A stretch of 64,000 nucleotides of DNA from Amycolatopsis endophytica (GTDB lineage: Bacteria; Actinomycetota; Actinomycetes; Mycobacteriales; Pseudonocardiaceae): the NCBI RefSeq assembly GCF_013410405.1, contig NZ_JACCFK010000001.1:2046001-2110000 (forward strand). The letters run 5' to 3'. The notes beneath the pieces are model-generated. The model searched no databases. It was not told the origin of the DNA and saw only the letters and a list, made by a program, of their open reading frames with translations. Both the position numbers and the translations under genes were made by a program. This document shows, piece by piece, positions 1-64,000 of the stretch; positions within the stretch are counted from its first letter, which is position 1; each line of letters opens with the position of its first letter.

Positions 1-903
1 GGCGCGTTCCAGCGCCAGCCGGAAGTTGGCGGCCTGCGCCTCGCCGCTGGGCACTGTGATGCCCTGGGTGCGCCCGTCCTGGTTCACCGCGCTGCCGCGG
101 ATCACGGCGTAGACGCGGTCGTGGTCACGCAGGGCCTGCTCCAGCGGTTTGAGCACGACCATCCCGGCGCCCTCACCGCGGACGTACCCGTTGGCCGCCG
201 CGTCGAAGGCACGGGACCGGCCGTCCGGGGACAACATCGCCGCCTGGCTGAGCGCGATCCCGAACTGGGGGGTGAGCATCAGGTTGACGCCACCGGCCAG
301 CGCGATTCCGCACTCCCCGCGCCGCAGGCTCTCCACCGCGAGGTGCACCGCGACGAGCGACGACGAGCAGGCGGTGTCGATGGTCATGCTCGGACCACGC
401 AGGTCGAACGTGTAGGACAGGCGGTTGGACAGGATGCTCATGAACGTGCCCGTCGCCGAATGCGCCCCCAGGCCGCTGACCTCGCCCGGCGACGACTGGA
501 GCGCGCCGTAGTCCTGGCTGCACGCGCCGAGGAAGACACCGGCACTGGCACCGGCCAGCCGGTCCGGCACGGTCCCGGCGTCTTCAAGGGTCTCCCAGGC
601 CACTTCGAGCATGAGCCGCTGCTGTGGGTCCATCTGCTCGGCGACCCTGGCGGAAATGCCGAAGAACGCGGCGTCGAAGGTGTCCACTTCGGACAGGAAG
701 CCGCCTTCGCGGGCGCTGATCCGGCCGGGCTGCTGGGCTCGCGGCGAGTAGTAGCGGTCGACGTCCCACCGGCCCTCCGGCACCGGGCCGACCGCGTCGA
801 CGCCGTCCTCCAGCAGCCGCCACAGCGTCCGCGGGCCGGTGGCCCCGCCGGGCAGACGGCACCCGATGCCGATGATGGCGATCTGGTCAGTGGAGTGGGT
901 CAT
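1..903 (-). CDS. Type I polyketide synthase, N-terminal ketosynthase part (runs off window)
   Basis: A ketosynthase domain begins almost at the start codon (QIAIIGIGCRLPGG at residues 7-20). The active-site motif DTACSSS places the nucleophilic Cys at residue 179. About 301 residues are visible; the two catalytic His and any AT, ACP or other domains lie beyond the window edge. KS domains load the growing acyl chain on Cys and condense it with an ACP-bound extender unit. Only six residues precede the domain, so there is no N-terminal docking helix, which suggests a first or free-standing module. The ATG overlaps the stop of the upstream gene (ATGA), making it the fourth visible gene of one operon. 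The family is certain; the product is unknown. Confidence 0.93.
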   Translation of the reverse strand, partial: MTHSTDQIAIIGIGCRLPGGATGPRTLWRLLEDGVDAVGPVPEGRWDVDRYYSPRAQQPGRISAREGGFLSEVDTFDAAFFGISARVAEQMDPQQRLMLEVAWETLEDAGTVPDRLAGASAGVFLGACSQDYGALQSSPGEVSGLGAHSATGTFMSILSNRLSYTFDLRGPSMTIDTACSSSLVAVHLAVESLRRGECGIALAGGVNLMLTPQFGIALSQAAMLSPDGRSRAFDAAANGYVRGEGAGMVVLKPLEQALRDHDRVYAVIRGSAVNQDGRTQGITVPSGEAQAANFRLALERA

Positions 904-1898
904 CAGGCCTCCAGCCCGTCGAGGAGCTTCAGCGCGGACATCGCGCGCGCGGTGGTGAAAACGTCCTGTGTCGCGTGGAATCCGCGGTAGCTGTCGGTGT
1001 CCGGGTAGGGGTAGCGGCCGCCGCGCCAACCGCCGTCCGGCCGGACGCGCCCCAGCAACCAGTCCACGCCACGCGCGACCGCGGGCTCCCCCACGCCGAC
1101 GCCGGCGTGGGCCAGGGTTTCCAGCGCCATGGCGGTGTGCTGCTCGGGCGAGGAGTAGTCGCCGAACTCGTCGATCTGGTCGAACCAGCTGCCGTCCTGG
1201 CGCTGCTGCGACAACACGAAGTCCCTGGCCCGCGCCACGGCGGTCAGGTGGCCGAACTCGGCGAGCGCGGCCACGGCAGGGGCCATCAGGTAGTAGTAGG
1301 TGCCGTAGTAGTACCAGTTGATGCCGAAGTGCCCGTCCGGCTGCTGCCGTCCGGCGAGGAAGGCGAGCATCTCGTCGAGGTACCGCGGCTCCTGGTCGAG
1401 GCCGGTGAGGGCCATCGCGGCGAACCCGGTCACCGACGGCTCGGTCTGGAACGCCTGCGGGATGTGCGGGTGCACCTCCGCCCACGGTCCCGACGGCAAC
1501 TGCCTGGCCCGCAGGAACGACGCCTTGGCGCCGCACTCCGCGCCGCGACCGGCCAGGGTGAGCGCCGTGACGTATTCGCTGCTGGTTTCCGTGCAGTAGT
1601 CGGCGGGCCCGGTCGCCAGCACACCCCAGCTCAGCATTCCAGTGGGTTTTTCCCGCGCACGCAGGAAATCCATGATGGCCTCGGCGGTCCGCCGGTGCGT
1701 GCCGGTGGCGAACTCCGGCCACAGCCCGATGGCCTTGAGGGCGTTCACCGAGTCCCAGTCCTGGAAGATCCGGATGGCCGGGTCCTCGGCGATCGAACCG
1801 TCCGGGCGGCGGCATCCGGTCAGGTAGTCCAGCGCGCCGGTGACGACCTGGCCGAGGTCGCGCCCCCGCTTCTCGGCGAGCGTGCGCAATGCGGTCAT
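903..1898 (-). CDS. Prenyltransferase/squalene-oxidase-repeat (terpene-cyclase-like) protein
   Basis: This 331-residue protein carries at least four short repeats of the QW type, each with a PDG or QDG turn: RRPDGSI, RQQPDGHF, RQDGSWF and RPDGGWR. They alternate with helical stretches rich in Ala and Leu, the pattern of an alpha/alpha barrel as in squalene-hopene cyclases. It is about half the size of a real cyclase and no clear DxDD acid motif is visible, so catalysis of terpene cyclization is doubtful. It overlaps the P450 stop (ATGA) upstream and the PKS start downstream, so it is co-translated with a polyketide pathway. It could be a cyclase acting on a polyketide chain or a binding protein. 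The fold is fairly sure; the function is open. Confidence 0.7.
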   Translation of the reverse strand: MTALRTLAEKRGRDLGQVVTGALDYLTGCRRPDGSIAEDPAIRIFQDWDSVNALKAIGLWPEFATGTHRRTAEAIMDFLRAREKPTGMLSWGVLATGPADYCTETSSEYVTALTLAGRGAECGAKASFLRARQLPSGPWAEVHPHIPQAFQTEPSVTGFAAMALTGLDQEPRYLDEMLAFLAGRQQPDGHFGINWYYYGTYYYLMAPAVAALAEFGHLTAVARARDFVLSQQRQDGSWFDQIDEFGDYSSPEQHTAMALETLAHAGVGVGEPAVARGVDWLLGRVRPDGGWRGGRYPYPDTDSYRGFHATQDVFTTARAMSALKLLDGLEA

Positions 1899-3157
1899 CG
1901 TGCACCTCGCGTCGTGACCGGAAGCAGCCGCGGACCGCGGATGACGCGGGACGGGCAGTACCGTGCCCGGCCCGCCTGGCTCAACCGGGGGAATCGTGAG
2001 TACAGGGAACGCAGGGCGATCTCTCCTTCCAGCCGCGCGAGGCCGGCGCCGATGCAGTAGTGCACGCCCGCCGCGAACGACAGGTGGTCACGGACGTTCG
2101 GCCGGGTGAAGTCGAAGCGCGCCGGATCCGCGAACACCCCGGGGTCCCGGTTCGCGGCGGCGAGCAGGGTCACCACCACGCTTCCCGCGGGCAGGTCCAC
2201 GCCGGCGAGGGTCACCGCCTCGTTCGCGACGCGGACGCTGTACTGGGCGGGCGCGTCGAGCCGGAGGACTTCCTCCACCACTCGCGCGGCCTGGCCGGGC
2301 GCGGAGAGGAACTCCTCCCGCTGCCCGGGAGCCGCGTCGAGGGCCACCACCGCGTTGCCGATGATGTTGGACGTGGTGACGAACCCGCCGATGAGCAGAG
2401 CCTCGGCGGTCGCGAGCATCCCGGCCTCGGTCATCTCGCCCTGATCGACGGCCCGGACCAGCACCTCCAGCAGGTCGTCCCGGCCGGGCTCGCGGCGGCG
2501 CAGCGCGGCCTGGCCATCGAAGTAGTCGGCCATCTCGCTGAGCAGCGTCCGGGTGCGGCGCACCTCACCGGGGTTGCGTGCGCCGTCGACGAGCGTGCCG
2601 AACTCCAGGCCCCACCGGCAGAACCGCTCGTGGTCCGCGGGCGGCAGGCCGAGCAGTTCGCAGATCACCCGGCTCGGCACCCGGAGGGCGAACTCGTCGA
2701 TCAGGTCGACCGTGCCGGGCCGGTCCAGGCGGTCGAGCTCGTCCTCGACGACCCGCTCGACGAACCCCGCACGCGCTTTCATGGCCGCGGTGGTGAACCA
2801 CGGCGCGACGATCCTGCGCAGCCGGGTGTGCTCGGGCGGGTCGACCGAGGCGAACGAGTCGTCGAGCGGGTGGACCAGCAGTGCGCTGCGCTGACCACGT
2901 GGCGGGGTCAGGCGCAGTTTCGCCGCGGCGGTCGGCACCGCGCCGAACTGCCTGCCGCGCAGCACCTCGCCGCACGTCGCGTGTGACGCGCTCATGTACA
3001 GCCTGCCGCGCCCGCGCACCAGGTCACCCGCGGCACGCACCCGCTCGTACCGGGCGTACCCGGACCGGCCGCGCGGCAGCTGGAGCACCGCGGCCACCGG
3101 GTCACCGTCGCGCGCCGCACGGGCGCGGCCGCGCAGCATCGACGCGAGTTCGCTCAT
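1895..3157 (-). CDS. Cytochrome P450
   Basis: A 420-residue soluble bacterial P450. The heme loop reads FAAGVHYCIGAGLAR, with the thiolate Cys at residue 368, and the K-helix has EEVLRLDAP (ExxR). The ATG at 3157 overlaps the ligase stop (ATGA) and gives a normal family length, whereas in-frame upstream starts would lie inside the ligase. The I-helix oxygen-activation motif is unusual: IGGFVTTSN, with Val at residue 260 where Glu or Asp normally sits before the Thr pair. Its place between a ligase and a PKS suggests oxidation of a polyketide or of its starter unit. Redox partners are not encoded nearby. Confidence 0.9.
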   Translation of the reverse strand: MSELASMLRGRARAARDGDPVAAVLQLPRGRSGYARYERVRAAGDLVRGRGRLYMSASHATCGEVLRGRQFGAVPTAAAKLRLTPPRGQRSALLVHPLDDSFASVDPPEHTRLRRIVAPWFTTAAMKARAGFVERVVEDELDRLDRPGTVDLIDEFALRVPSRVICELLGLPPADHERFCRWGLEFGTLVDGARNPGEVRRTRTLLSEMADYFDGQAALRRREPGRDDLLEVLVRAVDQGEMTEAGMLATAEALLIGGFVTTSNIIGNAVVALDAAPGQREEFLSAPGQAARVVEEVLRLDAPAQYSVRVANEAVTLAGVDLPAGSVVVTLLAAANRDPGVFADPARFDFTRPNVRDHLSFAAGVHYCIGAGLARLEGEIALRSLYSRFPRLSQAGRARYCPSRVIRGPRLLPVTTRGAR

Positions 3158-4845
3158 GCCGGGCTCACGTCGCTGTGCAGGGCCGGCGGCCGCAGTCGTG
3201 GTGCCTCGGTGATGCCCGCCTCGGCCAGCTCGGCCGCGATCCACTCGCGCAGCACGTACTTCTTGATCTTCGTTCCGGACATCGGCCACTCGGTGACGAA
3301 CCGCACGTACCTGGGCACCCGGAACGTCGCGATGCTGCCCAGGCAGAAGTCGATGATCTCCTGCTCTGTCACCGCCGCGCCGGGCGCGAGCTGGATGTAG
3401 ACCGCGGGCACTTCGACGTAGTGGGCGTCCGGGGCGCTGACGACCTGCGCGATGGCGACCGCGGGATGCCGCAACAGGTAGTCCTCCACCTCGACGGCCG
3501 AGACGTTCTCCCCGCCGACCTTGAGCATGTCCTTCACCCTGCTGACGAAGGTGACGCGGCCTTCGGGATCGAGGGTGGCCACATCGCCCGTGTGGAACCA
3601 GCCCTCCTCGTCGAACACGCTGGCGGTCAGTTCCGGATCGCGGAAGTAGCCGTCGAAACAGTTGCTGCCGCGGAAGAGCAGCTCTCCCTCAGTGCCCGGC
3701 GGAAGGTCGGCACCGGTGGCCGGATCGACCACCCGGCACTCCATCCCGGGCAGTGGGTGCCCGCCCGTGCCGGTGCGCTGGTCGAAGGAGTCGGTCAGGT
3801 GGTTCAGCGCGAGGAAGGACGACGCCTCGGTCATCCCGAAGCACGAAACCTGGGTCGCGTGTGGCAACCGGGACGCCATGTCCCGCAACCGTTCCGGCAC
3901 CCCGACGCACATCACCGCCCGGATCGAGGCGAGATCACGCTGGGCGAAGTCCGGCTGGTTCACCACCGGCAGCCAGATGGTCTCGAACCCCACGAGCACC
4001 ACGGTCGCCCGTTGCCGTTCCAGGTCGTCCAGCGCGTCGGCGGGCTTGAAGACGCCGGCGTGGCAGTAGGTGCAGCCGGCGTGGACGGTGGCGAAGGCGA
4101 AGGCGAGCCCGCCGATGTGGAACAGCGGCAACGGTGTCCACACCCGGTCTTCGGGGACCAGGAAGAACCGCGTGCGGGCGAGACCCGCGGCGTACCTGGT
4201 GATCGCCTCGTGGCTGAGCATCGCGCCCTTCGGGCTCGCCGACGTTCCCGAGGTGTACATGACGATCGCGGTGTCCCGCACGCGCACCAGTTCCTGCCGC
4301 CGCCGGACCTCAGCCGGATCGGCCCGGCCGGCCAGCTCGGCGAACTCCTCTTCGGACAGGAACGGCGCGGGGGCCGGGTCACCGAGCACGACGACCCGCT
4401 CGACCGCGGTTCCCGCCAGCCCGGCGCCCGCCTGCCCGGGGAAGGTTTCGCCGAGCAGCGCCGGGAAGTCCGGGCCCGCGCCGTCCGGACCGTGGGTGAC
4501 CAACAACCGCATCGCCGAGTGCCGGACCACGATCCCGAGTTCGTAGCCCTTGAAGCGGGCGTTGACCGGGACGGGGACCACGCCGATCTTCATCGCGCCG
4601 AAGACGACCGCGATCGCGTCCGGGCAGTTCGACATGAGCACCCCGACCGTGTCCCCGGCGCGCAGGCCGCAGGTCAGCAGGCCGCGGGCGAAATGGTCGG
4701 CCCGCTCGGCCAGTTCGCGAAAGGTGAGTTCCACTCCCGGAAAGCTCAGGGCCGTCCGTTGTGGATGCTCAGCCGCCCGGCGGTCGAGTAGATCACCCAG
4801 CGTCGTCGCCTCGATCCACTTCCGGTCGGAGTCCAAATCAGACAC
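3154..4845 (-). CDS. AMP-dependent acyl-CoA/acyl-ACP ligase (adenylate-forming)
   Basis: A 563-residue ANL-superfamily enzyme: the P-loop is MYTSGTSASPKG (about residues 196-207), the aromatic/acid motif is GMTEAS, the hinge is GWFHTGD, and a C-terminal GTKIKK carries the likely catalytic Lys. These enzymes adenylate a carboxylic acid and transfer it to CoA or a carrier protein. The GTG at 4845 is preferred because AAGGGGA lies just upstream, and the longer in-frame extension is low-complexity. It is the first gene of the PKS operon and overlaps the P450 by ATGA, so activation of a starter acid for the PKS is the natural inference. It resembles steroid/fatty-acid FadD-type ligases as much as dedicated loading ligases. 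Confidence 0.85.
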   Translation of the reverse strand: MSDLDSDRKWIEATTLGDLLDRRAAEHPQRTALSFPGVELTFRELAERADHFARGLLTCGLRAGDTVGVLMSNCPDAIAVVFGAMKIGVVPVPVNARFKGYELGIVVRHSAMRLLVTHGPDGAGPDFPALLGETFPGQAGAGLAGTAVERVVVLGDPAPAPFLSEEEFAELAGRADPAEVRRRQELVRVRDTAIVMYTSGTSASPKGAMLSHEAITRYAAGLARTRFFLVPEDRVWTPLPLFHIGGLAFAFATVHAGCTYCHAGVFKPADALDDLERQRATVVLVGFETIWLPVVNQPDFAQRDLASIRAVMCVGVPERLRDMASRLPHATQVSCFGMTEASSFLALNHLTDSFDQRTGTGGHPLPGMECRVVDPATGADLPPGTEGELLFRGSNCFDGYFRDPELTASVFDEEGWFHTGDVATLDPEGRVTFVSRVKDMLKVGGENVSAVEVEDYLLRHPAVAIAQVVSAPDAHYVEVPAVYIQLAPGAAVTEQEIIDFCLGSIATFRVPRYVRFVTEWPMSGTKIKKYVLREWIAAELAEAGITEAPRLRPPALHSDVSPA

Positions 4846-4961
4846 CGGGATCCCCTTCCCTCTGGCGGCATCGCTATGAGCGAAGCAGGGGAAGGCAAGG
4901 TTGCCGGTGGGTTCCGGGTGGCTACGGGGTAACGGCCGGATGGCCGGTCCGGGACCTCCGT

Positions 4962-4980
4962 CGAGGGTTGAACGAGGGTT
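4962..4980. repeat. 11-bp-period direct repeat upstream of the PKS operon
   Basis: The octamer CGAGGGTT occurs at 4962-4969 and again at 4973-4980, exactly one helical turn apart. It lies in the 347-nt gap between the ligase start and the divergent SDR. SARP-type pathway activators bind direct heptamers with 11-bp spacing, so this may be an activator site; no SARP gene is in the window. The rest of the gap shows no convincing gene. Confidence 0.3.
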
Positions 4981-5145
4981 CGCGCCCGCGCGCGGAATGT
5001 CCGCAAAGGCCGACCGGGAGGTCGCGGACGTTGTATGCCGATCAAGATGTGCCGGACGGAGATCAGGGGGAACGGCGGGCCGGAATTTACCCGTTCGGGT
5101 GAGGAATGAACGTGCGCATCCCTGGGTGCGCTGGCTGGACACCTC

Positions 5146-5173
5146 CTACTCGGGAGTAGCTTACTCGCGGTAG
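5146..5173. promoter_or_regulatory. Tandem operator-like palindromes before the SDR gene
   Basis: CTACTC-GG-GAGTAG at 5146-5159 is a perfect 14-bp palindrome. It is followed at 5161-5173 by a related imperfect copy, TTACTCGCGGTAG. A -10-like TAGGGT (5181-5186) lies six bases before the SDR ATG, so the palindromes would cover the -35 region. A TetR-type repressor is a plausible ligand, but none is adjacent. Confidence 0.45.
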
Positions 5174-5192
5174 ATTGCGGTAGGGTCCGCTC

Positions 5193-6071
5193 ATGGCCAA
5201 CGTAAAAGGCAAGGTCGTGCTCATCACCGGAGCTGCGCGCGGCATTGGCGCCGGGCTCGCCGAGCGGCTCGCCGCCCGCGGCGCCAAGGTTGCCCTCGTC
5301 GGGCTCGAAGCCGACGAGCAGCGCAGGGTCGCCGAGCGCATCGGCGACTCGGCGAGGGCCTGGGAAGCCGACGTCACCGACTGGGCGGCGCTGGAAAAGG
5401 CCACGGCGGGTGTCGTCGAGCACTTCGGCGGCATCGACATCGTCATCGCCAACGCGGGGATCGCCACCACCGGCTTCGTGCGCTCGGTCGATCCGGCCGC
5501 GTTCGAGAAGGTCATCGAGGTCGACCTGCTCGGCGTGTGGCGCACGTTCCGCGTCACGCTGCCGCACGTCATCGAGCGCAAGGGCTACCTGCTGGCGATC
5601 TCTTCGCTCGCCGCGATCACCCACGCGCCCGGCATGGCGAACTACGCCGCGGCCAAGGCGGGTGTCGAGGCGTTCAGCAACAGCCTCCGCGCCGAGGTCG
5701 CGCACCTGGGCGTCAAGGTCGGCGTCGCGCACCCGACCTGGATCCGCACCGACCTGGTCGAAAGCGCCGACGCGCACCCGGTCTTCGGCAAGATGCGCGC
5801 CGGCATGCCCGGTCTGCTCGGCAAGACCTACCCGCTGAACGTCGCGCTGGACCAGATCGAGGCGGGTGTCCTCAAGCGCGCCCGCGTCATCCACGTGCCG
5901 AAGTGGGTCGGCCTGCTCAAGGCCGTCCGGTCGTTCCTGCCGCCGATCGTCGAGCTGGGCGCGCGCGGCCTCCTGCCGTCCGCGGACCGGGAAGCGCTGG
6001 AGGACATCAAGGCACGCGGTGCGCGCGAGGCATCCGTGACAGGGCATGGTGGACGGGCAGCCACCCGATAG
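5193..6071 (+). CDS. Short-chain dehydrogenase/reductase
   Basis: A 292-residue classical SDR. The N-terminal TGAARGIG cofactor loop, NAG at about residue 86, a catalytic Ser region (ISSLAA) and YAAAK with Tyr151 and Lys155 are all present. The enzyme should reduce a carbonyl or oxidize an alcohol with NAD(P). A C-terminal extension of about 60 residues containing a hydrophobic segment (VGLLKAVRSFLPP) is longer than in minimal SDRs and may contact a lipid-like substrate. The ATG at 5193 sits six bases after TAGGGT and lacks a ribosome-binding site, which suggests leaderless translation. It is divergent from the PKS operon and followed after 8 nt by a PNPOx-family gene. The substrate is unknown. 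Confidence 0.85.
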   Translation: MANVKGKVVLITGAARGIGAGLAERLAARGAKVALVGLEADEQRRVAERIGDSARAWEADVTDWAALEKATAGVVEHFGGIDIVIANAGIATTGFVRSVDPAAFEKVIEVDLLGVWRTFRVTLPHVIERKGYLLAISSLAAITHAPGMANYAAAKAGVEAFSNSLRAEVAHLGVKVGVAHPTWIRTDLVESADAHPVFGKMRAGMPGLLGKTYPLNVALDQIEAGVLKRARVIHVPKWVGLLKAVRSFLPPIVELGARGLLPSADREALEDIKARGAREASVTGHGGRAATR

Positions 6072-6079
6072 GAGCCCGC

Positions 6080-6532
6080 ATGTCCCGCCGTGACCTGATC
6101 AGGATGACCCCCGGCGAGGTGCTCGCCTTCGTCGCCGGGCAGAAGGTCATCAACGTGGCCACGATGAACCCCAACGGCCGCCCGCACCTCGCCCCGCTCT
6201 GGTACGTGCCGAGGGGCGAGGGCGTGGCGACGTGGACGTACCGCAAGTCCCAGAAGGTCGCCAACCTCAGCCGGTTGCCGCAGGCCACCGTGCTGATCGA
6301 GACCGGGGACACCTACGACAAGCTGCGTGGCGTCCAGTTCGAGGCCGACGTCGAGATCGTCGAGGACACCCCGGCCGTCGCCGAGATCGGTTCGGCGATG
6401 GCGGAACGCTACGGCGGCGGTTCACTGGCCGCCGACGTGGTCACCCAGCAGGCGGCCAAACGGGTCGGGCTGGTGTTCACCCCGACGAAGACCGTCAGCT
6501 GGGACCACACCAAGCTCGGCGGGGTCTACTGA
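6080..6532 (+). CDS. Pyridoxamine 5'-phosphate oxidase-family (split-barrel flavin/F420) protein
   Basis: A 150-residue split beta-barrel protein. The motif VATMNPNGRPHLAPLWYV is typical of actinobacterial PNPOx-like proteins that bind FMN or coenzyme F420, and a later ...KLRGVQFEADVEIV strand fits the barrel. The AGGAG at 6070-6074 sets the ATG at 6080. It follows the SDR by 8 nt, so the two are probably co-transcribed. Whether it uses F420 or FMN cannot be told from sequence by eye. It meets the convergent YCII gene with a 7-nt overlap of the ends. Confidence 0.8.
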   Translation: MSRRDLIRMTPGEVLAFVAGQKVINVATMNPNGRPHLAPLWYVPRGEGVATWTYRKSQKVANLSRLPQATVLIETGDTYDKLRGVQFEADVEIVEDTPAVAEIGSAMAERYGGGSLAADVVTQQAAKRVGLVFTPTKTVSWDHTKLGGVY

Positions 6533-6801
6533 ACCCAGGCGCCCAGCGCGGGCTTGAACTCACGGACCGTGAACCCGTCGAGCGCGCCCTCGACGACGTA
6601 CGGGTCGGCGTCGAGGATCGCCTGCAACGCGTCGGCATCCTCGGCCTGGATGAGGATCGCGCCGCCGGTGTCGTCCGCGAACGGGCCTGCCACCGCGACC
6701 GTGCCGTCGGACGCGAGCTTCGAGAGGTACTCGCGGTGCCGCGGCCGCACGGCCCCGTACTTCTCCTGGTCGTAGACCGTCTGCACCAGGAACCAAGCCA
6801 T
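6526..6801 (-). CDS. YCII-related domain protein
   Basis: A 91-residue ferredoxin-like alpha/beta protein with the YciI hallmarks: FLVQTVYDQEKYGAVRP-type first strand and helix, HREYLSKLASDG, then GPFADDTGGAILI and a late DPYVVEGA. The family includes small dehydratase-like or binding proteins of mostly unknown substrate. The ATG at 6801 is chosen for the strong GGAGGTG a few bases upstream; an earlier in-frame start would lack one. The stop codon overlaps the end of the convergent PNPOx gene. Confidence 0.8.
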   Translation of the reverse strand: MAWFLVQTVYDQEKYGAVRPRHREYLSKLASDGTVAVAGPFADDTGGAILIQAEDADALQAILDADPYVVEGALDGFTVREFKPALGAWVQ

Positions 6802-6922
6802 TCGCGCACCTCCGGTTGAGTAGCTGTTCCGCACGCTACCGGGTGAAGTAGATCAACCGATACGCTGGTCCACGCGTGTACAGCACGTGGACATCGTTCG
6901 TGCCGAGGACAGGCGGGAGTAC

Positions 6923-7495
6923 ATGCCGGAGGGCAGCGCGGAGCGCAGCGTCGAACGCACGCTCGGCCATTTGCGCACCATGGACGGGGCCGGAACCGCG
7001 ACGGCCCAGCCTGCCGGGCCGCTGACCCTGGAGGATCTGTACAAGACCCACCGGATGCGGCTGGTCAGGCTGGCGATCCTGCTGGTCGACGAGCCGGCCA
7101 CAGCCGAGGACGTCGTGCAGGAAGCCTTCACCGGGCTCTACCGGAACTGGGGGAAGCTGCGGGACGCGACAGCCGCGGTCGCGTACCTGCGCACGGCCGT
7201 CGTCAACGGCTCACGCAGCGTGCTGCGGCGCCGCAAGACCGCCCGCGAGTACGTCCCGCCGCACGCGGTCAACGCCCGGTCGGCGGAGAGCCTGGCCATG
7301 TTGTCCAGCGAGCACCAGTCGGTGGTCAACGCCCTGTCGAAGCTCCCGCCGCGGCAACGTGAGGTACTCGTCCTGCGTTACTACGGCGGGCTCTCGGAGG
7401 CCGAGATCTCCGAGGTCGCGGGCATTTCCAAGGGCACGGTGAAGTCCACCGCGAGCCGCGCGCTGGAGGCTCTGCAGAAGGCCATGAGTGCCTAA
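6923..7495 (+). CDS. ECF/SigE-family RNA polymerase sigma factor
   Basis: Sigma region 2 is visible as LYKTHRMRLVRLAILLVDEP with AEDVVQEAF. Region 4 is visible as LPPRQREVLVLRYYGGLSEAEIS followed by the helix-turn-helix GISKGTVKSTASRA. At 190 residues it matches the SigE-type group-4 factors of actinomycetes. An N-terminal tail of about 35 residues precedes region 2, and the start could also be GTG 6887 or ATG 6980. No anti-sigma factor gene is adjacent, so control may be at transcription or by a distant partner. The stop lies directly against the DasR-like site of nagA. Confidence 0.85.
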   Translation: MPEGSAERSVERTLGHLRTMDGAGTATAQPAGPLTLEDLYKTHRMRLVRLAILLVDEPATAEDVVQEAFTGLYRNWGKLRDATAAVAYLRTAVVNGSRSVLRRRKTAREYVPPHAVNARSAESLAMLSSEHQSVVNALSKLPPRQREVLVLRYYGGLSEAEISEVAGISKGTVKSTASRALEALQKAMSA

Positions 7496-7497
7496 GC

Positions 7498-7509
7498 TGG
7501 TTTAGACCA
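7498..7509. promoter_or_regulatory. DasR-responsive element (dre-like) at nagA
   Basis: TGGTTTAGACCA at 7498-7509 matches the actinobacterial dre core TGGTCTAGACCA at 11 of 12 positions. It directly precedes a -10-like TATGCT (7511-7516) and the nagA start. DasR is a GntR-family repressor released by glucosamine-6-phosphate; nagA is a classical target in Streptomyces. The regulator is not in this window. Confidence 0.7.
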
Positions 7510-7523
7510 ATATGCTGGAGCCT

Positions 7524-8660
7524 GTGACGGGTTTCGTGCTGACGGGCGGCAGGCTGGCGCTCCCCGAGGGGCTGGTCGAGGACGGGTGGCTCGCGGTCTC
7601 CGGCGGGGCGATCGCGGGCATCGGCACCGGAACGCCACCGCCAGGCGACCGGATCGACGTCGGCGGCTCCTACGTGGTGCCCGGGTTCGTCGACGTGCAC
7701 TGCCACGGTGGCGGTGGCGGATCGTTCTCCAGCGGTGACGCGAAGGAGATCGCGACCGCGGTCAAGGCCCACCGCAGGCACGGCACCACGACGATGCTGG
7801 CGAGCCTGGTGTCCGATCCGGTCCGCACCCTGGTGGACCAGATGGCGGTGCTGCGCGAGCTGGTCGAGGACGACGAACTGGCGGGCATCCACCTGGAGGG
7901 CCCGTTCATCGCGTCGGCGCGCTGCGGCGCCCACGACCCGGCGGTCCTGCGCGAACCCGACACGGCGACCGTCGATGCCCTGCTGCGGGCCGGTCACGGC
8001 GCGGTGCGCATGGTCACGCTCGCGCCGGAGCTCAACGGCGGTGTCCGCGCGGTGCGGCAGCTCGCCGAGTCCGGTGTGATCGCGGCGATCGGGCACACCG
8101 ACGGGACCGAGGAGCAGATCCGGCCCGCCATCGACGCGGGCGCCACGGTCGCGACGCACCTGTTCAACGGCATGCGGCCGCTGCACCACCGCGAACCCGG
8201 CCCGATCGGCGTGCTGCTGGACGACGAGCGCGTCACGGTCGAGCTGATCTGCGACCTGGTCCACGTGCACCCCACGGTGCTGCGCCTGGCGGCCCGGTAC
8301 GCGGGCCGCGGCCGCACGACGCTCGTCACCGACGCCATGTCGGCCACCGACGCCGCCGACGGCCGCTACCACCTGGGCCGTCTCGAAGTCGACGTCCGCG
8401 ACGGGGTGGCGACGCTGGCCGACACCGGATCGCTGGCGGGCAGCACGCTGACCATGGACGCCGCGTTCCGCAACCTGGTCAAGGGCGCCGGCCTGCCGAT
8501 CCCCGACGCGGTCCGCGCCACCTCGGGACGCCCGGCCGAACTACTGGGCCTGCACGACCGGCTCGGCTCCCTGCGCACGGGCCTCGCGGCGGACCTGGTG
8601 GTGCTCGATGCCGACCTGCGCCCCGCCCGCGTCCTGCGCCACGGCACCTGGATCGCCTGA
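7524..8660 (+). CDS. nagA: N-acetylglucosamine-6-phosphate deacetylase
   Basis: An amidohydrolase-fold enzyme of 378 residues that hydrolyses GlcNAc-6-phosphate to glucosamine-6-phosphate and acetate. Visible motifs are the metal site GFVDVHCHGGGG, the substrate loop HLEGPF, GHTDGT and THLFNGM, and the late VTDAM catalytic Asp region. The GTG at 7524 lies seven bases after TATGCT, typical of a leaderless actinobacterial start; the ATG at 7512 would fall inside that -10 box. The dre-like site immediately upstream ties it to aminosugar control. A hairpin at 8698-8717 probably ends the transcript. Confidence 0.92.
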   Translation: MTGFVLTGGRLALPEGLVEDGWLAVSGGAIAGIGTGTPPPGDRIDVGGSYVVPGFVDVHCHGGGGGSFSSGDAKEIATAVKAHRRHGTTTMLASLVSDPVRTLVDQMAVLRELVEDDELAGIHLEGPFIASARCGAHDPAVLREPDTATVDALLRAGHGAVRMVTLAPELNGGVRAVRQLAESGVIAAIGHTDGTEEQIRPAIDAGATVATHLFNGMRPLHHREPGPIGVLLDDERVTVELICDLVHVHPTVLRLAARYAGRGRTTLVTDAMSATDAADGRYHLGRLEVDVRDGVATLADTGSLAGSTLTMDAAFRNLVKGAGLPIPDAVRATSGRPAELLGLHDRLGSLRTGLAADLVVLDADLRPARVLRHGTWIA

Positions 8661-8697
8661 CACGCTCCCCGTCGGCGAGTCCCCCTTCCCGCGGGCA

Positions 8698-8717
8698 GCC
8701 CGCCGTCTTCGGCGGGC
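8698..8717 (+). terminator. Terminator-like hairpin after nagA
   Basis: GCCCGCCG and CGGCGGGC form an 8-bp perfect stem around a 4-nt loop (tctt), 38 nt after the nagA stop. No long T-run follows, as is usual in high-GC actinomycetes. Confidence 0.55.
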
Positions 8718-8761
8718 GTTCCGCCTTCAGGCCTCCGGCGGCGCCGATTACGCTGGGCAGG

Positions 8762-9073
8762 GTGAGCGAGCCGACGGATCCGGAACGGCTGCTGGCCGAG
8801 GCGCTGCAGGCGCAGGCCCGCAGCGCGCCGCACCCCGGGCCGCCTCCTGGCGGGTGGCCGCAGTTCGGTCTGCTGTCCGGAGCCGACGCCAGCTCACTGG
8901 AACGTGAGCGCGCGGCCCTCGAACCCCCGGCCGGCCGTCGGCCCGGGCCGCCACCGATGCCGCGCCGGGCTGTTCCGCAGGCGCGTCACCTGCCGGTTCA
9001 CTGGGTCCTCGGCCTGGCCGCCCTGCTGGGTCTCGCGACGGGCGCGGTCATCGGTCTCATCACGCTCCTGTGA
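8762..9073 (+). CDS. Small proline-rich protein with one C-terminal membrane helix
   Basis: No known family was recognised. The 103 residues are a charged N-terminal helix (ERLLAEALQAQA), a Pro/Gly-rich linker and one C-terminal membrane segment (VLGLAALLGLATGAVIGLI), as in a tail-anchored protein with its body in the cytoplasm. The GTG start lies seven bases after TACGCT (8749-8754), consistent with a leaderless message. It is followed by the DedA gene after a 43-nt gap holding a palindrome. Confidence 0.6.
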   Translation: MSEPTDPERLLAEALQAQARSAPHPGPPPGGWPQFGLLSGADASSLERERAALEPPAGRRPGPPPMPRRAVPQARHLPVHWVLGLAALLGLATGAVIGLITLL

Positions 9074-9088
9074 GCCCACATAATGCAC

Positions 9089-9103
9089 ACAGGGTCACCC
9101 TGT
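9089..9103. promoter_or_regulatory. Palindrome at the DedA promoter
   Basis: ACAGGGT-C-ACCCTGT is a perfect 15-bp palindrome. Its right end touches a -10-like TACCGT (9103-9108), which lies eight bases before the GTG start at 9117. The position suits a repressor operator; the regulator is unknown. Confidence 0.4.
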
Positions 9104-9116
9104 ACCGTTTTGTGCT

Positions 9117-9824
9117 GTGATTCTCGCCGAGACCGCGACCACGCTCGCTCTGATGCCGAAGTGGTTCAACCCCGAGTACCTGCTGACCCAGTTCGGCGCG
9201 TACGTGATCGTCGGGCTGTGCCTGGTCATCTTCATCGAGAGCAGCATCTTCCCGGTGCTCCCCGGTGACTCGCTGCTGTTCACGGCGGGCCTGTTCGTGG
9301 CGCAGGGCTCGATCCAGACGCCGCTGTGGCTCGTGTGCACCCTGGTGACCGTCGCGGCGCTGCTGGGCAACGTCGTCGGTTACCTGATCGGGTGGAAGGC
9401 GGGGCCGGCGCTGTTCAAGCGGCCGGATTCGAAGTTCTTCAAACAGGAGTACGTCGACAAGACGCACGCGTTCCTGGAGAAGCACGGCCCGAAGGCCGTC
9501 GTGCTGGCGCGGTTCGTGCCCTTCGTGCGGACGTTCATCACCTGGATCGCCGGCATCGGCCGGATGGACCCGAAGAAGTACTTCACCTACACGGTCATCG
9601 GCGGCATCCTGTGGGCCGGCGGTATCACCGCGCTCGGTCACCTGCTCGGCAACATCTCGTTCATCAAGAACAACATCGAGGCCATCTTCATCCTGATCGT
9701 GCTGGTCTCGGTGGTGCCGATCGTCATCGAGTGGGCCAGGGCGCGGCGCGAGAAGAAGCACGCGGCGACCTCGGAGCCGTCGGACTCCGAGGTCACCCAG
9801 CAGATCCCGCGCATCGAGCGTTAG
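9117..9824 (+). CDS. DedA-family membrane protein (VTT/SNARE-associated domain)
   Basis: This 235-residue protein has the DedA hallmarks: an acidic/Gly loop FIESSIFPVLPGDSLLF, GNVVGYLIGW, and the second re-entrant loop ARFVPFVRTFITWIAGIGRM, followed by two C-terminal membrane helices and a charged cytoplasmic tail. DedA proteins are lipid or undecaprenyl-phosphate scramblases/flippases that need proton motive force and maintain envelope homeostasis. The GTG at 9117 is probably leaderless. The stop overlaps the convergent GlcD-like gene by 4 nt. A second DedA gene occurs at 15541. Confidence 0.88.
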   Translation: MILAETATTLALMPKWFNPEYLLTQFGAYVIVGLCLVIFIESSIFPVLPGDSLLFTAGLFVAQGSIQTPLWLVCTLVTVAALLGNVVGYLIGWKAGPALFKRPDSKFFKQEYVDKTHAFLEKHGPKAVVLARFVPFVRTFITWIAGIGRMDPKKYFTYTVIGGILWAGGITALGHLLGNISFIKNNIEAIFILIVLVSVVPIVIEWARARREKKHAATSEPSDSEVTQQIPRIER

Positions 9825-11212
9825 GTCATCGAGAACATCGACCCCGGGTTGAACAGGTTCCCGGGGTCGAGGGCCTGCTTGATCTGCCGGTGCACGCGCA
9901 GGCCCACCGGCCCGATCTCACGCTCCAGCCACTCCTTCTTGATCTTGCCGACGCCGTGCTCGCCGGTGACCGTGCCGCCGAGGGACAGGCCGACGTCGAG
10001 GATCGCGTCGAACGCCTTGCGTGCACGGGTGAACTCGTCCTCGTTGTCGGGCTGGTAGACGATCGTGGGGTGCATGTTGCCGTCGCCGGCGTGCCCGACC
10101 ACGGCGATGCGCAGCCCGACGTCGTCGCTGATCCGCTGGCAGCCGGCGATCAGCTCGGCGATGCGCGTGCGCGGCACCGACACGTCGTCGGTCAGCCACA
10201 CGCCGTACTGCTCCAGCGCGGTCAGCACCACCCGGCGGGCCTGCATGAGCATGCGGCCCTCGGCCAGGTCGTCCGTCGCGTACGTCATCGTCGCGCCCGA
10301 GTCCTGGCAGATCTGCTCCAGCGCGGCCAGTTCGCGCCGCGCGGCCTCGCCGCCCGAGTCGGACTGGCACAGCAGGAGCGCCTGGCAGTCGGAGCCCGCG
10401 CCGAGGTCGGTGTTCAGGTACGTTTCGGCCGCCTTGATGGAGCTGGCGTCCATGATCTCCATCAGTGAGGGCACCAGGCCCTCGCGCACGGTGCGCGCCA
10501 CCGCGGTGCCGGCCGCCTCGGTGGTGTCGAACCCGGCGACGAGCGTGCCGGGCGCCTGGGGAAGTGGTCGCAGTGCCACGGTGGCCTGGGTGATCACGCC
10601 GAGTGTGCCCTCGCTGCCGACGAACAGCCGCGCCAGGTCGTACCCGGCGACGCCCTTCACGGTGCGGCGGCCGGTCCTCAGGATCGACCCGTCGGCCAGG
10701 ACGACTTCCAGGCCCAGCACCGAGTCGGTGGTGACGCCGTACTTCACGCAGCACAGCCCGCCCGCGTTGGTGGAGAGGTTGCCGCCGATCGTGCACCAGT
10801 CGTAGCTGGACGGGTCCGGCGGGTAGAACAGCCCGTGCTTCTCCACCGCGTCACGGAACTCGAGGTTGACGACGCCCGGCTGCACCACCGCGAGCCGGTT
10901 GCCCGCGTCGACCTCGACGATCTGGTTCAGCTTGGTCATCACGAGGACGACACACCCGTCGATGGCGTTCGCGGCACCGGACAGCCCGCTGCCCGCCCCG
11001 CGCGGCACGATCGGCACCCCCGCCTCCGCGCACGCGCGGACCACCGCCTGGACGCCCTCGACGTCCGAGGGCAGCACCACCGCCAACGGACGGCCCGAAG
11101 GTGCCAGCGGCATCATGTCGCGGGAGTAGCTGCCGGTGACGTCCGCATCCGTCAGAACAGCGTCCTTGCCCAGGTCGGCGCGCAGTTTCGTCAGCAAAGC
11201 GTCGGTGCTCAT
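9821..11212 (-). CDS. FAD-linked oxidase, glycolate oxidase GlcD / D-lactate dehydrogenase family
   Basis: A 463-residue vanillyl-alcohol-oxidase-fold flavoprotein. The PCMH FAD-binding region is clear (PRGAGSGLSGAANA and GGNLSTNAGGLCCVKYG), and the C-terminal cap ends with VVGHAGDGNMHPT and GTVTGEHGVG. Enzymes of this family oxidise glycolate, D-lactate or other 2-hydroxyacids and pass electrons to the quinone pool. No glcE or glcF subunits are adjacent, so a single-subunit D-lactate dehydrogenase is at least as likely. A 24-bp palindrome lies 29 nt before the ATG. Confidence 0.87.
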   Translation of the reverse strand: MSTDALLTKLRADLGKDAVLTDADVTGSYSRDMMPLAPSGRPLAVVLPSDVEGVQAVVRACAEAGVPIVPRGAGSGLSGAANAIDGCVVLVMTKLNQIVEVDAGNRLAVVQPGVVNLEFRDAVEKHGLFYPPDPSSYDWCTIGGNLSTNAGGLCCVKYGVTTDSVLGLEVVLADGSILRTGRRTVKGVAGYDLARLFVGSEGTLGVITQATVALRPLPQAPGTLVAGFDTTEAAGTAVARTVREGLVPSLMEIMDASSIKAAETYLNTDLGAGSDCQALLLCQSDSGGEAARRELAALEQICQDSGATMTYATDDLAEGRMLMQARRVVLTALEQYGVWLTDDVSVPRTRIAELIAGCQRISDDVGLRIAVVGHAGDGNMHPTIVYQPDNEDEFTRARKAFDAILDVGLSLGGTVTGEHGVGKIKKEWLEREIGPVGLRVHRQIKQALDPGNLFNPGSMFSMT

Positions 11213-11240
11213 GCATCTATGGTAGGGGCATCAGGTCCGC

Positions 11241-11264
11241 ATTCCGGAAAAAATTTTCCGGAAT
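11241..11264. promoter_or_regulatory. 24-bp palindrome upstream of the GlcD-like gene
   Basis: Half-sites ATTCCGGAAAA and TTTTCCGGAAT are separated by two bases. It sits 29 nt upstream of the flavin oxidase ATG (minus strand), well placed as an operator; the A-rich centre could also make it a weak terminator. Confidence 0.45.
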
Positions 11265-11305
11265 GTGTTCGGCTCATCCGCCCTCGTCCGAGGCACGTGT
11301 AATTC

Positions 11306-11406
11306 AGTTGCCTGTGGCAACTAAAGTGTCATCGGCCACACGGCCGGTTATTTGAGTGGCGCAACCAACTAGTCCAGGTGCATCCTTGACCAGGGCAACT
11401 AGTTGC
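11306..11406. promoter_or_regulatory. Promoter/operator region of the MarR-exporter-YceI operon
   Basis: Two palindromes share the half-site GCAACT/AGTTGC: AGTTGCC-tgt-GGCAACT at 11306-11322 and GCAACT-AGTTGC at 11395-11406. A related CAACCAACTAG lies between them at 11362-11372. A -35-like TTGACC (11386-11391) is placed so that the second palindrome fills the promoter spacer; the -10 is not clear. This is a typical arrangement for MarR autorepression. Confidence 0.6.
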
Positions 11407-11448
11407 TTCGGTCAATTAAGACATCCCGTACGAAGAGAGTGATCCGGC

Positions 11449-11973
11449 ATGCCATCTCCCGTCGAGGAAGCGGCCTTCACGGACACCGAGCTCGACATCG
11501 CCGATGAGCTGGGTGTTCAGCTCGTCCGCTTCATGCGGCTGCTCACCAAGGCGAAGTCGCAGGTGGCGAAGCTGGGGCCGGACGGTATCGAGCGCGCCGC
11601 GTACGCCATTCTCTTCCAGCTCATCCACGACGGGCCCCAGCGCACGAGCAAGCTCGCCGAGGCGCTGCACGCCGAGATCTCCACCATCAGCAGGCAGAGC
11701 AGCTCACTGGTGCAGCACGGCCTGGTCGAGCGGCTGGCCGATCCGGAGGACGGGCGGGCCTGCTTGCTGGCCCCGACGACGGAGGGGATGCGGGTGTTCG
11801 AAGAGAACCGCAGGCAACGCAACCGCTGGCTGGCCGAAGTGCTGGCCGAATGGCCGGAGGACGAACGCCGCGTCCTGAACAAGCTCCTGGACCGGCTCAA
11901 CACGGGGATCGAGCACCACGCTCCACAACTCGCCGATCAGGTTTCGGCGCGCAGCAAGGGGGACGACGCATGA
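11449..11973 (+). CDS. MarR-family transcriptional regulator
   Basis: A 174-residue winged-helix regulator. The core includes AYAILFQLIHDGPQRTSKLAEALHAE, a recognition helix with ISTISRQSSSLVQHGLVER and a wing with DPEDGRACLLAPT, then a long dimerisation helix ending WPEDERRVLNKLLDRL. MarR proteins are ligand-released repressors, often of drug exporters. The stop overlaps the exporter start (ATGA), and two AGTTGC-type palindromes lie upstream, so autoregulation and control of the exporter are inferred. The ligand is unknown. Confidence 0.9.
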   Translation: MPSPVEEAAFTDTELDIADELGVQLVRFMRLLTKAKSQVAKLGPDGIERAAYAILFQLIHDGPQRTSKLAEALHAEISTISRQSSSLVQHGLVERLADPEDGRACLLAPTTEGMRVFEENRRQRNRWLAEVLAEWPEDERRVLNKLLDRLNTGIEHHAPQLADQVSARSKGDDA

Positions 11974-14609
11974 CACGCTCCACACGAGAACAACCGGTGC
12001 CCGCGGGGGGCGCCGTCGCGGACGAGGGCCCACGCCTCACGCACAAACAGATCCTGACCATCCTCAGCGGACTCCTGCTGGGGATGTTCCTGGCGGCGCT
12101 GGACCAGAACATCGTCAGCGTCGCGATCGTCAAGATCGCCAACGACCTGCACGGCTTCGACCAGCAGGCGTGGGCCACCACGGCCTACCTGATCACCGCG
12201 ACCATCGCGACGCCGCTGTACGGCAAGCTGTCCGACATCTACGGGCGCAAGCCGTTCTACCTGACCGCGATCGCGTTGTTCGTCGTCGGCTCCGCGGCCT
12301 GCACGTTCGCCACCTCGATGTACGAGCTGGCCGCGTTCCGGGCCTTCCAGGGCCTGGGCGCCGGTGGTCTGATGTCGCTCGCCATGACCATCATCGGTGA
12401 CGTGGTGCCCGCCCGCGAACGGGTGAAGTACCAGGGCTACTTCATGATGGTCTTCGGCAGCGCGACCGTTCTCGGCCCGGTGCTCGGTGGCCTGTTCTCC
12501 GACTTCGAGAGCCTGGGCGGCCTCGACGGGTGGCGCTGGATCTTCCTGATCAACGTCCCGATCGGTGTCCTCGCGCTCGCGGTCGTGGCGAAGGTGCTGA
12601 ACGTGCCGCACCAGCGGCAGGACCACCGCATCGACTGGTTCGGCGCGGTCTCGCTGGCCATCGCGGTGGTGCCGTTGCTCCTGGTCGCCGAGCAGGGACG
12701 CACCTGGGGCTGGGGTTCGACCACCGCGGTGATCTGCTACGCCGTCGCCGCCTTCGGTGTCGTGCTCTTCCTCTTCGTCGAGTACGTGATGAAGGACGAG
12801 GCGCTGATCCCGCTGCGGCTGTTCCGCAACTCGACGTTCAGCGTCGCGATCGGCGGCGGCACGCTGGTCGGTATCGGCATGTTCGGCTCGATCAGCATGA
12901 TCCCGCTGTACTTCCAGGTCGTGCGCGGCTACACGCCGACCCAGGCCGGCCTGCTGATGCTGCCGCTCGTGCTGGGCATCATGACCGGTTCGCAGATCTC
13001 GGGCCGGATCACCGCGAAGACCGGGCGCTACAAGATCCTGCCGGTCGTCGGCACGGTCCTGATCGCCATCGGCGCGGCGCTGTACGCGCAGGTGCACTAC
13101 AACAGCCCGCTGTGGCAGCCGCTGGTCATCGCCCTGCTCATCGGCCTCGGCCTCGGTGGGTGCATGCAGACGCTGATCATCGCCGCGCAGAACGCCGGCC
13201 CGCGCCGCGACATGGGTGTGTCGACCGCGTCGGCCACGTTCTTCCGCCAGATGGGCGGCACCCTGGGTGTCGCGGTCTTCCTGACCATCCTGTTCAACCT
13301 GCTGCCGGGCAAGATCGCCGACGCGTTCGGCGGCAACCTGCCCCCCGGCTTCGACCAGAGCCAGCTGGGTGCGCTGCAGGCCGACACCAGCAGCCTGCAC
13401 AACCTGCCCGACGCGGTGCAGATCCCGATCCTGACCGGGTTCACCAACTCGATGCACGGTGTCTTCTACGTGGCCGGTGCCGTGGCGTTGCTCGCCTCGA
13501 TCGTGCTGGCGTTCATGAAGGAGATCCCGCTGGCAGGAGGTCCGGCCCAGCCCGCGCCGCAGTCCGACCCGGTCGGTGAGGCGCTGCTGCCGGACGAGAA
13601 CGCGAAGACCGGTGCGGACGCGGACACCTGGGCGGACGCGGACGCCGCGTTCGAGGAGGACCGCGAACCCGTGCTGGTCGGAACAGGGAGGCATTCCTTG
13701 AGTGACAACAACGGGCACGGCGAGTACCAGCTCGCCGCGCAGGCCGCGCCGATCACGAACGCGGTCGCGAGCGCCGGGACGGACAACGCGCTCGGCACCG
13801 GTGGCCAGCCCGTCACCGGCACCATCCGCCGTCAGGACGGCACGGCCGTCGGCGGCGCCGCGCTGACCCTCATCGACCAGCGGGGCCGCCAGGTCTCGCG
13901 GGCGACCGGCAGCGCCGACGGCGGTTACTCGATCGGCGCACCGGGCAACGGCGCGTACGTGCTGATCGTGTCGGCGGCAGGGCACCAGCCGCAGGCGGCC
14001 AGCGTGGTCGTCGGCGACGGGCCGTCGCGCCTGGACCTGACGCTCGTCGGCTCGGGCGAGCTGAGCGGTGTCGTCCGGGTGGCGGGCGCGGGCTCCCCGC
14101 TGGCCGGCGCCACCGTGACGCTGACCGACTCGCGTGGCGAGGTCACCGGGGCCGCGATCAGCGACGCCCAGGGCGCGTACCTGTTCAACGGCGTCAGCTC
14201 CGGCACCTACACGCTGGTGGCCAGCGCCGACCGGATGCGCCCGGTCGCGTCGCTGATCACCGTGCCGGACAGTGGCGTGCTGCAGCAGGACGTCGAGATC
14301 GCGCCCGCCGTGCTGCTGGCCGGCACCGCCCGCACCGACGGCGGACGCCCGGTGCCGGACGCGCGGATCACGGTCCTGGACACCGAGGGCAACGTCGCCG
14401 CGGTCGCCCGGACGGACGAGAACGGCCAGTACGTCGTCAGCGATCTGCCCGAGGGTGACTACACGGTGGTCGCCAGCGGGTACCCGCCGGCGACGAGCCA
14501 GGTGAACCTGCCGGGTGGCGGCGACGTCAGCCACGACGTCCGGCTGGGCTACGAGCAGGTGCTCGACCAGCTGGGCGACCCGGCGAGCAACGGGGTGGAG
14601 CAGTCATGA
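11970..14609 (+). CDS. DHA2-family MFS exporter fused to three carboxypeptidase-regulatory-like domains
   Basis: An 879-residue protein. Residues 1-516 are a 14-helix drug:H+ antiporter of the EmrB/QacA type, with motif A visible as GKLSDIYGRKPFY and motif C as GSATVLGPVLGG. After an acidic linker (about 517-610) come three beta-sandwich repeats (about 614-865), each with the pattern GxVxxxxGxPVxxAxVTLxDxxG...TxxxGxYxxxxLxxGxYTLxxSAxG. Normal DHA2 exporters end near residue 520. DHA2 C-termini face the cytoplasm, so these normally extracellular-type domains would be intracellular. It overlaps MarR (ATGA) and the YceI gene (ATGA). An internal AGGGAGG plus TTG at 13685-13700 could start a domain-only product. 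The substrate is unknown. Confidence 0.9.
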   Translation: MTRSTREQPVPAGGAVADEGPRLTHKQILTILSGLLLGMFLAALDQNIVSVAIVKIANDLHGFDQQAWATTAYLITATIATPLYGKLSDIYGRKPFYLTAIALFVVGSAACTFATSMYELAAFRAFQGLGAGGLMSLAMTIIGDVVPARERVKYQGYFMMVFGSATVLGPVLGGLFSDFESLGGLDGWRWIFLINVPIGVLALAVVAKVLNVPHQRQDHRIDWFGAVSLAIAVVPLLLVAEQGRTWGWGSTTAVICYAVAAFGVVLFLFVEYVMKDEALIPLRLFRNSTFSVAIGGGTLVGIGMFGSISMIPLYFQVVRGYTPTQAGLLMLPLVLGIMTGSQISGRITAKTGRYKILPVVGTVLIAIGAALYAQVHYNSPLWQPLVIALLIGLGLGGCMQTLIIAAQNAGPRRDMGVSTASATFFRQMGGTLGVAVFLTILFNLLPGKIADAFGGNLPPGFDQSQLGALQADTSSLHNLPDAVQIPILTGFTNSMHGVFYVAGAVALLASIVLAFMKEIPLAGGPAQPAPQSDPVGEALLPDENAKTGADADTWADADAAFEEDREPVLVGTGRHSLSDNNGHGEYQLAAQAAPITNAVASAGTDNALGTGGQPVTGTIRRQDGTAVGGAALTLIDQRGRQVSRATGSADGGYSIGAPGNGAYVLIVSAAGHQPQAASVVVGDGPSRLDLTLVGSGELSGVVRVAGAGSPLAGATVTLTDSRGEVTGAAISDAQGAYLFNGVSSGTYTLVASADRMRPVASLITVPDSGVLQQDVEIAPAVLLAGTARTDGGRPVPDARITVLDTEGNVAAVARTDENGQYVVSDLPEGDYTVVASGYPPATSQVNLPGGGDVSHDVRLGYEQVLDQLGDPASNGVEQS
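13685..13700 (+). promoter_or_regulatory. Internal ribosome-binding site and in-frame TTG start inside the exporter gene
   Basis: AGGGAGG at 13685-13691 lies six bases before an in-frame TTG (13698-13700, codon 577), just where the membrane part and linker end and the beta-sandwich part begins (next residues SDNNGHG). This is a near-ideal start signal within a gene. It suggests either internal initiation of a soluble domain protein or the relic of a gene fusion. Confidence 0.45.
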
Positions 14610-15427
14610 GCGGATTGCGCGCGCAGATCCGCACGGCCGAGGGCTGGGCGGTGGAGAACGCGGTGCTGACCGTGACGGACATGAGCGGCCAGCAGGTCGC
14701 CCGTGCCGTCGCGGACGCCACGGGGGCGGTGGCCACGCCGCCGCTGACCCCGGGCATCTACACCGCGGTCCTCACCGCCGCCGGGCACGCGCCGGTGGCC
14801 CGCACCGCGCAGATCGGGTCCGACGGGTCGGGTTCGCTCGGCGACCTGGTGGTGACGCCGATGGCCGGTGCCGTCGAGCTGCCGCCCGCGGGTCCGTGGA
14901 CGATCGACCCGGTGCACTCGACCGCGGTCGCGACCGCGCGGCACCTGGGCATCGCGAGCATCAAGGCCCGGTTCTCCGAGATCAGCGGGCGCATCGACAT
15001 CGCCCGCCCGGCGGAGCAGTCGCGGGTCGAGGCCGAGATCAAGGCCGCGAGCATCGACACCGGCATCAAGATGCGCGACGACAACCTGCGCTCGCCGGAG
15101 TTCCTGGACGTGGAGTCGTACCCGGTGATCGGGTTCGTCAGCACCGGGATGCGACAGCGTGGCACGGACACCTGGGTGCTGGCAGGCGAGCTGACGTTGC
15201 ACGGTGAGCGTAAGTCGATCGAGATGGACCTGACCTACGGCGGCTACGGGCCGGATCCGTGGGGCGGGGTGCGTGCGGCGTTCCACGCCGAAACCCAGCT
15301 GCACCGCAACGATTTCGCGATCAACTACAGCGCGATGGTGCGTGCCGGGGTCGCCGCGATCGGGTCCAACGTCAAGATCGAACTCGACATCGAGGCTGTT
15401 CAGGGCGAGTCTCTGCCCCAGATGTGA
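14606..15427 (+). CDS. YceI-family protein with N-terminal carboxypeptidase-regulatory-like domain
   Basis: In this 273-residue protein, residues about 2-85 form one beta-sandwich module (AVLTVTDMSGQQVARAVAD...PGIYTAVLTAAGHAPV) closely resembling those of the preceding exporter. Residues about 94-265 form a YceI lipocalin-like barrel (WTIDPVHSTAVATARHLGI, then FLDVESYPVIGF and GELTLHG). YceI proteins bind long polyisoprenoid or other lipid molecules. No signal peptide is visible, unlike many Gram-negative YceI proteins, so a cytoplasmic location is inferred. The ATGA overlap with the exporter implies co-translation and possible interaction through the shared module. Confidence 0.87.
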   Translation: MSGLRAQIRTAEGWAVENAVLTVTDMSGQQVARAVADATGAVATPPLTPGIYTAVLTAAGHAPVARTAQIGSDGSGSLGDLVVTPMAGAVELPPAGPWTIDPVHSTAVATARHLGIASIKARFSEISGRIDIARPAEQSRVEAEIKAASIDTGIKMRDDNLRSPEFLDVESYPVIGFVSTGMRQRGTDTWVLAGELTLHGERKSIEMDLTYGGYGPDPWGGVRAAFHAETQLHRNDFAINYSAMVRAGVAAIGSNVKIELDIEAVQGESLPQM

Positions 15428-15430
15428 CCA

Positions 15431-15473
15431 GGAACACGGCCGCACATTTTTCGCGAATGTGCGGCCGTGTTCC
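15431..15473 (+). terminator. Terminator hairpin of the MarR-exporter-YceI operon
   Basis: A perfect 16-bp inverted repeat (left arm 15431-15446 beginning GGAACACGG, right arm 15458-15473 ending CCGTGTTCC) surrounds an 11-nt loop, three bases after the YceI stop. Confidence 0.75.
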
Positions 15474-15540
15474 GTAACGGATCACCTAAATTCGACCGAT
15501 CGGCTGACTGGTGGTTGAGTGCGGCACGTACGCTCTCCGG

Positions 15541-16224
15541 GTGACTTTCGACTTCGCCGCGTCCGAAGCCGTCGGCGTGGGCTGGTTGGACACGGCCGGC
15601 CCGCTGCTGGTCTGGGTCATCGTGCTCAGTTTCGTGTTCATCGAGTGCGCCCTGATCATCGGGCTGTTCCTGCCCGGTGATTCGCTGCTGTTCGCGGCCG
15701 GAGTCGTCCTTGCCTCACACGGCGCGCACGCCAGTGCCTGGCTGCTGTCGATCGCGGCGCTCGTCGTCGCGGTGGTGGGCAACCAGGTCGGCTACTACAT
15801 CGGGCAGCAGACCGGGGTCCGGTTCATCGCCCGGCGCGGCGGCAAGGTCCTGAACAGGCACAACCTCGAACGGGCGCGGGAGTTCCTCGACCGCAAGGGC
15901 TTCTTCGCGATCGTCGCCGCACGCTGGATCCCGTGGATCCGCACCCTCGCGCCGCTGATCGCCGGGGCCGCCCGCATGGACTCCCGGCGCTTCCTCCTCG
16001 CCACCACGATCGGCGGCGTGTTCTGGGTGCCGACGCTGGTGCTGATCGGCTACTACGGCGCCGGTCTGCTCGACGCGATCCCGTGGGTCAAGACCGTGCT
16101 GGTCTGGTTGTCGATCGCGTTCTTCGTGATCGGCACCGGGTACGGTTTCGTCCGGTACCGGCAGGAGATGCGCCGCCCCGTCGACGAGGACCCGCCCGAG
16201 CAGGAGTACCGCACCGCGGCGTAG
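15541..16224 (+). CDS. DedA-family membrane protein (second copy)
   Basis: A 227-residue DedA protein with FIECALIIGLFLPGDSLLFAAG, GNQVGYYIGQQTG, and AARWIPWIRTLAPLIAGAARM as the second re-entrant loop. It is only distantly similar to the copy at 9117. Probable role: phospholipid or undecaprenyl-phosphate scrambling in the cytoplasmic membrane. The GTG at 15541 is preferred because TACGCT (15529-15534) lies six bases before it, as in leaderless genes; an in-frame GTG at 15511 would put that box inside the coding region. Confidence 0.86.
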   Translation: MTFDFAASEAVGVGWLDTAGPLLVWVIVLSFVFIECALIIGLFLPGDSLLFAAGVVLASHGAHASAWLLSIAALVVAVVGNQVGYYIGQQTGVRFIARRGGKVLNRHNLERAREFLDRKGFFAIVAARWIPWIRTLAPLIAGAARMDSRRFLLATTIGGVFWVPTLVLIGYYGAGLLDAIPWVKTVLVWLSIAFFVIGTGYGFVRYRQEMRRPVDEDPPEQEYRTAA

Positions 16225-16234
16225 TTCCCGCCCG

Positions 16235-17740
16235 CTACCCCTGATCGAGCAGCCTGCTCTTCTGGATCTTCCCGGCGGGCGTGAGCGGCAGGGTGTCCCG
16301 CAGGACGATGTCCTTCGGCACCTTGTAGTCGGCGATCTTGGCCGCGCAGAATGACTTCAGGTCCGCCACCGTCGCGGTGGCGCCCGGGGCGAGAACCACG
16401 TGGTAGCGGCCGATCTCGCCGAGCACCGGATCGGGTACGCCGATCCCGGCGACCAGCACGACGTCGGGGTGCGCGGCGAGGACGTTCTCGACCTCGACCG
16501 GATAGATGTTGAACCCTCCCTGCACGAACATCTCCTTGGCCCGCCCGCGCAGGAGCACGGCCCCGTCACCGGTCACGCACGCGAGGTCACCGGTGCGCAG
16601 CCAGCCGTCGTCGATGGCCGCGGCCGTGTCCCGCGGACGGCCGTGGTAACCGGCCATGAGCGAGGTCGACCGCACGAGCAGCTCGCCGGTCCGACCCGAC
16701 GGCAGCTCCGCCCCGGCGCCTCCGATGATCTTGATTTCGACACCGGGGAGCGGGTGACCCACCGTGGTGGCGGTCGTCTCGAAGTCGTCGTCCCACGCGG
16801 TCATCAGCACGGCGCCGGACGTCTCGCTCAGTCCGTAGAGGTTCATCACCGGGGCGTTCGGGAACCGGCTGGTCAGCCGTTCGAGCAGCGCGGGCTCGGC
16901 GTTGGCGCCGCCGGTGACGACCAGCCGCACCTTCGACGTGTCGACCGCGTCCAGCTCCGGCCGGTTGAGCAGCAGCGTGTGCATCGTCGGGACGCCGACC
17001 CACAGGGTGAGTCCCGCGGTGGCGAACAGATCCACGATCTCGCGGGCGTCGAAAGCGGGCAGCAGGACGGCGCGGGCGCGGGCGACGAGTGCGCTCAGCA
17101 CGCAGCAGGTGATACCGCTGACGTGGTTCAGCGGGACCGCGACCGGCAGCACGTCGTTCTCGTCGAGGCGGATGTGGTCGACCTCGGCCCGTGCCGAAGC
17201 GAGCTGGCTCCGGTGCGTGAGGACCGCGCCCTTGGGGATGCCGGTCGTGCCCGAGGTGTAGATGATCATCACCGGGTCGTCCGGTGTGACCCCGGCCTTC
17301 GCCTCGGCCACCGGTCCGTCGAGCAGGAGGTCGTCGTAGGTCAGGTCGCCGGCGCCGAAGGTCACGACGGTCTCCACGAGCCCTTCGAGCAGGGCGGGGA
17401 AATCGACGCCGTCGTGCGAGGGCACGGTGACCACCAGACGGGCCCCCGAGTCGCCGAGCATGTGGGCGAGTTCGTTCTCGCGGTACCGGACGCTCAGGCC
17501 GACCACGACCGCGCCGATCTTGGCGGCGGCGAAGTAGACGACGAGCCATTCCGGCGTTGTCGGAGCCAGCACGGCGATGCGGTCGCCGTGCGCGATCCCC
17601 TGCCGCAGCAGTCCGGCCGCGAATCGGTCGGAAAGCCGGTCCATCTCCGCGAACGTGATCTCGCGGTCGCCCGCGATCCAGCCCGTGGCGAGGGGTTCCC
17701 GCGCCGCGTCGGCGAGTGCGTCGAAGATCCGGGACGTCAT
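16235..17740 (-). CDS. AMP-dependent acyl-CoA synthetase
   Basis: A 501-residue ANL enzyme with P-loop IIYTSGTTGIPKG, adenine motif NLYGLSETSG, hinge DDGWLRTGDLA, and terminal LPLTPAGKIQKSRL containing the catalytic Lys. It should activate a carboxylic acid to its CoA ester through an acyl-adenylate. The ATG at 17740 has GGAGG shortly upstream; a farther ATG would add an unstructured 15-residue tail. It stands alone between a DedA gene (convergent) and a VOC gene, so the pathway cannot be deduced. Confidence 0.87.
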   Translation of the reverse strand: MTSRIFDALADAAREPLATGWIAGDREITFAEMDRLSDRFAAGLLRQGIAHGDRIAVLAPTTPEWLVVYFAAAKIGAVVVGLSVRYRENELAHMLGDSGARLVVTVPSHDGVDFPALLEGLVETVVTFGAGDLTYDDLLLDGPVAEAKAGVTPDDPVMIIYTSGTTGIPKGAVLTHRSQLASARAEVDHIRLDENDVLPVAVPLNHVSGITCCVLSALVARARAVLLPAFDAREIVDLFATAGLTLWVGVPTMHTLLLNRPELDAVDTSKVRLVVTGGANAEPALLERLTSRFPNAPVMNLYGLSETSGAVLMTAWDDDFETTATTVGHPLPGVEIKIIGGAGAELPSGRTGELLVRSTSLMAGYHGRPRDTAAAIDDGWLRTGDLACVTGDGAVLLRGRAKEMFVQGGFNIYPVEVENVLAAHPDVVLVAGIGVPDPVLGEIGRYHVVLAPGATATVADLKSFCAAKIADYKVPKDIVLRDTLPLTPAGKIQKSRLLDQG

Positions 17741-17883
17741 CGGTCCTCCGGGTACGGGCGGGTGCGGGAACGGTGATCCGATCACCGGGATACAGGTTCT
17801 CGCGGTCGCGCGCGCGGATCAACACCTCTGCGCCGGGCTTGCCGTGGAGGACGGACGCCGAGCAGCGGAGGCAACGCTTCGGG

Positions 17884-18297
17884 CTAGGAGTTCAGGTCGG
17901 CCCAGACTTCGAGCTGGATGCCGTCCGGATCGCGGAACACGACGACGGCCGAGCCGGGGAGGGTGCGGGACGCCTTGGCCGGGCTGTAGGTGACCCCGTA
18001 GTCGGCGAGCCGCTGCTCCCACTGCTTGAGTTCGGCGTAGGTCGGCACCGTGAACGCGACGTGGTCGAGCCCGGTTCTGCGCTCGTCGAAGGTGCCGCGT
18101 TCGGTCGCGGGGTGCTGCAGGAGCACCACCGAGAACGCGTCACCGGGCGCGTGGAGGACGACCTTCCGCAGCCCCGTCCCGGGGTCCTCGCGCCGTCCCG
18201 TCTCCCGCAGCTCGAGCACCCGCTCGTACCAGGGGACGCTCCGGTCGACATCGGTCACCGTGAGGGCCAGGTGGTGCACTCCGGTCAGCTTCGCCAT
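17884..18297 (-). CDS. VOC-superfamily (glyoxalase/bleomycin-resistance-type) protein
   Basis: 137 residues with paired beta-alpha-beta-beta-beta modules: GVHHLALTVTDVDRSVPWYERVLEL in the first, GLDHVAFTVPTYAELKQWEQRL in the second, and a final DPDGIQLEVWAD. The metal-ligand pattern (early His, second-module His, late Glu) is present, so a metal-dependent lyase, dioxygenase or resistance protein is possible. The ATG at 18297 is the only start that keeps the domain boundary; upstream sequence belongs to decayed genes. An ECF-like promoter lies 40-66 nt upstream. Confidence 0.8.
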   Translation of the reverse strand: MAKLTGVHHLALTVTDVDRSVPWYERVLELRETGRREDPGTGLRKVVLHAPGDAFSVVLLQHPATERGTFDERRTGLDHVAFTVPTYAELKQWEQRLADYGVTYSPAKASRTLPGSAVVVFRDPDGIQLEVWADLNS

Positions 18298-18336
18298 GCA
18301 GTCCCTTCTCACCCGTTCGTGTCCCCTCGTGGGTAC

Positions 18337-18363
18337 AACGTTCCGCTCGGGTTCCCGGTTTCC
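18337..18363 (-). promoter_or_regulatory. Possible ECF-sigma promoter of the VOC gene
   Basis: On the minus strand GGAAAC (18363-18358) and CGTT (18340-18337) are separated by 17 nt, the layout of ECF sigma promoters (AAC at -35, CGTT at -10). An inner GGAAC at shorter spacing makes the exact box uncertain. Confidence 0.35.
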
Positions 18364-18371
18364 CCCGGCGT

Positions 18372-18404
18372 ACCTGTGGACAACTCGAAGATTCATCCAC
18401 AGGT
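18372..18404. other. Inverted pair of DnaA-box-like 9-mers
   Basis: ACCTGTGGA (18372-18380) and TCCACAGGT (18396-18404) form a perfect 9-bp inverted repeat. The left copy contains, on the minus strand, TTGTCCACA (18383-18375), the exact actinobacterial DnaA-box consensus; the right copy, TCATCCACA, differs at two positions. No origin features surround it, so this may be a DnaA-titrating or regulatory site. Confidence 0.35.
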
Positions 18405-18575
18405 TGTGGGTAACCGCGGGCCATGCCTGATCGCTTCCGGGTGCCCCAGCTCGATTGCGACGCGCGGGCTGGGAACGCCCATCGCGGCCAGTTCGTGGTC
18501 CTCGATCTCCCGGCGCAACGAACCCGCGGGTGTGGACACGAAGGGGAGCCGGGCCAGTTCTGCCGCACCTGACGC
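18393..18575 (-). pseudogene. Remnant of a LysR-type regulator (C-terminal effector domain)
   Basis: Reading the minus strand from about 18575 gives AAELARLPFVSTPAGSLRRE followed by MGVPSPRVAIELGHPEAIRH, then unrelated residues and a stop at 18393. This matches part of a LysR substrate-binding domain (the PRVAIELGHPEAI region before the GLGV segment). No HTH and no start codon are present, so it is a fragment. The assignment is from pattern recognition only. Confidence 0.5.
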
Positions 18576-18792
18576 CGGTCATCGCCGCGCTCGTGCGCGG
18601 CGCGTTCCGCTCGACCGCCGAGTTGTCCGCGATCACGACTCCGGCACTCGTCATCCCGGGCCCGGACCCCCGTCACCCGGCCGCTCTGGGCGATGAAGTC
18701 GCCAGGCTCCTGCCCCGGCGATCCGCGACTTCCTCGCCGAGTCAGACGGCTACCGGCCGCCGCCGACCGGCAGCACCGCACCCACCGCGTAG
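18557..18792 (+). pseudogene. Remnant of an alpha/beta hydrolase (C-terminal part, frameshifted)
   Basis: The plus strand reads LTPVIAALVRGAFRSTAEL and ITTPALVIPGPDPRHPAALG, then DEVARLLP, typical of the strand-6 region of alpha/beta hydrolases. After LLP the match jumps to another frame (AIRDFLAESDGY, stop at 18792), which looks like the last helix of the same protein. The catalytic His segment is missing. An out-of-frame internal deletion plus loss of the N-terminal half is the simplest reading. Confidence 0.45.
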
Positions 18793-19496
18793 GACGCGGC
18801 GGGCGAAAGCATCCACAGGACCGCCTCGGCGATTTCCTCCGGCTGACCGGACCGGGCCAGCGGGATCGACGGCGCGATCCGCTCGACGCGATCCGGCAGG
18901 CCGGCCGCGGCGTGCAGGCCGGTGTCGACGAGCCCGGGTGCGACGGCGTTGACCCGGACACCCTCGCCCGCGACCTCCTGCGCCAGTCCCCAGGTCAGGG
19001 TTTCCACAGCGGCCTTCGTCGCCGCGTAGTGGGTCCACTCGTTCGGAGAACCGGTGCGGGCGGCTGTGGACGAAATGTTCACCACCGCGCCACCGGGCCC
19101 GCCATAGCGCGTCGACATGCGGCGCACCGCCTCCCGGCAGCACAGGAACACGCCCGTCACGTTGACGTCCAGCACCCGCCGCACGGTCGCGACGTCCTGC
19201 GCGTCCAACCGCCCGGGAGTGTTCCCGGTGATCGCCGCGTTGTTGACCACCGCGGTGACCGGTCCCAGCTCCGCCGCCGCGTCGAACAACGCGACCACGT
19301 CGTCTTCGGAGGCGACATCGCCCCGCACAGCCACCGCCTGACGCCCGGACGCCCGCACTTCGGCGGCAACCGCCGAGGCGGCCGTCGAGTCGTTCGCGTA
19401 GTTGAGCACCACGTCGTACCCGCGCGAGGCGCCCAACCGTGCGACGGCCGCGCCGATGCCCCGGCTGCCGCCGGTGACGACGAGGACTCCGCTCAT
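18750..19496 (-). CDS. Short-chain dehydrogenase/reductase of the sugar operon
   Basis: A 248-residue classical SDR: TGGSRGIG cofactor loop, NNAAITG, ISSTAARTG with the catalytic Ser, YAATK with Tyr and Lys, and PGLVDTGLHAA. The family includes glucose/ribitol-type dehydrogenases and 3-oxoacyl-ACP reductases. It is the last gene of the LacI-controlled ABC operon and its ATG overlaps the kinase stop (ATGA), so oxidation or reduction of the imported sugar or polyol is likely. The 3' end overlaps the tail of a decayed hydrolase on the other strand. Confidence 0.85.
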   Translation of the reverse strand: MSGVLVVTGGSRGIGAAVARLGASRGYDVVLNYANDSTAASAVAAEVRASGRQAVAVRGDVASEDDVVALFDAAAELGPVTAVVNNAAITGNTPGRLDAQDVATVRRVLDVNVTGVFLCCREAVRRMSTRYGGPGGAVVNISSTAARTGSPNEWTHYAATKAAVETLTWGLAQEVAGEGVRVNAVAPGLVDTGLHAAAGLPDRVERIAPSIPLARSGQPEEIAEAVLWMLSPAASYAVGAVLPVGGGR

Positions 19497-20134
19497 ATCA
19501 CGAAGTTCTGCAGCGGCAGGTTCTCCAGCACCAGGTCGGCCCGTCCCGAGGTGGTCTCGATCAGGTCGGCGTTGCGCTGGTCGCTGCCCAGCGCCCGGCC
19601 CTTCGCCTCGACCAGGGTGCGCCCGTAGCGGCGGTGCCGGTTGACCAGCCGCTCGATCCGTTCCTGCTCGTCCGGCTTCAGGAACCACACCTCGTCGACC
19701 AGGCCGCGCACCTCGCTCCACGGCTCGTCGTCGACCAGGAGATAGTTGCCCTCGGTGATGACCAGCGGCACCTCCGGCGGCACGCACACCGCGCCCGCGA
19801 TCGGCTCCTCGATCTCGCGCCGGAACTGCGGCGCGTACACCGTCTCCCTGGTTTCCCTGATGCGCCGCAGCAGGCTCACGTACCCGTGGGCGTCGAAGGT
19901 GTCCGGCGCGCCCTTGCGCTCGGTCCGGTCCAGGCGCTGCAGCTCGACCTGCGCGAGGTGGAACCCGTCCATCCCGACCACGACCGCGCGGTTGCCCAGC
20001 GCGTCGGCCAGCCCGCGCGCCAGGGTCGTCTTGCCTGCCGCCGGCGCGCCGACGATCCCCAGGATGGACCGCCTGCCCCGGGAGACCAGGCCCTCGGCCC
20101 TGGTCAGCAGCTCGTCGAACGTCGGACTCGTCAT
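19493..20134 (-). CDS. P-loop kinase of the uridine-kinase/FrcK type
   Basis: 213 residues with Walker A GAPAAGKTTL, a VVGMDGFHLAQ strand, HGYVSLLRRIRE, LVITEGNYLLVDDEPW and the nucleotide-binding RLVNRH. This is the family of nucleoside/nucleotide-like kinases that includes FrcK of rhizobial frcBCAK fructose operons. The substrate is inferred to be the sugar brought in by the adjacent ABC transporter or a derivative. Both ends overlap the neighbours by ATGA, which fixes the start at 20134. Confidence 0.78.
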   Translation of the reverse strand: MTSPTFDELLTRAEGLVSRGRRSILGIVGAPAAGKTTLARGLADALGNRAVVVGMDGFHLAQVELQRLDRTERKGAPDTFDAHGYVSLLRRIRETRETVYAPQFRREIEEPIAGAVCVPPEVPLVITEGNYLLVDDEPWSEVRGLVDEVWFLKPDEQERIERLVNRHRRYGRTLVEAKGRALGSDQRNADLIETTSGRADLVLENLPLQNFVI

Positions 20135-20970
20135 CGCACTCCCCACTTCGCTACCTCCGGGACCCAGGCCCTGGGCCCCGCATGCCGCACCTTCTCCGCG
20201 GCCACCTCGTTGGCGAACCGGATCGCCTCCGGCAGCCCGAACCTGCCGACGCCGCAGGCCAGGGCGCCGTGCCAGACGTCCCCCGCGCCCAGTGTGTCCA
20301 GCGCGCGCACCTCCGGCACGTCGATCTCACCAGCATCGTCGACCGTCTCCCAGCGCACCGGACCGGGTCCGGCCGTGACGACGACCGTCGGCACACCGCG
20401 TTCCCGCAGGCCGGGCCCTGGCGCGCGGAAGTGCGCCGAGCACGCTGCGATGTCGACCAGCGGCAGCAGCTCCTCCAGCACCGGTTTCCAGCTGCCCGCG
20501 TCCAGCACGACCGGGATCCCGCGCTCGCGGGCCCACCGAGCGACGCCGAGCGCCAGCCGCGGCAGATGACCGTCGACCAGCACGACCCGGACGTCATCCG
20601 GTATTTCGGACGGCATGGCTCCCTCGATCCGCGCCGCGTTGCGGGAGACGACGGTCCGCTCGCCGTCCCGGTCACGGACCGCGACCGCGCTCACCGCGGG
20701 CGGTTCCGCCCGCCCGGGCGCGGTGTCGACGACGCGCACACCGTGCGCGGCCAGGTCGGCGCGGGCCAGTCCGGCGAGCGGGTGCGTGCCCAGCGCCGTC
20801 ACCAGGACGGCCTCCTCGCCGAGCGCCGCGACCGTCACGGCGGCGTTCGTCGCCGGTCCGCCCGCGGCCACCTCGACGGCGAGCGACTGGACCTTCTCAC
20901 CGGGCGAGGGCAGTTCCGCCACCCGCTGCACGAGGTCCACCGTGCACAGCCCGGCGAGCAGGACGGTCAC
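20131..20970 (-). CDS. PfkB-family carbohydrate kinase
   Basis: This 279-residue ribokinase-fold protein opens with LCTVDLVQRVAELPSPGEK, has AAGGPATNAAV (substrate loop) and closes with DTLGAGDVWHGAL, whose Asp is the catalytic base and whose GAGD forms the anion hole. It should phosphorylate a sugar or related alcohol with ATP. GTG start; overlaps both neighbours by 4 nt (GTGA, ATGA). Two different kinases in one sugar-uptake operon suggest either two substrates or sequential phosphorylation. Confidence 0.87.
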   Translation of the reverse strand: MTVLLAGLCTVDLVQRVAELPSPGEKVQSLAVEVAAGGPATNAAVTVAALGEEAVLVTALGTHPLAGLARADLAAHGVRVVDTAPGRAEPPAVSAVAVRDRDGERTVVSRNAARIEGAMPSEIPDDVRVVLVDGHLPRLALGVARWARERGIPVVLDAGSWKPVLEELLPLVDIAACSAHFRAPGPGLRERGVPTVVVTAGPGPVRWETVDDAGEIDVPEVRALDTLGAGDVWHGALACGVGRFGLPEAIRFANEVAAEKVRHAGPRAWVPEVAKWGVR

Positions 20971-21773
20971 GCCGTCAGCCCCGTCCGCACCGCCGATTCG
21001 ACTTCCGCCACCTTCCCGTCCTCGCCGACCCGCAGCGCACCGGTGATCAGCCCGACCACCTGGTTCATGCTCGTCGTCTTCGGTGACACCACCCCGACGC
21101 GCCTGCCGAGCCGGTGCACGTGGATGCGGTCCGAAATTTCGAACACGTGCGGCATGTTGTGGCTGATCAGCACGACCGGCAGGCCGCGCTGCCGGATCCG
21201 GTCGATCAGCTGCAGCACCTTGGCCGATTCGGCGACCCCGAGCGCGGCGGTCGGCTCGTCCATGATCACCGCCTTGGTCCCGAACGCGGCGGCCCGCGCG
21301 ACCGCGACGCCCTGACGCTGCCCGCCGGACAACGTCTCGACCGGCTGCGTGATCGACTTGATCTTGATGTCCAGCTCGTCGAGCACCCGCTGGGCCTCGG
21401 CCCGCATCTTCGCCGTGTCCAGCTTGCGGACCAGCCCGAGCGGTCCGCTCCGGCGGATCTCCCTGCCCAGGAACATGTTCGTCGCGATGTCCTGCGCCGG
21501 CGCCAGCGCCAGGTCCTGATAGACGGTCTCGATACCGCAGCGCCGCGCGTCCAGCGGCGTCCGGAAGTGCACCGGCTCGCCGTCGACGAAGATCTCGCCC
21601 GCGTCCGGCACCAGCGCGCCGGAGAGCGCCTTGATCAGGCTCGACTTGCCCGCACCGTTGTCGCCGACCACGGCGAGCACCTCGCCGGGTTCGAGATCGA
21701 AGTCCGCGCCGTCGATCGCGGTGACGCGGCCGAAGCGCTTCACCAGGCCACGTGCCGAAAGGGTCGGGGTCAT
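20967..21773 (-). CDS. Sugar ABC transporter, ATP-binding protein
   Basis: 268 residues: Walker A GDNGAGKSS, Q-loop VYQDLALAP, signature LSGGQRQ, Walker B AVIMDEPTAALG, H-loop LISHN. A single nucleotide-binding domain rather than the double domain of RbsA/XylG; this single-domain form is typical of FrcA-type transporters. It energises uptake with the adjacent permease. Start fixed by the ATGA overlap with the permease stop. Confidence 0.92.
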   Translation of the reverse strand: MTPTLSARGLVKRFGRVTAIDGADFDLEPGEVLAVVGDNGAGKSSLIKALSGALVPDAGEIFVDGEPVHFRTPLDARRCGIETVYQDLALAPAQDIATNMFLGREIRRSGPLGLVRKLDTAKMRAEAQRVLDELDIKIKSITQPVETLSGGQRQGVAVARAAAFGTKAVIMDEPTAALGVAESAKVLQLIDRIRQRGLPVVLISHNMPHVFEISDRIHVHRLGRRVGVVSPKTTSMNQVVGLITGALRVGEDGKVAEVESAVRTGLTA

Positions 21774-22753
21774 TTCTGCCTCCTGGCCAGCCGGTCCACG
21801 GCCACCGCGGCGATCACCAGTGCACCGGTGGCGACGTCCTGGTAGAGCGAGTCGACGCCGAGCTGGGTCAGCCCCGAGCGCAGCACCGTCACGATCAGCG
21901 CACCCATCATCGTCCCGAACACCGACCCGCGGCCGCCGAACAGGCTGGTGCCGCCGAGCACGACCGCGGTGATCGAGTCGAGGTTGCCGAGCTGGTAGGC
22001 GTTCGGATCGGCGTTGGGCACGCGGCCCAGCGCCTGCCACGCCGCGATACCGAAGATCAGCCCCGCCACCAGGTACACCGACACCACCGTGCGGTTGACC
22101 TTGATGCCGGACAGCCGCGCGGCTTCGGGGGCGTTGCCGACCGCGTAGACGTGCTTGCCCCAGGCGGTCCTGGTCAGCGAGTACCAGAGCACCAGGTACA
22201 TCACCAGCGCCAGCGTCATGCCGTAGGTGACCGGGATGCCGCCGAACAGGTAGCGCCGCGTGCCCAGCCACGCCAGCAGCGAGTCCGGCGCGATCGGCAC
22301 GGCCTGCCCGCTGGCGACGAGCTTTCCCACCGCGGTGAGAATCGTGAACAGGCCGAGCGTGACGATGAACGGCGGCAGCTTGATCCGCGTCACCAGTGAG
22401 CCGGTGACCAGCCCGAGCAGCGCCGTCACCAGCACGCCGAGGACGAGCGCGAAGATCCCCGGTACCCCGCCGGTCAGCAGTTTCGCCATCAGCAGCGTCG
22501 CCAGCACCATCGCCGCCGCGTTGGACAGGTCGATGCCCGCGGTGAGGATGATCAGCGTCTGACCGAGCGCGAGCGTGCCGACCACCAGCGACTGCTCGAC
22601 GACCAGCGACAGGTTGTCCAGTTCGAGGAAAGTGCTGGTGGACAAGGAGAACACGACGACAGCGACGACGAGCGCGAGCGCGGGCCCGATCGCCGGGGCG
22701 CGGAGGAAGAACTCACCGAGCGTTTCGCGCTCGGCACGGGCATGAGTGGTCAT
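21770..22753 (-). CDS. Sugar ABC transporter permease (RbsC/FrcC type)
   Basis: A 327-residue BPD_transp_2-type permease with about eight to ten membrane helices. Marker stretches are LTAGIDLSNAAAMVLAT, the cytoplasmic loop with GKHVYAVGNAPEAARLSGI (the coupling EAA-like region) and LGGTSLFGGRGSVFGTMMGA. It forms the membrane channel of the carbohydrate importer, probably as a homodimer. The ATG at 22753 overlaps the binding-protein stop. Confidence 0.92.
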   Translation of the reverse strand: MTTHARAERETLGEFFLRAPAIGPALALVVAVVVFSLSTSTFLELDNLSLVVEQSLVVGTLALGQTLIILTAGIDLSNAAAMVLATLLMAKLLTGGVPGIFALVLGVLVTALLGLVTGSLVTRIKLPPFIVTLGLFTILTAVGKLVASGQAVPIAPDSLLAWLGTRRYLFGGIPVTYGMTLALVMYLVLWYSLTRTAWGKHVYAVGNAPEAARLSGIKVNRTVVSVYLVAGLIFGIAAWQALGRVPNADPNAYQLGNLDSITAVVLGGTSLFGGRGSVFGTMMGALIVTVLRSGLTQLGVDSLYQDVATGALVIAAVAVDRLARRQK

Positions 22754-23754
22754 GTGGTCCCCCAGCAGTTCCGCAGGCCCCACGCGGTGTCCTGGCTCGG
22801 CACGCCGGGCATCGGCCGGTCGGTGATCACGACGGAACCGGTGTCGATGAACCCGCTCGGCTTCTGCCCGGTCTTCGCGTACTGGACCGCCGCGGTGACG
22901 CCCTGCTCGGCCATCTTGCGCGGGAACTGCATGACGGTGGCGTCGTACTGGCCGTCACGCACGTTCTGCACGCCCTGGCAGCCGCCGTCGATCGAGCCCA
23001 TCACCAGCTGAAGCCCGCGGGCCTGCAGCGCGGCATACGCGCCGCGCGCGGTCGGCTCGTTCATCGTGTAGACGGCGTTGAGGTCGGTGGTGCGCTGGAG
23101 CAGGTTCTCCATCTTCTGCTGGGCGATGGACTGGTCGCCGTTGGCGTTGTCGCGCCCGACGATCGCCGGATCGCCGTCCGCCAGCCCGATGCCTTCGAGG
23201 AAGCCGTTGTGCCGGTAGGTGTCCACGGTGCTGCCCGCGGTGCCGTCGATCATGATCACCTTCGGGGCGGCGCCGCCGAGCGCGGCCTTGACGTAGGCGC
23301 CCTGCTGACGCCCGGCCGCGACGTTGTCCGTGGCGTAGGTGGCGTCGACCGCGCTCTCGGGTTCGGTCGCGGTGTCCAGCGCGATCACCAGGACGCCGGC
23401 CTGACGGGCGCGCTCGATCGCGGCGAGCACGCCGGTGGAGGAGTTCGGCGTGATCATGATGGTGGTGACGCCCTGCTGGACCATGTTTTCGATGGCCCGG
23501 ACCTGGCCGTCGTTGTCGCCGTCGAACTGACCGGCCAGCGCCATGAACCCGGCGCCCTGTGCCTGCGCGGCGGCACTCGCCGCGTTGCGCAGCTCCACGA
23601 AGTACGGGTTGGTCTCGGTTTTCGTCACCAGGCCGACCTTCGCCTGGCCGCTGCCCGCGGGGGCCGAGCTCCCGCCCCAGTGGCGTTCGACGGTGCACCC
23701 GCTGACGGCCAGCAAGCCGGCCGTGACGAGGCACAGGAGACTCCGGTGTCTCAC
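22750..23754 (-). CDS. Sugar ABC transporter substrate-binding lipoprotein
   Basis: 334 residues. A lipoprotein signal with lipobox LAVSGC at about residues 15-20 anchors it to the outer face of the membrane. The body is a periplasmic-binding-protein-1-like fold (KVGLVTKTETNPYFVELRNA, ITPNSSTGVLAAIERARQAGV, VIALDTATEP, IDGTAGSTVDTYRHNGF), the class binding ribose, fructose, xylose and similar sugars. It is the first gene of the operon; the promoter region carries a perfect 24-bp LacI-type operator. Confidence 0.92.
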   Translation of the reverse strand: MRHRSLLCLVTAGLLAVSGCTVERHWGGSSAPAGSGQAKVGLVTKTETNPYFVELRNAASAAAQAQGAGFMALAGQFDGDNDGQVRAIENMVQQGVTTIMITPNSSTGVLAAIERARQAGVLVIALDTATEPESAVDATYATDNVAAGRQQGAYVKAALGGAAPKVIMIDGTAGSTVDTYRHNGFLEGIGLADGDPAIVGRDNANGDQSIAQQKMENLLQRTTDLNAVYTMNEPTARGAYAALQARGLQLVMGSIDGGCQGVQNVRDGQYDATVMQFPRKMAEQGVTAAVQYAKTGQKPSGFIDTGSVVITDRPMPGVPSQDTAWGLRNCWGTT

Positions 23755-23819
23755 GCTGCCCTCCCCGTTGAGGCTGATCGTTTGCCGACGGGGACGGTAG
23801 GAGGGCTTACACTACTCCG

Positions 23820-23843
23820 GCAAGCGTTTGCGCAAACGCTTGC
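23820..23843. promoter_or_regulatory. 24-bp perfect LacI-family operator between the sugar operon and its regulator
   Basis: GCAAGCGTTTGC followed directly by its complement GCAAACGCTTGC. It lies between the divergent lacI-type gene and the ABC operon. On the minus strand a -10-like TAGTGT (23815-23810) sits just after the operator, so bound repressor would cover the -35 of the ABC operon. Confidence 0.75.
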
Positions 23844-23872
23844 GGATCGTTCGTGCTCGTTGGAGATGTTTG

Positions 23873-24883
23873 ATGCCGTCCAGGCCCACCCAGAAGGACG
23901 TCGCCGATCTCGCCGGCGTCTCGATCACCACCGTCTCACACGTGGTGAACGGAACGCGCGCGGTGGCCCCGGAGACGAAGGCCGCCGTGCTGCGCGCCAT
24001 CGAGGAGACCGGCTACACCGGCGACGCGATCGCCCGGTCGCTGGTCACCGGCGGCACCCGGCAGATCGGTGTCGCGATCTCGCTGCTCGCCAACCCCTAC
24101 TTCGCGGCGCTGATGCAGGCGATCGAACGGGAGGCCGCCACGGCCGGCTACACCGTGCTGCTCGCCGACACCCACGACACCGTCAAGACCGAGCAGGAAA
24201 CCGTCCGGACGCTGCGGTCGCGGCGGGTGGAGGGAATGCTGCTGACCCCGGCCGCCGGGGACGGGCGGGTGATCTCGGAGCTGGTGTCGCTCGGGCTGCC
24301 GACGGTGCTGATCGACCGGCTGACCATGCGGACCGACGTCGACCAGGTGGGATCCGAGAACATCCAGTCCACGTCCGCGCTGACCGAACACCTGGCCTCG
24401 CTGGGACACCGGCGGATCGGGTTCGTCTCGGGCATGCCCGGGTTGACGACCTCGGAGGAGCGGACCCTGGGGTACCGGCTCGGGCTCGGGCGCGGAGGGC
24501 TGTCATGGAACCCGGAACTGGTGGTGTCGGGGCATTCCTCGCGGGAGGGTGGCGCTGCCGCGACGGCGAAGTTGTTGTCGTTGCCGGACCGGCCGACCGC
24601 GATGGTGGTGGCCAACGACAGCATGATGGTCGGGGTGCTGCACGAGGTCCGGCGCTCGGGGCTGGCGGTGGGACGGGACTTGGCGCTGGCCGGGTTCGAC
24701 GATGTCGAGTGGTCGGATCTGGTGGAGCCTCCGTTGACGACCATGGCGCAGCCGATCGAGGAGATCGGGCGGCGGGCGGTGCGATTGCTGCTGGCGCGGA
24801 TCCAGGAGCCGGAGCGCGGATTCGAGACTGTGCGGTTGCCGCCGCGGCTGATGCACCGGGCTTCTTGTGGGTGCTCTTTGTAG
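23873..24883 (+). CDS. LacI-family transcriptional regulator of the sugar operon
   Basis: 336 residues. The N-terminal HTH reads TQKDVADLAGVSITTVSHVVNG (recognition helix plus hinge), followed by a ribose-binding-like effector domain (IGVAISLLANPYFAALMQAIE, RIGFVSGMPG, ALAGFDDVEWSDLVEPPLTT). The ATG at 23873 has GGAG seven bases upstream. Divergent from the ABC operon and next to the perfect palindrome at 23820-23843, so it very probably represses that operon and itself, with the imported sugar or its phosphate as inducer. Confidence 0.93.
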   Translation: MPSRPTQKDVADLAGVSITTVSHVVNGTRAVAPETKAAVLRAIEETGYTGDAIARSLVTGGTRQIGVAISLLANPYFAALMQAIEREAATAGYTVLLADTHDTVKTEQETVRTLRSRRVEGMLLTPAAGDGRVISELVSLGLPTVLIDRLTMRTDVDQVGSENIQSTSALTEHLASLGHRRIGFVSGMPGLTTSEERTLGYRLGLGRGGLSWNPELVVSGHSSREGGAAATAKLLSLPDRPTAMVVANDSMMVGVLHEVRRSGLAVGRDLALAGFDDVEWSDLVEPPLTTMAQPIEEIGRRAVRLLLARIQEPERGFETVRLPPRLMHRASCGCSL

Positions 24884-24934
24884 TGCTGGGGTTGCGCTGC
24901 TCGCGCGGCTGGGTGGGCGCTACGTGGGTGTCCA

Positions 24935-25042
24935 GGGCGCCGGGCTTCGCTTCGCTACGCCCCGGCGCCTGGGCGCCGGGCTTCGCTTCGCTACGCCCCG
25001 GCGCCTGGGCGCCGGGCTTCGCTTCGCTACGCCCCGGCGCCT
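24935..25042. repeat. 36-bp tandem repeat, three exact copies
   Basis: Copies at 24935-24970, 24971-25006 and 25007-25042 are identical, with a partial fourth start (GGGCGC) after them. Each unit is itself an inverted repeat (GGCGCCGGG ... CCCCGGCGCC around a 13-nt centre containing CTTCGCTTCGCTACG), so each could form a hairpin. It lies in the 494-nt gap after lacI and is not in a credible gene. Confidence 0.85.
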
Positions 25043-25077
25043 GGGCGCTGGCGCGCCCGGCGGGTTGGGCCTCCCGG

Positions 25078-25179
25078 ACCCGATCTTTCAGTGTCTTTGG
25101 CGGCCGAGCAGACGCGTCAAGGCGGGAAAGCGTGCCTTGACCCGCCTGATCGGCCGCCAAAGCTGGCTGGGGATCGGGT
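25078..25179. repeat. Large imperfect inverted repeat (hairpin element)
   Basis: Inner arms of 29 nt at 25095-25123 (beginning CTTTGGCGGCCGA) and 25134-25162 (ending CGGCCGCCAAAG) differ at only a few positions and flank a 10-nt loop. Outer arms ACCCGATC (25078-25085) and GATCGGGT (25172-25179) are set off by 9 nt on each side. The symmetry suggests a folded RNA, a terminator for both sides or a small MITE-like element. Confidence 0.75.
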
Positions 25180-25261
25180 TGCGGCAGAGGGCTGGTTCGG
25201 GGGGTGGGCGCGGTGCGATGCCGGGTGGCGGTTGGCGAGCCTGGGGGTCGGGGTGCTGAGT

Positions 25262-25313
25262 GTGGGACTCGGCGTCCGGAACGTGGGACTCGTCCGGCGG
25301 AGCGTGGGACTCG
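25262..25313. repeat. 21-bp-period repeat of GTGGGACTCG
   Basis: GTGGGACTCG occurs at 25262-25271, 25283-25292 and 25304-25313, spaced exactly 21 nt (two helical turns), with differing spacer sequence. It is downstream of the GH76-like gene end. Function unknown. Confidence 0.7.
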
Positions 25314-25377
25314 CCGAGAGCCTCCGCGAGTTCTGCGTTCCCGCGCGCGAGTTCCACCTTCCCGTGCGTGAGGGGGG

Positions 25378-26367
25378 CTACAGGGTGGCGGCGGATTCCA
25401 GCAGCATCCAGGCGCCGACTTGTACCGAGAGGTCGCGCGAGGGGTGGCCCGGTGACGGTGGCGCGGTGGGGGCGGGCTCGCTCCAATCCGGACTGAACAG
25501 TGGGCCACCGGCGGCGTCGGCGGCGCCGGTCCAGCAGGAGTCCGCCGAGGCGAGGACGAGGGAGCGTGCGGCGTCCGCTTCGGGGCCCGCTGGCAAGCGG
25601 TGCGCGGCGAGTGCCAGGTAGCGGGCCAGGATTCCGGCGAACAGGCCGCCGTCCCCGCCGCCTTGACCGTGCAGTGTTCCGCCGGGGGCGCAGTGGGCCG
25701 CCACGGCGCGGACGGTGCGCCTGGCAAGGTCCACTTCGGACAGCTCGAGGCAGGCGCCGAGGAAGACTCCCTGACAGTAGGTGTAGATTTCCTGGACCAG
25801 GTCGTTGCTGTCCACCCGCAAACCGTCCCGCACCAGACCGGTGCCGGGGTCCACGAGGGTCCGCTCCATCCAGTACAGCAAATCCCGGGCACGCTCGACG
25901 TCGCCTGCTCTGGCGTGCAGGATCGCGGCCGGACCGTTCGCCGGGGCGTTCTTGAAGCGGTCACCGCGACGCCACCAGATGCCGCCGCCACCCTCGGTCG
26001 TCCAGGCGCCGCGCAGCTCGTCGAGGAAGAAGGTCACGTCGCGGCCGGTGCGCTGCAGGGCCAGGCCCAGCCAGGCGAGATCGTCGTAGTAGGGGTTGCG
26101 CCAGGTGCCCGAGTTGCGCAGCTTCATCGTCGACACGAAACGGTCGATCGTGGACGCTCGGGCGGGCGTCGGGTCGCGGTGCTGGGCGTCCACGAGACAG
26201 TCCAGGAAATGCGCCTGCCACCAGTAGTTCCAGTGCCGGTGCGCGCGCTGATCCAGTGTCGGGGGCCAGCCGCTGCGCGCGAGCGCCGTACCGGGCAGAC
26301 CCCAGAGGCGACGCAGGTGCCGCGTGACGACGGCCCGTTCCGCGGCCGCTGCCCAGTCGCTGTGCAT
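25378..26367 (-). CDS. Glycoside hydrolase family 76-like protein (alpha-1,6-mannanase type)
   Basis: 329 residues of alpha-helical barrel. The catalytic double-Asp motif appears as NPYYDDLAWLGLAL, and GGGIWWRRGDRFKNAPANGPAAI matches the GH76 substrate-groove region. GH76 enzymes cleave alpha-1,6-mannan and, in actinobacteria, may act on lipomannan-type glycans. No signal peptide is present (it starts MHSDWAAAAER), so it would act in the cytoplasm unless exported another way. Monocistronic on the minus strand, downstream of the repeat island. Confidence 0.8.
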   Translation of the reverse strand: MHSDWAAAAERAVVTRHLRRLWGLPGTALARSGWPPTLDQRAHRHWNYWWQAHFLDCLVDAQHRDPTPARASTIDRFVSTMKLRNSGTWRNPYYDDLAWLGLALQRTGRDVTFFLDELRGAWTTEGGGGIWWRRGDRFKNAPANGPAAILHARAGDVERARDLLYWMERTLVDPGTGLVRDGLRVDSNDLVQEIYTYCQGVFLGACLELSEVDLARRTVRAVAAHCAPGGTLHGQGGGDGGLFAGILARYLALAAHRLPAGPEADAARSLVLASADSCWTGAADAAGGPLFSPDWSEPAPTAPPSPGHPSRDLSVQVGAWMLLESAATL

Positions 26368-26418
26368 GCACCCATCATGGATCGGCCCCCGGCGCGGCGC
26401 TCGGTTCAGCCGCTCGGC

Positions 26419-27069
26419 CTACCAGGCCGCCGACAGGTCCGCGTGCTGCCTGACCCAGGCGTGCATCACGATGCCGGCAGCCACCCCGGCGTTGATCGAC
26501 CGTGTGGACCCGAACTGCGCGATCGACACCACCATCGCCGCCGTGTCGTGCGCTTCGGCGGACAGGCCGGGGCCCTCCTGCCCGAAGAGCAGGACGCACT
26601 CCCGCGGCAGCTCGGCGGTCTCGATCCGTCGCGAGCCGGGGGTGTTGTCCACGGCCACGACCGGCAAGCCGTGCCCCGTCGCGAACGCGGCCAGCGACGG
26701 CACGTCCGCGTGGTGTTCGAGATGCTGGTACCGGTCGGTGACCATCGCGCCGCGCCGGTTCCAGCGCCGCCGGCCGACGATGTGGACCGCGGCCGCCCCG
26801 AAGGCGTTCGCGGTACGGACGACGGTGCCGATGTTGTGGTCGTGCTGGAAGTTCTCGATGGCCACGTGGAACGGGTGCCGTCGCGAGTCGATGTCGGCGA
26901 CGATCGCCTCGCGGCGCCAGTAGCGGTAGCTGTCGACGACGTTGCGGCGGTCGCCTTCGGCGAGCAGCTCCGGGTCGTAGCGCTCGTCGTCCGGCCACTC
27001 GCCCTCCCACGGGCCGACACCGACCGGCTCACGAACGGTCCATTCGGTCGGGCCGGTCTCCTCGCTCAC
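26419..27069 (-). CDS. TrmH/SpoU-family RNA 2'-O-methyltransferase
   Basis: 216 residues of SPOUT knot fold. The three motifs are visible as ENFQHDHNIGTVVRTANAFG (motif 1), LLFGQEGPGLSAEA (motif 2) and SIAQFGSTRSINAGVAAGI (motif 3). These enzymes methylate a ribose 2'-OH in tRNA or rRNA using SAM. The GTG at 27069 overlaps the stop of the upstream membrane-protein gene (GTGA). The exact RNA target is not deducible. Confidence 0.88.
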   Translation of the reverse strand: MSEETGPTEWTVREPVGVGPWEGEWPDDERYDPELLAEGDRRNVVDSYRYWRREAIVADIDSRRHPFHVAIENFQHDHNIGTVVRTANAFGAAAVHIVGRRRWNRRGAMVTDRYQHLEHHADVPSLAAFATGHGLPVVAVDNTPGSRRIETAELPRECVLLFGQEGPGLSAEAHDTAAMVVSIAQFGSTRSINAGVAAGIVMHAWVRQHADLSAAW

Positions 27070-27635
27070 CGCACATCCAGACGCAGGCGCAGTTCGGTCA
27101 GCAGGTCCGCGGCGGCGACGGTGAGGTCTTGCGTGATCTCGCCGGGAAACACCGCCGCGAGGTGCTCGGGGGTGAAGAACAGCGGCTGGGTGCGCGGATC
27201 GGCCACGATCTGCTGCGCGATCCCCGGTGGTAGTTGCCGGAGCGCATCGTGGTCGTTCCTGCCGTGCACCAGAAGCGACGGACCGGGCACCGGGCGTGGC
27301 ACCAGCACCATCGTCGCGGCACGCACGGTGGCGACGTGTTCGGTGCGGTAGCGCAACTGGAGGACGCGCACCGGCACGCCGCGCCACGGCCCAGCGAGCT
27401 GCAGGTTCACCTGGATACCGTGGTGGAAGGTCGAACCGAGGACGTCGTTGATACCCGGGAACGCCTCCTGCAGCGGCGGCAGTGGCGCTCGATCGGGCTG
27501 CCAGCCCGTGCGGTCGGAAAGCGCACGCACCCGCTGCGCGAACGCGTCCTCCGCGGCGCGCACCCTCGGGCGCAGGACGAGCCCGGCGACGACACCGCAG
27601 GCGATGATGCCGATGAGGATCAGGACGATGACCAC
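27066..27635 (-). CDS. Membrane-anchored protein of unknown function
   Basis: 189 residues: one N-terminal membrane helix (IVLILIGIIACGVVAGLVL), then a soluble region containing DRTGWQPD, VLGSTFHHG and strand-like segments. No family was recognised. It shares its layout (single N-terminal helix, a GWQ motif, a V-G-S-T-F segment) with the unknown protein at 36233-36961. It is co-translated with the SpoU methyltransferase through a GTGA overlap. GTG start at 27635. Confidence 0.65.
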   Translation of the reverse strand: MVIVLILIGIIACGVVAGLVLRPRVRAAEDAFAQRVRALSDRTGWQPDRAPLPPLQEAFPGINDVLGSTFHHGIQVNLQLAGPWRGVPVRVLQLRYRTEHVATVRAATMVLVPRPVPGPSLLVHGRNDHDALRQLPPGIAQQIVADPRTQPLFFTPEHLAAVFPGEITQDLTVAAADLLTELRLRLDVR

Positions 27636-27650
27636 ACCGGCGATTGTCTC

Positions 27651-28040
27651 CTAGACCTGCCCGATCGCGTGCGTGGACGGGCTGTCGCGGTGCTTCCACC
27701 GCACGTACGCGCCGACGTAGGAGAAGATCACCAGGCCCAGCGCGACGACGGCCACCAGTGGGAGCATCGACCGCGGGAACACCGTGTCGTAGATGTAGTA
27801 GGCGTTGAACCCGCCCGGGAGCGGGCCCAGCCCTTGCAGACCGCGGAAGTAGTCCTCCAGCGCCGTGAGCGGGCACGGGATGGGGAAAACGTTGACCGCG
27901 ACGCCCCAGATCGCGAAGAGGATGTGCACGAACGCGCTCCGTGGCCACCACCACGCGAAGAACCCGCCGAGGCCGATGTAGAGGAGTGCCAGAATGTGCA
28001 CTCCGACCGTTATGTCGGCCAGAACTTCCGCTGTCGTCAA
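27651..28040 (-). CDS. DUF2784 family membrane protein
   Basis: 129 residues with about three to four membrane helices. Diagnostic stretches are VGVHILALLYIGLGG, WGVAVNVFPIPCPLTALEDYFR and a late LPLVAVVALGLVIFSYV. The CPLT motif next to an acidic LE is typical of DUF2784 proteins, whose function is unknown. It starts with TTG at 28040, chosen for the strong AAAGGGGG just upstream. Confidence 0.78.
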   Translation of the reverse strand: MTTAEVLADITVGVHILALLYIGLGGFFAWWWPRSAFVHILFAIWGVAVNVFPIPCPLTALEDYFRGLQGLGPLPGGFNAYYIYDTVFPRSMLPLVAVVALGLVIFSYVGAYVRWKHRDSPSTHAIGQV

Positions 28041-28090
28041 CGCCGCCCCCTTTCGCGATCCCCTGGTCTTGAGATTACTCCTGACCAGGG

Positions 28091-28115
28091 CCGGAATGTC
28101 GACTCGAAATTCCGG
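28091..28115. terminator. Small inverted repeat between pyrE and the DUF2784 gene
   Basis: CCGGAAT (28091-28097) and ATTCCGG (28109-28115) flank 11 nt. Position downstream of pyrE on the minus strand suits a weak terminator, or an operator for the next gene. Confidence 0.35.
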
Positions 28116-28153
28116 AGATCACTTCGGGGATTTCCCTTAGGGGGCAGGGTGAA

Positions 28154-28717
28154 TCAGCTCAGGCCGAGATCGTCAAGTTCGAGCAGATAACGATAGGCGA
28201 GCCCTTCCGCCTCGATCGCTTCGCGCGCGCCGGTGTCCCGGTCGACCACCGTCGCCACGCCGGCCACCGTCGCACCCGCCTCCTGCAGGGCTTCGACGGC
28301 GGTGAGCACGCTGCCGCCGGTGGTCGAGGTGTCGTCGATGGCGAGCACGCGCTGCCCGGCGACCTCGATCCCCTCGATGCGGCGCTGCATGCCGTGCGCC
28401 TTCGTGTTCTTGCGCACAACGAACGCGTCGAGCACCTTTTCCTCCGCCGCGGCGGAGTGCAGCATCGCGGTGGCGACCGGATCGGCGCCGAGGGTGAGCC
28501 CGCCGACGGCGACGTAGTCCCAGTCGGCGGTCAGCTGCCGCATGAGACGGCCGATCAACGGCGCCGCCGCGTGGTGCAGGGTGGCCCGCCGCAGGTCGAC
28601 GTAGTAGTCGGCCTCCTTGCCGGAGGACAGCACCACCTTGCCGTGCACCACGGCCAGCTCGGTGATGAGCCGTGCCAGTTCGAACTTCGCTGCCTGATCC
28701 AACGCCGGGTTTGCCAC
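28154..28717 (-). CDS. pyrE: Orotate phosphoribosyltransferase
   Basis: 187 residues. PyrE makes orotidine-5'-phosphate from orotate and PRPP in UMP synthesis. Seen here: SSGKEADYYVDLRRATL, VGGLTLGADPVATAML, a VVRKNTKAHGMQRRIEG flexible catalytic loop, and the PRPP-binding loop RVLAIDDTSTTGGSVL. GTG at 28717 is preferred because the core begins ANPALDQAAKFELARL; a longer reading adds an unlikely tail. Other pyr genes are not adjacent, which is common for actinomycete pyrE. Confidence 0.92.
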   Translation of the reverse strand: MANPALDQAAKFELARLITELAVVHGKVVLSSGKEADYYVDLRRATLHHAAAPLIGRLMRQLTADWDYVAVGGLTLGADPVATAMLHSAAAEEKVLDAFVVRKNTKAHGMQRRIEGIEVAGQRVLAIDDTSTTGGSVLTAVEALQEAGATVAGVATVVDRDTGAREAIEAEGLAYRYLLELDDLGLS

Positions 28718-28754
28718 GCCCGGAAGTCTTACACACACCCCCGACAGTTCCCGG

Positions 28755-29633
28755 CTACCGTTCCCCGACACCGGCCAGCCGCCGCGCGACCTCGTCCACC
28801 ACCGCGCGCGTGGCGGGCTGCCACACCAGCCACGTGACCAGTTCCAGCTCCGGCTCCACCACCGGCCGCCACGGCCAGCCGGGCAGCAGGCGCGTCGCGG
28901 AGTGCTCCGTCAGCAGCACCGCGTCCGATTTGGTCGCCTCCGCGCAGGCCAGTGCGTGCTCGGAGAACTGGGCGAACTGCCACAGCGGCACGACACCGAC
29001 ATCGTGGGCCGCGACGACCAGCCGATCGTGTGAAACCGGGACCTGCTGCCTGCCGTGCGCGAGGATCCGGACGCCGTCCAGGTCCCGCAGACGGCACCGC
29101 GCTTCCCTCGTGAACGGGTGGCCGGGACGCACGGCGACGCCGAAGGGCTGGTCGAACAGCCGGGCACCACGCAGGCTGCCGACCGGTTTCTCGTGCACCA
29201 GACCGAGGTCGAGCCTGCCCTCACGGACCATCGTCAGCTGATCGGTGCTGCTGGCCTCGGTCAACGTCACCGCGGCGTGTGGCACCGCGCTGTCCAGATC
29301 GGCCAGCGCGTCGAGCAGCCAGTCCGCCGACAGGCCCGGCGGGATGCCGATGTCGACGACCTCACGGGTCTGCCGCGCCGCGGCGTGCGTGGTCTCCCGC
29401 GTCGCGTCCGCCAGCCGCAGCAGCAACACCGCGTGCGAGTGCAGCGCGATCCCGGCCGGGGTCAGCTTCGCGCCCGTCGACGTCCGCTCCAGCAGCGCCG
29501 CGCCCACATCGCGTTCGAGCTGGCGGATCTGACGGCTCAGCGACGGCTGGGTCAGGTGCAGCCGCTCGGCGGCGCGGGTCAGCGAACCCTCGGTCGCGAC
29601 GGCCACGAAGTACCGCAGGTGCCGCAGCTCCAC
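28755..29633 (-). CDS. LysR-type transcriptional regulator
   Basis: 292 residues. HTH: LRHLRYFVAVATEGSLTRAAERLHLTQPSLSRQIRQLE; then linker helix and an effector domain (VVDIGIPPGLSADWLLDAL, LDLGLVHEKP). The GTG at 29633 has GGGAGG upstream. It is divergent from an MFS transporter/FAD-oxidoreductase operon, and two identical-type palindromes lie in the gap, so it most likely activates that operon in response to its substrate. Confidence 0.9.
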   Translation of the reverse strand: MELRHLRYFVAVATEGSLTRAAERLHLTQPSLSRQIRQLERDVGAALLERTSTGAKLTPAGIALHSHAVLLLRLADATRETTHAAARQTREVVDIGIPPGLSADWLLDALADLDSAVPHAAVTLTEASSTDQLTMVREGRLDLGLVHEKPVGSLRGARLFDQPFGVAVRPGHPFTREARCRLRDLDGVRILAHGRQQVPVSHDRLVVAAHDVGVVPLWQFAQFSEHALACAEATKSDAVLLTEHSATRLLPGWPWRPVVEPELELVTWLVWQPATRAVVDEVARRLAGVGER

Positions 29634-29645
29634 AGCATCCTCCCC

Positions 29646-29730
29646 TGCCTGTGAGGCATGACGGGCCTGATTAACCGGCATTGGACAGGGCAGTGTCAAG
29701 GAACGTCTACTACTTCCTGCCTCACAGGCA
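29646..29730. promoter_or_regulatory. Paired LysR operator palindromes
   Basis: TGCCT-gtg-AGGCA at 29646-29658 and TGCCT-cac-AGGCA at 29718-29730, centres 72 bp apart, in the gap between the divergent lysR-type and MFS genes. The 13-mers read as complements of each other. The layout fits a tetrameric LysR regulator bound at two boxes. Confidence 0.6.
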
Positions 29731-29759
29731 TCGTCAGAAGCAGGAAGGGATGCTCAACG

Positions 29760-30974
29760 ATGAGTCGAACCCCGGGCAGGCACCCGTACCGGTGGGTCGT
29801 GCTGGTGCTGTCGTGGGCCGCGTTCACGATGACGTCGGTGGACCGGTCGACGTGGGGGCCGGCGTCGGTCGCGGTGGGAGAGCATCTGGGGGTCTCGCTC
29901 GCCGGGCTGGGCGTCTTCGCCACCGGCTACTACGTCGGTTACGTCATCTCCAACGCGGCGGGCGGCGTGCTCACCGACTGGCTCGGGGCGCGTGTCGTGA
30001 TGAGCGCCTCGCTGTTCCTGGCCGGCGGGTTCATGATCGCTTTCGGCGAGACCGACTCGGTGGCGATGGGCATCACGTTCCAGGCCGCGGTCGGGATCTT
30101 CGCGGGCTGCGACTACTCCGCCGGCGTGAAGCTGATCGCGCAATGGTTCACCCCGAAGGACCGCGGGTTCGCGATGGGCGTGTTCATGACGGCGACCTCG
30201 CTGGGCACGGTGATCGCCAACGCGGTGGTTCCGCGACTGCTCGGATCGTCCGGATGGCAGACCTCGTACCACGTGTTCGGCGGCGCCTCGATGGTCACCG
30301 CCCTGCTGTGCCTGCTGCTGGTGCGCGGTCGGACCACCGGCGACGGCGTGGTGCGGAAGGCGCCGGACCTGCGACCGCTGGCCCGCTCACGTGACCTGTG
30401 GCTGCTCGGGTTCGCCGGTTTCGGCGGCCTGTGGGGCACCTACGGGTTCATCACGTGGTCCAACGCGCTGATGATCAAGGGCAGTCATCTGACCGCGGTG
30501 CAGGCGGGCGGTGTCGTCGCCATCTTCGGCATCGCGGCGATCGTGGCCAAGCCGTTCATCGGGGTGGTGTCCGATCTGCTCGGCGGGCGGCGCCGGACAC
30601 TGACCGTGGTCGTGCTCGGCGCGTTCGTGGTGGCGCTGCTGGTGTTCGGCACCCGCGGCAGTCTCACGGAGTTCCTGTGGGTGGCGCCGTTCCTGGGCGT
30701 CACGGCCTACGTCTACAGCCCGCTGATGGTGGCGATGATCCCGCGGATCGCCGGGACCGGGCTGGCCGGTTCGGCGGCGGGCGCGACCAACGCGTTCTGG
30801 CAACTGGGCAGCACTATCGTGCCGGTGGTGCTGGGCGCGGTGTTCCAAGCGACCCATTCGTTCTTCGCGGCGTTCGCGACGCTGGCCGCGGGCCCGCTCG
30901 TGGGAGCGCTGCTCATGCTCGGCGTCCGCGAACGGGAGGCGGCGCCGGTGGAGCCCGAGAAGGAGACGGTGTGA
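29760..30974 (+). CDS. MFS transporter (anion:cation symporter-like)
   Basis: 404 residues with 12 membrane helices. Motif A-like GGVLTDWLGARVVM follows helix 2, and a second copy GVVSDLLGGRRRTL lies in the central loop. The helix-1 stretch DRSTWGPASVAVGEHLGVSLAGLGVFATGYYVGY resembles the organic-acid (ACS, hexuronate or tartrate type) transporters. It is co-translated with the following FAD oxidoreductase (GTGA overlap), so it probably imports that enzyme's substrate. The start at 29760 is preceded by AAGGGA. Confidence 0.85.
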   Translation: MSRTPGRHPYRWVVLVLSWAAFTMTSVDRSTWGPASVAVGEHLGVSLAGLGVFATGYYVGYVISNAAGGVLTDWLGARVVMSASLFLAGGFMIAFGETDSVAMGITFQAAVGIFAGCDYSAGVKLIAQWFTPKDRGFAMGVFMTATSLGTVIANAVVPRLLGSSGWQTSYHVFGGASMVTALLCLLLVRGRTTGDGVVRKAPDLRPLARSRDLWLLGFAGFGGLWGTYGFITWSNALMIKGSHLTAVQAGGVVAIFGIAAIVAKPFIGVVSDLLGGRRRTLTVVVLGAFVVALLVFGTRGSLTEFLWVAPFLGVTAYVYSPLMVAMIPRIAGTGLAGSAAGATNAFWQLGSTIVPVVLGAVFQATHSFFAAFATLAAGPLVGALLMLGVREREAAPVEPEKETV

Positions 30975-32215
30975 GCAAGGCGTACGACGTGATCGTGGCC
31001 GGCGGCGGATCGGCCGGGATCGCGGCGGCGATCGGTGCCCGGCGGGCGGGGGCGCGGACCCTGCTGATCGAACGCGGCCCGTGCCTGGGCGGCGCGGCGA
31101 CCCTGCGCAACGTGGTGACCTACTGCGGTCTGTACACCAGGGACGATCGTGAGCAGGCCGTGTTCGGTGTGGCCGGGGAGATGCTCGACGGGTTGCGCGA
31201 GCTGGGCGCGGTGAGCGAACCGACGCGCTTCACCGCGGTGGCCGTGGTGTTCGACCCGGAGGCGGTGAAACGCGTCGCCGACGATCTGTGTGACGCCACC
31301 GGAGTCGAGGTTCTGCTGCATTCGCACCTGATCGATGCGTCCAGAGTGGATGATCGGGTGCGGTCGGTGCGGGTGGCCGACCATTCGGGTGTGCACTCGT
31401 ACGAGGCGTCGGTGTTCGTGGACGCGACCGGGGAGGCCGACCTGGCGCAGCACGCGGGCGCCGAGGTTCGCTACGGCAACGACGGCTGGGTGCAGAACGG
31501 AACGCTGGGTGTGCGTTTCGGCGGGATCCCTTCCGGTGCCGACGTTTCCCGGGAGACCGTGCGGGAGGCGGTGCGCGCGGCGAAGGCGGCCGGAGCGACG
31601 GGATTGACCGCGGAGAGCGGCCTGATCGCGCGGATGCCGGTGTCCGGCGACCTGATCACCTACCTCGCCGACGAGGGTTACGACGCACGCGACGCGGCCG
31701 ACACGAGCCGGGCGGAACGAAGCGCGCGACGGCAGGCAGGTGCGTACCTGCGGGTGATCCGGACGCTGCCCGGTTGCTCGGACGCCTACATCGTCAGCAC
31801 CGGCCCGGAGATGGGCACACGCGAGTCACGCCACCTCGTCGGACGGGCACAACTGTCCGAAAAGGATGTTCTGGAACCCGGCCCGGCGGGCGATGCCGTG
31901 GCGATCGGCGCGTGGCCGATCGAGTACCACCCCGGGGTGGGCGTGCCGTCGGAATGGCGGTTCATCGGGGCGCCCGGCTACTACGGGATTCCCCTGGACG
32001 TGCTGTGGAGCCGGAACACGCCGAACCTGTTCTGCGCGGGCCGGACCGTCGACGGCGACCGTGGGGCCGGCGCCTCGCTGCGCGCCATGGGAACCGCTTT
32101 CGCCACCGGGCACGCCGCGGGCGTCGCGGCCGCGCTGGCCGTGTGGGACGGCGAGGTGAGCGTCGTGAAGGTGCGGGAGGAACTGCAGCGCCAGGGCGCG
32201 CGGCTACCGGGCTGA
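30971..32215 (+). CDS. FAD-dependent oxidoreductase (FAD_oxidored family)
   Basis: 414 residues. Rossmann FAD loop at the N-terminus VIVAGGGSAGIAAAIGARRAG with the distal acidic LLIERG; then GGAATLRNVVTYCGLY, VDATGEADLA, and a C-terminal NLFCAGRTVDGDRGAGASLRAMGTAFATG typical of this family. It should oxidise an organic substrate with FAD. GTG start with AAGGAG immediately upstream, overlapping the transporter stop. The pair with an acid-type transporter and LysR activator suggests a small catabolic module of unknown substrate. The 3' end overlaps the convergent tetR gene by 12 nt. Confidence 0.85.
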   Translation: MSKAYDVIVAGGGSAGIAAAIGARRAGARTLLIERGPCLGGAATLRNVVTYCGLYTRDDREQAVFGVAGEMLDGLRELGAVSEPTRFTAVAVVFDPEAVKRVADDLCDATGVEVLLHSHLIDASRVDDRVRSVRVADHSGVHSYEASVFVDATGEADLAQHAGAEVRYGNDGWVQNGTLGVRFGGIPSGADVSRETVREAVRAAKAAGATGLTAESGLIARMPVSGDLITYLADEGYDARDAADTSRAERSARRQAGAYLRVIRTLPGCSDAYIVSTGPEMGTRESRHLVGRAQLSEKDVLEPGPAGDAVAIGAWPIEYHPGVGVPSEWRFIGAPGYYGIPLDVLWSRNTPNLFCAGRTVDGDRGAGASLRAMGTAFATGHAAGVAAALAVWDGEVSVVKVREELQRQGARLPG

Positions 32216-32755
32216 GCCGGGCGGGAAGAGCATTTCCGCGACCGCTCGCGCCGAGGCGTCGAGGTCCTCGGTCACGTCGGGCCCGAGCGTGCCCGTCAGG
32301 GCGAGCGTGGCGAAGCCGTGCACGAGCGACCAGGCCGCGACCGGGGCGAGCCGGTCCGCCGACACCTCCCGGACGGCCGACGCGAGCACGGCACCTGCCG
32401 CCAGTTGCGCGACCTTCAGTTCGGCGCTGTCCGGGTGGTGCAGGTCCGGGCGGAACATCACGTCGAAGTGCGCGCGGTGGCCCACCGCGAACCGCACGTA
32501 GGCCACACCCGCCTCCACCAGGGTCTCGCTCGTTTCGAGCTCCCTGGCCAGCATCCGGAACCCCGCGGCGGCCAGAGCGGTCAGCACGCCTGCCTTGTCG
32601 CGGAAGTGGTGCGCCGGCCCGGAGTGGGAGACGCCCGCTCGTCGTGCCACGTCGCGCAGGCTCAGGGCCGCGGCCCCGTTCTCGTCGATCGCCTCCACCG
32701 CCGCGGACAGGATCGCCCGGCGGAGGTCGCCGTGGTGGTAGGAGCCCTTCGCCAT
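32204..32755 (-). CDS. TetR-family transcriptional regulator
   Basis: 183 residues. HTH region GDLRRAILSAAVEAIDENGAAALSLRDVARRAGVSHSGPAHHFRDKAGVL, followed by a helical ligand domain of the WHG type (VGHRAHFDVMFRPDL). It is divergent from a DoxX-like gene, and mirrored operator-like sequences lie between them, so it probably represses both. The ATG at 32755 begins exactly at the conserved N-terminal MAKGSYHHG. Confidence 0.9.
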   Translation of the reverse strand: MAKGSYHHGDLRRAILSAAVEAIDENGAAALSLRDVARRAGVSHSGPAHHFRDKAGVLTALAAAGFRMLARELETSETLVEAGVAYVRFAVGHRAHFDVMFRPDLHHPDSAELKVAQLAAGAVLASAVREVSADRLAPVAAWSLVHGFATLALTGTLGPDVTEDLDASARAVAEMLFPPGSAR

Positions 32756-32763
32756 GCCACCCA

Positions 32764-32838
32764 CCCTACCCCGGATCTTTCCATTGACAAGATCTGGCCC
32801 ATGTGCCAATCTTGCCAGTGGAAAGATCCGGGGTAGGG
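32764..32838. promoter_or_regulatory. Mirrored double operator between tetR and the DoxX-like gene
   Basis: A perfect 20-bp inverted repeat has its left arm at 32764-32783 (starting CCCTACCCCGG) and its right arm at 32819-32838 (ending CCGGGGTAGGG). The similarity continues inward so that each side holds one imperfect palindrome of the form ATCTTnnCAnTGnnAAGAT (left 32776-32794, right 32809-32827). Each gene would thus have its own repressor site. Confidence 0.65.
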
Positions 32839-32846
32839 GGAAGATC

Positions 32847-33329
32847 ATGGCACCGCTCGTCATCCTGGTCCTGGTCACGCTGGTGCTCACGGGCGCCGGA
32901 GCGGCTGGGGTCCGCTGGCTCCGGCCCTGGCAGATGGCCCTGCGCGGCGGCGTCGCCGCGATGTTCACGGCCACCGGCGTCGCGCATTTCGTGGGCATGC
33001 GGGAGCAGTTGATCAGCATGGTCCCGCCGGGCCTGCCCGCGCCCGGTCTGCTCGTGACCGTGACCGGGGTCCTGGAACTCGCGGGCGCGGTCGGCGTGTT
33101 GTGGCCGCGCACGGTGAAGTGGGCCGCCGCCGGGCTGAGCGCGATGCTCGTCCTGATGTTCCCGGCCAATGTGTACGCGGCGGTGCACGATGTCCTCACC
33201 GCGTGGGACGACCAGCTCGTCCCACGCACGCTGATGCAGGTCGTGTTCCTGGCGGCCACGGTCACGGTGCTGGTGCACGCGCGGCGGTCGTCACGCGCGG
33301 CCGAACCGGTCCGCCCACTCCCGCAGTAG
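32847..33329 (+). CDS. DoxX-like small integral membrane protein
   Basis: 160 residues with four membrane helices: an N-terminal hydrophobic segment, then RGGVAAMFTATGVAHFVG, PAPGLLVTVTGVLELAGAVGVL and LMFPANVYAAVHDVL. The GxxHF and LELxGAxG pattern is typical of DoxX/DUF4267-type proteins, linked in some bacteria to redox or thiol stress. It starts 10 nt after GGGGGAAG. Controlled, by inference, by the divergent TetR. The end overlaps the convergent WYL-regulator gene by 39 nt. Confidence 0.78.
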   Translation: MAPLVILVLVTLVLTGAGAAGVRWLRPWQMALRGGVAAMFTATGVAHFVGMREQLISMVPPGLPAPGLLVTVTGVLELAGAVGVLWPRTVKWAAAGLSAMLVLMFPANVYAAVHDVLTAWDDQLVPRTLMQVVFLAATVTVLVHARRSSRAAEPVRPLPQ

Positions 33330-34244
33330 GTCGCGTAGTTCGGGCGGCCGCACGACCTCGAAGGCGGCGCCGAGTCCGCCCAGCGCGAGCGCGGGCCAGT
33401 CGAGCGAGGCCACGGTCATCCGCACCCGGCAGCGCCCGTCGTCGATCTCCTCGACGGTTGCCCACCGCCCGATCCGGTCGCACGCGACCGCGGCCGCGGC
33501 GTCGACGACGACCTCCACCTCGTACGGGCGGGGCAGGGCGCCGAGGCGGGTGCGGACGAACTCCGCGGCGTCGGCGGCGGGCAGGTCACGGGGCCGGAAA
33601 CGGGCGCCGGTGACCTCCGGCTTGCCCATCCGGTCGGCGCGGAAGGCCCGCCAGTCGTGGCGGGTCAGGTCGTAGGCGACGAGGTACCACTGGTGTCCCA
33701 GGGAGACCAGCCGCAGCGGTTCGACGTGCCGGTCGGTCTTCCGGCCCGCGGCGTCCGTGTAGGCGAAGCGGATGCGCTCGGTGTCCCGGCAGGCCAGTGC
33801 GACCGCGGTGAGCACGCCCGAGTCGACGCGCGACACGGTGGCGCCGGACCAGGTGGCCGGAATGGTCATCGCCCGCAGTGCGTCGACCCGGCGGCGCAGG
33901 CGCGCGGGCATCACCTGCACGACCTTCGCCAGCACCCGCAGCGACGATTCGGCGACGCCGTCGACCGAACTCTGCGCGGCGGTCTGCAGCCCGACGGTCA
34001 GGGCGACGGCCTCTTCGTCGTCCACCACGAGCGGCGGCAGTGACGCGCCCGGGGCAAGCTGATAGCCGCCGTCCACGCCGCGCTGCGCCTCGACCGGATA
34101 GCCCAGCTCGCGCAGCCGGTCGATGTCACGGCGCAGCGTCCGCGGCGAGATGCCCAGACGGCCGGCCAGTTCGCTGCCCGGCCAGTACCGGTGCGTCTGC
34201 AGCAGCGACAGCAGGCGCAGCGTCCGTGAGCTCGTGTTCGCCAT
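33291..34244 (-). CDS. WYL-domain transcriptional regulator (HTH_11 type)
   Basis: 317 residues: N-terminal winged helix (LRLLSLLQTHRYWPGSELAGRLGISPRTLRRDIDRLRELGYPV), then a central WYL region (RHVEPLRLVSLGHQWYLVAYD) and a C-terminal dimerisation part. These regulators bind ligands or nucleic acid through the WYL barrel; in actinomycetes single-copy forms usually control the adjacent gene. Here that is the divergent DinB-family gene, with a palindrome between. The ATG at 34244 begins at the HTH. Confidence 0.9.
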   Translation of the reverse strand: MANTSSRTLRLLSLLQTHRYWPGSELAGRLGISPRTLRRDIDRLRELGYPVEAQRGVDGGYQLAPGASLPPLVVDDEEAVALTVGLQTAAQSSVDGVAESSLRVLAKVVQVMPARLRRRVDALRAMTIPATWSGATVSRVDSGVLTAVALACRDTERIRFAYTDAAGRKTDRHVEPLRLVSLGHQWYLVAYDLTRHDWRAFRADRMGKPEVTGARFRPRDLPAADAAEFVRTRLGALPRPYEVEVVVDAAAAVACDRIGRWATVEEIDDGRCRVRMTVASLDWPALALGGLGAAFEVVRPPELRDLLREWADRFGRA

Positions 34245-34262
34245 GTTTTCGATTCTGACTCC

Positions 34263-34287
34263 ATTGCGGCCGAAAACTGGCCGCAAT
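34263..34287. promoter_or_regulatory. Palindromic operator between the WYL regulator and DinB gene
   Basis: ATTGCGGCC and GGCCGCAAT flank 7 nt. The 9-bp arms are perfect, and the site is 19 nt from the WYL-regulator ATG and 49 nt from the DinB-family ATG, as for autoregulation of both. Confidence 0.55.
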
Positions 34288-34335
34288 AGGTTCTAGCTTG
34301 GGTTTCGACAAGGACACGACGAAGGAGCGAACCCG

Positions 34336-34857
34336 ATGGCTTCCACCGAAACCCTCACCGGCGAGCGCGCGGACCTGCTGGCCATGCTGGCCAAGCACCG
34401 GTACTTCCTGACCTTTCCCACCCGTGGGCTGACCGATGATCAGGCCCGCGAGCGGCCGACGGCGAGCGAGCTGTGCCTGGGCGGGCTGATCAAGCACGTC
34501 ACCTCGGTCGAGCGGGGCTGGGCGAACTTTCTCGTCGAGGGCGCCTCCGCGATGGGGAACTTCGACGAGATGACCGAGGACGACTTCGCCAAGCGCGAGG
34601 CCGAGTTCAAGCTGCTGCCGCACGAGACACTGGCCGGCGTGATCGCCGACTACGAAGCGGTCGCCCGCCGCACCGACGAGCTGGTCGCGACCGTGGACCT
34701 GGACGCCGTCCACGAGCTGCCGAAGGCGCCGTGGTTCACCGACAAGGCCTGGTCGAATCGGCGCGTGCTGATGCACATCGTCGCGGAAACCGCCCAGCAC
34801 GCCGGGCACGCCGACATCATCCGCGAATCGCTGGACGGCCAGAAGTCCATGGGGTGA
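34336..34857 (+). CDS. DinB/DUF664-family metal-binding four-helix protein
   Basis: 173 residues of four-helix bundle: GLIKHVTSVERGWANFL with a metal-ligand His, and late HIVAETAQHAGHADIIRE with the two further His. The triad pattern is that of DinB/YfiT-like proteins, many of which are thiol-dependent transferases (mycothiol or bacillithiol). A mycothiol link is therefore possible in this actinomycete but not shown. GAAGGAG precedes the ATG. Likely regulated by the divergent WYL protein. Confidence 0.82.
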   Translation: MASTETLTGERADLLAMLAKHRYFLTFPTRGLTDDQARERPTASELCLGGLIKHVTSVERGWANFLVEGASAMGNFDEMTEDDFAKREAEFKLLPHETLAGVIADYEAVARRTDELVATVDLDAVHELPKAPWFTDKAWSNRRVLMHIVAETAQHAGHADIIRESLDGQKSMG

Positions 34858-34874
34858 ACCGTGGTGTGCATATT

Positions 34875-35111
34875 GTGTGTACGGCAAGGTTGAACGTTTA
34901 CGTTCCTGACGAGCTCGCAGACCGCGCCAAAGCGGCGAAGCTGAACGTGTCGGCGCTGGCGCAGGCCGCGATCGCTGACGAACTCCAACGTCGCGCGACC
35001 GAGTCGTGGTTGAACGATCTGCCGACGCCGCGTCGTGCGGTCTCGCACGCCGCGGCGCTCGAAGCGCTCGACGGCGCACGCGCAGAACTGGACGGCGCCG
35101 ACAATGCCTGA
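34875..35111 (+). CDS. VapB/CcdA-like antitoxin
   Basis: 78 residues. The core LNVYVPDELADRAKAAKLNVSALAQAAI is a ribbon-helix-helix DNA-binding domain as in type II antitoxins, followed by a toxin-binding tail. Related proteins usually start MARLNVYVPDEL; here the matching codon is ACG (34881), so translation may start at GTG 34875, GTG 34866 or TTG 34890. The gene overlaps the PIN toxin by 8 nt (ATGCCTGA), typical of such pairs. Start uncertain, family fairly sure. Confidence 0.75.
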   Translation: MCTARLNVYVPDELADRAKAAKLNVSALAQAAIADELQRRATESWLNDLPTPRRAVSHAAALEALDGARAELDGADNA

Positions 35112-35469
35112 CGGCCCGGCCGAAATCGCCGTTCTGGACGCTTCGGTCCTCGTCGACGTGCTCGCCGGCACGGTTCTGCATGCGCCGTCGCACCTGGACG
35201 GCGAGGTCCTCTCCACCCTCGGCAGGCTGGAGCGCGCCGGCCGGTTGGCGGCGTCCGAGGTGGAACAGGCTCTGGCGTGGCTCGCCGCGATTCCCCTCAC
35301 CCGCCACCCGGTGGCCGAACTCGCCGCTGGAGCGTGGGCGCGGCGGGCGGACCTGCGCCTCGTCGACGCGCTCTACGTCGAACTCGCCGCGAAACTCCAC
35401 GCCAGGGTTCTGACGACGGACCACCGCCTCGCCCGCGCGACTCCGCTCGCCGAGGGCGTCGGAGTGTGA
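35104..35469 (+). CDS. PIN-domain toxin (VapC-like)
   Basis: 121 residues. The acidic active site of the PIN nuclease fold is complete: VLDASVLVDVL (first Asp), DGEVLSTLGRL (Glu), RLVDALYVELA (Asp) and LTTDHRLA (last Asp). VapC toxins cut RNA, commonly tRNA or rRNA, when released from their antitoxin. The ATG overlaps the antitoxin stop. All catalytic residues are intact, so the pair looks functional. Confidence 0.85.
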   Translation: MPDGPAEIAVLDASVLVDVLAGTVLHAPSHLDGEVLSTLGRLERAGRLAASEVEQALAWLAAIPLTRHPVAELAAGAWARRADLRLVDALYVELAAKLHARVLTTDHRLARATPLAEGVGV

Positions 35470-35471
35470 GC

Positions 35472-36236
35472 TCAGGTGCGGTCGCGGCCCGCGACCAGGC
35501 CGCTGATCCGCCGCAGCAGGGCGCGGGGCAGGAGGCCGCCGATCGCCACCGCGGCCTTGTACTGCGGCGACGGGATCGAGATGACCTTCCCGCGCCGCAG
35601 ATCGGCCAGTGCCTCGGCGACCACGCGGTCCGCCTTGAGCCAGAACGCCTTCGGGCCCGACTTTTCCAGCCCGGCGCGCTCGTGGAACTCCGTTTCGGTG
35701 AAGCCGGGGCACAGCGCCATCATGCGGACGCCGGAGGGGACCGCCGCGGCGATGCCCTCGGTGAACGACGTGACCCAGTTCTTGCTCGCCGTGTAGGTCG
35801 ATCCGCGGCCGGAGAAGAAACCGGCCACGCTGGAGACGTTGATGATGTCCCCGCGGCCCCGCTCGATCATCGCGGGCAGGGCCGTGCGGGTCAGCCTCAG
35901 CACCGCGGTCACGTTCACGTCCAGCTGCGCCTGCAGCTCGTCCAGCGGCGCCGTCCAGAACTCGCCGGCCAGCCCGAACCCGGCGTTGTTCACGAGAAGG
36001 TCGACCGGCTCACCGGCCAGCCGCTCCTCGACCACCGCGCGGCCCGCCTCCGAGGCGAGGTCCGCGGGCAACGCGGCCGCCTTGACGCGGTGCCGCTGCG
36101 ACAGCTCGCCCGCAAGCGCTTGCAGACGCTCGGCGCCGCGCGCGACCAGGACCAGGTCGTGGCCCTCCGTGGCGAGGCGGCGGGCGAAGGCGGCGCCGAT
36201 GCCGGCGGTCGCGCCGGTGATCAGCGCGGTGCTCAC
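35472..36236 (-). CDS. Short-chain dehydrogenase/reductase
   Basis: 254 residues: TGATAGIG cofactor loop, [15 protein letters not shown] with the catalytic Ser, YTASK with Tyr/Lys, and [14 protein letters not shown]. The C-terminal region with [14 protein letters not shown] and a hydrophobic [12 protein letters not shown] matches DltE/YqjQ-type SDRs that may sit at the membrane. GTG start overlapping the stop of the upstream membrane protein (GTGA). Substrate unknown. Confidence 0.85.
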
Positions 36237-36961
36237 TGGGCGGACCCGCTCGGCGGCGGCGAGCTCAGGCCCGGCTGCTCGGCGTGGCCGGGCTGCCAGT
36301 GCCTGCCCGCACCGGCGTCGTACTCATCGTCGAAAGGGTCGACGATGTCGGCGATCTCGCCGAGGTCCCGCAGCAGCCGCTCCAGCCGCGACGGCCCGGC
36401 CTGCGGCGCGACGCTGGCGAGCACCCACTCGTTCTCCAGCCACGCCACGCCGACGTCACCGCCGAGCGCGTCGGCCGCGTCCACCAGCTCCTGCGTGATG
36501 ACCGCGCGGGCGCCCTCGGGGTCGTCGGCGAAGGCGTAACGCTGGCCCACCGGCCCGAGCAGCTCCGGCATGTCCTGGCGCTGGAACGGCACGCTGGCCA
36601 GCCACAACTCGACGAGCACCGGGTGCACGCGGTTGCAGCGCACGGCGACCACGACCGCCGGGATCTGACCGTCGGCCTCGATGTCGAACACGAACACCGG
36701 GCGGCGGCCGTCGGCGGTGAAGGTCGAGCCGACGACGACGTTGACCGCCGTCTCGGCCCGGAAGTACCCGAGCGCGCCACCCGCCCACTGCCGGACGAGC
36801 CGCTCGTCCTCCTCCACGAACTGCCATCCGCGCAGGTCGGACCACCGCATCCGCTCCCGGTTGCGGGAGCCTTCCCTGGTCCGGTCGACCGCGAGCAGCA
36901 GCAGACCCGCCACCAGAGCGACGGCGGCGATGACGAACCAGACCCACGCCGGAATACCCAC
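36233..36961 (-). CDS. Membrane-anchored protein of unknown function
   Basis: 242 residues: an N-terminal membrane helix ([20 protein letters not shown]), a positively charged turn, a soluble domain containing [10 protein letters not shown] and [11 protein letters not shown], and a Pro/Gly-rich tail. No family recognised. GTG 36961 is preferred over GTG 37018 because TACCCT (36974-36969 on the minus strand) lies seven bases before it, as in leaderless genes. It shares its layout with the unknown protein at 27066 and is co-translated with an SDR. Confidence 0.65.
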
Positions 36962-37021
36962 GAGGGTGAGGGTAGCGCGCTGGGCCGCCGATCCAAGATC
37001 AGCGGCCCGTGTCGCCACCTG

Positions 37022-39628
37022 TTAGTCCGCCCGGGTGACCACGAGCGTGTCGCCCGCATCCAGTTCGGGCACGTCCACGCGCACTGTGTCACCGTCCCGG
37101 ACCTCACCGGCCAGCAGCTGCTTCGCCAGCTGGTCACCGATCGCCGACTGCACCAGACGGCGCAGCGGCCGGGCACCGTAGATCGGGTCGAACCCGTTCA
37201 GCGCGAGCCACTCGCGGGCACCAGGGGTGACCTCCAGCGACAGCCGCCGCTGGGCCAGCCGGTCCGCCAGCTTCGCCACCTGGATGTCCACAATGGACGT
37301 GAGTTGTTCGGTGCCGAGCGCGTCGAACACCACGATGTCGTCCAGCCGGTTCAGGAACTCCGGCTTGAAGTGCCGCTGCACCGTCGACAGCACCGCGTCC
37401 CGCCGCTGGCGCTCGTCGAGCGAGGCGTCCGCGATGGCCTGCGAACCGAGATTCGAGGTCAGGATCAGGATCGTGTTGCGGAAGTCGACCGTGCGGCCCT
37501 GGCCGTCGGTCAGGCGCCCGTCGTCGAAGACCTGCAGCAGCACATCGAACACGTCCGGGTGCGCCTTCTCGACCTCGTCCAGCAGGACCACCGAGTACGG
37601 GCGCCGCCGGACGGACTCGGTGAGCTGTCCGCCCTGGTCGTAGCCGACGTACCCGGGCGGCGCGCCCACCAGCCGCGCCACGCTGTGCTTCTCGCTGTAC
37701 TCGCTCATGTCGATGCGGGTCATCGCGCGCTCGTCGTCGAACAGGAACTCCGCCAGCGCCTTGGCCAGCTCGGTCTTGCCGACCCCGGTCGGTCCGAGGA
37801 ACAGGAACGAACCGGTCGGCCGGTCCGGGTCCGCGACACCGGCACGCGTGCGCCGCACCGCGTCGGACACCGCCGCCACCGCCTCGCGCTGGCCGACGAC
37901 GCGCCTGCCCAGCTCCTCCTCCATCCGGAGCAGCTTGCCGGTCTCGCCTTCGAGCAGGCGGCCTGCCGGGATGCCGGTCCAGGCGCTCACCACGTCGGCC
38001 ACGTCGTCGCTGCCGACCTCCTCCTTGAGCATGACCTCGGCCCCGGACGAACTGTTCGCCGTGTTCTGCTGCGCCTCCTCCAGCTCCTTCTCCAGCGCCG
38101 GGATGCGGCCGTAGCGCAGCTCGGCGGCGCGGCCCAGGTCGGCGTCGCGCTCGGCCCGATCGGCCTCGCCCCGCAGCTGCTCCAGCTGCTCCTTGAACTC
38201 GCGGACCTTCTCGATCGAGCCCTTCTCGTTCTGCCAGCGCGCGGTCAGCGCCGACAGCTCCTCGCGCTTCTCCGCGAGTTCGGCGCGCAACGCGGCCAGC
38301 CGTTCCAGTGAAGCGGCGTCGTTCTCCTTGGCGAGCGCCATCTCCTCGATCTCCAGACGCCGCACGGCGCGCTCGACCTCGTCGATCTCGACGGGACGGG
38401 AGTCGATCTCCATGCGCAGCCGGGACGCGGCCTCGTCGACCAGGTCGATCGCCTTGTCCGGCAGGAACCGGGCGGTGATGTAGCGGTCGGACAGCGTGGC
38501 GGCCGACACCAGCGCGGCGTCGGTGATGCGGACACCGTGGTGCACCTCGTAGCGCTCCTTGAGGCCACGCAGGATGCCGATGGTGTCCTCCACCGACGGC
38601 TCGCCGACCAGCACCTGCTGGAAGCGCCGCTCCAGCGCGGCGTCCTTCTCGATGTGCTGGCGGTACTCGTCGAGCGTGGTCGCGCCGACCATGCGCAGCT
38701 CACCGCGGGCGAGCATCGGTTTGATCATGTTGCCGGCGTCCATCGCCCCGCCTTCGCCGGACGCTCCCGCCCCGACGATGGTGTGCAGCTCGTCGATGAA
38801 CGTGATGACCTGGCCCGCCGATTCGGTGATCTCCTTGAGCACGGCCTTGAGCCGCTCCTCGAACTCACCGCGGTACTTCGCGCCGGCCACCATCGAACCC
38901 AGGTCCAGCGCCACGACCCGCTTGCCGCGCAACGACTCCGGCACGTCACCGGCCACCACCCGCTGCGCCAGCCCTTCGACGATCGCTGTCTTGCCGACGC
39001 CCGGCTCACCGATCAGCACGGGGTTGTTCTTCGTCCGCCGCGACAGCACCTGGACCACGCGGCGGATCTCCGCGTCGCGGCCGATCACCGGGTCCAGCTC
39101 GCCCTTGCGGGCGCGGTCGGTCAGGTCGACGCCGTACTTCTCCAGCGCCTTGAACGTGCCCTCCGGATCCGGACTGGTGATCCGCGCCGAGCCGCGCACC
39201 CGGGTGAACGCCTCACGCAGCGCGTCCGGCGTCGCGCCGTGGCGCTTGAGCAGGTCGGCCACCTGCCCGCCCTCCGCCGCGAGGCCCACCATCAGGTGTT
39301 CGGTGGAGACGTACTCGTCACCCAGTTCGGTCGCGAGCTTCTGGGCGTGCGTCAGCGATTTGACGGCGGGCGGATCGAACTGCGGCGTGGACACGGTCGC
39401 GCCGGTCGCCGCCGGCAGCGCCTGCGTGATCGGCTCCAGCTCCTTGTGCACCTGCGCCGGGTCGGCGCCCACCGCCGTCAGCAGGGGCCCGGCCAGGCCG
39501 TCACCCTGCGCCAGCAGCGCGCCGAGCAGGTGCGCGGCGGTGACAGCGGGGTTGCCCGCCACGGTCGCCGCCTGCGCCGCCGACGAAATCGCCTGCTGGG
39601 TCTTCGTCGTCGGGTTGAAAGCGTCCAT
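37022..39628 (-). CDS. clpB: ATP-dependent disaggregase ClpB
   Basis: 868 residues: Clp N-domain ([17 protein letters not shown]...), first AAA with GEPGVGKT, a coiled-coil middle domain (about residues 400-525), second AAA with GPTGVGKTE and the Walker [13 protein letters not shown]. It threads aggregated proteins through its central pore and works with DnaK-DnaJ-GrpE, encoded 8 kb away. The ATG at 39628 is set by GGAG six bases upstream and by the conserved [13 protein letters not shown] start. A HAIR site lies 71 nt upstream, so it is HspR-controlled. Confidence 0.96.
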
Positions 39629-39698
39629 CCCACACTCCATGTCGCATGCCTGCCGGAGACCTTCCTCCAGGTCCCTCGACATCTACAACGTCAACAAA

Positions 39699-39719
39699 CT
39701 TGAGTGTGTTCCGCTCAAC
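39699..39719. promoter_or_regulatory. HspR-binding HAIR site of clpB
   Basis: CTTGAGT-N7-GCTCAAC matches the HAIR consensus CTTGAGT-N7-ACTCAAG at 12 of 14 defined positions. It lies 71 nt upstream of the clpB ATG. Confidence 0.85.
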
Positions 39720-39738
39720 CCTGTTTTCTTCGCCGAAG

Positions 39739-39775
39739 CACGAAGGCCGCCTCCCGGCAGGAGGCGGCCTTCGTG
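39739..39775. terminator. Strong hairpin between the exporter and clpB
   Basis: A perfect 16-bp stem (left arm starts CACGAAGGCC, right arm ends GGCCTTCGTG) with a 5-nt loop lies 12 nt after the exporter stop on the minus strand. It should end the MarR-exporter transcript before the clpB promoter. Confidence 0.75.
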
Positions 39776-39786
39776 TGTGCGCTCGG

Positions 39787-42117
39787 TCAGCGAGCCGGGT
39801 GCGTCAGCTCCACATCGCGGGACAGCGGGGTGCCCGCGGTGACCTCGAGCGGAGTCGCCACCGGGGCGTATCCGCTGGTCACGATCGTGTAGTCGCCCGC
39901 GGGGAGGTCGGTGAAGGAATACCGGCCCTCCTCGTCGGTCAGCGTCGTCGCGACCACCTCGCCCGCCGGGTCCAGCAGCGTCACCTGGGCTTCGGCGACC
40001 GGCCGGTCGTAGCGCCCTGCCCGCACGACCCCGCCGAGGCGTGCGGTGAGCCCGAGCTCGACATCGTGGGTGGAGTGCTCGCCCTCGGTCGTCACCAGCG
40101 GCGTCGCCGACGGCTGATGTCCCGGCGCGGTCACGGTCAGGGTGTGGACCCCGCCGGTCACGTCGTCGAAGTGGTACCAGCCGTCGCCACCGGTGACGCC
40201 CGACGCGACCACCTCGCCGCGGTCGTCGGTCAGCACGAGCGTCGCGCCGCCGACCGGCTGCCCGCCGGAGGACCGCACCACGCCGCTGAGACCGCCGTTG
40301 CCCGCCATCTCGACGTCCCGCCGGACCGGACGGCCGTTGACCGTGACCAGCGTGGCGACCGGCTGGAACCGGGCGGCCGAGGTGATCAGCACGTAGCTGT
40401 CGTTCGGCGGGGCCGTCAACTGGTAGCCGCCGTCGGCGCCGGTGAGCACCCTCGACACCTGCTGCCCGGACGCGTCGGTGAGCGTCAGCGCCGCACCGGC
40501 CAACGGACGGCCCGAGGGACCGGTGACCGTGCCGTGGATCGCCGAACCGGTGACCACCGGCTCGGCCGCGGCCACGGACGGCGCCTCGTCGTCGGTCAGG
40601 TCGAGCGTCCGGCGCAGCGGCACCTCCTTGATGAACAGCACCGCGATCAGCGTGACCACCGCGATGATGCCGCCCGCCAAGAACACCGCGCCGATGCTGT
40701 CGCCGTACGCGGCGCGCACGATCGACTGGAACGGCTCGGGCAGCGCGCCCAGGTTCAGGCTGCCGCCACTGGCGCCCCCCGCGGCCGCCGGGTCGATGCC
40801 CATCGCCGACAGCGAACTCGCCACGTGGCTGCTGACCTGCGCCGCGAGCAGGGCGCCCAGCGCCGAGACACCGGCCGAACCACCCAGCGTGCGGAAGAAC
40901 GTCACCACCGACGACGAGGACCCCATGTCCTTCATCGCGACGGTGTTCTGCACGACCAGCACCAGGTTCTGCATCAGCGCGCCGACCCCGATGCCCAGCA
41001 TCGCCAGGTAGACGCCCATCAGCACCAGGTTGGTCTGGTGGTCGATGGTGCTCAGCAGGAACAGGCTCGCGACCAGCAGGACCGCGCCGCCGACCATCCA
41101 CGGCTTCGTCTTGCCCGTGCGGGAGATGAACTGCCCGGCGATGGTCGAGGACAGGAACAGGCCGAGCATCATCGGGATCGTCATCAGCCCGGCGTGCGTG
41201 GGCGAGTAGCCGCGGGCGAGCTGGTAGTACTGCCCGAGGAACACGGCGCCACCGAACATCGCGGTGCCGACGGCCAGCGTGCCGACCACCGACAGCGTGA
41301 AGGTGCGGTTGCGGAACAGCCGCAGCGGGACCACCGGGTCCGCGACCTTCGATTCGACGAACACCGCCAGCGCCAGCGCGATCACGCCGCCTGCCACGTA
41401 GAACAGGGTCGACCAGGACCACCAGGCGAAGCTGCCGCCCGCCAGCGAGACCCAGATCAGCAGCAGCGAGACACCGCCGACGAGCAGGGTCGCACCCAGC
41501 CAGTCGATCTTCACCTTCTGCTTGAACACCGGCAGGTGCAGGGTCTTGCCGAGGACGATGAACGCGAGCACCGCGATCGGCACGGTGACCCAGAAGTTCC
41601 AGCGCCAGCCCAGCGGCGAATCGACGATCACGCCACCCAGCAGCGGACCCGCGACGGTCGCCAGCGCCATGACGGCGCCGATGTAACCGGTGTAGCGGCC
41701 GCGGTCACGCGGCGAGATCATGGCCGCGATCACGACCTGGACCAGCGCCTGCATGCCACCGAGGCCGAGGCCCTGGACCGCGCGGAACGCGATCAGCTCG
41801 GGCATGGACTGCGAGATGCCGCCCAGCACCGAGCCGAGCGTGAAGATCACGATCGACAGCTGGTAGAGCATCTTCTTGCTGAACAGGTCCGACAGCTTCC
41901 CCCAGATCGGGGTGCTCGCCGTGGACGCCAGGAGGGTGGCCGTGACCACCCACGTGTACTGACTCTGCGAGCCGTCGAGGTCGGCCAGGATCGTCGGGAG
42001 CGCGTTCGAGACGATCGTGGAGGACAGCATGGCGACCAGCAGCGCCAGGAGGAGGCCGATGAACGCGCGCCCGACCTGGCGCGGCGTCATCGCCTCCTGG
42101 TTCGCTGTCGTGCTCAC
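39787..42117 (-). CDS. DHA2-family MFS exporter fused to three carboxypeptidase-regulatory-like domains (second copy)
   Basis: 776 residues. Residues about 1-515 are a 14-helix exporter ([13 protein letters not shown] motif [21 protein letters not shown]). From about 541 to 776 there are three beta-sandwich modules ([39 protein letters not shown] and [18 protein letters not shown]), each closing with a GxYxF or GxYTI strand. The layout equals that of the exporter at 11970, but the sequence is clearly diverged, so they are paralogues rather than a recent copy. The GTG overlaps the MarR stop (GTGA). No YceI partner is present here. Confidence 0.9.
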
Positions 42118-42620
42118 TTGCGAAATCCCTTCCTCTTCTCCGCCGTTTCCGGCGGGCAGGTGACCGGTGTGTGCCCGAGGGCCTCACGCAGTCCTTGGTT
42201 CATCAGGGTCAACCGGGCGGTGAGGGCTTCGACCTCGTCGTCCGTCCAGTCCGACAGGGCGCGCCGCACGAAGTCGGCGTGCATCACCCGCCACTGCTCG
42301 AGCTGGTCGCGGCCGGCCTCGGTGAGGCGGATCAGGCTGGCCCGCCCGTCCTCCGGTGCGGGCCTGCGCTCGACCAGGCCCGCCGTGACCAGCTGACCGA
42401 GCTGCCTGCTGATCACCGAGATGTCGACCATCTTGCGTTTGGCCAGTTCGGACGGTCTGCTCTCGCCGTGCTGGGCGAGATCGGACAGCAGCATGGCGGC
42501 CGCGGGGTGCTGGCCGCCGTGTTCGCGTTGCCAGGACTGGTTGATCCAGGCGTGCTGGAGCTGGCCCGCGGTGCGCAGTTCGCGCATCAGCTGGACGGCC
42601 CGCTCGTCGTGGTCCCCCAT
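42114..42620 (-). CDS. MarR-family transcriptional regulator
   Basis: 168 residues. Winged helix with AAAMLLSDLAQHGESRPSELAKRKMVDISVISRQLGQLVTAGLVER and wing PEDGRASLIRLT. The ATG at 42620 has GGAGGTGGG upstream. It heads the exporter operon (GTGA overlap) and its promoter contains three ACAACTA-type half-sites, so it probably represses itself and the exporter until a ligand binds. Confidence 0.9.
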   Translation of the reverse strand: MGDHDERAVQLMRELRTAGQLQHAWINQSWQREHGGQHPAAAMLLSDLAQHGESRPSELAKRKMVDISVISRQLGQLVTAGLVERRPAPEDGRASLIRLTEAGRDQLEQWRVMHADFVRRALSDWTDDEVEALTARLTLMNQGLREALGHTPVTCPPETAEKRKGFRK

Positions 42621-42646
42621 GGACCCACCTCCTGGTTGGTTGTCAC

Positions 42647-42683
42647 ATACAACTATAGATCCGGTAGTTGTATGCCACAACTA
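42647..42683 (-). promoter_or_regulatory. Promoter and operator of the second MarR-exporter operon
   Basis: On the minus strand -35 TTGTGG (42680-42675) and -10 TATAGT (42657-42652) are 17 bp apart. The inverted repeat ATACAACTA (42647-42655) / TAGTTGTAT (42665-42673) overlaps the -10 and fills most of the spacer; a third half-site ACAACTA lies at 42677-42683 over the -35. This is a textbook repressor-covered promoter. Confidence 0.72.
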
Positions 42684-42825
42684 TCTAAATGGTGACCTGT
42701 CCCACTGGTGGGCGGATATCCGGAACCACCCGGAAGGAGCAACTTCGCGAAGAATGCGGCACAATCCGGCTACCCTGCGACCGGTTGGCCTCGCATCAGG
42801 GGGTCCCGACTGACTGAACAGGGTG

Positions 42826-42913
42826 GATTATTCATGATCTTTTCACGCGGTGACGGCCTTTCTGGCCTGCTCATGCGTGGCGAGCGACTGCTATTGCGCG
42901 TTCATGAATAATC
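42826..42913. repeat. 12-bp inverted repeat flanking a small ORF before the flavohemoglobin gene
   Basis: GATTATTCATGA (42826-42837) and TCATGAATAATC (42902-42913) are perfect complements 64 nt apart. Each contains TTCATGA. They could be two sites for a regulator of the globin gene or pair in the leader RNA. Confidence 0.55.
42834..42911 (+). CDS. Possible 25-residue peptide ORF
   Basis: An ATG inside the left repeat opens a frame MIFSRGDGLSGLLMRGERLL... of 25 codons that ends with TAA inside the right repeat. A weak GGGTGG lies 7 nt upstream. It might be a leader peptide or chance; its exact fit between the two repeat arms is why it is listed. Confidence 0.25.
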   Translation: MIFSRGDGLSGLLMRGERLLLRVHE

Positions 42914-42923
42914 GGTAGCGAGC

Positions 42924-42959
42924 ATGAACGCGCACCCCGGAGCAGCCCCGAACCCATGA
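42924..42959 (+). CDS. Possible 11-residue leader peptide overlapping the flavohemoglobin start
   Basis: ATG at 42924 opens MNAHPGAAPNP and stops at TGA 42957-42959, overlapping the globin ATG (42956) in the ATGA style common in this genome. It could couple translation of the globin gene. Low certainty. Confidence 0.25.
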   Translation: MNAHPGAAPNP

Positions 42960-44128
42960 CCGCCGAACCCGTCAGCCCCGTACCCCGGTCCGTGCACCGG
43001 GAGGCGCCCCCTGCCGTCGCCGCGATGGTGCGCCTGATCAGGGAATCCTGGGCGAAGGCGGAGCCGTATCTGCCCGAGGTGACGCAGTTCTTCTACGGGA
43101 TGTTGTTCACCCTCGCGCCTGCCACCCGGGATTTCTTCCCGATCAACATGGAGGTGCAGCGCAACCGCATGGTGCGGGCGCTGGTGCACGTGGTGCAGAT
43201 GGTCGACCAGCCGGACGATCTGGTGCCGTTCCTGCGGCAGCTCGGCCGCGACCACCGCAAGTTCGGGGTGGTGCCGAACCACTACGAGGCGGTCGGGACG
43301 GCGTTGCTGGCGGCGATGAAGACGCAGCTCGGGCGGGACTGGACCGCCGAGGTCGAGCGGGCGTGGGCCGAGGCGTTCACGATCATCGCCCGCCAGATGC
43401 AGGAGGCCGCCGCCACCGACTCGAACCCGCCGAACTGGTCGGCGCGAGTGGCCGAGCACCGGCGGCTGAGCTGGGACCTGGCGATGGTGCGGCTGGAGCC
43501 GGAGCGGCACGTACCGTTCCGGCCGGGGCAGTACCTGAGCGTCGAGGTGCCGCAGCGGCCGCGACTGTGGCGGTACCTGTCGCCCGCCAACGCGCCCCGC
43601 CCGGACGGTTCGCTGGAGTTCCACATCCGCGCCGTCGAGGGCGGGTGGGTGTCGCGGGCCATCGTGAGCCACACCCAGCAGGGCGACGTGTGGCGGTTCG
43701 GTCCGCCGCTGGGCACGCTCGCCGTGGACCGCGAAGGCGGCCGCGACGTGCTGATGGTGGCGGGCGGCACGGGTGTCGCGCCGATGCAGGCGATGCTCGA
43801 CGAACTGGGCCAGTGGGGGGACAACCCGAAGGTCCACCTTTTCTACGGTGGCCGCGCCAGGGAAGACCTGTACGCGCTGGAAATGCTGCGGATGATCGCG
43901 TCCTGCAATCCGTGGCTGACGGTGACGCCGGTGGTCGAGAACGGGCCGGGCCTGACCAGCGGCGAGCAGGGCACGCTGGCCGACGTGGTGACCAGGCATG
44001 GCGCGTGGCCCGGGCACGACGTGATGGTGTCCGGTTCGCCCGCGATGATCCGCGCGACGGTTTCGCGGATGCTCGTGGCGGGAACGGCACTCGATCAGAT
44101 CAGGTACGACCCGTTCACGATCGACTAG
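42956..44128 (+). CDS. Flavohemoglobin (globin plus FAD/NAD reductase), type-II-like
   Basis: 390 residues. The N-terminal globin has a B10 Tyr47 (FFYGMLF), an E7-region Gln (MEVQRN) and proximal His100 (GRDHRKFG). The reductase part has FRPGQYLSVEV, an FAD loop RYLSPAN instead of the usual RQYSL, and the NAD loop VAGGTGVAPMQ. The ending RYDPFTID lacks the usual FG(P) aromatic motif. These departures match the mycobacterial type II flavohemoglobins (Rv0385-like) rather than classical NO dioxygenases, so function may be lactate or electron-transfer related instead of NO detoxification. That assignment is by family resemblance. Confidence 0.85.
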   Translation: MTAEPVSPVPRSVHREAPPAVAAMVRLIRESWAKAEPYLPEVTQFFYGMLFTLAPATRDFFPINMEVQRNRMVRALVHVVQMVDQPDDLVPFLRQLGRDHRKFGVVPNHYEAVGTALLAAMKTQLGRDWTAEVERAWAEAFTIIARQMQEAAATDSNPPNWSARVAEHRRLSWDLAMVRLEPERHVPFRPGQYLSVEVPQRPRLWRYLSPANAPRPDGSLEFHIRAVEGGWVSRAIVSHTQQGDVWRFGPPLGTLAVDREGGRDVLMVAGGTGVAPMQAMLDELGQWGDNPKVHLFYGGRAREDLYALEMLRMIASCNPWLTVTPVVENGPGLTSGEQGTLADVVTRHGAWPGHDVMVSGSPAMIRATVSRMLVAGTALDQIRYDPFTID

Positions 44129-44138
44129 CGTGCCGCGC

Positions 44139-44840
44139 ATGGACATCCCCGTCGCTGACGGAACCATCCGCGGCTATCTGGCCACCCCGCAGACCGAGGT
44201 TTCGGGCCCGCCACCCTGGCCGGGAGTCGTGATCGTGCACGACGCGGTCGGTCTGACACAGGACGCGCGCAACATCACCGACCGGTTCGCGACCGCCGGG
44301 TATGTGGCGTTGTCCCCGGACATGTACTCACGCGGCGGTTTCGCACGATGCGTGAAGTCGGTGTTCAAGGAGCTGACCGCGGGCAAGGGCCGGTCCTTCG
44401 ACGATCTGGACGCGGCGCGGTCGCTGCTCGCTTCGCGGGACGACTGCACGGGACGGATCGGCGTGGTCGGGTTCTGCATGGGCGGCGGGTTCGCGCTGGT
44501 TGGCGCCTCACGCGGGTTCGACGCGTCCGCACCGTACTACGGCCGGCTGCCCCAAGACTTGTCCGTTTTGGATGGTGCGTGCCCGGTCGTGGCTTCCTTC
44601 GGGAAGAAGGACTTCTCGCTGCGCGGGGCGGCGGACAAGCTGGAGCGGGAACTGTCGTCGCGCGGAATCCCGCACGACGTCAAGGAGTACCCGACCGCAG
44701 GCCACAGTTTCGCGAACCAGTTCCACGGGCCCGTCAACGTGCTGCTGAAGATCGCCGGAATGAGCTACGACCGCGCGGCGAGCGAGGACGCCTGGCGACG
44801 CGTGATGGCGTTTTTCGCGGAGCATCTGCGCACAGCCTGA
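44139..44840 (+). CDS. Dienelactone hydrolase-family protein
   Basis: 233 residues of alpha/beta hydrolase fold. The nucleophile is a Cys in GVVGFCMGGGFAL, the acid lies in VVASFGKKDFSLRGAA and the His in YPTAGHSFAN, the order of dienelactone hydrolases. The substrate may be a lactone or ester. TAGCGT (44126-44131) ends seven bases before the ATG and overlaps the stop of the globin gene, so this gene may have its own leaderless promoter. A small hairpin follows the stop. Confidence 0.87.
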   Translation: MDIPVADGTIRGYLATPQTEVSGPPPWPGVVIVHDAVGLTQDARNITDRFATAGYVALSPDMYSRGGFARCVKSVFKELTAGKGRSFDDLDAARSLLASRDDCTGRIGVVGFCMGGGFALVGASRGFDASAPYYGRLPQDLSVLDGACPVVASFGKKDFSLRGAADKLERELSSRGIPHDVKEYPTAGHSFANQFHGPVNVLLKIAGMSYDRAASEDAWRRVMAFFAEHLRTA

Positions 44841-44844
44841 GAAG

Positions 44845-44860
44845 CGACGCGTCAGCGTCG
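44845..44860 (+). terminator. Small hairpin after the dienelactone hydrolase gene
   Basis: CGACGC and GCGTCG flank GTCA, 4 nt after the stop codon. A weak terminator candidate; the remaining gap to 45086 shows no gene. Confidence 0.4.
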
Positions 44861-45086
44861 TGCTGTAGGCGAGCTGCACCAAAACGAGCTGGGTGGTCAT
44901 CCCGGAGCCAGCCCGTCCGGCGAGGACATCTTTGGATCTTCGAAACCGAGCGCTGCGCGCAGAAAGAACCCTGGCCTGGGCTTTCCCCCGATGCGCGAGT
45001 GTCTAGGGCGGCTTTGTATCGGGGGTGGGTGAGGTGGTGGTCCCGTTTTGGTGCCAGGGCGCCGGTTCCAGGGATCAAAAGAATCA

Positions 45087-45106
45087 AGCCCCGCCGGCGC
45101 GGGGCT
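45087..45106 (-). terminator. Terminator of the dnaK-grpE-dnaJ-hspR operon
   Basis: AGCCCCGC / GCGGGGCT with a 4-nt loop; on the minus strand the stem is followed by a T-rich stretch (TTGATTCTTTTGAT). It lies 11 nt after the hspR stop. Confidence 0.75.
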
Positions 45107-45117
45107 GGCTGGGTGGG

Positions 45118-45546
45118 TCAGCGGCGGCGTCTTGGTTTCCAGACCACCAATGCGGTTTCCTGCTTGAGCGGCACCAGGTCCTTGCGGTAGGAACGGTGCA
45201 CGGCCGCTGCTGCTTGCTCGGCCGCGGCGTACGCGGTGGCCAGTTCCTCGGTCAGCTCGGCGACTCTCGACTGGAGGGCCTCGACGTGGTTTTCCAGCTC
45301 GATGATGCGCTTGATGCCCGCCAGGTTGACGCCCTCCTCCTGGGACAGGCGCTGCACCTCACGCAGCAGCGCGATGTCCCGCATCGAGTATCGACGTCCG
45401 CCGCCGGAGGTGCGGCCCGGTGACACCAGTCCCAGGCGGTCGTAGGAGCGCAGGGTCTGGGCGTGCAGGCCGGACAGCTGGGCGGCCACGGAGATCACGA
45501 AGACCGGGGTCTCCTCGTCGGCCCCGTGCGGAACACCGCCGAACAC
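45118..45546 (-). CDS. hspR: Heat-shock repressor HspR (MerR family)
   Basis: 142 residues. MerR-type HTH in VFVISVAAQLSGLHAQTLRSYDRLGLVSPGRTSGGGRRYSMRDI, then a coiled-coil (about residues 75-115) and a basic C-terminal ending. HspR binds HAIR inverted repeats with DnaK as co-repressor. Last gene of the dnaK operon. GTG 45546 is preferred because GGAG lies nine bases upstream; TTG 45555, which overlaps the dnaJ stop (TTGA), is an alternative. Confidence 0.92.
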   Translation of the reverse strand: MFGGVPHGADEETPVFVISVAAQLSGLHAQTLRSYDRLGLVSPGRTSGGGRRYSMRDIALLREVQRLSQEEGVNLAGIKRIIELENHVEALQSRVAELTEELATAYAAAEQAAAAVHRSYRKDLVPLKQETALVVWKPRRRR

Positions 45547-45551
45547 CTCGA

Positions 45552-46739
45552 TCAACTCCTCTCGCGGAGCAGTTTCGTGATCTCCGGGCGCGGGTCGTGC
45601 TTCTCGGCGGCCTTCGCGTAGGCCTCGAGAGCCTCACGTTCCGGAGACTCCAACCTCGACGGCACTGCCACCTGCAACGTCACCAGCAGATCACCCTGCG
45701 CGCCGTCCCGCTTCTTGATTCCCTTGCCGCGCACCCGCAGGACCCGGCCGGTCGCGGTGCCCGCCGGCACCTTCACCGAAACCTTGCCCTCCAGCGTCGG
45801 CACGGTGATCGTCGCACCCAGGGCCAGTTCGGTGTAACCCGCCGGAACGGTGATCGTCAGATCGTTGCCCGACCGGCCGAACACCGGGTCCGGGTTGACG
45901 TGCACCCGCACATACAGATCACCGGCCGTCGCGCCGCCCCGGCCCGGTTCGCCCTGGCCCGCCAGGCGGATGCGCTGATTGTCGTCCACACCCGCGGGCA
46001 CCCGCACGGTCAGCGTCCGCGTCTGCGTGCTGACACCCTCGCCGCCGCACTCCGGGCACGGGTCGTCGATGATGCGGCCGCGGCCACGGCAGTCCCGGCA
46101 CGGCTCGGAAAACGCGAACGCACCCTGGCTCCGGCTCACCAGCCCCGAACCCTGACAGGTCGGGCATGTGCGCGGCGTGGTGCCCGGCTTGGCACCGTTG
46201 CCGTGGCACGTCGAACACGTTGCCGGGCTCGACAACCGCAACGGCAGGGTCGCGCCCTTCACCGCCTCGGCGAAATCGATCCGCACGTCCGTTTCGACGT
46301 CGGCGCCGCGCTGACCGCGAGCGGCCGTCGAACCCTGCTGGCCCCGGCGTCCGAACAGGCCACCGAGGATGTCGCCGAGCCCGCCGAAACCGCCCTGCGC
46401 ACCGGCGCCCGCCTGCTGCCCGAAAATGTCGCCCAGGTCGAAACCACCGGCGCCACCGCCACCGGCGCCGGGGAACCCGAACCCGCCGGGACCGCCGCCC
46501 GAACCGAACAGCCGCCGCGCCTCGTCGTACTCCTTGCGCTTGGCCGGGTCCGACAACACGCCATATGCCTCCGACACCGCCTTGAACTTCTGCTCGGCGT
46601 CGGCGTTGCCGGGGTTGGCGTCCGGGTGGTTCTCCCGTGCCAGCTTCCGGTAGGCCTTCTTGATCTCGTCCTGCGAAGCGTCGGAGGAGACGCCCAGCTC
46701 ACGGTAGAAGTCCTTACCGATCCACTCCCGCGCACTCAC
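45552..46739 (-). CDS. dnaJ: Co-chaperone DnaJ
   Basis: 395 residues: J domain with the HPD tripeptide ([10 protein letters not shown]), a long Gly/Phe-rich region (about 80-135), four zinc motifs ([32 protein letters not shown]) and two C-terminal substrate-binding beta-domains. It delivers unfolded proteins to DnaK and stimulates its ATPase. The operon position after grpE and before hspR marks it as the stress-controlled DnaJ1 type. GTG start. Confidence 0.95.
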
Positions 46740-46769
46740 CGGACGTCTCCTCCTCTCGCCACATGTCTC

Positions 46770-47455
46770 TTACTGCTGTGTGTTCTCATCCGGCAACTGC
46801 TCGACCGGTAGTTCACCCTCGACCGGGGCGTCGCCCGGCTCGTGGTCGGTGACCGCCACCAGCGCCGCCCGCAGCACCCGGTCGCCGAAGCGGTACCCGC
46901 GCCGCATCACCGTGGTGACGGTCGGCCCGGAGACGTCCGGCGAGGTGCTGTGCTGCACCGCCTCGTGCACGCTCGGGTCGAAGGCTTCGCCCTCGGTGCC
47001 GAACGGTTCGAGGCCAGTGCGCTGCAGGCTCGCCACCAGCTTGTCGGCCACCGCCTTGAACGCCCCGGTGAGGTCACCGTGTTGCTCGGCCCGCTCGAGG
47101 TCGTCGAGCAGCGGCAGCAGGTCGCCTGCCACCGAAGCCTTCGCCGCGCTGACCACGGCCTCGCGGTCACGCTCGACCCGCCTGCGGTAGTTCGCGAACT
47201 CCGCCTGCAGGCGCTGCAGGTCGGCGGTGCGCTCCGCCAGCTCCTTCTCGACGTCCGACGGCGCCTCCACCGCATCGTCCACGATGGACTCACCGAGCGA
47301 GGGACCGGACGGGGCCTCGGCGGGAACTTCCTCCGCCGGGGCCGCGGGCTGCGTCCGCAGCTCACCGGTCTCCGGGTCGATCTTGCGACGGTCCCGGACG
47401 ATCAAGGGCTCCGTCACCGGGTCCTGCTGATCGGTCTCGTTCGAGTGGCGTCCCG

Positions 47456-47459
<4 letters not shown>
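46770..47459 (-). CDS. grpE: Nucleotide exchange factor GrpE
   Basis: 229 residues: an acidic/Pro-rich N-terminal tail, a coiled-coil ([28 protein letters not shown]) and the conserved C-terminal head ([12 protein letters not shown]...[24 protein letters not shown]). It exchanges ADP for ATP on DnaK. The GTG overlaps the dnaK stop (GTGA), giving coupled synthesis. Confidence 0.95.
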
Positions 47460-49324
<1,865 letters not shown>

Positions 49325-49386
49325 GGTGTGATCCCTCCTGGTATGCCTGGTGGTGCAGCTCGTCCGAGCTGCGGTTACGCGCCCGC

Positions 49387-49407
49387 GTTGAGCGGGTGGT
49401 ACTCAAG
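49387..49407. promoter_or_regulatory. HAIR site 1 of the dnaK operon
   Basis: GTTGAGC-N7-ACTCAAG, 12 of 14 consensus positions, 63 nt upstream of the dnaK start. Confidence 0.85.
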
Positions 49408-49441
49408 TTCTATCTCGGGCGCGCGGTGGGCGTCAATGAGA

Positions 49442-49462
49442 CTTGAGTGATGCTCGCTCAAC
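49442..49462. promoter_or_regulatory. HAIR site 2 of the dnaK operon
   Basis: CTTGAGT-N7-GCTCAAC, the mirror version of site 1, with centres 55 bp apart. It overlaps the stop codon of the peptidase gene upstream (49458-49460). Confidence 0.85.
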
Positions 49463-50831
49463 CTTCCTGACAGGGTAACGAGCGGGTCTGCGGTGTTGTT
49501 CCCGGCGTACCCGAAATCAGGTAGGCCGCTTCGTGGCGCCGCACACAGGCCGAGTTGTAGACGCCGGTGTGCCCGTCCTCGTCGTAGGTGAGCAGGGTGC
49601 TGTCCTCGATGCGGGAGGCCAGGCTCCGCGCCCAGGCCAGCGGTGTGGCCGGGTCGTGGGCGCCGCCGACCACGAGGATCGGCGGTGCCCCGCGCACCGG
49701 CTCCGGGTGCGGCGGGTTCGCGGCAGGTGCGGGCCATCCGGTGCAGCCCGCGGCGAAGTCCCAGAACTCCGAATAGCGCCAGCTGTGCGGGGCGACCTGA
49801 CGGACCTTCTCCGCCATCCGCCGCAGGTCCGCGGCGCCGGTGAAGGGCGAGGGGAAGTCCTGGCAGCCGACGGTCCGGTAGGCGGGGTACTCGGCCGTGA
49901 CGAAGGGCATGGCCGAGGTCAGGGCGCTCGCGTCCCGCGGTGCGTCGCGGAGGGCGTCGGCCAGTTGCGGCCACAGCTGCGGGAAGTAGAGGTAGGTGTA
50001 GACGCCCGCGGCCAGCTCCTCGGGGGTGGCCTGGCGGCCGAGCTGCTTCGACGGCGCGCCAGTGGTCATCAGGGCGTCGTAGCGGGCGAGCACGTCCTCG
50101 CCGCAGTTGGTGGTGCACCACTGCGCGAAGCGGAGCAGACCGCGCTCGGTTGCCGCCGCCTCGTCGAGGATCGCGCGCCGCATCGGCAGGGCGTGGTCGA
50201 TCGCGCCGTCCAGCACCATCGCCCGCACGTGCTCGGGATACCGGGCGGCGTAGAGCGCGCCGATCTCGGTGCCATACGACGCGCCGAACCACGAGATCCG
50301 GTCCTCGCCCAGCGCGAGCCGGATCCGCTCGACGTCCTCGGCGACGGTGCCCGTGTCGGCCCGTCGCGGCCCGGTGCAGCTCAGACCGACCGCGCGGTTG
50401 TGCGCGACGAGCCGCTGGTAGCCCGCGTCGTCGGCGGGAAAGCGGCTGATCGCGGGGTCGTGCACCGGCCCGCACTCGATGGCGGGACTGCTGCCGCCGA
50501 CTCCACGCGGGTCGAAGCCGACGACGTCGAACCGCTGGTTGACCTCGGCGAACTCGGGGGTCGCGAGGCCGAGCCCGCCGTAGGCGACCACGTCGGCGCC
50601 CGAACCCCCCGGTCCGCCCGGGTTGACCAGCAGTGAGCCGACGCGGTGCGCCGGGTCGAGCGCGGGCAGGCGCACCAGCCGCAGCGTCGCGCCCGGCACC
50701 GGGAGATCGGCGCACTCCAGGCGTTGCGCGGTCTGCGGGCTGGCGCAGTCCTGCCAGGTCAGTGCGGGTGCGGCCGGGGCGGTGACCGGGGTGAGCAGGA
50801 GCGCGGAGGCGAGGGCGACGGCCTGGATCAC
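49458..50831 (-). CDS. Secreted TAP-type alpha/beta hydrolase (tripeptidyl aminopeptidase-like)
   Basis: 457 residues with an N-terminal signal peptide (AVALASALLLTPVTAPAAPA). The S33 family features are complete: oxyanion loop NPGGPGGSG, nucleophile GASYG, catalytic Asp in VVGGAHDPATP and His in DEDGHTG, plus the C-terminal TAP-like domain. Such enzymes release N-terminal di- or tripeptides outside the cell. GTG start overlapping the stop of the DUF4097 gene. Its 3' end lies within HAIR site 2 of dnaK. Confidence 0.88.
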   Translation of the reverse strand: MIQAVALASALLLTPVTAPAAPALTWQDCASPQTAQRLECADLPVPGATLRLVRLPALDPAHRVGSLLVNPGGPGGSGADVVAYGGLGLATPEFAEVNQRFDVVGFDPRGVGGSSPAIECGPVHDPAISRFPADDAGYQRLVAHNRAVGLSCTGPRRADTGTVAEDVERIRLALGEDRISWFGASYGTEIGALYAARYPEHVRAMVLDGAIDHALPMRRAILDEAAATERGLLRFAQWCTTNCGEDVLARYDALMTTGAPSKQLGRQATPEELAAGVYTYLYFPQLWPQLADALRDAPRDASALTSAMPFVTAEYPAYRTVGCQDFPSPFTGAADLRRMAEKVRQVAPHSWRYSEFWDFAAGCTGWPAPAANPPHPEPVRGAPPILVVGGAHDPATPLAWARSLASRIEDSTLLTYDEDGHTGVYNSACVRRHEAAYLISGTPGTTPQTRSLPCQEG

Positions 50832-51499
50832 GCGTTGACCACCGAAACGTCGCCGCTCCTGGTGGTCACGTCCAGGACGTTCCGGCCCGCCGGGTCCTGG
50901 GCGATGTCGATGGTGCGGTCACCGCTGTTGGTTTCGCCCGCGATCCGGTACGAGGCCGGAGGCACCTGGATGGTGACGTTGCCGCTGGCAGCCTCGGCCC
51001 GCACGTCCTGCGGAGTGGCCAGGTGGATCTCGATGTCGCCGGACTTGGTGTTCGTGGTGACCGGACCGGTGATGTCGCGGACCTCGATGTCGCCGGAGCT
51101 GGCGCGCAGGTCCACCGAGGCGGCCCCGTCGACGGTGAGGTCGCCGGAGCGGACCTCGCCGTTCACCGTGGTCCCGCGCGGCACGACGACCTCGTAGTCG
51201 ACGGTGCAGTCGTCGCCGCACCCGTCGAGCACCAGCTGGCCGCCGTCGAGGGTGAAGGCGCGGCCGGGCCGGTCGCCGTCGTAGCGGAAGACCTGGTGCA
51301 CCGAGGTGGTCGTGGTGTCCTCGATCCGGATGCGGACGTCGCCCGAGTTGTTGTCGACCCGTACCGACGAGACGAGCTGGGTCACGCTCTCGTCGGCTTC
51401 CGCGCGCGCCGTGTTCGGCCACCAGTTCCAGCCGAGCGCGACCCCGGCCCCGGCGACGATCAGTGCCACCCCGCCGATCGCGAGTGCCGGCCTGCCCAT
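50828..51499 (-). CDS. DUF4097-type beta-helical surface protein
   Basis: 223 residues: an N-terminal signal anchor (LAIGGVALIVAGAGVALGW) and a repeating beta pattern with SSGDIEV, KSGDIEIHL, ASGNVTI, NSGDRTI and RSGDVSV, the hallmark of DUF4097/adhesin-like bactofilin-type helices. A CGDDC pair may form a disulfide outside the cell. GGGGAGG precedes the ATG at 51499; in-frame starts further out are less likely. Co-translated with the exopeptidase. Function unknown. Confidence 0.8.
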   Translation of the reverse strand: MGRPALAIGGVALIVAGAGVALGWNWWPNTARAEADESVTQLVSSVRVDNNSGDVRIRIEDTTTTSVHQVFRYDGDRPGRAFTLDGGQLVLDGCGDDCTVDYEVVVPRGTTVNGEVRSGDLTVDGAASVDLRASSGDIEVRDITGPVTTNTKSGDIEIHLATPQDVRAEAASGNVTIQVPPASYRIAGETNSGDRTIDIAQDPAGRNVLDVTTRSGDVSVVNA

Positions 51500-51647
51500 T
51501 GCGTCCTCCCCAGTCAGGTTTCCTGTGCGGGTCACGCTATGGCGCGGGTGTGCACCTGCGGTATCGGGGAAGCCCCCGGTTCGACCCTGGGGTCACCCCG
51601 ACCGGCACTAGGGTGATCACCGGCCACTTCGTGACGAGGAGGAATCG

Positions 51648-52184
51648 ATGCCACAGCCACCGAACCCCTACGACTTCCTGCCCTCGGTGCCGGCCTTCAC
51701 CGTGCGCAGCGACGACGTCGCCGACGGGGAGACACTCGCGGCCCCGTTCCTGAGCGGCATCTTCGGCGTGCCAGGCGGGGAGGACCGGTCGCCGCACCTG
51801 GCGTGGGAGGGCTTCCCCGCCGAGACGAAGAGCTTCGCCGTCACTTGCTACGACCCGGACGCCCCGACCGCGAGCGGCTTCTGGCACTGGGCGGTCTACA
51901 ACATCCCCGCCACGGTGACCTCACTGGCCTCGGGCGCGGGCGACGGCTCGGGCCTGCCGCCGGGAGCGGTGACGCTGTCCAACGACGGCGGCGTGAAGCA
52001 GTACCTGGGCGCCGCGCCGCCTCCCGGGCACGGGCCGCACCGCTACATCTTCGCGGTGCACGCCCTCACCGTGGAATCCCTGGACCTGCCCGAGGCAGCG
52101 ACGCCCGCCTTCCTCGGCTTCAACATGTTCGGAGCGACCGCGGGCCGGGCGACGATCACCCCGGTGTACGAGAACAAGGGCTGA
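51648..52184 (+). CDS. YbhB/YbcL-family (phosphatidylethanolamine-binding-like) protein
   Basis: 178 residues. [41 protein letters not shown] and [27 protein letters not shown] hold the anion-binding pocket residues (DPDAP, GxxxYxGxxPPxGxxPH). The family is homologous to PEBP/Raf-kinase inhibitor proteins; bacterial roles are unclear. GAGGA precedes the ATG. A strong terminator follows. Confidence 0.9.
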
Positions 52185-52193
52185 GGTTCTGGC

Positions 52194-52221
52194 GAGTGGG
52201 GCCCACCGGAGGGCCCCACTC
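52194..52221 (+). terminator. Terminator after the YbhB-like gene
   Basis: GAGTGGGGCCC and GGGCCCCACTC form a perfect 11-bp stem around ACCGGA, 10 nt after the stop. Confidence 0.8.
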
Positions 52222-52320
52222 TGCCGAAGTCCTCAAACCTGCTCTCGGAAGTGCTTCACCCTGATCTGTGCTGTTTAATGACCCATATGCCGTCCGAACT
52301 ACTGCTGGGAGGCGGTTGGG

Positions 52321-53529
52321 GTGCTACGCAGCTTCCGCTTGGGCAACCATCGATCGTTCCGTGACGAGCACGAGCTCCTCCTCATGCCCGCCAAGACGAG
52401 CGAGCGGGCTGCCGTGGTGCCCGTCACCGCTGTCTACGGAGCCAACGCATCAGGCAAGTCGAGCCTGCTCGACGGGTTGCGTTTCATGCGCCGGGCTGTC
52501 GTCGAGTCCTTCCAGCAGTGGGACGCCGAGGGCAGCGTGCCCCGCTTCCCCTTCCGCTTGGCGCCGGGCTCGCGGGAGCAACCCTCCGTCTTCGCCGTCG
52601 AGATCGTTGTCGACGGGGTGCCGTACGACTACGGGTTCCGGCTCGACGATGAGCGGATTCTGGAGGAGTGGCTCTACTCATACCCCGAGAAGCGTCCAAG
52701 GCTGCTGTTCGAACGCACGGAAGACCGGCTACGTTTCGGCAGTACCGTCAGCGGAGAGTTGAAGTCGAGGCTGACGCTCCTGGGGGAACTGACCCGCCCC
52801 AACTCGCTCTTCTTGAGCACTTGCGCGCAAGTTCAGATGGCCGAACTGATGCCGGTTTATCGCTGGTTCCGATTCCAGCTGAAGATGCGCATGTCGGCCA
52901 CCTATTCCACGCGGCGAGCTGTCGACTACGTTGTCAACCTGCGCGCGAGGAAGCCGCAACTACTCGAGAGGCTTGTCGAGCTCCTCCGGGTGGCAGATGT
53001 GGGCATAACCGGATTTGCGGTCGAGGAAACCGAAGATCCTGCGCGGCAGGTTGCCGAGAAGCGACGCGAACTGCATTTCCTGCATGGTCAGGAGGATGAG
53101 CGATTCACCCTTGAGGAAGAGTCCGCAGGCACGCGCTCATGGCTGGCCCTGCTCCCCATTGTCCTAGAGGCGCTCGACGACGGGCACGTCGTAGCGGTCG
53201 ACGAGATCGACACGAGCCTTCATCCGCTTCTCACCGTCCAGTTGGTCAACCTGTTCCGGAATCCCGATGTCAACCAGAACGGCGCGCAACTCATCTTCAC
53301 TTCCCACGACTCCAGCCTGCTGGGTCCGCTGCTGGGGCAACGGGCGTTGGAGAGGGATGAAATCTGGTTCGTCGAGAAACAAGGCGACGGTGCCAGCTCG
53401 CTGTATCCGCTCTCGGACTTCAAACCCCGGGAAGAGCACAACAACGAGCGTCGCTACCTGGGTGGGAGTTACGGTGCTGTCCCCGTCCTCGATCCTGACG
53501 ATTTTGCCGAGGCGGTGCGGCCCCGGTGA
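52321..53529 (+). CDS. AAA-family ATPase, RloA-like
   Basis: 402 residues of the AAA_15/AAA_21 type (ABC/SMC-like ATPases). Walker A is GANASGKSS, the signature-like region is EESAGTRSWLALLP, Walker B is VVAVDEIDTSLHP, followed by IFTSHDSSLLG. RloA proteins occur beside RloB in defence or toxin-antitoxin-like pairs, often near restriction systems. GTG start with GGGAGG upstream; the stop overlaps the rloB remnant start (GTGA). Base composition is visibly lower in GC than its neighbours, suggesting transfer. The ATPase looks intact; its partner does not. Confidence 0.8.
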   Translation: MLRSFRLGNHRSFRDEHELLLMPAKTSERAAVVPVTAVYGANASGKSSLLDGLRFMRRAVVESFQQWDAEGSVPRFPFRLAPGSREQPSVFAVEIVVDGVPYDYGFRLDDERILEEWLYSYPEKRPRLLFERTEDRLRFGSTVSGELKSRLTLLGELTRPNSLFLSTCAQVQMAELMPVYRWFRFQLKMRMSATYSTRRAVDYVVNLRARKPQLLERLVELLRVADVGITGFAVEETEDPARQVAEKRRELHFLHGQEDERFTLEEESAGTRSWLALLPIVLEALDDGHVVAVDEIDTSLHPLLTVQLVNLFRNPDVNQNGAQLIFTSHDSSLLGPLLGQRALERDEIWFVEKQGDGASSLYPLSDFKPREEHNNERRYLGGSYGAVPVLDPDDFAEAVRPR

Positions 53530-53955
53530 CCCGCCGGGAGAACTCCCGCAACAGAAGGTCTCCGTTTCGCGAGCCGAATCCGCTGGTCTTGATAGTCTGC
53601 GGTGGGGAGAAGGCCGAGTCCGTCTACTTTGCCGCCTTGAAGAAGCAACAGCGGAACGCGGCGATCAGGATCAAGATCAGGGAAAAGGGTGTAGATCCGG
53701 TCAAGCTGGTCCATTACGCGGCGAAGATCAGCGATGAGAACGGTTATGACGAAGTCTGGTGCGTGGTCGACGTCGACAGCTTCGACCTGACATTTGCCTG
53801 ACTACGACAAGGCGAAGCTGAGGTTCGCCGACTTCGCGGATCGGATTGAAGTAGCCGTGGAGCGCGGTAGGGCCGGGTGTCCGTCCGGGAAGCCGGCTCA
53901 CGAACGCAACCCGTCGACCGAAGTCTGGCGGCTCGTCGAAGCGATGAACCGCTGA
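53526..53955 (+). pseudogene. RloB-like protein, broken by an out-of-frame internal deletion
   Basis: The first frame reads PLVLIVCGGEKAESVYFAAL and YDEVWCVVDVDSFDL, the start of an RloB/TOPRIM-like fold, then stops at 53801. From 53803 another frame gives YDKAKLRFADFADRIEVAVE and NPSTEVWRLVEAMNR with a stop at 53955, the usual C-terminus of RloB. The central part, normally containing an SNPCFELWLLLHF-like strand, is missing (roughly 60 residues judged from the family). The gene is therefore inactive unless rescued. Confidence 0.75.
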
Positions 53956-53958
53956 CCG

Positions 53959-54519
53959 TCAACGCGGCTTGAGCAGGTACTCCACCGTCGGCCGCAGCTC
54001 TTCCGCGCTCGGGGGCTCGTCGTCGATCAACCCCTGGATCAGCAGTCCGTCGATGCCTGCCAGGAACACCCGCAACGCCACCAGGTCGTCCGGTCGCACC
54101 ATCGAGGTCAGCACGTCCAGCCAGCGCCGAGCGGCCGGTCGCAGTTCCGGACGGCGGGCGGCCAGCAGGTACAGCTCGTACTCCGCCATCGTGCGGCCCC
54201 GCCGCGGGCCCAGCGCCTCGGCGAGCAGGGTGGCGACCTCCGAAGCGCCCCGGCTGCCTCGCGAGCGGGCCCGGTCGATCGTCCAGTACACCTCGGTCGC
54301 CATGTCGCGCGCGCACGAGATCAGCGTCGCGATCAGCAGGTCGTCCAGCGTCTCGAAGTGGTACGTCGTCGACGTCGTCGGCACTCCGGCCTCGGCGGCC
54401 ACCGTCCGGTGGGTCACGCCCGTGACGCCGTCCCGTTCGATCACCCGCAGCGTCGCGTCGATGATCTCCTGCCGTCGCTTCTCGCCTCGTGCCCGGCGGC
54501 CGTCGCGCTGCGGCTTCAC
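53959..54519 (-). CDS. TetR-family regulator of the SMR transporter
   Basis: 186 residues. HTH EKRRQEIIDATLRVIERDGVTGVTHRTVAAEAGVPTTSTTYHFETLDDLL. The GTG at 54519 overlaps the stop of the small multidrug transporter gene (GTGA), so regulator and pump are one operon. A palindrome just before the pump gene is the likely operator. The ligand is probably a hydrophobic cation, by analogy with other TetR-SMR pairs. Confidence 0.88.
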   Translation of the reverse strand: MKPQRDGRRARGEKRRQEIIDATLRVIERDGVTGVTHRTVAAEAGVPTTSTTYHFETLDDLLIATLISCARDMATEVYWTIDRARSRGSRGASEVATLLAEALGPRRGRTMAEYELYLLAARRPELRPAARRWLDVLTSMVRPDDLVALRVFLAGIDGLLIQGLIDDEPPSAEELRPTVEYLLKPR

Positions 54520-54842
54520 GCCGCGCCCACCTCGATCAGCACCACACCGCCGATGACCAGCACCAGCCCGGCGACGATCGTCAGGTTGACCGGCTCCCCG
54601 AGGAACAGCACTCCGATGATCGCGACGGCCGCGACCCCGACCGCGGCCCAGATCGCGTAGGCCACGCCGACCGGCATGCCACGCTTCAGCACGCTCGCCA
54701 GCGCGGCGAACGCGACGAGGTACCCGGCCACGACGACCAGCGAGGGCCACAGTTTGGTGAAGCCCTCCGACAACTTCATCGAAACAGTGGCGGTGACCTC
54801 GGCCGCGATGGCGAGCGCGAGGAGCAGATAGGCGATCACCAT
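54516..54842 (-). CDS. Small multidrug resistance (SMR) transporter
   Basis: 108 residues with four membrane helices, the full SMR size. The essential membrane-embedded Glu is in helix 1 (ALAIAAEVTATVSMKLSEGF), and AIWAAVGVAAVAIIGVLFLGE is the signature of helix 3. SMR pumps exchange protons for quaternary cations such as ethidium, or for guanidinium. The motif fits the EmrE/Mmr branch. First gene of a two-gene operon with its TetR regulator. Confidence 0.92.
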   Translation of the reverse strand: MVIAYLLLALAIAAEVTATVSMKLSEGFTKLWPSLVVVAGYLVAFAALASVLKRGMPVGVAYAIWAAVGVAAVAIIGVLFLGEPVNLTIVAGLVLVIGGVVLIEVGAA

Positions 54843-54848
54843 GCCAAA

Positions 54849-54872
54849 CTACCTGTACGATCGTCCCGGTAG
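54849..54872. promoter_or_regulatory. Operator before the SMR-TetR operon
   Basis: CTACC-N3-ACGATCGT-N3-GGTAG, a 24-bp palindrome with a perfect 8-bp centre, six bases upstream of the SMR ATG. Probably the TetR binding site. Confidence 0.6.
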
Positions 54873-54988
54873 CCAGGGAGTCCTACGCCACACTCATGGG
54901 ACTCGACTCGCGCCGATCAGTTACTCATGGGTAAATCACAGAAGGCTCCCCGCCACTCCCACCACACAACGGACGAAAGGCCCCGATC

Positions 54989-57274
54989 ATGGGTGCACTG
55001 CAGATCACGCTCGGCGTGGTCGGCGTCGCCGTGAGCATCGTCGCTTGGATCATGTTCGGCACCGGCGTGTACCGGATGGTCCGGATCATCCGGCTCGGAC
55101 AACCGGACGCGACACGCAACGGCCCGTTCGGGCCGCGCATCACGACGCTGATCAAGGAGTTCGCCGCCCACACGCGGATGAACAAGTTCCGCCACGTCGG
55201 CCCATGGCACTGGCTGGTCATGTGGGGCTTCCTGATCGGCTCGCTGTCCTGGTTCGAGGCCTACGGCGAAACGTTCGACCCGCACTTCCACTGGCCGATC
55301 ATCGGCAACTGGAGCATCTGGCTGCTGCTGACCGAGCTGCTCGGCCTCGGCACCGTCCTCGGTGGCCTCGCGCTCGCCCTCATCCGCCAGCGCAACCACC
55401 CGCGCCGCGCCGACCGGCAGTCCCGCTTCGCCGGGTCGAACTTCAAACAGGCGTACTTCGTCGAGGCCGTGGTGATCGTCGAGGGTCTGGGCATCCTCGG
55501 CGTGAAGGCGTTCAAGATCTCCAGCGGCATCGAGGACCCGGCGCTGTGGACGAGCTTCGTCACCAAGCCGCTCGGCGAGATCCTGCCCGCCAGCACGGTC
55601 GCGGTCACGATCACGGCGCTGGTCAAGCTCCTCTCGGGCATGATCTGGCTCTACGTCGTCGGCCGGACGCTCACCATGGGTGTGGCCTGGCACCGGTTCA
55701 GCGCCTTCTTCAACATCTACTTCAAGCGTGAGGACGACGGCGGCACCGCGCTGGGTGCGCTCAAGCCGATGATGAGCGGGGGCAAGCCGCTCGACTTCGA
55801 GGAGGCCGACCCGGAGAAGGACGTCTTCGGCGCCGGCCAGGTCGAGGACTTCAGCTGGAAGGGCTGGCTGGACTTCAGCACCTGCACCGAGTGCGGCCGC
55901 TGCCAGTCGCAGTGCCCGGCGTGGAACACCGGCAAGCCGTTGTCGCCGAAGCTGGTCATCACGCAGCTGCGCGACCACGCCTACGCGAAGGCGCCGTACC
56001 TGCTCGCGGGTGGCAAGAAGGACGTCACCGGTGAAGAGGTCGGCCTGACCGGGGACAACCCCTACGCCGGTATCGACGTCCTCGCGCTGGCCGAGGCCGA
56101 CCGCGCGCTGGTGGGCGACGACGGCGGCGTCATCGACCCCGACGTGCTGTGGTCGTGCACCACCTGCGGTGCCTGCGTCGAGCAGTGCCCGGTGGACATC
56201 GAGCACGTCGACCACATCGTCGACATGCGCCGCTACCAGGTGATGATCGAGTCGAACTTCCCGACCGAGCTGAACGGGATGTTCAAGAACCTGGAGAACA
56301 AGGGCAACCCGTGGGGCCAGAACGCCAAGGACCGGATGGCCTGGGCGGACGACCTCGATTTCGAGGTGCCGGTGTTCGACGGCGAGCTGGGCGACACCGA
56401 GTACCTGTTCTGGGTCGGCTGCGCCGGCGCGTTCGAGGACCGCGCGAAGAAGACCACCCGCGCGGTCGCCGAGCTGCTGCACATCGCGGGCGTCAAGTAC
56501 ACGGTGCTCGGCCCGGAGGAGTCCTGCACGGGTGACCCGGCTCGCCGCGCGGGCAACGAGTTCCTGTTCCAGATGCTCGCGCAGCAGAACGTCGAGGTGC
56601 TGAACTCGGTGTTCGAGGATCGCGAGCCGGGCAACCGCAAGATCGTCGCCACCTGCGCGCACTGCTTCAACACGCTCGCCAACGAGTACCCGGACCTTGG
56701 CGGGCAGTTCGAGGTCGTGCACCACACCCAGCTGCTCAACCGTCTGGTGCGGGAGAAGCGGCTGGTGCCGGTCGCGCCGATCGCGGACGACGTGACCTAC
56801 CACGACCCGTGCTACCTGGGCCGTCACAACAAGGTCTACGAGGCGCCGCGTGAGCTGGTCGGCGCGTCGGGCGCGCAGTTCCGCGAGATGCCGCGGCACG
56901 GCGACCGGTCCATGTGCTGCGGCGCCGGTGGTGCCCGCATGTGGATGGAGGAGAAGATCGGCAAGCGGATCAACGTCGAGCGGGTCGACGAGGCGCTGGG
57001 CACGGCGCCGTCGAAGATCGCGACGGGGTGCCCGTTCTGCCGCGTCATGCTCACCGACGGCGTCACCGCGCGCCAGAACGACGGCAAGGCGAGCGAGAAG
57101 GTCGAGGTCGTGGACGTCTCGCAGCTGCTGCTCTCGGCCGTGAAGCGCCGTCCGCAGCCGGAGCCGGCGCCGGGCACCGAGTCGCTGCCCGCGACCGAAT
57201 CGGACCCGCTGGAGGCCGACGCCGCGACCGACAAGGTGCCCACCGGGACGTCGCTGCCGACCGAGGACAAGTAA
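54989..57274 (+). CDS. etfD: Membrane iron-sulfur oxidoreductase EtfD (ETF:menaquinone reductase type)
   Basis: 761 residues: five to six N-terminal membrane helices of a NarI/HdrE-like cytochrome b unit, two 4Fe-4S ferredoxin clusters (CTECGRCQSQCP and CTTCGACVEQCP) and two cysteine-rich CCG domains (CAHCFNTLANEYP, HDPCYLGRHN and CCGAGGARMW). This architecture is that of mycobacterial EtfD (Rv0338c), which passes electrons from acyl-CoA dehydrogenases via ETF to menaquinone. GAAAGG precedes the ATG. A terminator follows. An acyl-CoA dehydrogenase lies 2.6 kb downstream. Confidence 0.87.
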   Translation: MGALQITLGVVGVAVSIVAWIMFGTGVYRMVRIIRLGQPDATRNGPFGPRITTLIKEFAAHTRMNKFRHVGPWHWLVMWGFLIGSLSWFEAYGETFDPHFHWPIIGNWSIWLLLTELLGLGTVLGGLALALIRQRNHPRRADRQSRFAGSNFKQAYFVEAVVIVEGLGILGVKAFKISSGIEDPALWTSFVTKPLGEILPASTVAVTITALVKLLSGMIWLYVVGRTLTMGVAWHRFSAFFNIYFKREDDGGTALGALKPMMSGGKPLDFEEADPEKDVFGAGQVEDFSWKGWLDFSTCTECGRCQSQCPAWNTGKPLSPKLVITQLRDHAYAKAPYLLAGGKKDVTGEEVGLTGDNPYAGIDVLALAEADRALVGDDGGVIDPDVLWSCTTCGACVEQCPVDIEHVDHIVDMRRYQVMIESNFPTELNGMFKNLENKGNPWGQNAKDRMAWADDLDFEVPVFDGELGDTEYLFWVGCAGAFEDRAKKTTRAVAELLHIAGVKYTVLGPEESCTGDPARRAGNEFLFQMLAQQNVEVLNSVFEDREPGNRKIVATCAHCFNTLANEYPDLGGQFEVVHHTQLLNRLVREKRLVPVAPIADDVTYHDPCYLGRHNKVYEAPRELVGASGAQFREMPRHGDRSMCCGAGGARMWMEEKIGKRINVERVDEALGTAPSKIATGCPFCRVMLTDGVTARQNDGKASEKVEVVDVSQLLLSAVKRRPQPEPAPGTESLPATESDPLEADAATDKVPTGTSLPTEDK

Positions 57275-57286
57275 CAGGGACGTGAA

Positions 57287-57323
57287 CGAAGGCCACCTCG
57301 CCCGTTCGGCGGGGTGGCCTTCG
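57287..57323 (+). terminator. Terminator after etfD
   Basis: A 16-nt stem (CGAAGGCCACC... pairing with ...GGTGGCCTTCG, one mismatch) with a 5-nt loop, followed by TCCTTCTCC. It lies 12 nt past the stop. Confidence 0.78.
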
Positions 57324-57425
57324 TCCTTCTCCGTCCGTGGGGGACTCGACAACCGGGTTATTCTGTCCGTCCACGCTGCCGACGCTGCCCGCGGAGGATT
57401 GCTGACGCGCGCGAACGGGGTCGAG

Positions 57426-58160
57426 ATGGGAGTGCCCGGCGAGACCGGACCGGCTGGACAGCCGGAATTCGCACGCGCCGGTGCCCGTTTCCCGTCCGCG
57501 AAGCGGTTGCGGCAGCTGGCCGGCGAACAAGCCGGAACCCCGGGTCCGGGGTCACGAGCACCGGACCCACCGTCCACCCCCGCCGAGTCCACGAAAACCC
57601 AACGGGCCGCAGGCGCCCGGTTCCCCACCGAGAAGCAGCTCGCTCGGTACACCGGAGACGCCGCACCGCAGCCTGTGCCTGAACCGGAGCCCGAACCGTT
57701 GCCGGACCCCGAACCGCGCGAGGAGTTCACACCCTCGCCGCGGCCACGCCCCGAATCCGCCGCGCCGGAACCCGCCGCGCCGGATCAAGAAGGTGCCGAG
57801 CTGCTCGACCCCGAAGACGAGAACCGGTTGCGCGTGCGGCCGTACGTGCTCACCAAGGGGCGCACCCATTCGGCTTACGAACTGGCCATCGAAACGCTCG
57901 TGTCCGTGCGGGCGGACGCCAAGTGGACCGGGCCCGCGCTGAGCGCCGAGTACCAGCCCGTCCGCGCCATCGTCGACACGCCCCGTTCGCTGGCCGAGGT
58001 CGCCGCGCGGATGTCGATCCCGCTCGGCGTGGCCAGGGTCCTGTTGTCCGATATGGCCGAACTGGGACTGCTGCACATCCACGGCATCGCGCGCACCTCG
58101 GAGGGCCGTCCGCCGCTGGAGCTGATGAAGCGCGTCCTGGACGGTCTGCAGCGGCTCTGA
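57426..58160 (+). CDS. DUF742-domain protein with duplicated N-terminal motif
   Basis: 244 residues. The C-terminal 100 residues are a DUF742 winged-helix-like domain (RVRPYVLTKGRTH...VRAIVDTPRSLAEVAARMSIPLGVARVLLSDMAELGLLHIH). DUF742 proteins normally sit in conservons with a sensor kinase, a roadblock protein and a small GTPase; none of these is adjacent. The N-terminal half is Pro/Glu-rich and carries two copies of a motif GARFPSxKxLxxLxG (AGARFPSAKRLRQLAG and AGARFPTEKQLARYTG). ATG 57426 is the first start outside the etfD terminator with a clear domain. Confidence 0.8.
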   Translation: MGVPGETGPAGQPEFARAGARFPSAKRLRQLAGEQAGTPGPGSRAPDPPSTPAESTKTQRAAGARFPTEKQLARYTGDAAPQPVPEPEPEPLPDPEPREEFTPSPRPRPESAAPEPAAPDQEGAELLDPEDENRLRVRPYVLTKGRTHSAYELAIETLVSVRADAKWTGPALSAEYQPVRAIVDTPRSLAEVAARMSIPLGVARVLLSDMAELGLLHIHGIARTSEGRPPLELMKRVLDGLQRL

Positions 58161-58180
58161 TCCACTCGTAGGATCGCCCG

Positions 58181-59185
58181 GTGAGCGAGGAATCGGAACG
58201 CCCGGACGCCGGGGGCGAAAGCACTCTGACCGTGCTGCTGGCCGGTGGCGTGAACCTGGCCATCGCGATCATGAAGGCGGTCGCGGGGATCATCACCGGC
58301 TCGGGCGCGATGCTGTCCGAGGCGGCGCATTCGGTGGCCGACACGTTCACCGAGATCCTGCTGCTCACCGCGCTGCGCCGCTCCGGTCGCCCGGCCGACG
58401 TGATGCACCCCTTCGGTTACGGCAAGGAGCGCTACTTCTGGTCGCTCCTGGCCGCGGTCTCGATCTTCGCCTCCGGCGCGACCTTCGCGTTGTACGAGGG
58501 CTTCTCGACGGTCTTCGGCGAGCCCGCCGAGCAGACCAGCCCGCTCGTCGGCTACATCGTGCTGGCGCTGGCGTTCGCGATGGAGTCGGTGTCGTGGACC
58601 CAGGCGTTCCGCCAGGTGCGGCGGGGCGCGGCGGAGCAGAACCGCACGATCTGGCGGTTCCTGCGCTACATCGACGATCCGGCGCCGAAGACGGTGTTCC
58701 TGGAGGACTCCGCGGCCCTGATCGGGCTGGTGCTGGCCTTCCTCGGGCTGTTCCTGCACCAGGTGACCGGCTCGTCCCTGTACGACGGGCTCGCGTCGAT
58801 CCTGATCGGCCTGCTGCTCGCGACCGTGGCCTACATCCTGGGCCGCACCAACCTGCGGCTGCTGATCGGGCGCCAGGCGGACCTGACGATCGTGCGTGGC
58901 GTCCGCGAGCACCTGGCGGACGCCGCGGAGATCGAGACGGTCGTCGACCTGCAGACGATGCTGCTGGGCACCGACCAGATCCTGGTGTGCGCCCGCGTCG
59001 ATTTCGACGACGCGCTCGGCGCCGCCGAGGTGGAACGCGCGTGTGTCCGCCTGGCAAGCGAACTGCACGAAAGATTTTCCGACGTGACCGAAGTGTTCAT
59101 CGAACCGGTGCCCCGCAACGATCCCGGTTTGCGCGCCGCGGTTTTGGCCCGGTACGGCGACATCGCGAAGCGATACGGGCGATAG
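58181..59185 (+). CDS. Cation diffusion facilitator (CDF) transporter
   Basis: 334 residues with six membrane helices: AAGGVNLAIAIMKAVAG-like helix 1, the helix-2 metal-site region SEAAHSVADTFTEILL, then HPFGYGKERYFWSLL between helices 2 and 3, and the helix-5 metal-site region EDSAALIGLVLAF. The C-terminal part is a cytoplasmic metal-sensing domain. CDF proteins export Zn, Mn, Fe or Co by proton antiport. GTG 58181 lies six bases after TAGGAT (58169-58174), a likely leaderless promoter. The metal is not predictable by eye. Confidence 0.87.
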   Translation: MSEESERPDAGGESTLTVLLAGGVNLAIAIMKAVAGIITGSGAMLSEAAHSVADTFTEILLLTALRRSGRPADVMHPFGYGKERYFWSLLAAVSIFASGATFALYEGFSTVFGEPAEQTSPLVGYIVLALAFAMESVSWTQAFRQVRRGAAEQNRTIWRFLRYIDDPAPKTVFLEDSAALIGLVLAFLGLFLHQVTGSSLYDGLASILIGLLLATVAYILGRTNLRLLIGRQADLTIVRGVREHLADAAEIETVVDLQTMLLGTDQILVCARVDFDDALGAAEVERACVRLASELHERFSDVTEVFIEPVPRNDPGLRAAVLARYGDIAKRYGR

Positions 59186-59293
59186 GGTTCGGATCACCGG
59201 TTCGGTCATCGATCGTCAAGTTGTGACCCCGGTACCGCCGGATCGTCGTCGTCCTGACCCGTCAGGCCCACGTGGGCTCCCTTGCGTGAAGCG

Positions 59294-59310
59294 GTGAACC
59301 GGTGGTTCAC
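59294..59310. promoter_or_regulatory. Operator of the TetR/acyl-CoA dehydrogenase operon
   Basis: GTGAACC-GGT-GGTTCAC, a perfect 17-bp palindrome nine nt before the TetR start. Probable autoregulatory site. Confidence 0.6.
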
Positions 59311-59318
59311 TTCTTGCT

Positions 59319-59915
59319 GTGCCCTACCGACGCACCCCGCAGGTGCAGGCTCGCCTCGACGCGCAGCGTGACGGGATCCTGACCGCCGCCGCCGCGCTCC
59401 TCGCCGAGCGCGGCTACGCGGGGTGCTCGGTGAGCGCGGTCGCCGAGAAGGCGGGCATCGCCACGGGCACGGTCTACAAGCACTTCCCCGGCAAGGCCGA
59501 GCTGGTCGTCGAGCTGTTCCGCGGCGTGGTGAACCGGGAGGTCGCCGCGGTCAAGGAGGCCGCGGCGCTGCCCGGCGAACCGGCCGGGCGGGTCGTGGCG
59601 ATCTTCGAGACCTTCGCCGAACGGGCGTTGAAGGTGCCGCGCCAGGCGTACGCGCTGCTGGCCGAGCCCGTCGACGCGCCCGTCGAGGCCGAGCGGATCG
59701 TGTTCCGGCGGGTGTTCCGGGACGAGATCGCCCGCCACGTCTCCGACGGTGTCCGCGCCGGCCAGTTGCCGCCGCAGGACGCGGGCCTCACCGCCGCCGC
59801 GCTCGTCGGCGGCGCCGCCGAGGTGCTGATCGGACCACTGACCACCGACAGCGCCGACGCGGTCGGCGCGCTCCGCACATTCATCATCCGCGCGCTGGGA
59901 GGCCGCCATGCCTGA
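59319..59915 (+). CDS. TetR-family transcriptional regulator
   Basis: 198 residues. HTH region QRDGILTAAAALLAERGYAGCSVSAVAEKAGIATGTVYKHFPGKAEL; the rest is an all-helical ligand domain. GTG start. The stop overlaps the acyl-CoA dehydrogenase start by 8 nt (ATGCCTGA), so the two form an operon; the palindrome just upstream suggests autorepression, perhaps released by an acyl-CoA or an alkylating/branched-chain compound. Confidence 0.9.
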   Translation: MPYRRTPQVQARLDAQRDGILTAAAALLAERGYAGCSVSAVAEKAGIATGTVYKHFPGKAELVVELFRGVVNREVAAVKEAAALPGEPAGRVVAIFETFAERALKVPRQAYALLAEPVDAPVEAERIVFRRVFRDEIARHVSDGVRAGQLPPQDAGLTAAALVGGAAEVLIGPLTTDSADAVGALRTFIIRALGGRHA

Positions 59916-61521
59916 CACACACGAGGTCGTCAACCAGGTCCCGCCGCTGGTCGATTACGACGTGGCCGCGGACGCGGCGCTGCTGGAGGGCCTGCGCCGG
60001 GAGGGCGGCGGCTGGGCCGAGGACGAGGTCCACGAGCTGGGCCGCCTCGCGGGCAGCGAGAAGGGGCAGGAGTGGGGCCGGGTCGCCAACGAGAACCCGC
60101 CCGTCCTGCACACGCACGACCGCTACGGCCACCGCGTCGACGAGGTCTCCTACCACCCGTACTACCACGAGCTGATGACGGTCGCGGTCGAGCACGGCCT
60201 GCACGCGGCGCCGTGGGTGTCGGACCGGGCGGGCGCGCACGTCGCGCGCGCGGCGAAGGTGCTGGTGTGGAACCAGGCCGAGGGCGGGCACGTCTGCCCG
60301 ATCTCGATGACCTACGCCGCCGTCCCGACGCTGCGGCACAACCCGGAGCTGGCGGCGGTGTACGAGCCACTGCTCGCGGCGACCGAGTACGACTACGGCC
60401 TGCGAGTGCCGACGAGCAAGCGTGGCCTGATCGCGGGCATGTCGATGACCGAGAAGCAGGGCGGTTCGGACGTCCGTGCCAACACCACGACCGCGCGGCC
60501 CGCCGGGGACGGGACGTTCGTGCTGACCGGGCACAAGTGGTTCACCTCGGCGCCGATGTCGGATGTGTTCCTCACGCTCGCGCAGGCGCCCGGCGGGTTG
60601 TCGTGCTTCCTGCTGCCGCGCGTGCTGCCCGACGGGTCGCGCAACCGGATCTTCTTCCAGCGGCTCAAGGACAAGCTCGGCAACAAGTCGAACGCGTCGT
60701 CGGAAATCGAGTACGACGGCGCGACCGGCTGGCTCGTCGGCGAGGAGGGCCGGGGCGTGCCGACGATCATCGAGATGGTCAACAACACCCGGCTGGACTG
60801 CGTGCTGGGCAGCGCTTCCCTGATGCGGCAAGGGGTCGTGCAGGCGGTGCACCACGCGCGACACCGGTCGGCGTTCGGTGCGAAGCTCGTGGACCAGCCC
60901 GCGATGGCGAACGTGCTGGCGGACCTGGTGCTGGAGTCGGAGGCGGCGACGACGGTCGCGCTGCGCCTGGCCGGTGCGACGGCCGATCCGGGTCAGCAGG
61001 CGTTCCGCCGGCTGGCGCTGGCGGTCACGAAGTACTGGGTGTGCAAGCGCGGCGCCGCGCACACGGCCGAAGCGCTGGAATGCCTGGGCGGCAACGGTTA
61101 CGTCGAGGAGTCCGGTATGCCGCGGCTGTACCGGGAGGCGCCGCTGCTGTCCATCTGGGAGGGTTCCGGGAACGTCGCGGCGCTGGACTCGTTGCGTGCC
61201 ATGGGCAAGCAGCCGGAGTCGGTGGAGGCGTTCTTCGCCGAGCTGGACCTGGCCGCCGGTGCGGACGCCCGGCTGGACGACGCGATCGCCCGGCTGCGCA
61301 AGGAGCTCTCCGACCCCGACGAGCTGCCGTACCGGGCGCGGCGGATCACCGAGATGATGGCCTTGGTGCTGCAGGGTTCCCTGCTGGTGCGGTTCGCCCC
61401 GAAGGCTGTCGCGGACGCCTTCTGCGCCTCCCGCCTCGGCGGGGACTGGGGCATCGCGTTCGGGACGCTACCGACCGCGGTGGACACCAAGGCCATCATC
61501 GAGCGGGGGTGCGTCAGCTGA
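59908..61521 (+). CDS. AidB-like acyl-CoA dehydrogenase
   Basis: 537 residues, longer than ordinary acyl-CoA dehydrogenases (about 380), as in AidB. Marker stretches: MSMTEKQGGSDVRANTT (FAD loop), GHKWFTSAPMSDVFL, NNTRLDCVLGSASLMRQ, ECLGGNGYVEESGMPRLYREAPLLSIWEGSGNV. AidB has weak isovaleryl-CoA dehydrogenase activity and is linked to alkylation damage protection in E. coli. Whether this protein is protective or catabolic is open; the nearby etfD could accept its electrons through ETF. The end overlaps the convergent sugar-porter gene by 8 nt. Confidence 0.88.
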   Translation: MPDTHEVVNQVPPLVDYDVAADAALLEGLRREGGGWAEDEVHELGRLAGSEKGQEWGRVANENPPVLHTHDRYGHRVDEVSYHPYYHELMTVAVEHGLHAAPWVSDRAGAHVARAAKVLVWNQAEGGHVCPISMTYAAVPTLRHNPELAAVYEPLLAATEYDYGLRVPTSKRGLIAGMSMTEKQGGSDVRANTTTARPAGDGTFVLTGHKWFTSAPMSDVFLTLAQAPGGLSCFLLPRVLPDGSRNRIFFQRLKDKLGNKSNASSEIEYDGATGWLVGEEGRGVPTIIEMVNNTRLDCVLGSASLMRQGVVQAVHHARHRSAFGAKLVDQPAMANVLADLVLESEAATTVALRLAGATADPGQQAFRRLALAVTKYWVCKRGAAHTAEALECLGGNGYVEESGMPRLYREAPLLSIWEGSGNVAALDSLRAMGKQPESVEAFFAELDLAAGADARLDDAIARLRKELSDPDELPYRARRITEMMALVLQGSLLVRFAPKAVADAFCASRLGGDWGIAFGTLPTAVDTKAIIERGCVS

Positions 61522-62935
61522 CGTCCTCGATCGCGGTGCCCTTCGTCTCGCGGACGAACTTGAGCGCGAACGGGATGCTCAGCAGCGCGAACGCCGCGTA
61601 GATCCAGTAGGTGATCGACAGGTTCCAGCCGGCCATGCTCGGGAAGCTGACCGTGACGGCCCAGTTGGCCACCCAGTTCGCGGCGGTGCCGATGGCCAGT
61701 GCCGCGCCGCGGATGCGCAGCGGGAACATCTCACCGAGCATGACCCACAGGATCACGCCCCACGACATCGCGAACGAGATCACGAACAGGTTCGCGAACA
61801 CCAGCGCGACCGGGCCCCATGCGCCGGGCAGGGTCAGGTCGCCGTTGACGGTCTGCGCGTTGCCGAACGCGATCGCGGCGACGCCCAGGCCGATCAGCAT
61901 GCCGACCGAGCCGATCAGCAGCAGCGGCTTGCGGCCGACCTTGTCGATGAAGGCGATCGCGATGAACGTGCCGATGATGTTGATGACCGGGCTGACCATC
62001 GAGATCAGCAGCGAGTCGGTGTTCTGGCCGACCGAGTGCCACAGCGTGTCGCTGTAGTAGAAGATCACGTTGATGCCGACGAACTGCTGGAACACCGCCA
62101 GCGCGATGCCCACCCACACGATCGGCAGCAGCCCGAACTTCCCGCCGACCAGGTCGCGGACCTTCGAGCGCTTCTCGGTCTTCAGGCTGCGGCGGATGTC
62201 TTCGAGCTTGGCGTCGGCGTCCCCGCCCTCGACCTCACGCAGCACCTTGCGGGCCTTGTCGATCTTGCCGTTGGCCAGCAGGAAGTGCGGCGATTCGGGG
62301 ATGATCGAGGCCAGCACGAAGTAGATCACCGCGGGCACCGCCGCGGCGCCGAGCATCCACTGCCACGGCTCGATGCCGCCGAGGTTGCCGTTGAGGTCGT
62401 GCGTGCCGTCCGCGCCCACCGGGGCCAGCGCCTTGATGACCCAGTTGACCAGCGCCGACACCCCGATCCCGAGGACGATCGCCAGTTGCTGGAGCGACGC
62501 GAGCCTGCCGCGGTAGGCGGGCGGCGCGACCTCGGCGATGTAGGCAGGCCCGATCACCGACGCGACACCGATGGCGATACCGCCGACGACGCGCCAGATC
62601 GCCAGGTCCCACACGCTGAACGGGAACATCGCTCCGAGGGCGCTGACCAGGAACAGGACCGCCGCGAGCTGCATGGTCCGGATGCGGCCGATCCGGTCGG
62701 ACAGCAGTCCGCCGAACCAGGCACCGACGGCCGAACCGATCAGCGCGCTCGACACGGTCAGCCCGGTCACCCCGTCACCGACCTCGAAGTGCCGCTGGAT
62801 GCCGAGAACGGCACCGTTGATGTTCGAGCTGTCGTACCCGAACAGGAACCCGCCGACCGCGGCCGCGCCGGCGATGAACACGACATGGGCGAGATGTTGT
62901 TGACCGGCTCGCTCCCCGGTCGTCGCGGAACTCAC
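61514..62935 (-). CDS. Sugar porter-family MFS transporter
   Basis: 473 residues with 12 membrane helices. Sugar porter signatures: GGFLFGYDSSNINGA, SDRIGRIRTM, PAYIAEVAPPAYRGRL, PESPHFLL, the QQFVGINVIFYYSD substrate helix, DKVGRKPLLL and VMLGEMFPLRIRG. It imports a hexose or related sugar with protons. GTG start. A dre-like sequence lies about 54 nt upstream and might place it under DasR-type control like nagA. Confidence 0.9.
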   Translation of the reverse strand: MSSATTGERAGQQHLAHVVFIAGAAAVGGFLFGYDSSNINGAVLGIQRHFEVGDGVTGLTVSSALIGSAVGAWFGGLLSDRIGRIRTMQLAAVLFLVSALGAMFPFSVWDLAIWRVVGGIAIGVASVIGPAYIAEVAPPAYRGRLASLQQLAIVLGIGVSALVNWVIKALAPVGADGTHDLNGNLGGIEPWQWMLGAAAVPAVIYFVLASIIPESPHFLLANGKIDKARKVLREVEGGDADAKLEDIRRSLKTEKRSKVRDLVGGKFGLLPIVWVGIALAVFQQFVGINVIFYYSDTLWHSVGQNTDSLLISMVSPVINIIGTFIAIAFIDKVGRKPLLLIGSVGMLIGLGVAAIAFGNAQTVNGDLTLPGAWGPVALVFANLFVISFAMSWGVILWVMLGEMFPLRIRGAALAIGTAANWVANWAVTVSFPSMAGWNLSITYWIYAAFALLSIPFALKFVRETKGTAIEDVS

Positions 62936-62988
62936 GACCCGTGCTCCTTTGCCTGAGGTGATGCCTCCATTCGGAGCAACCTACAAAA

Positions 62989-63000
62989 TGGTCCAGTCCA
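62989..63000. promoter_or_regulatory. Weak dre-like site upstream of the sugar porter
   Basis: TGGTCCAGTCCA matches the dre core TGGTCTAGACCA at 10 of 12 positions. On the minus strand a -10-like TAGGTT (62983-62978) follows five bases later. Suggestive only. Confidence 0.35.
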
Positions 63001-63019
63001 TGGCGTACCACCGAGTGAC

Positions 63020-63772
63020 ATGGACCACCCGATGTGGGACGTTTGGGCCGTGAGCTTCGAGGACCTCGTGGCCGGGCGCCTGTCCGACCTGCCCGGCGTG
63101 GTGGCCGTGACGCTGGGCGGTTCCCGTGCGACGGGCACCGAGCGGCCGGACAGCGACTGGGATTTCGCCCTGTACTACCGCGGCGGTTTTGCGCCGGCGG
63201 ACCTGCGCGCGGTGGGCTGGCCGGGCGAGGTGTCGGAGATCGGCGGCTGGGGCGGCGGGGTGTTCAACGGCGGCGCGTGGCTGACGATCGAGGGTCGCCG
63301 GGCGGATGTGCACTACCGGGACCTGGATGCCGTCGAGCACGAGCTGGCGGAGGCGGGGGAGGGCCGGTTCCGGTGGGAGCCGTTGATGTTCCACCTCGCC
63401 GGCATCCCCAGCTACCTGGTCGTCGCGGAGCTGGCCTTGAACCGGGTGCTGCGCGGCACGCTTCCGCGCCCGTCGTTCCCCTCCGCACTGCGCTCCACGG
63501 CGCCTTCGTGGTGGCGCGAGCGCGCCTTGCTGACGTTGCACTACGCGGAGACCGTCTACGCGGCGCGCGGCCAGGCGACGGAGTTCGCGGGAACGCTGTC
63601 CGTCGCGGCGATGCAGAAGGCCCACGCCGTGCTGGCCTCCCGCGGCGAGTGGGTGGTGAACGAAAAGCGCCTGCTGGAACGGGCGGGGCTGCGCGGGGTC
63701 GATGCGCTGATCACCGAGCCCGGCGACCTGCTGGTGACGGCCCGGCGGGCGCGGGAGCTGCTGGACCTCTGA
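63020..63772 (+). CDS. Nucleotidyltransferase-fold (MNT-like) protein
   Basis: 250 residues. The catalytic loop of the polymerase-beta-like fold is clear: VTLGGSRATGTERPDSDWDFALYY (GSxxxG...DxD), with a further Asp in RRADVHYRDL. The C-terminal part is helical, as in aminoglycoside or other small-molecule nucleotidyltransferases and in MNT antitoxins. No HEPN partner gene is adjacent. ATG 63020 is used; GTG 63050 is a possible later start. Substrate unknown. Confidence 0.75.
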   Translation: MDHPMWDVWAVSFEDLVAGRLSDLPGVVAVTLGGSRATGTERPDSDWDFALYYRGGFAPADLRAVGWPGEVSEIGGWGGGVFNGGAWLTIEGRRADVHYRDLDAVEHELAEAGEGRFRWEPLMFHLAGIPSYLVVAELALNRVLRGTLPRPSFPSALRSTAPSWWRERALLTLHYAETVYAARGQATEFAGTLSVAAMQKAHAVLASRGEWVVNEKRLLERAGLRGVDALITEPGDLLVTARRARELLDL

Positions 63773-63809
63773 CGCGCGATGGGCAGACGAGAGCGCCCGG
63801 CACGTCGCC

Positions 63810-64000
63810 TCAGGTACGCCAGAGTCCGGCGGCGAGGACGATGCCGAGCGCGGCGACCACCCACCGGACAACCGTTGACGGCACTCGGCGGGCGATGACG
63901 GGACCAAAGGCGCTGCCGACGAACAGGCCTGCGGCGAGTGGCAATACCACAGCCCAGTCGACCGGGCCGCCCACCACGAAGATCACTGCCGAGACGGTCG
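63810..64000 (-). CDS. TauE/SafE-family membrane permease, C-terminal part (runs off window)
   Basis: The minus strand reads VIFVVGGPVDWAVVLPLAAG, LFVGSAFGPVIARRVPS and VVRWVVAALGIVLAAGLW before a stop at 63810. The Gly-rich LxxGxxxGxxxGxxxARRVP pattern with a final hydrophobic helix is the usual C-terminus of TauE/SafE (sulfite/sulfonate exporter-type) proteins. Only 62 residues are visible. Confidence 0.7.
   Translation of the reverse strand, partial: TVSAVIFVVGGPVDWAVVLPLAAGLFVGSAFGPVIARRVPSTVVRWVVAALGIVLAAGLWRT

Follow-up and report, generated by a model that had tools for sequence, protein, structure and literature searches.

Why would a lipocalin-like protein with no evident signal peptide be encoded directly behind a DHA2-type exporter, and why would the two share a beta-sandwich module? 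This question is raised by a three-gene operon of Amycolatopsis endophytica, found in a stretch of 64,000 nucleotides (contig NZ_JACCFK010000001.1, positions 2,046,001 to 2,110,000), the whole of which is called the window here. An original prediction, made from the DNA letters, held that the modules form a cytoplasmic docking stack through which the YceI protein hands a lipid-like ligand to the exporter. Gene order and coordinates came out as predicted, with the MarR, exporter and YceI genes joined by 4-nt ATGA overlaps at both junctions (MarR/exporter and exporter/YceI). In window coordinates, the features are as follows.

11306-11322, unstranded: palindrome AGTTGCCTGTGGCAACT with perfect 7-bp arms and a 3-nt loop, candidate MarR operator 1
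11395-11406, unstranded: palindrome GCAACTAGTTGC, candidate MarR operator 2, with a core CAACTAGTTG that is conserved upstream of MarR
11449-11973, plus strand: MarR-family regulator, 174 aa (PF01047, 50.3 bits, cut-off 24.6)
11970-14609, plus strand: DHA2 (EmrB-type) 14-helix exporter with a C-terminal module tail, 879 aa (PF07690, TIGR00711, AlphaFold2)
13539-13799, plus strand: flexible linker of the exporter, residues 524-610 (87 residues, pLDDT <50)
13803-14546, plus strand: three CarboxypepD_reg beta sandwiches, exporter residues 612-859 (PF13620, AlphaFold2 strands)
14606-15427, plus strand: CarboxypepD_reg-YceI (CarbD-YceI) protein, 273 aa (PF04264, AlphaFold2, Foldseek)
15431-15473, unstranded: terminator-like hairpin with perfect 18-bp arms and no T run after it

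The stretch first noted, 11306-15473, thus runs from the first base of the AGTTGCCTGTGGCAACT palindrome to the last base of the 18-bp stem. Known RNA elements were absent at gathering scores between 8500 and 17000. When 25 loci were compared with the window, a palindrome the same as or similar to AGTTGCCTGTGGCAACT was found in four (L035, L038, L054 and L068). Of 54 loci that have this type of MarR, 53 carry the shorter CAACTAGTTG upstream of the MarR gene, as against none of 13 loci with another MarR, and 35 of the 54 keep the full 12-mer GCAACTAGTTGC there. The core CAACTAGTTG occurs 59 times in 1.26 Mb of compared loci and once in the window. By this distribution, the CAACTAGTTG palindrome is likely to be the operator of this MarR. 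DedA/VTT-domain genes are present on both sides of the operon (9117-9824 and 15511-16224).

By profile and helix count, the exporter is a member of the DHA2 (EmrB/QacA) group of the major facilitator superfamily (MFS). It matches MFS_1 (PF07690) with 186.9 bits and the EmrB-type DHA2 model TIGR00711 with 257 bits (cut-off 230.2), and the AlphaFold2 model (62-row alignment, mean pLDDT 78.9) has 14 membrane-helix segments spanning residues 25-514. In NCBIfam, the core scores best with the models of two drug pumps, OtrB and Tcr3, in both cases below the cut-off. Solved relatives of the core, found by sequence and by fold (the latter with Foldseek), include EmrB, EfpA, QacA and the Rv1410 homologue 8pnl. 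Behind the core, residues 524-610 are modelled with low confidence, as a disordered linker, and are followed by sandwiches at about 612-692, 696-777 and 781-859; CarboxypepD_reg (PF13620) matches in three stretches with 137.5 bits, over the curated cut-off. Pfam, NCBIfam and AlphaFold2 therefore agree on the predicted 14-helix DHA2 protein with three C-terminal modules. Inside the linker, GGGAGG is followed by an in-frame TTG (13686-13700). This TTG (13698-13700) was considered as the start of a free tail and set aside, as the arrangement is present only in the closest relatives (L035-L037) among those compared.

Lysine and arginine number 23 in the inner loops of the exporter and 5 in the outer loops, and no strongly hydrophobic segment follows helix 14; the tail is therefore predicted to be cytoplasmic. 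The 14-helix model, with both ends predicted in the cytoplasm, and the 23 to 5 charge distribution uphold, at the level of a prediction, the earlier placement of the modules on the cytoplasmic side.

The third protein is a YceI lipocalin, with a YceI domain (PF04264, 135 bits, cut-off 23.7) at residues 98-264 and a lipocalin-like barrel. In its AlphaFold2 model (pLDDT 90.4), the barrel matches the folds of 1wub (E 5.9e-17), BcnA (5ixh), 5ixg and 7bwl. An N-terminal module had also been predicted. PF13620 scores 29.4 bits there, slightly under its cut-off of 32.3, but the modelled N-terminal sandwich is similar in fold to a transthyretin-like domain, that of carboxypeptidase D (5aq0, Foldseek E 1.9e-3). 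In line with the original prediction, a signal peptide is not evident from N-terminal hydrophobicity and the model: the top hydrophobic 19-mer has a mean of 1.06, the protein has zero cysteines, and its N-terminus enters a strand at once without a hydrophobic lead. A second CarbD-YceI protein, 35-36% identical, is encoded apart from tailed exporters and near what is presumably gyrA in the source genome (L002/L115, 5584-6972, minus strand); it also occurs in a relative (L166), where the N-terminal module scores 36.1 bits with PF13620. At L158 (4989-5926, minus strand), module and YceI domain lie in separate frames, either as a broken gene or through a sequencing error.

Within the source genome, the module is found well beyond this pair. 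Four more MFS exporters have CarboxypepD_reg tails, and no YceI gene was found in the stretches around any of them. These loci are listed here, together with the regulator of the first.

Window 39787-42117, minus strand: second tailed DHA2 exporter with three CarboxypepD_reg domains, without YceI beside it
Window 42114-42680, minus strand: MarR of the second tailed exporter, with a 4-nt overlap with it
C1:4417331-4419922: tailed MFS exporter with another three-module frame behind it
C2:1518032-1519777: tailed MFS exporter overlapping a free three-module protein
C2:1565821-1567713: tailed MFS exporter

The operon of the second tailed exporter adjoins a gene that we take to be ClpB-like (37022-39682). 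At L117 (4033-6548) and L116 (about 6559-9923), module-tailed MFS exporters are directly followed by another frame, which encodes three CarboxypepD_reg modules and has no evident signal peptide. The source genome also encodes an ABC2-type membrane protein with one C-terminal CarboxypepD_reg domain (L118, 5394-6743), and two DUF1275-like proteins of L154 (1955-3031 and 3115-4191) apparently have such a module at the C-terminus; in one of them, DUF1275 scores over its cut-off and the module, at 23.2 bits, below. The module is thus found on exporters that lack a YceI neighbour, on ABC2-type and apparently DUF1275 proteins, and on free proteins, and is therefore not dedicated to YceI. It is a wider actinobacterial theme.

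The tail and the YceI protein nevertheless form a conserved pair. Loss of the gene pair in relatives had been set beforehand as one of the observations that would refute the original prediction, and the pair proved to be kept. In a protein-based scan of named genomes, in which the best 80 of 137 relatives were compared, a tail lies directly upstream of YceI in 74 of 80 loci, with a gap of at most 321 nt; in three of these (L061, L077 and L108) the contig ends within the locus, so that the tail is visible without the core. Exporter and YceI genes overlap by 4 nt in 55 of the 74 and by 1 nt in 12. YceI has no adjoining tail in the other six loci (L074, L082, L085, L086, L088 and L089). Given the order in 74 of 80 loci and the overlap in 55 of 74, the arrangement is not due to chance.

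Across 348 genomes of the order, with at most 7 candidates scored per genome, the YceI protein was found in 47 (51 matches at E <=1e-50, of which the G632 match begins only at residue 66). In the source genus, 19 of 19 genomes searched have the protein. For 41 of the 51 matches, a tail on the same strand lies no more than 600 nt upstream, the widest gap being 383; the other 10 lack an adjoining tail. A tail (E <=1e-25) is present in 47/47 genomes with YceI and in 20/301 others, a co-occurrence with a Fisher p of about 1e-42 when kinship between genomes is ignored. Among 296 genomes from the whole phylum, 10 have a match that starts at query residue 1-3 with at least 51% identity. Four weaker copies, one of them in the source genome, begin at residue 13-24 (35-40%), and the regions of three of these (L179-L181) contain no tailed exporter. 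Eight of the 10 genomes come from one group (f5/g8), and in all eight regions MarR, tailed exporter and CarbD-YceI follow in this order. One f5/g8 exporter is identical to a Streptomyces griseoviridis protein across the searched tail region, so f5/g8 is probably Streptomyces. The tail-YceI pair is thus present at least in Amycolatopsis, Nocardia, Gandjariella, Streptomyces and the families f75 and f84.

Beyond what the original prediction covered, the pump between MarR and tail can differ while tail and YceI stay the same. In 12 Nocardia loci, identity to the window is 34-37% for the core and 31-35% for MarR, as against 59-64% for the tail and 64-70% for YceI. We compared 10 such exchanged loci with 19 normal Nocardia loci, leaving out L083 and L087, in which the extrapolated start hit a stop, and found identities of 36.1% (33-38) for the core, 66.4% (59-73) for the tail and 72.2% (67-76) for YceI. 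When Amycolatopsis is set against normal Nocardia, the core is instead the most alike of the three (71.8%), ahead of YceI (64.9%) and tail (59.3%). The exchanged core is nearest another DHA2 lineage, with 54% identity to the second tailed exporter of the window and 59% to L163, whereas the tails of that lineage are only 40-46% like those of the exchanged loci. The candidate operator CAACTAGTTG is absent upstream in the exchanged Nocardia loci.

Phylogenetic trees, which were quick, included part of the rows and have some long branches, point the same way. For the core, one Nocardia clade is rejected (p 2.8e-7), as is a clade that unites Amycolatopsis and Nocardia to the exclusion of the outside rows (p 0.03). 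In the YceI tree, all Nocardia group together (99), and the grouping of the core is rejected (p 0.014). The tail tree also unites all Nocardia (support 94), but there the core grouping is not firmly rejected (p 0.061), so the tail evidence by itself is suggestive. The simplest account would be a recombination between core and tail that swapped MarR and pump and left tail and YceI in place.

Tail and YceI also occur without any pump. In L167, MarR overlaps by 4 nt with a free three-module protein, which is followed by CarbD-YceI, and no exporter core was found across 11 kb. A free three-module protein also adjoins CarbD-YceI in L153 and L154, with no tailed exporter beside it, L154 having an untailed MFS gene on the opposite strand (3-1886); L151 and L152 combine exporter, free three-module protein and CarbD-YceI at one locus. 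The free proteins of L167, L153 and L117 have three CarboxypepD_reg domains over the Pfam cut-off, and the free three-module relatives, judged by eye, begin without an evident signal peptide. As the same tail and YceI come with a different core or with none, they make up a unit that is partly independent of the pump. Core exchange in Nocardia and the free-tail loci thus strengthen the earlier view that tail and YceI belong together.

CarbD-YceI stands alone, away from the exporter, in the six Nocardia-type loci named above and in L169. In five genomes with such a lone YceI in Nocardia and in G520 (the genome of L085 was left out), a tail of 60-62% identity is present elsewhere in 6/6, on a core of the exchanged type. 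In four genomes of genus g201, CarbD-YceI has no linked tail, and tails elsewhere are 41-43% and 34% identical; in L161, from this genus, MarR lies 128 nt before YceI. Among the best 120 of 453 matches to a joined query, no protein was found in which exporter tail and YceI are naturally fused. A 1527-aa frame in L156 that ends in YceI was rejected as a fusion, as the stretch before CarbD-YceI looks by eye mostly like a chance open frame.

We tentatively favor the interpretation, to which we give somewhat less than an even chance, that the operon serves detoxification or lipid export under MarR control and that its YceI lipocalin, soluble in the cytoplasm, cooperates with the tail on the inner side of the DHA2 pump. 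As the modules are predicted to lie in the cytoplasm, both partners have such a module, and tail and YceI keep together, the most likely mechanism would be capture, docking and export. A hydrophobic compound that enters or is formed in the cell would relieve MarR repression at the CAACTAGTTG sites, and the YceI barrel would bind this compound, be it an antibiotic, a quinone, an isoprenoid or another lipid. The single CarboxypepD_reg domain of the YceI protein would dock on the three-domain tail, which, on its 87-residue flexible linker, could keep YceI with its ligand close to the cytoplasmic side of the pump, and the DHA2 core would expel the delivered compound. The tail would then serve to tether a cytoplasmic carrier and could be passed from one pump core to another. 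The pairing of tail and YceI is well supported by the comparisons and docking is plausible; the ligand and its hand-off to the pump we infer. Several observations speak against this interpretation: the four tailed exporters of the source genome without a YceI neighbor, the tail-bearing genomes without a CarbD-YceI match (20 of 67), the 10 of 51 YceI matches away from a tail, the distant tails in g201, the tail tree with its p of 0.061, and the lack of a fusion among the best 120 of 453 matches.

The main rival to the docking model, which we consider somewhat unlikely, is that the parts are co-regulated but independent. YceI would be a cytoplasmic sink for a drug or quinone, the pump would work alone, and the shared module would reflect domain recruitment within the MarR regulon. 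Such a role would agree with the sequestration by which BcnA-type lipocalins protect, according to the available part of PMC5350466, with the 20 of 67 tail-bearing genomes that have no CarbD-YceI match at E 1e-50, and with a YceI that sometimes lies away from the exporter. It leaves unexplained, however, why tail and YceI remain constant under differing MarR and core, and why they occur without a core in L167 and L153.

It is unlikely, though conceivable, that the modules are general cytoplasmic assembly units for homo- or hetero-oligomerization and that YceI, as one client, brings lipid or quinone protection to the membrane instead of delivering cargo. The modules on other DHA2-like exporters, on ABC2-type and apparently DUF1275 proteins, and the free three-module proteins adjoining exporters fit this reading. 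In the exchanged Nocardia loci, however, tail and YceI both group with their counterparts from the remaining Amycolatopsis and Nocardia loci, in conflict with the core, and the partnership therefore looks specific there.

We regard it as improbable, with a probability that overlaps that of the docking model because docking is compatible with it, that the substrate is not a drug but an endogenous membrane lipid or polyisoprenoid, with YceI as its cytoplasmic donor or acceptor in a mirror image of Rv1410-LprG. The fold of the core, like that of EfpA (solved with lipids) and of the Rv1410 homologue, would suit this, as would the octaprenyl pyrophosphate or ubiquinone carried by YceI relatives in the available parts of PMC5350466 and PMC9113575, and the two DedA genes flanking the operon. 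On the other side, MarR control fits a xenobiotic, and the best two NCBIfam matches of the core, though below cut-off, are the drug pumps OtrB and Tcr3. The DedA neighbors were rejected as a pointer to a polyisoprenoid as substrate: of the two, the one downstream occurs in 36/36 Amycolatopsis loci and 0/41 Nocardia loci, and therefore probably reflects local synteny.

CarboxypepD_reg-type beta sandwiches are usually extracellular, and the solved, sequence-matched relatives of the tail include the surface proteins 10ps and 6fwv and NOMO2 (9c7v), which we take to be a lumenal protein, but the 14 helices, the positive-inside distribution and the free three-module relatives make a location outside the cell very improbable here.

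Single MFS pumps are generally regarded as drawing their substrates from the membrane or cytosol without help, and the known pump partner proteins (EmrA, LprG) work outside the membrane. A conserved cytoplasmic carrier tied to a pump, if real, would change the view of how MFS pumps are supplied with substrate, give unsecreted actinobacterial YceI proteins a role, and help explain why the module recurs on actinobacterial membrane proteins. It is possible, if doubtful, that Actinobacteria possess an efflux system fed from inside, by a cytoplasmic lipocalin that captures a hydrophobic toxin or lipid and docks through a shared module on an exchangeable tail of DHA2 pumps, with tail and lipocalin as a transferable front end to more than one core or to none. 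The host genera include antibiotic producers (Amycolatopsis, Streptomyces), for which self-protection and product export matter.

Among the closest described arrangements is that of Rv1410 and LprG. In the part of PMC10576003 available to us, the DHA2-type Rv1410 is proposed to extract lipid and then pass it to LprG in triacylglyceride export, and LprG is a periplasmic lipoprotein that receives the lipid after export, with strong specific binding not reported. Both operons combine a DHA2-type MFS transporter with a partner protein; LprG binds hydrophobic ligands, and such binding is expected here from the YceI family. Unlike LprG, however, the partner described here is predicted to be cytoplasmic, is built on a YceI barrel and has a module in common with its transporter; with no cysteine and no evident signal sequence, it is not a periplasmic lipoprotein.

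The barrel itself resembles BcnA and BcnB, to judge by the fold matches 5ixh, 5ixg and 7bwl. According to the accessible parts of these sources, BcnA/BcnB-type relatives bind hydrophobic antibiotics and were crystallized with octaprenyl pyrophosphate (PMC5350466), and a Neisseria YceI contained ubiquinone-8 (PMC9113575). The lipocalins of the BcnA/BcnB and LcoA-BcnA systems are described there as secreted or anchored on the outside, and a cytochrome b561 is their partner. In contrast, the protein studied here lacks an evident signal peptide, begins with a CarboxypepD_reg domain and is paired with an exporter; no cytochrome b561 gene is linked to it, the neighbors being the MarR/DHA2 operon and a DedA gene.

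Two further systems share single traits. SCO4121 of Streptomyces coelicolor is likewise a MarR-controlled MFS pump for several drugs, as described in the available parts of PMC11944582 and PMC11632069, which mention no YceI partner; SCO4122 was not found in the accessible part of PMC7157823. Actinobacterial YceI genes linked to the sulfonamide monooxygenase gene sadA likewise tie YceI to antibiotic handling, but neither an exporter nor a CarboxypepD_reg tail is mentioned in the part of PMC6868719 at hand. The searched literature, which mostly did not include subscription papers, described no system of this layout, in line with the original prediction. All parts belong to known families, and what appears new from the sequences is their arrangement, in which a lipocalin predicted in the cytoplasm is connected, through a module that both partners have, with a pump whose core can be exchanged; if the hand-off were shown, the novelty would extend beyond that of a transporter with a ligand-binding partner.
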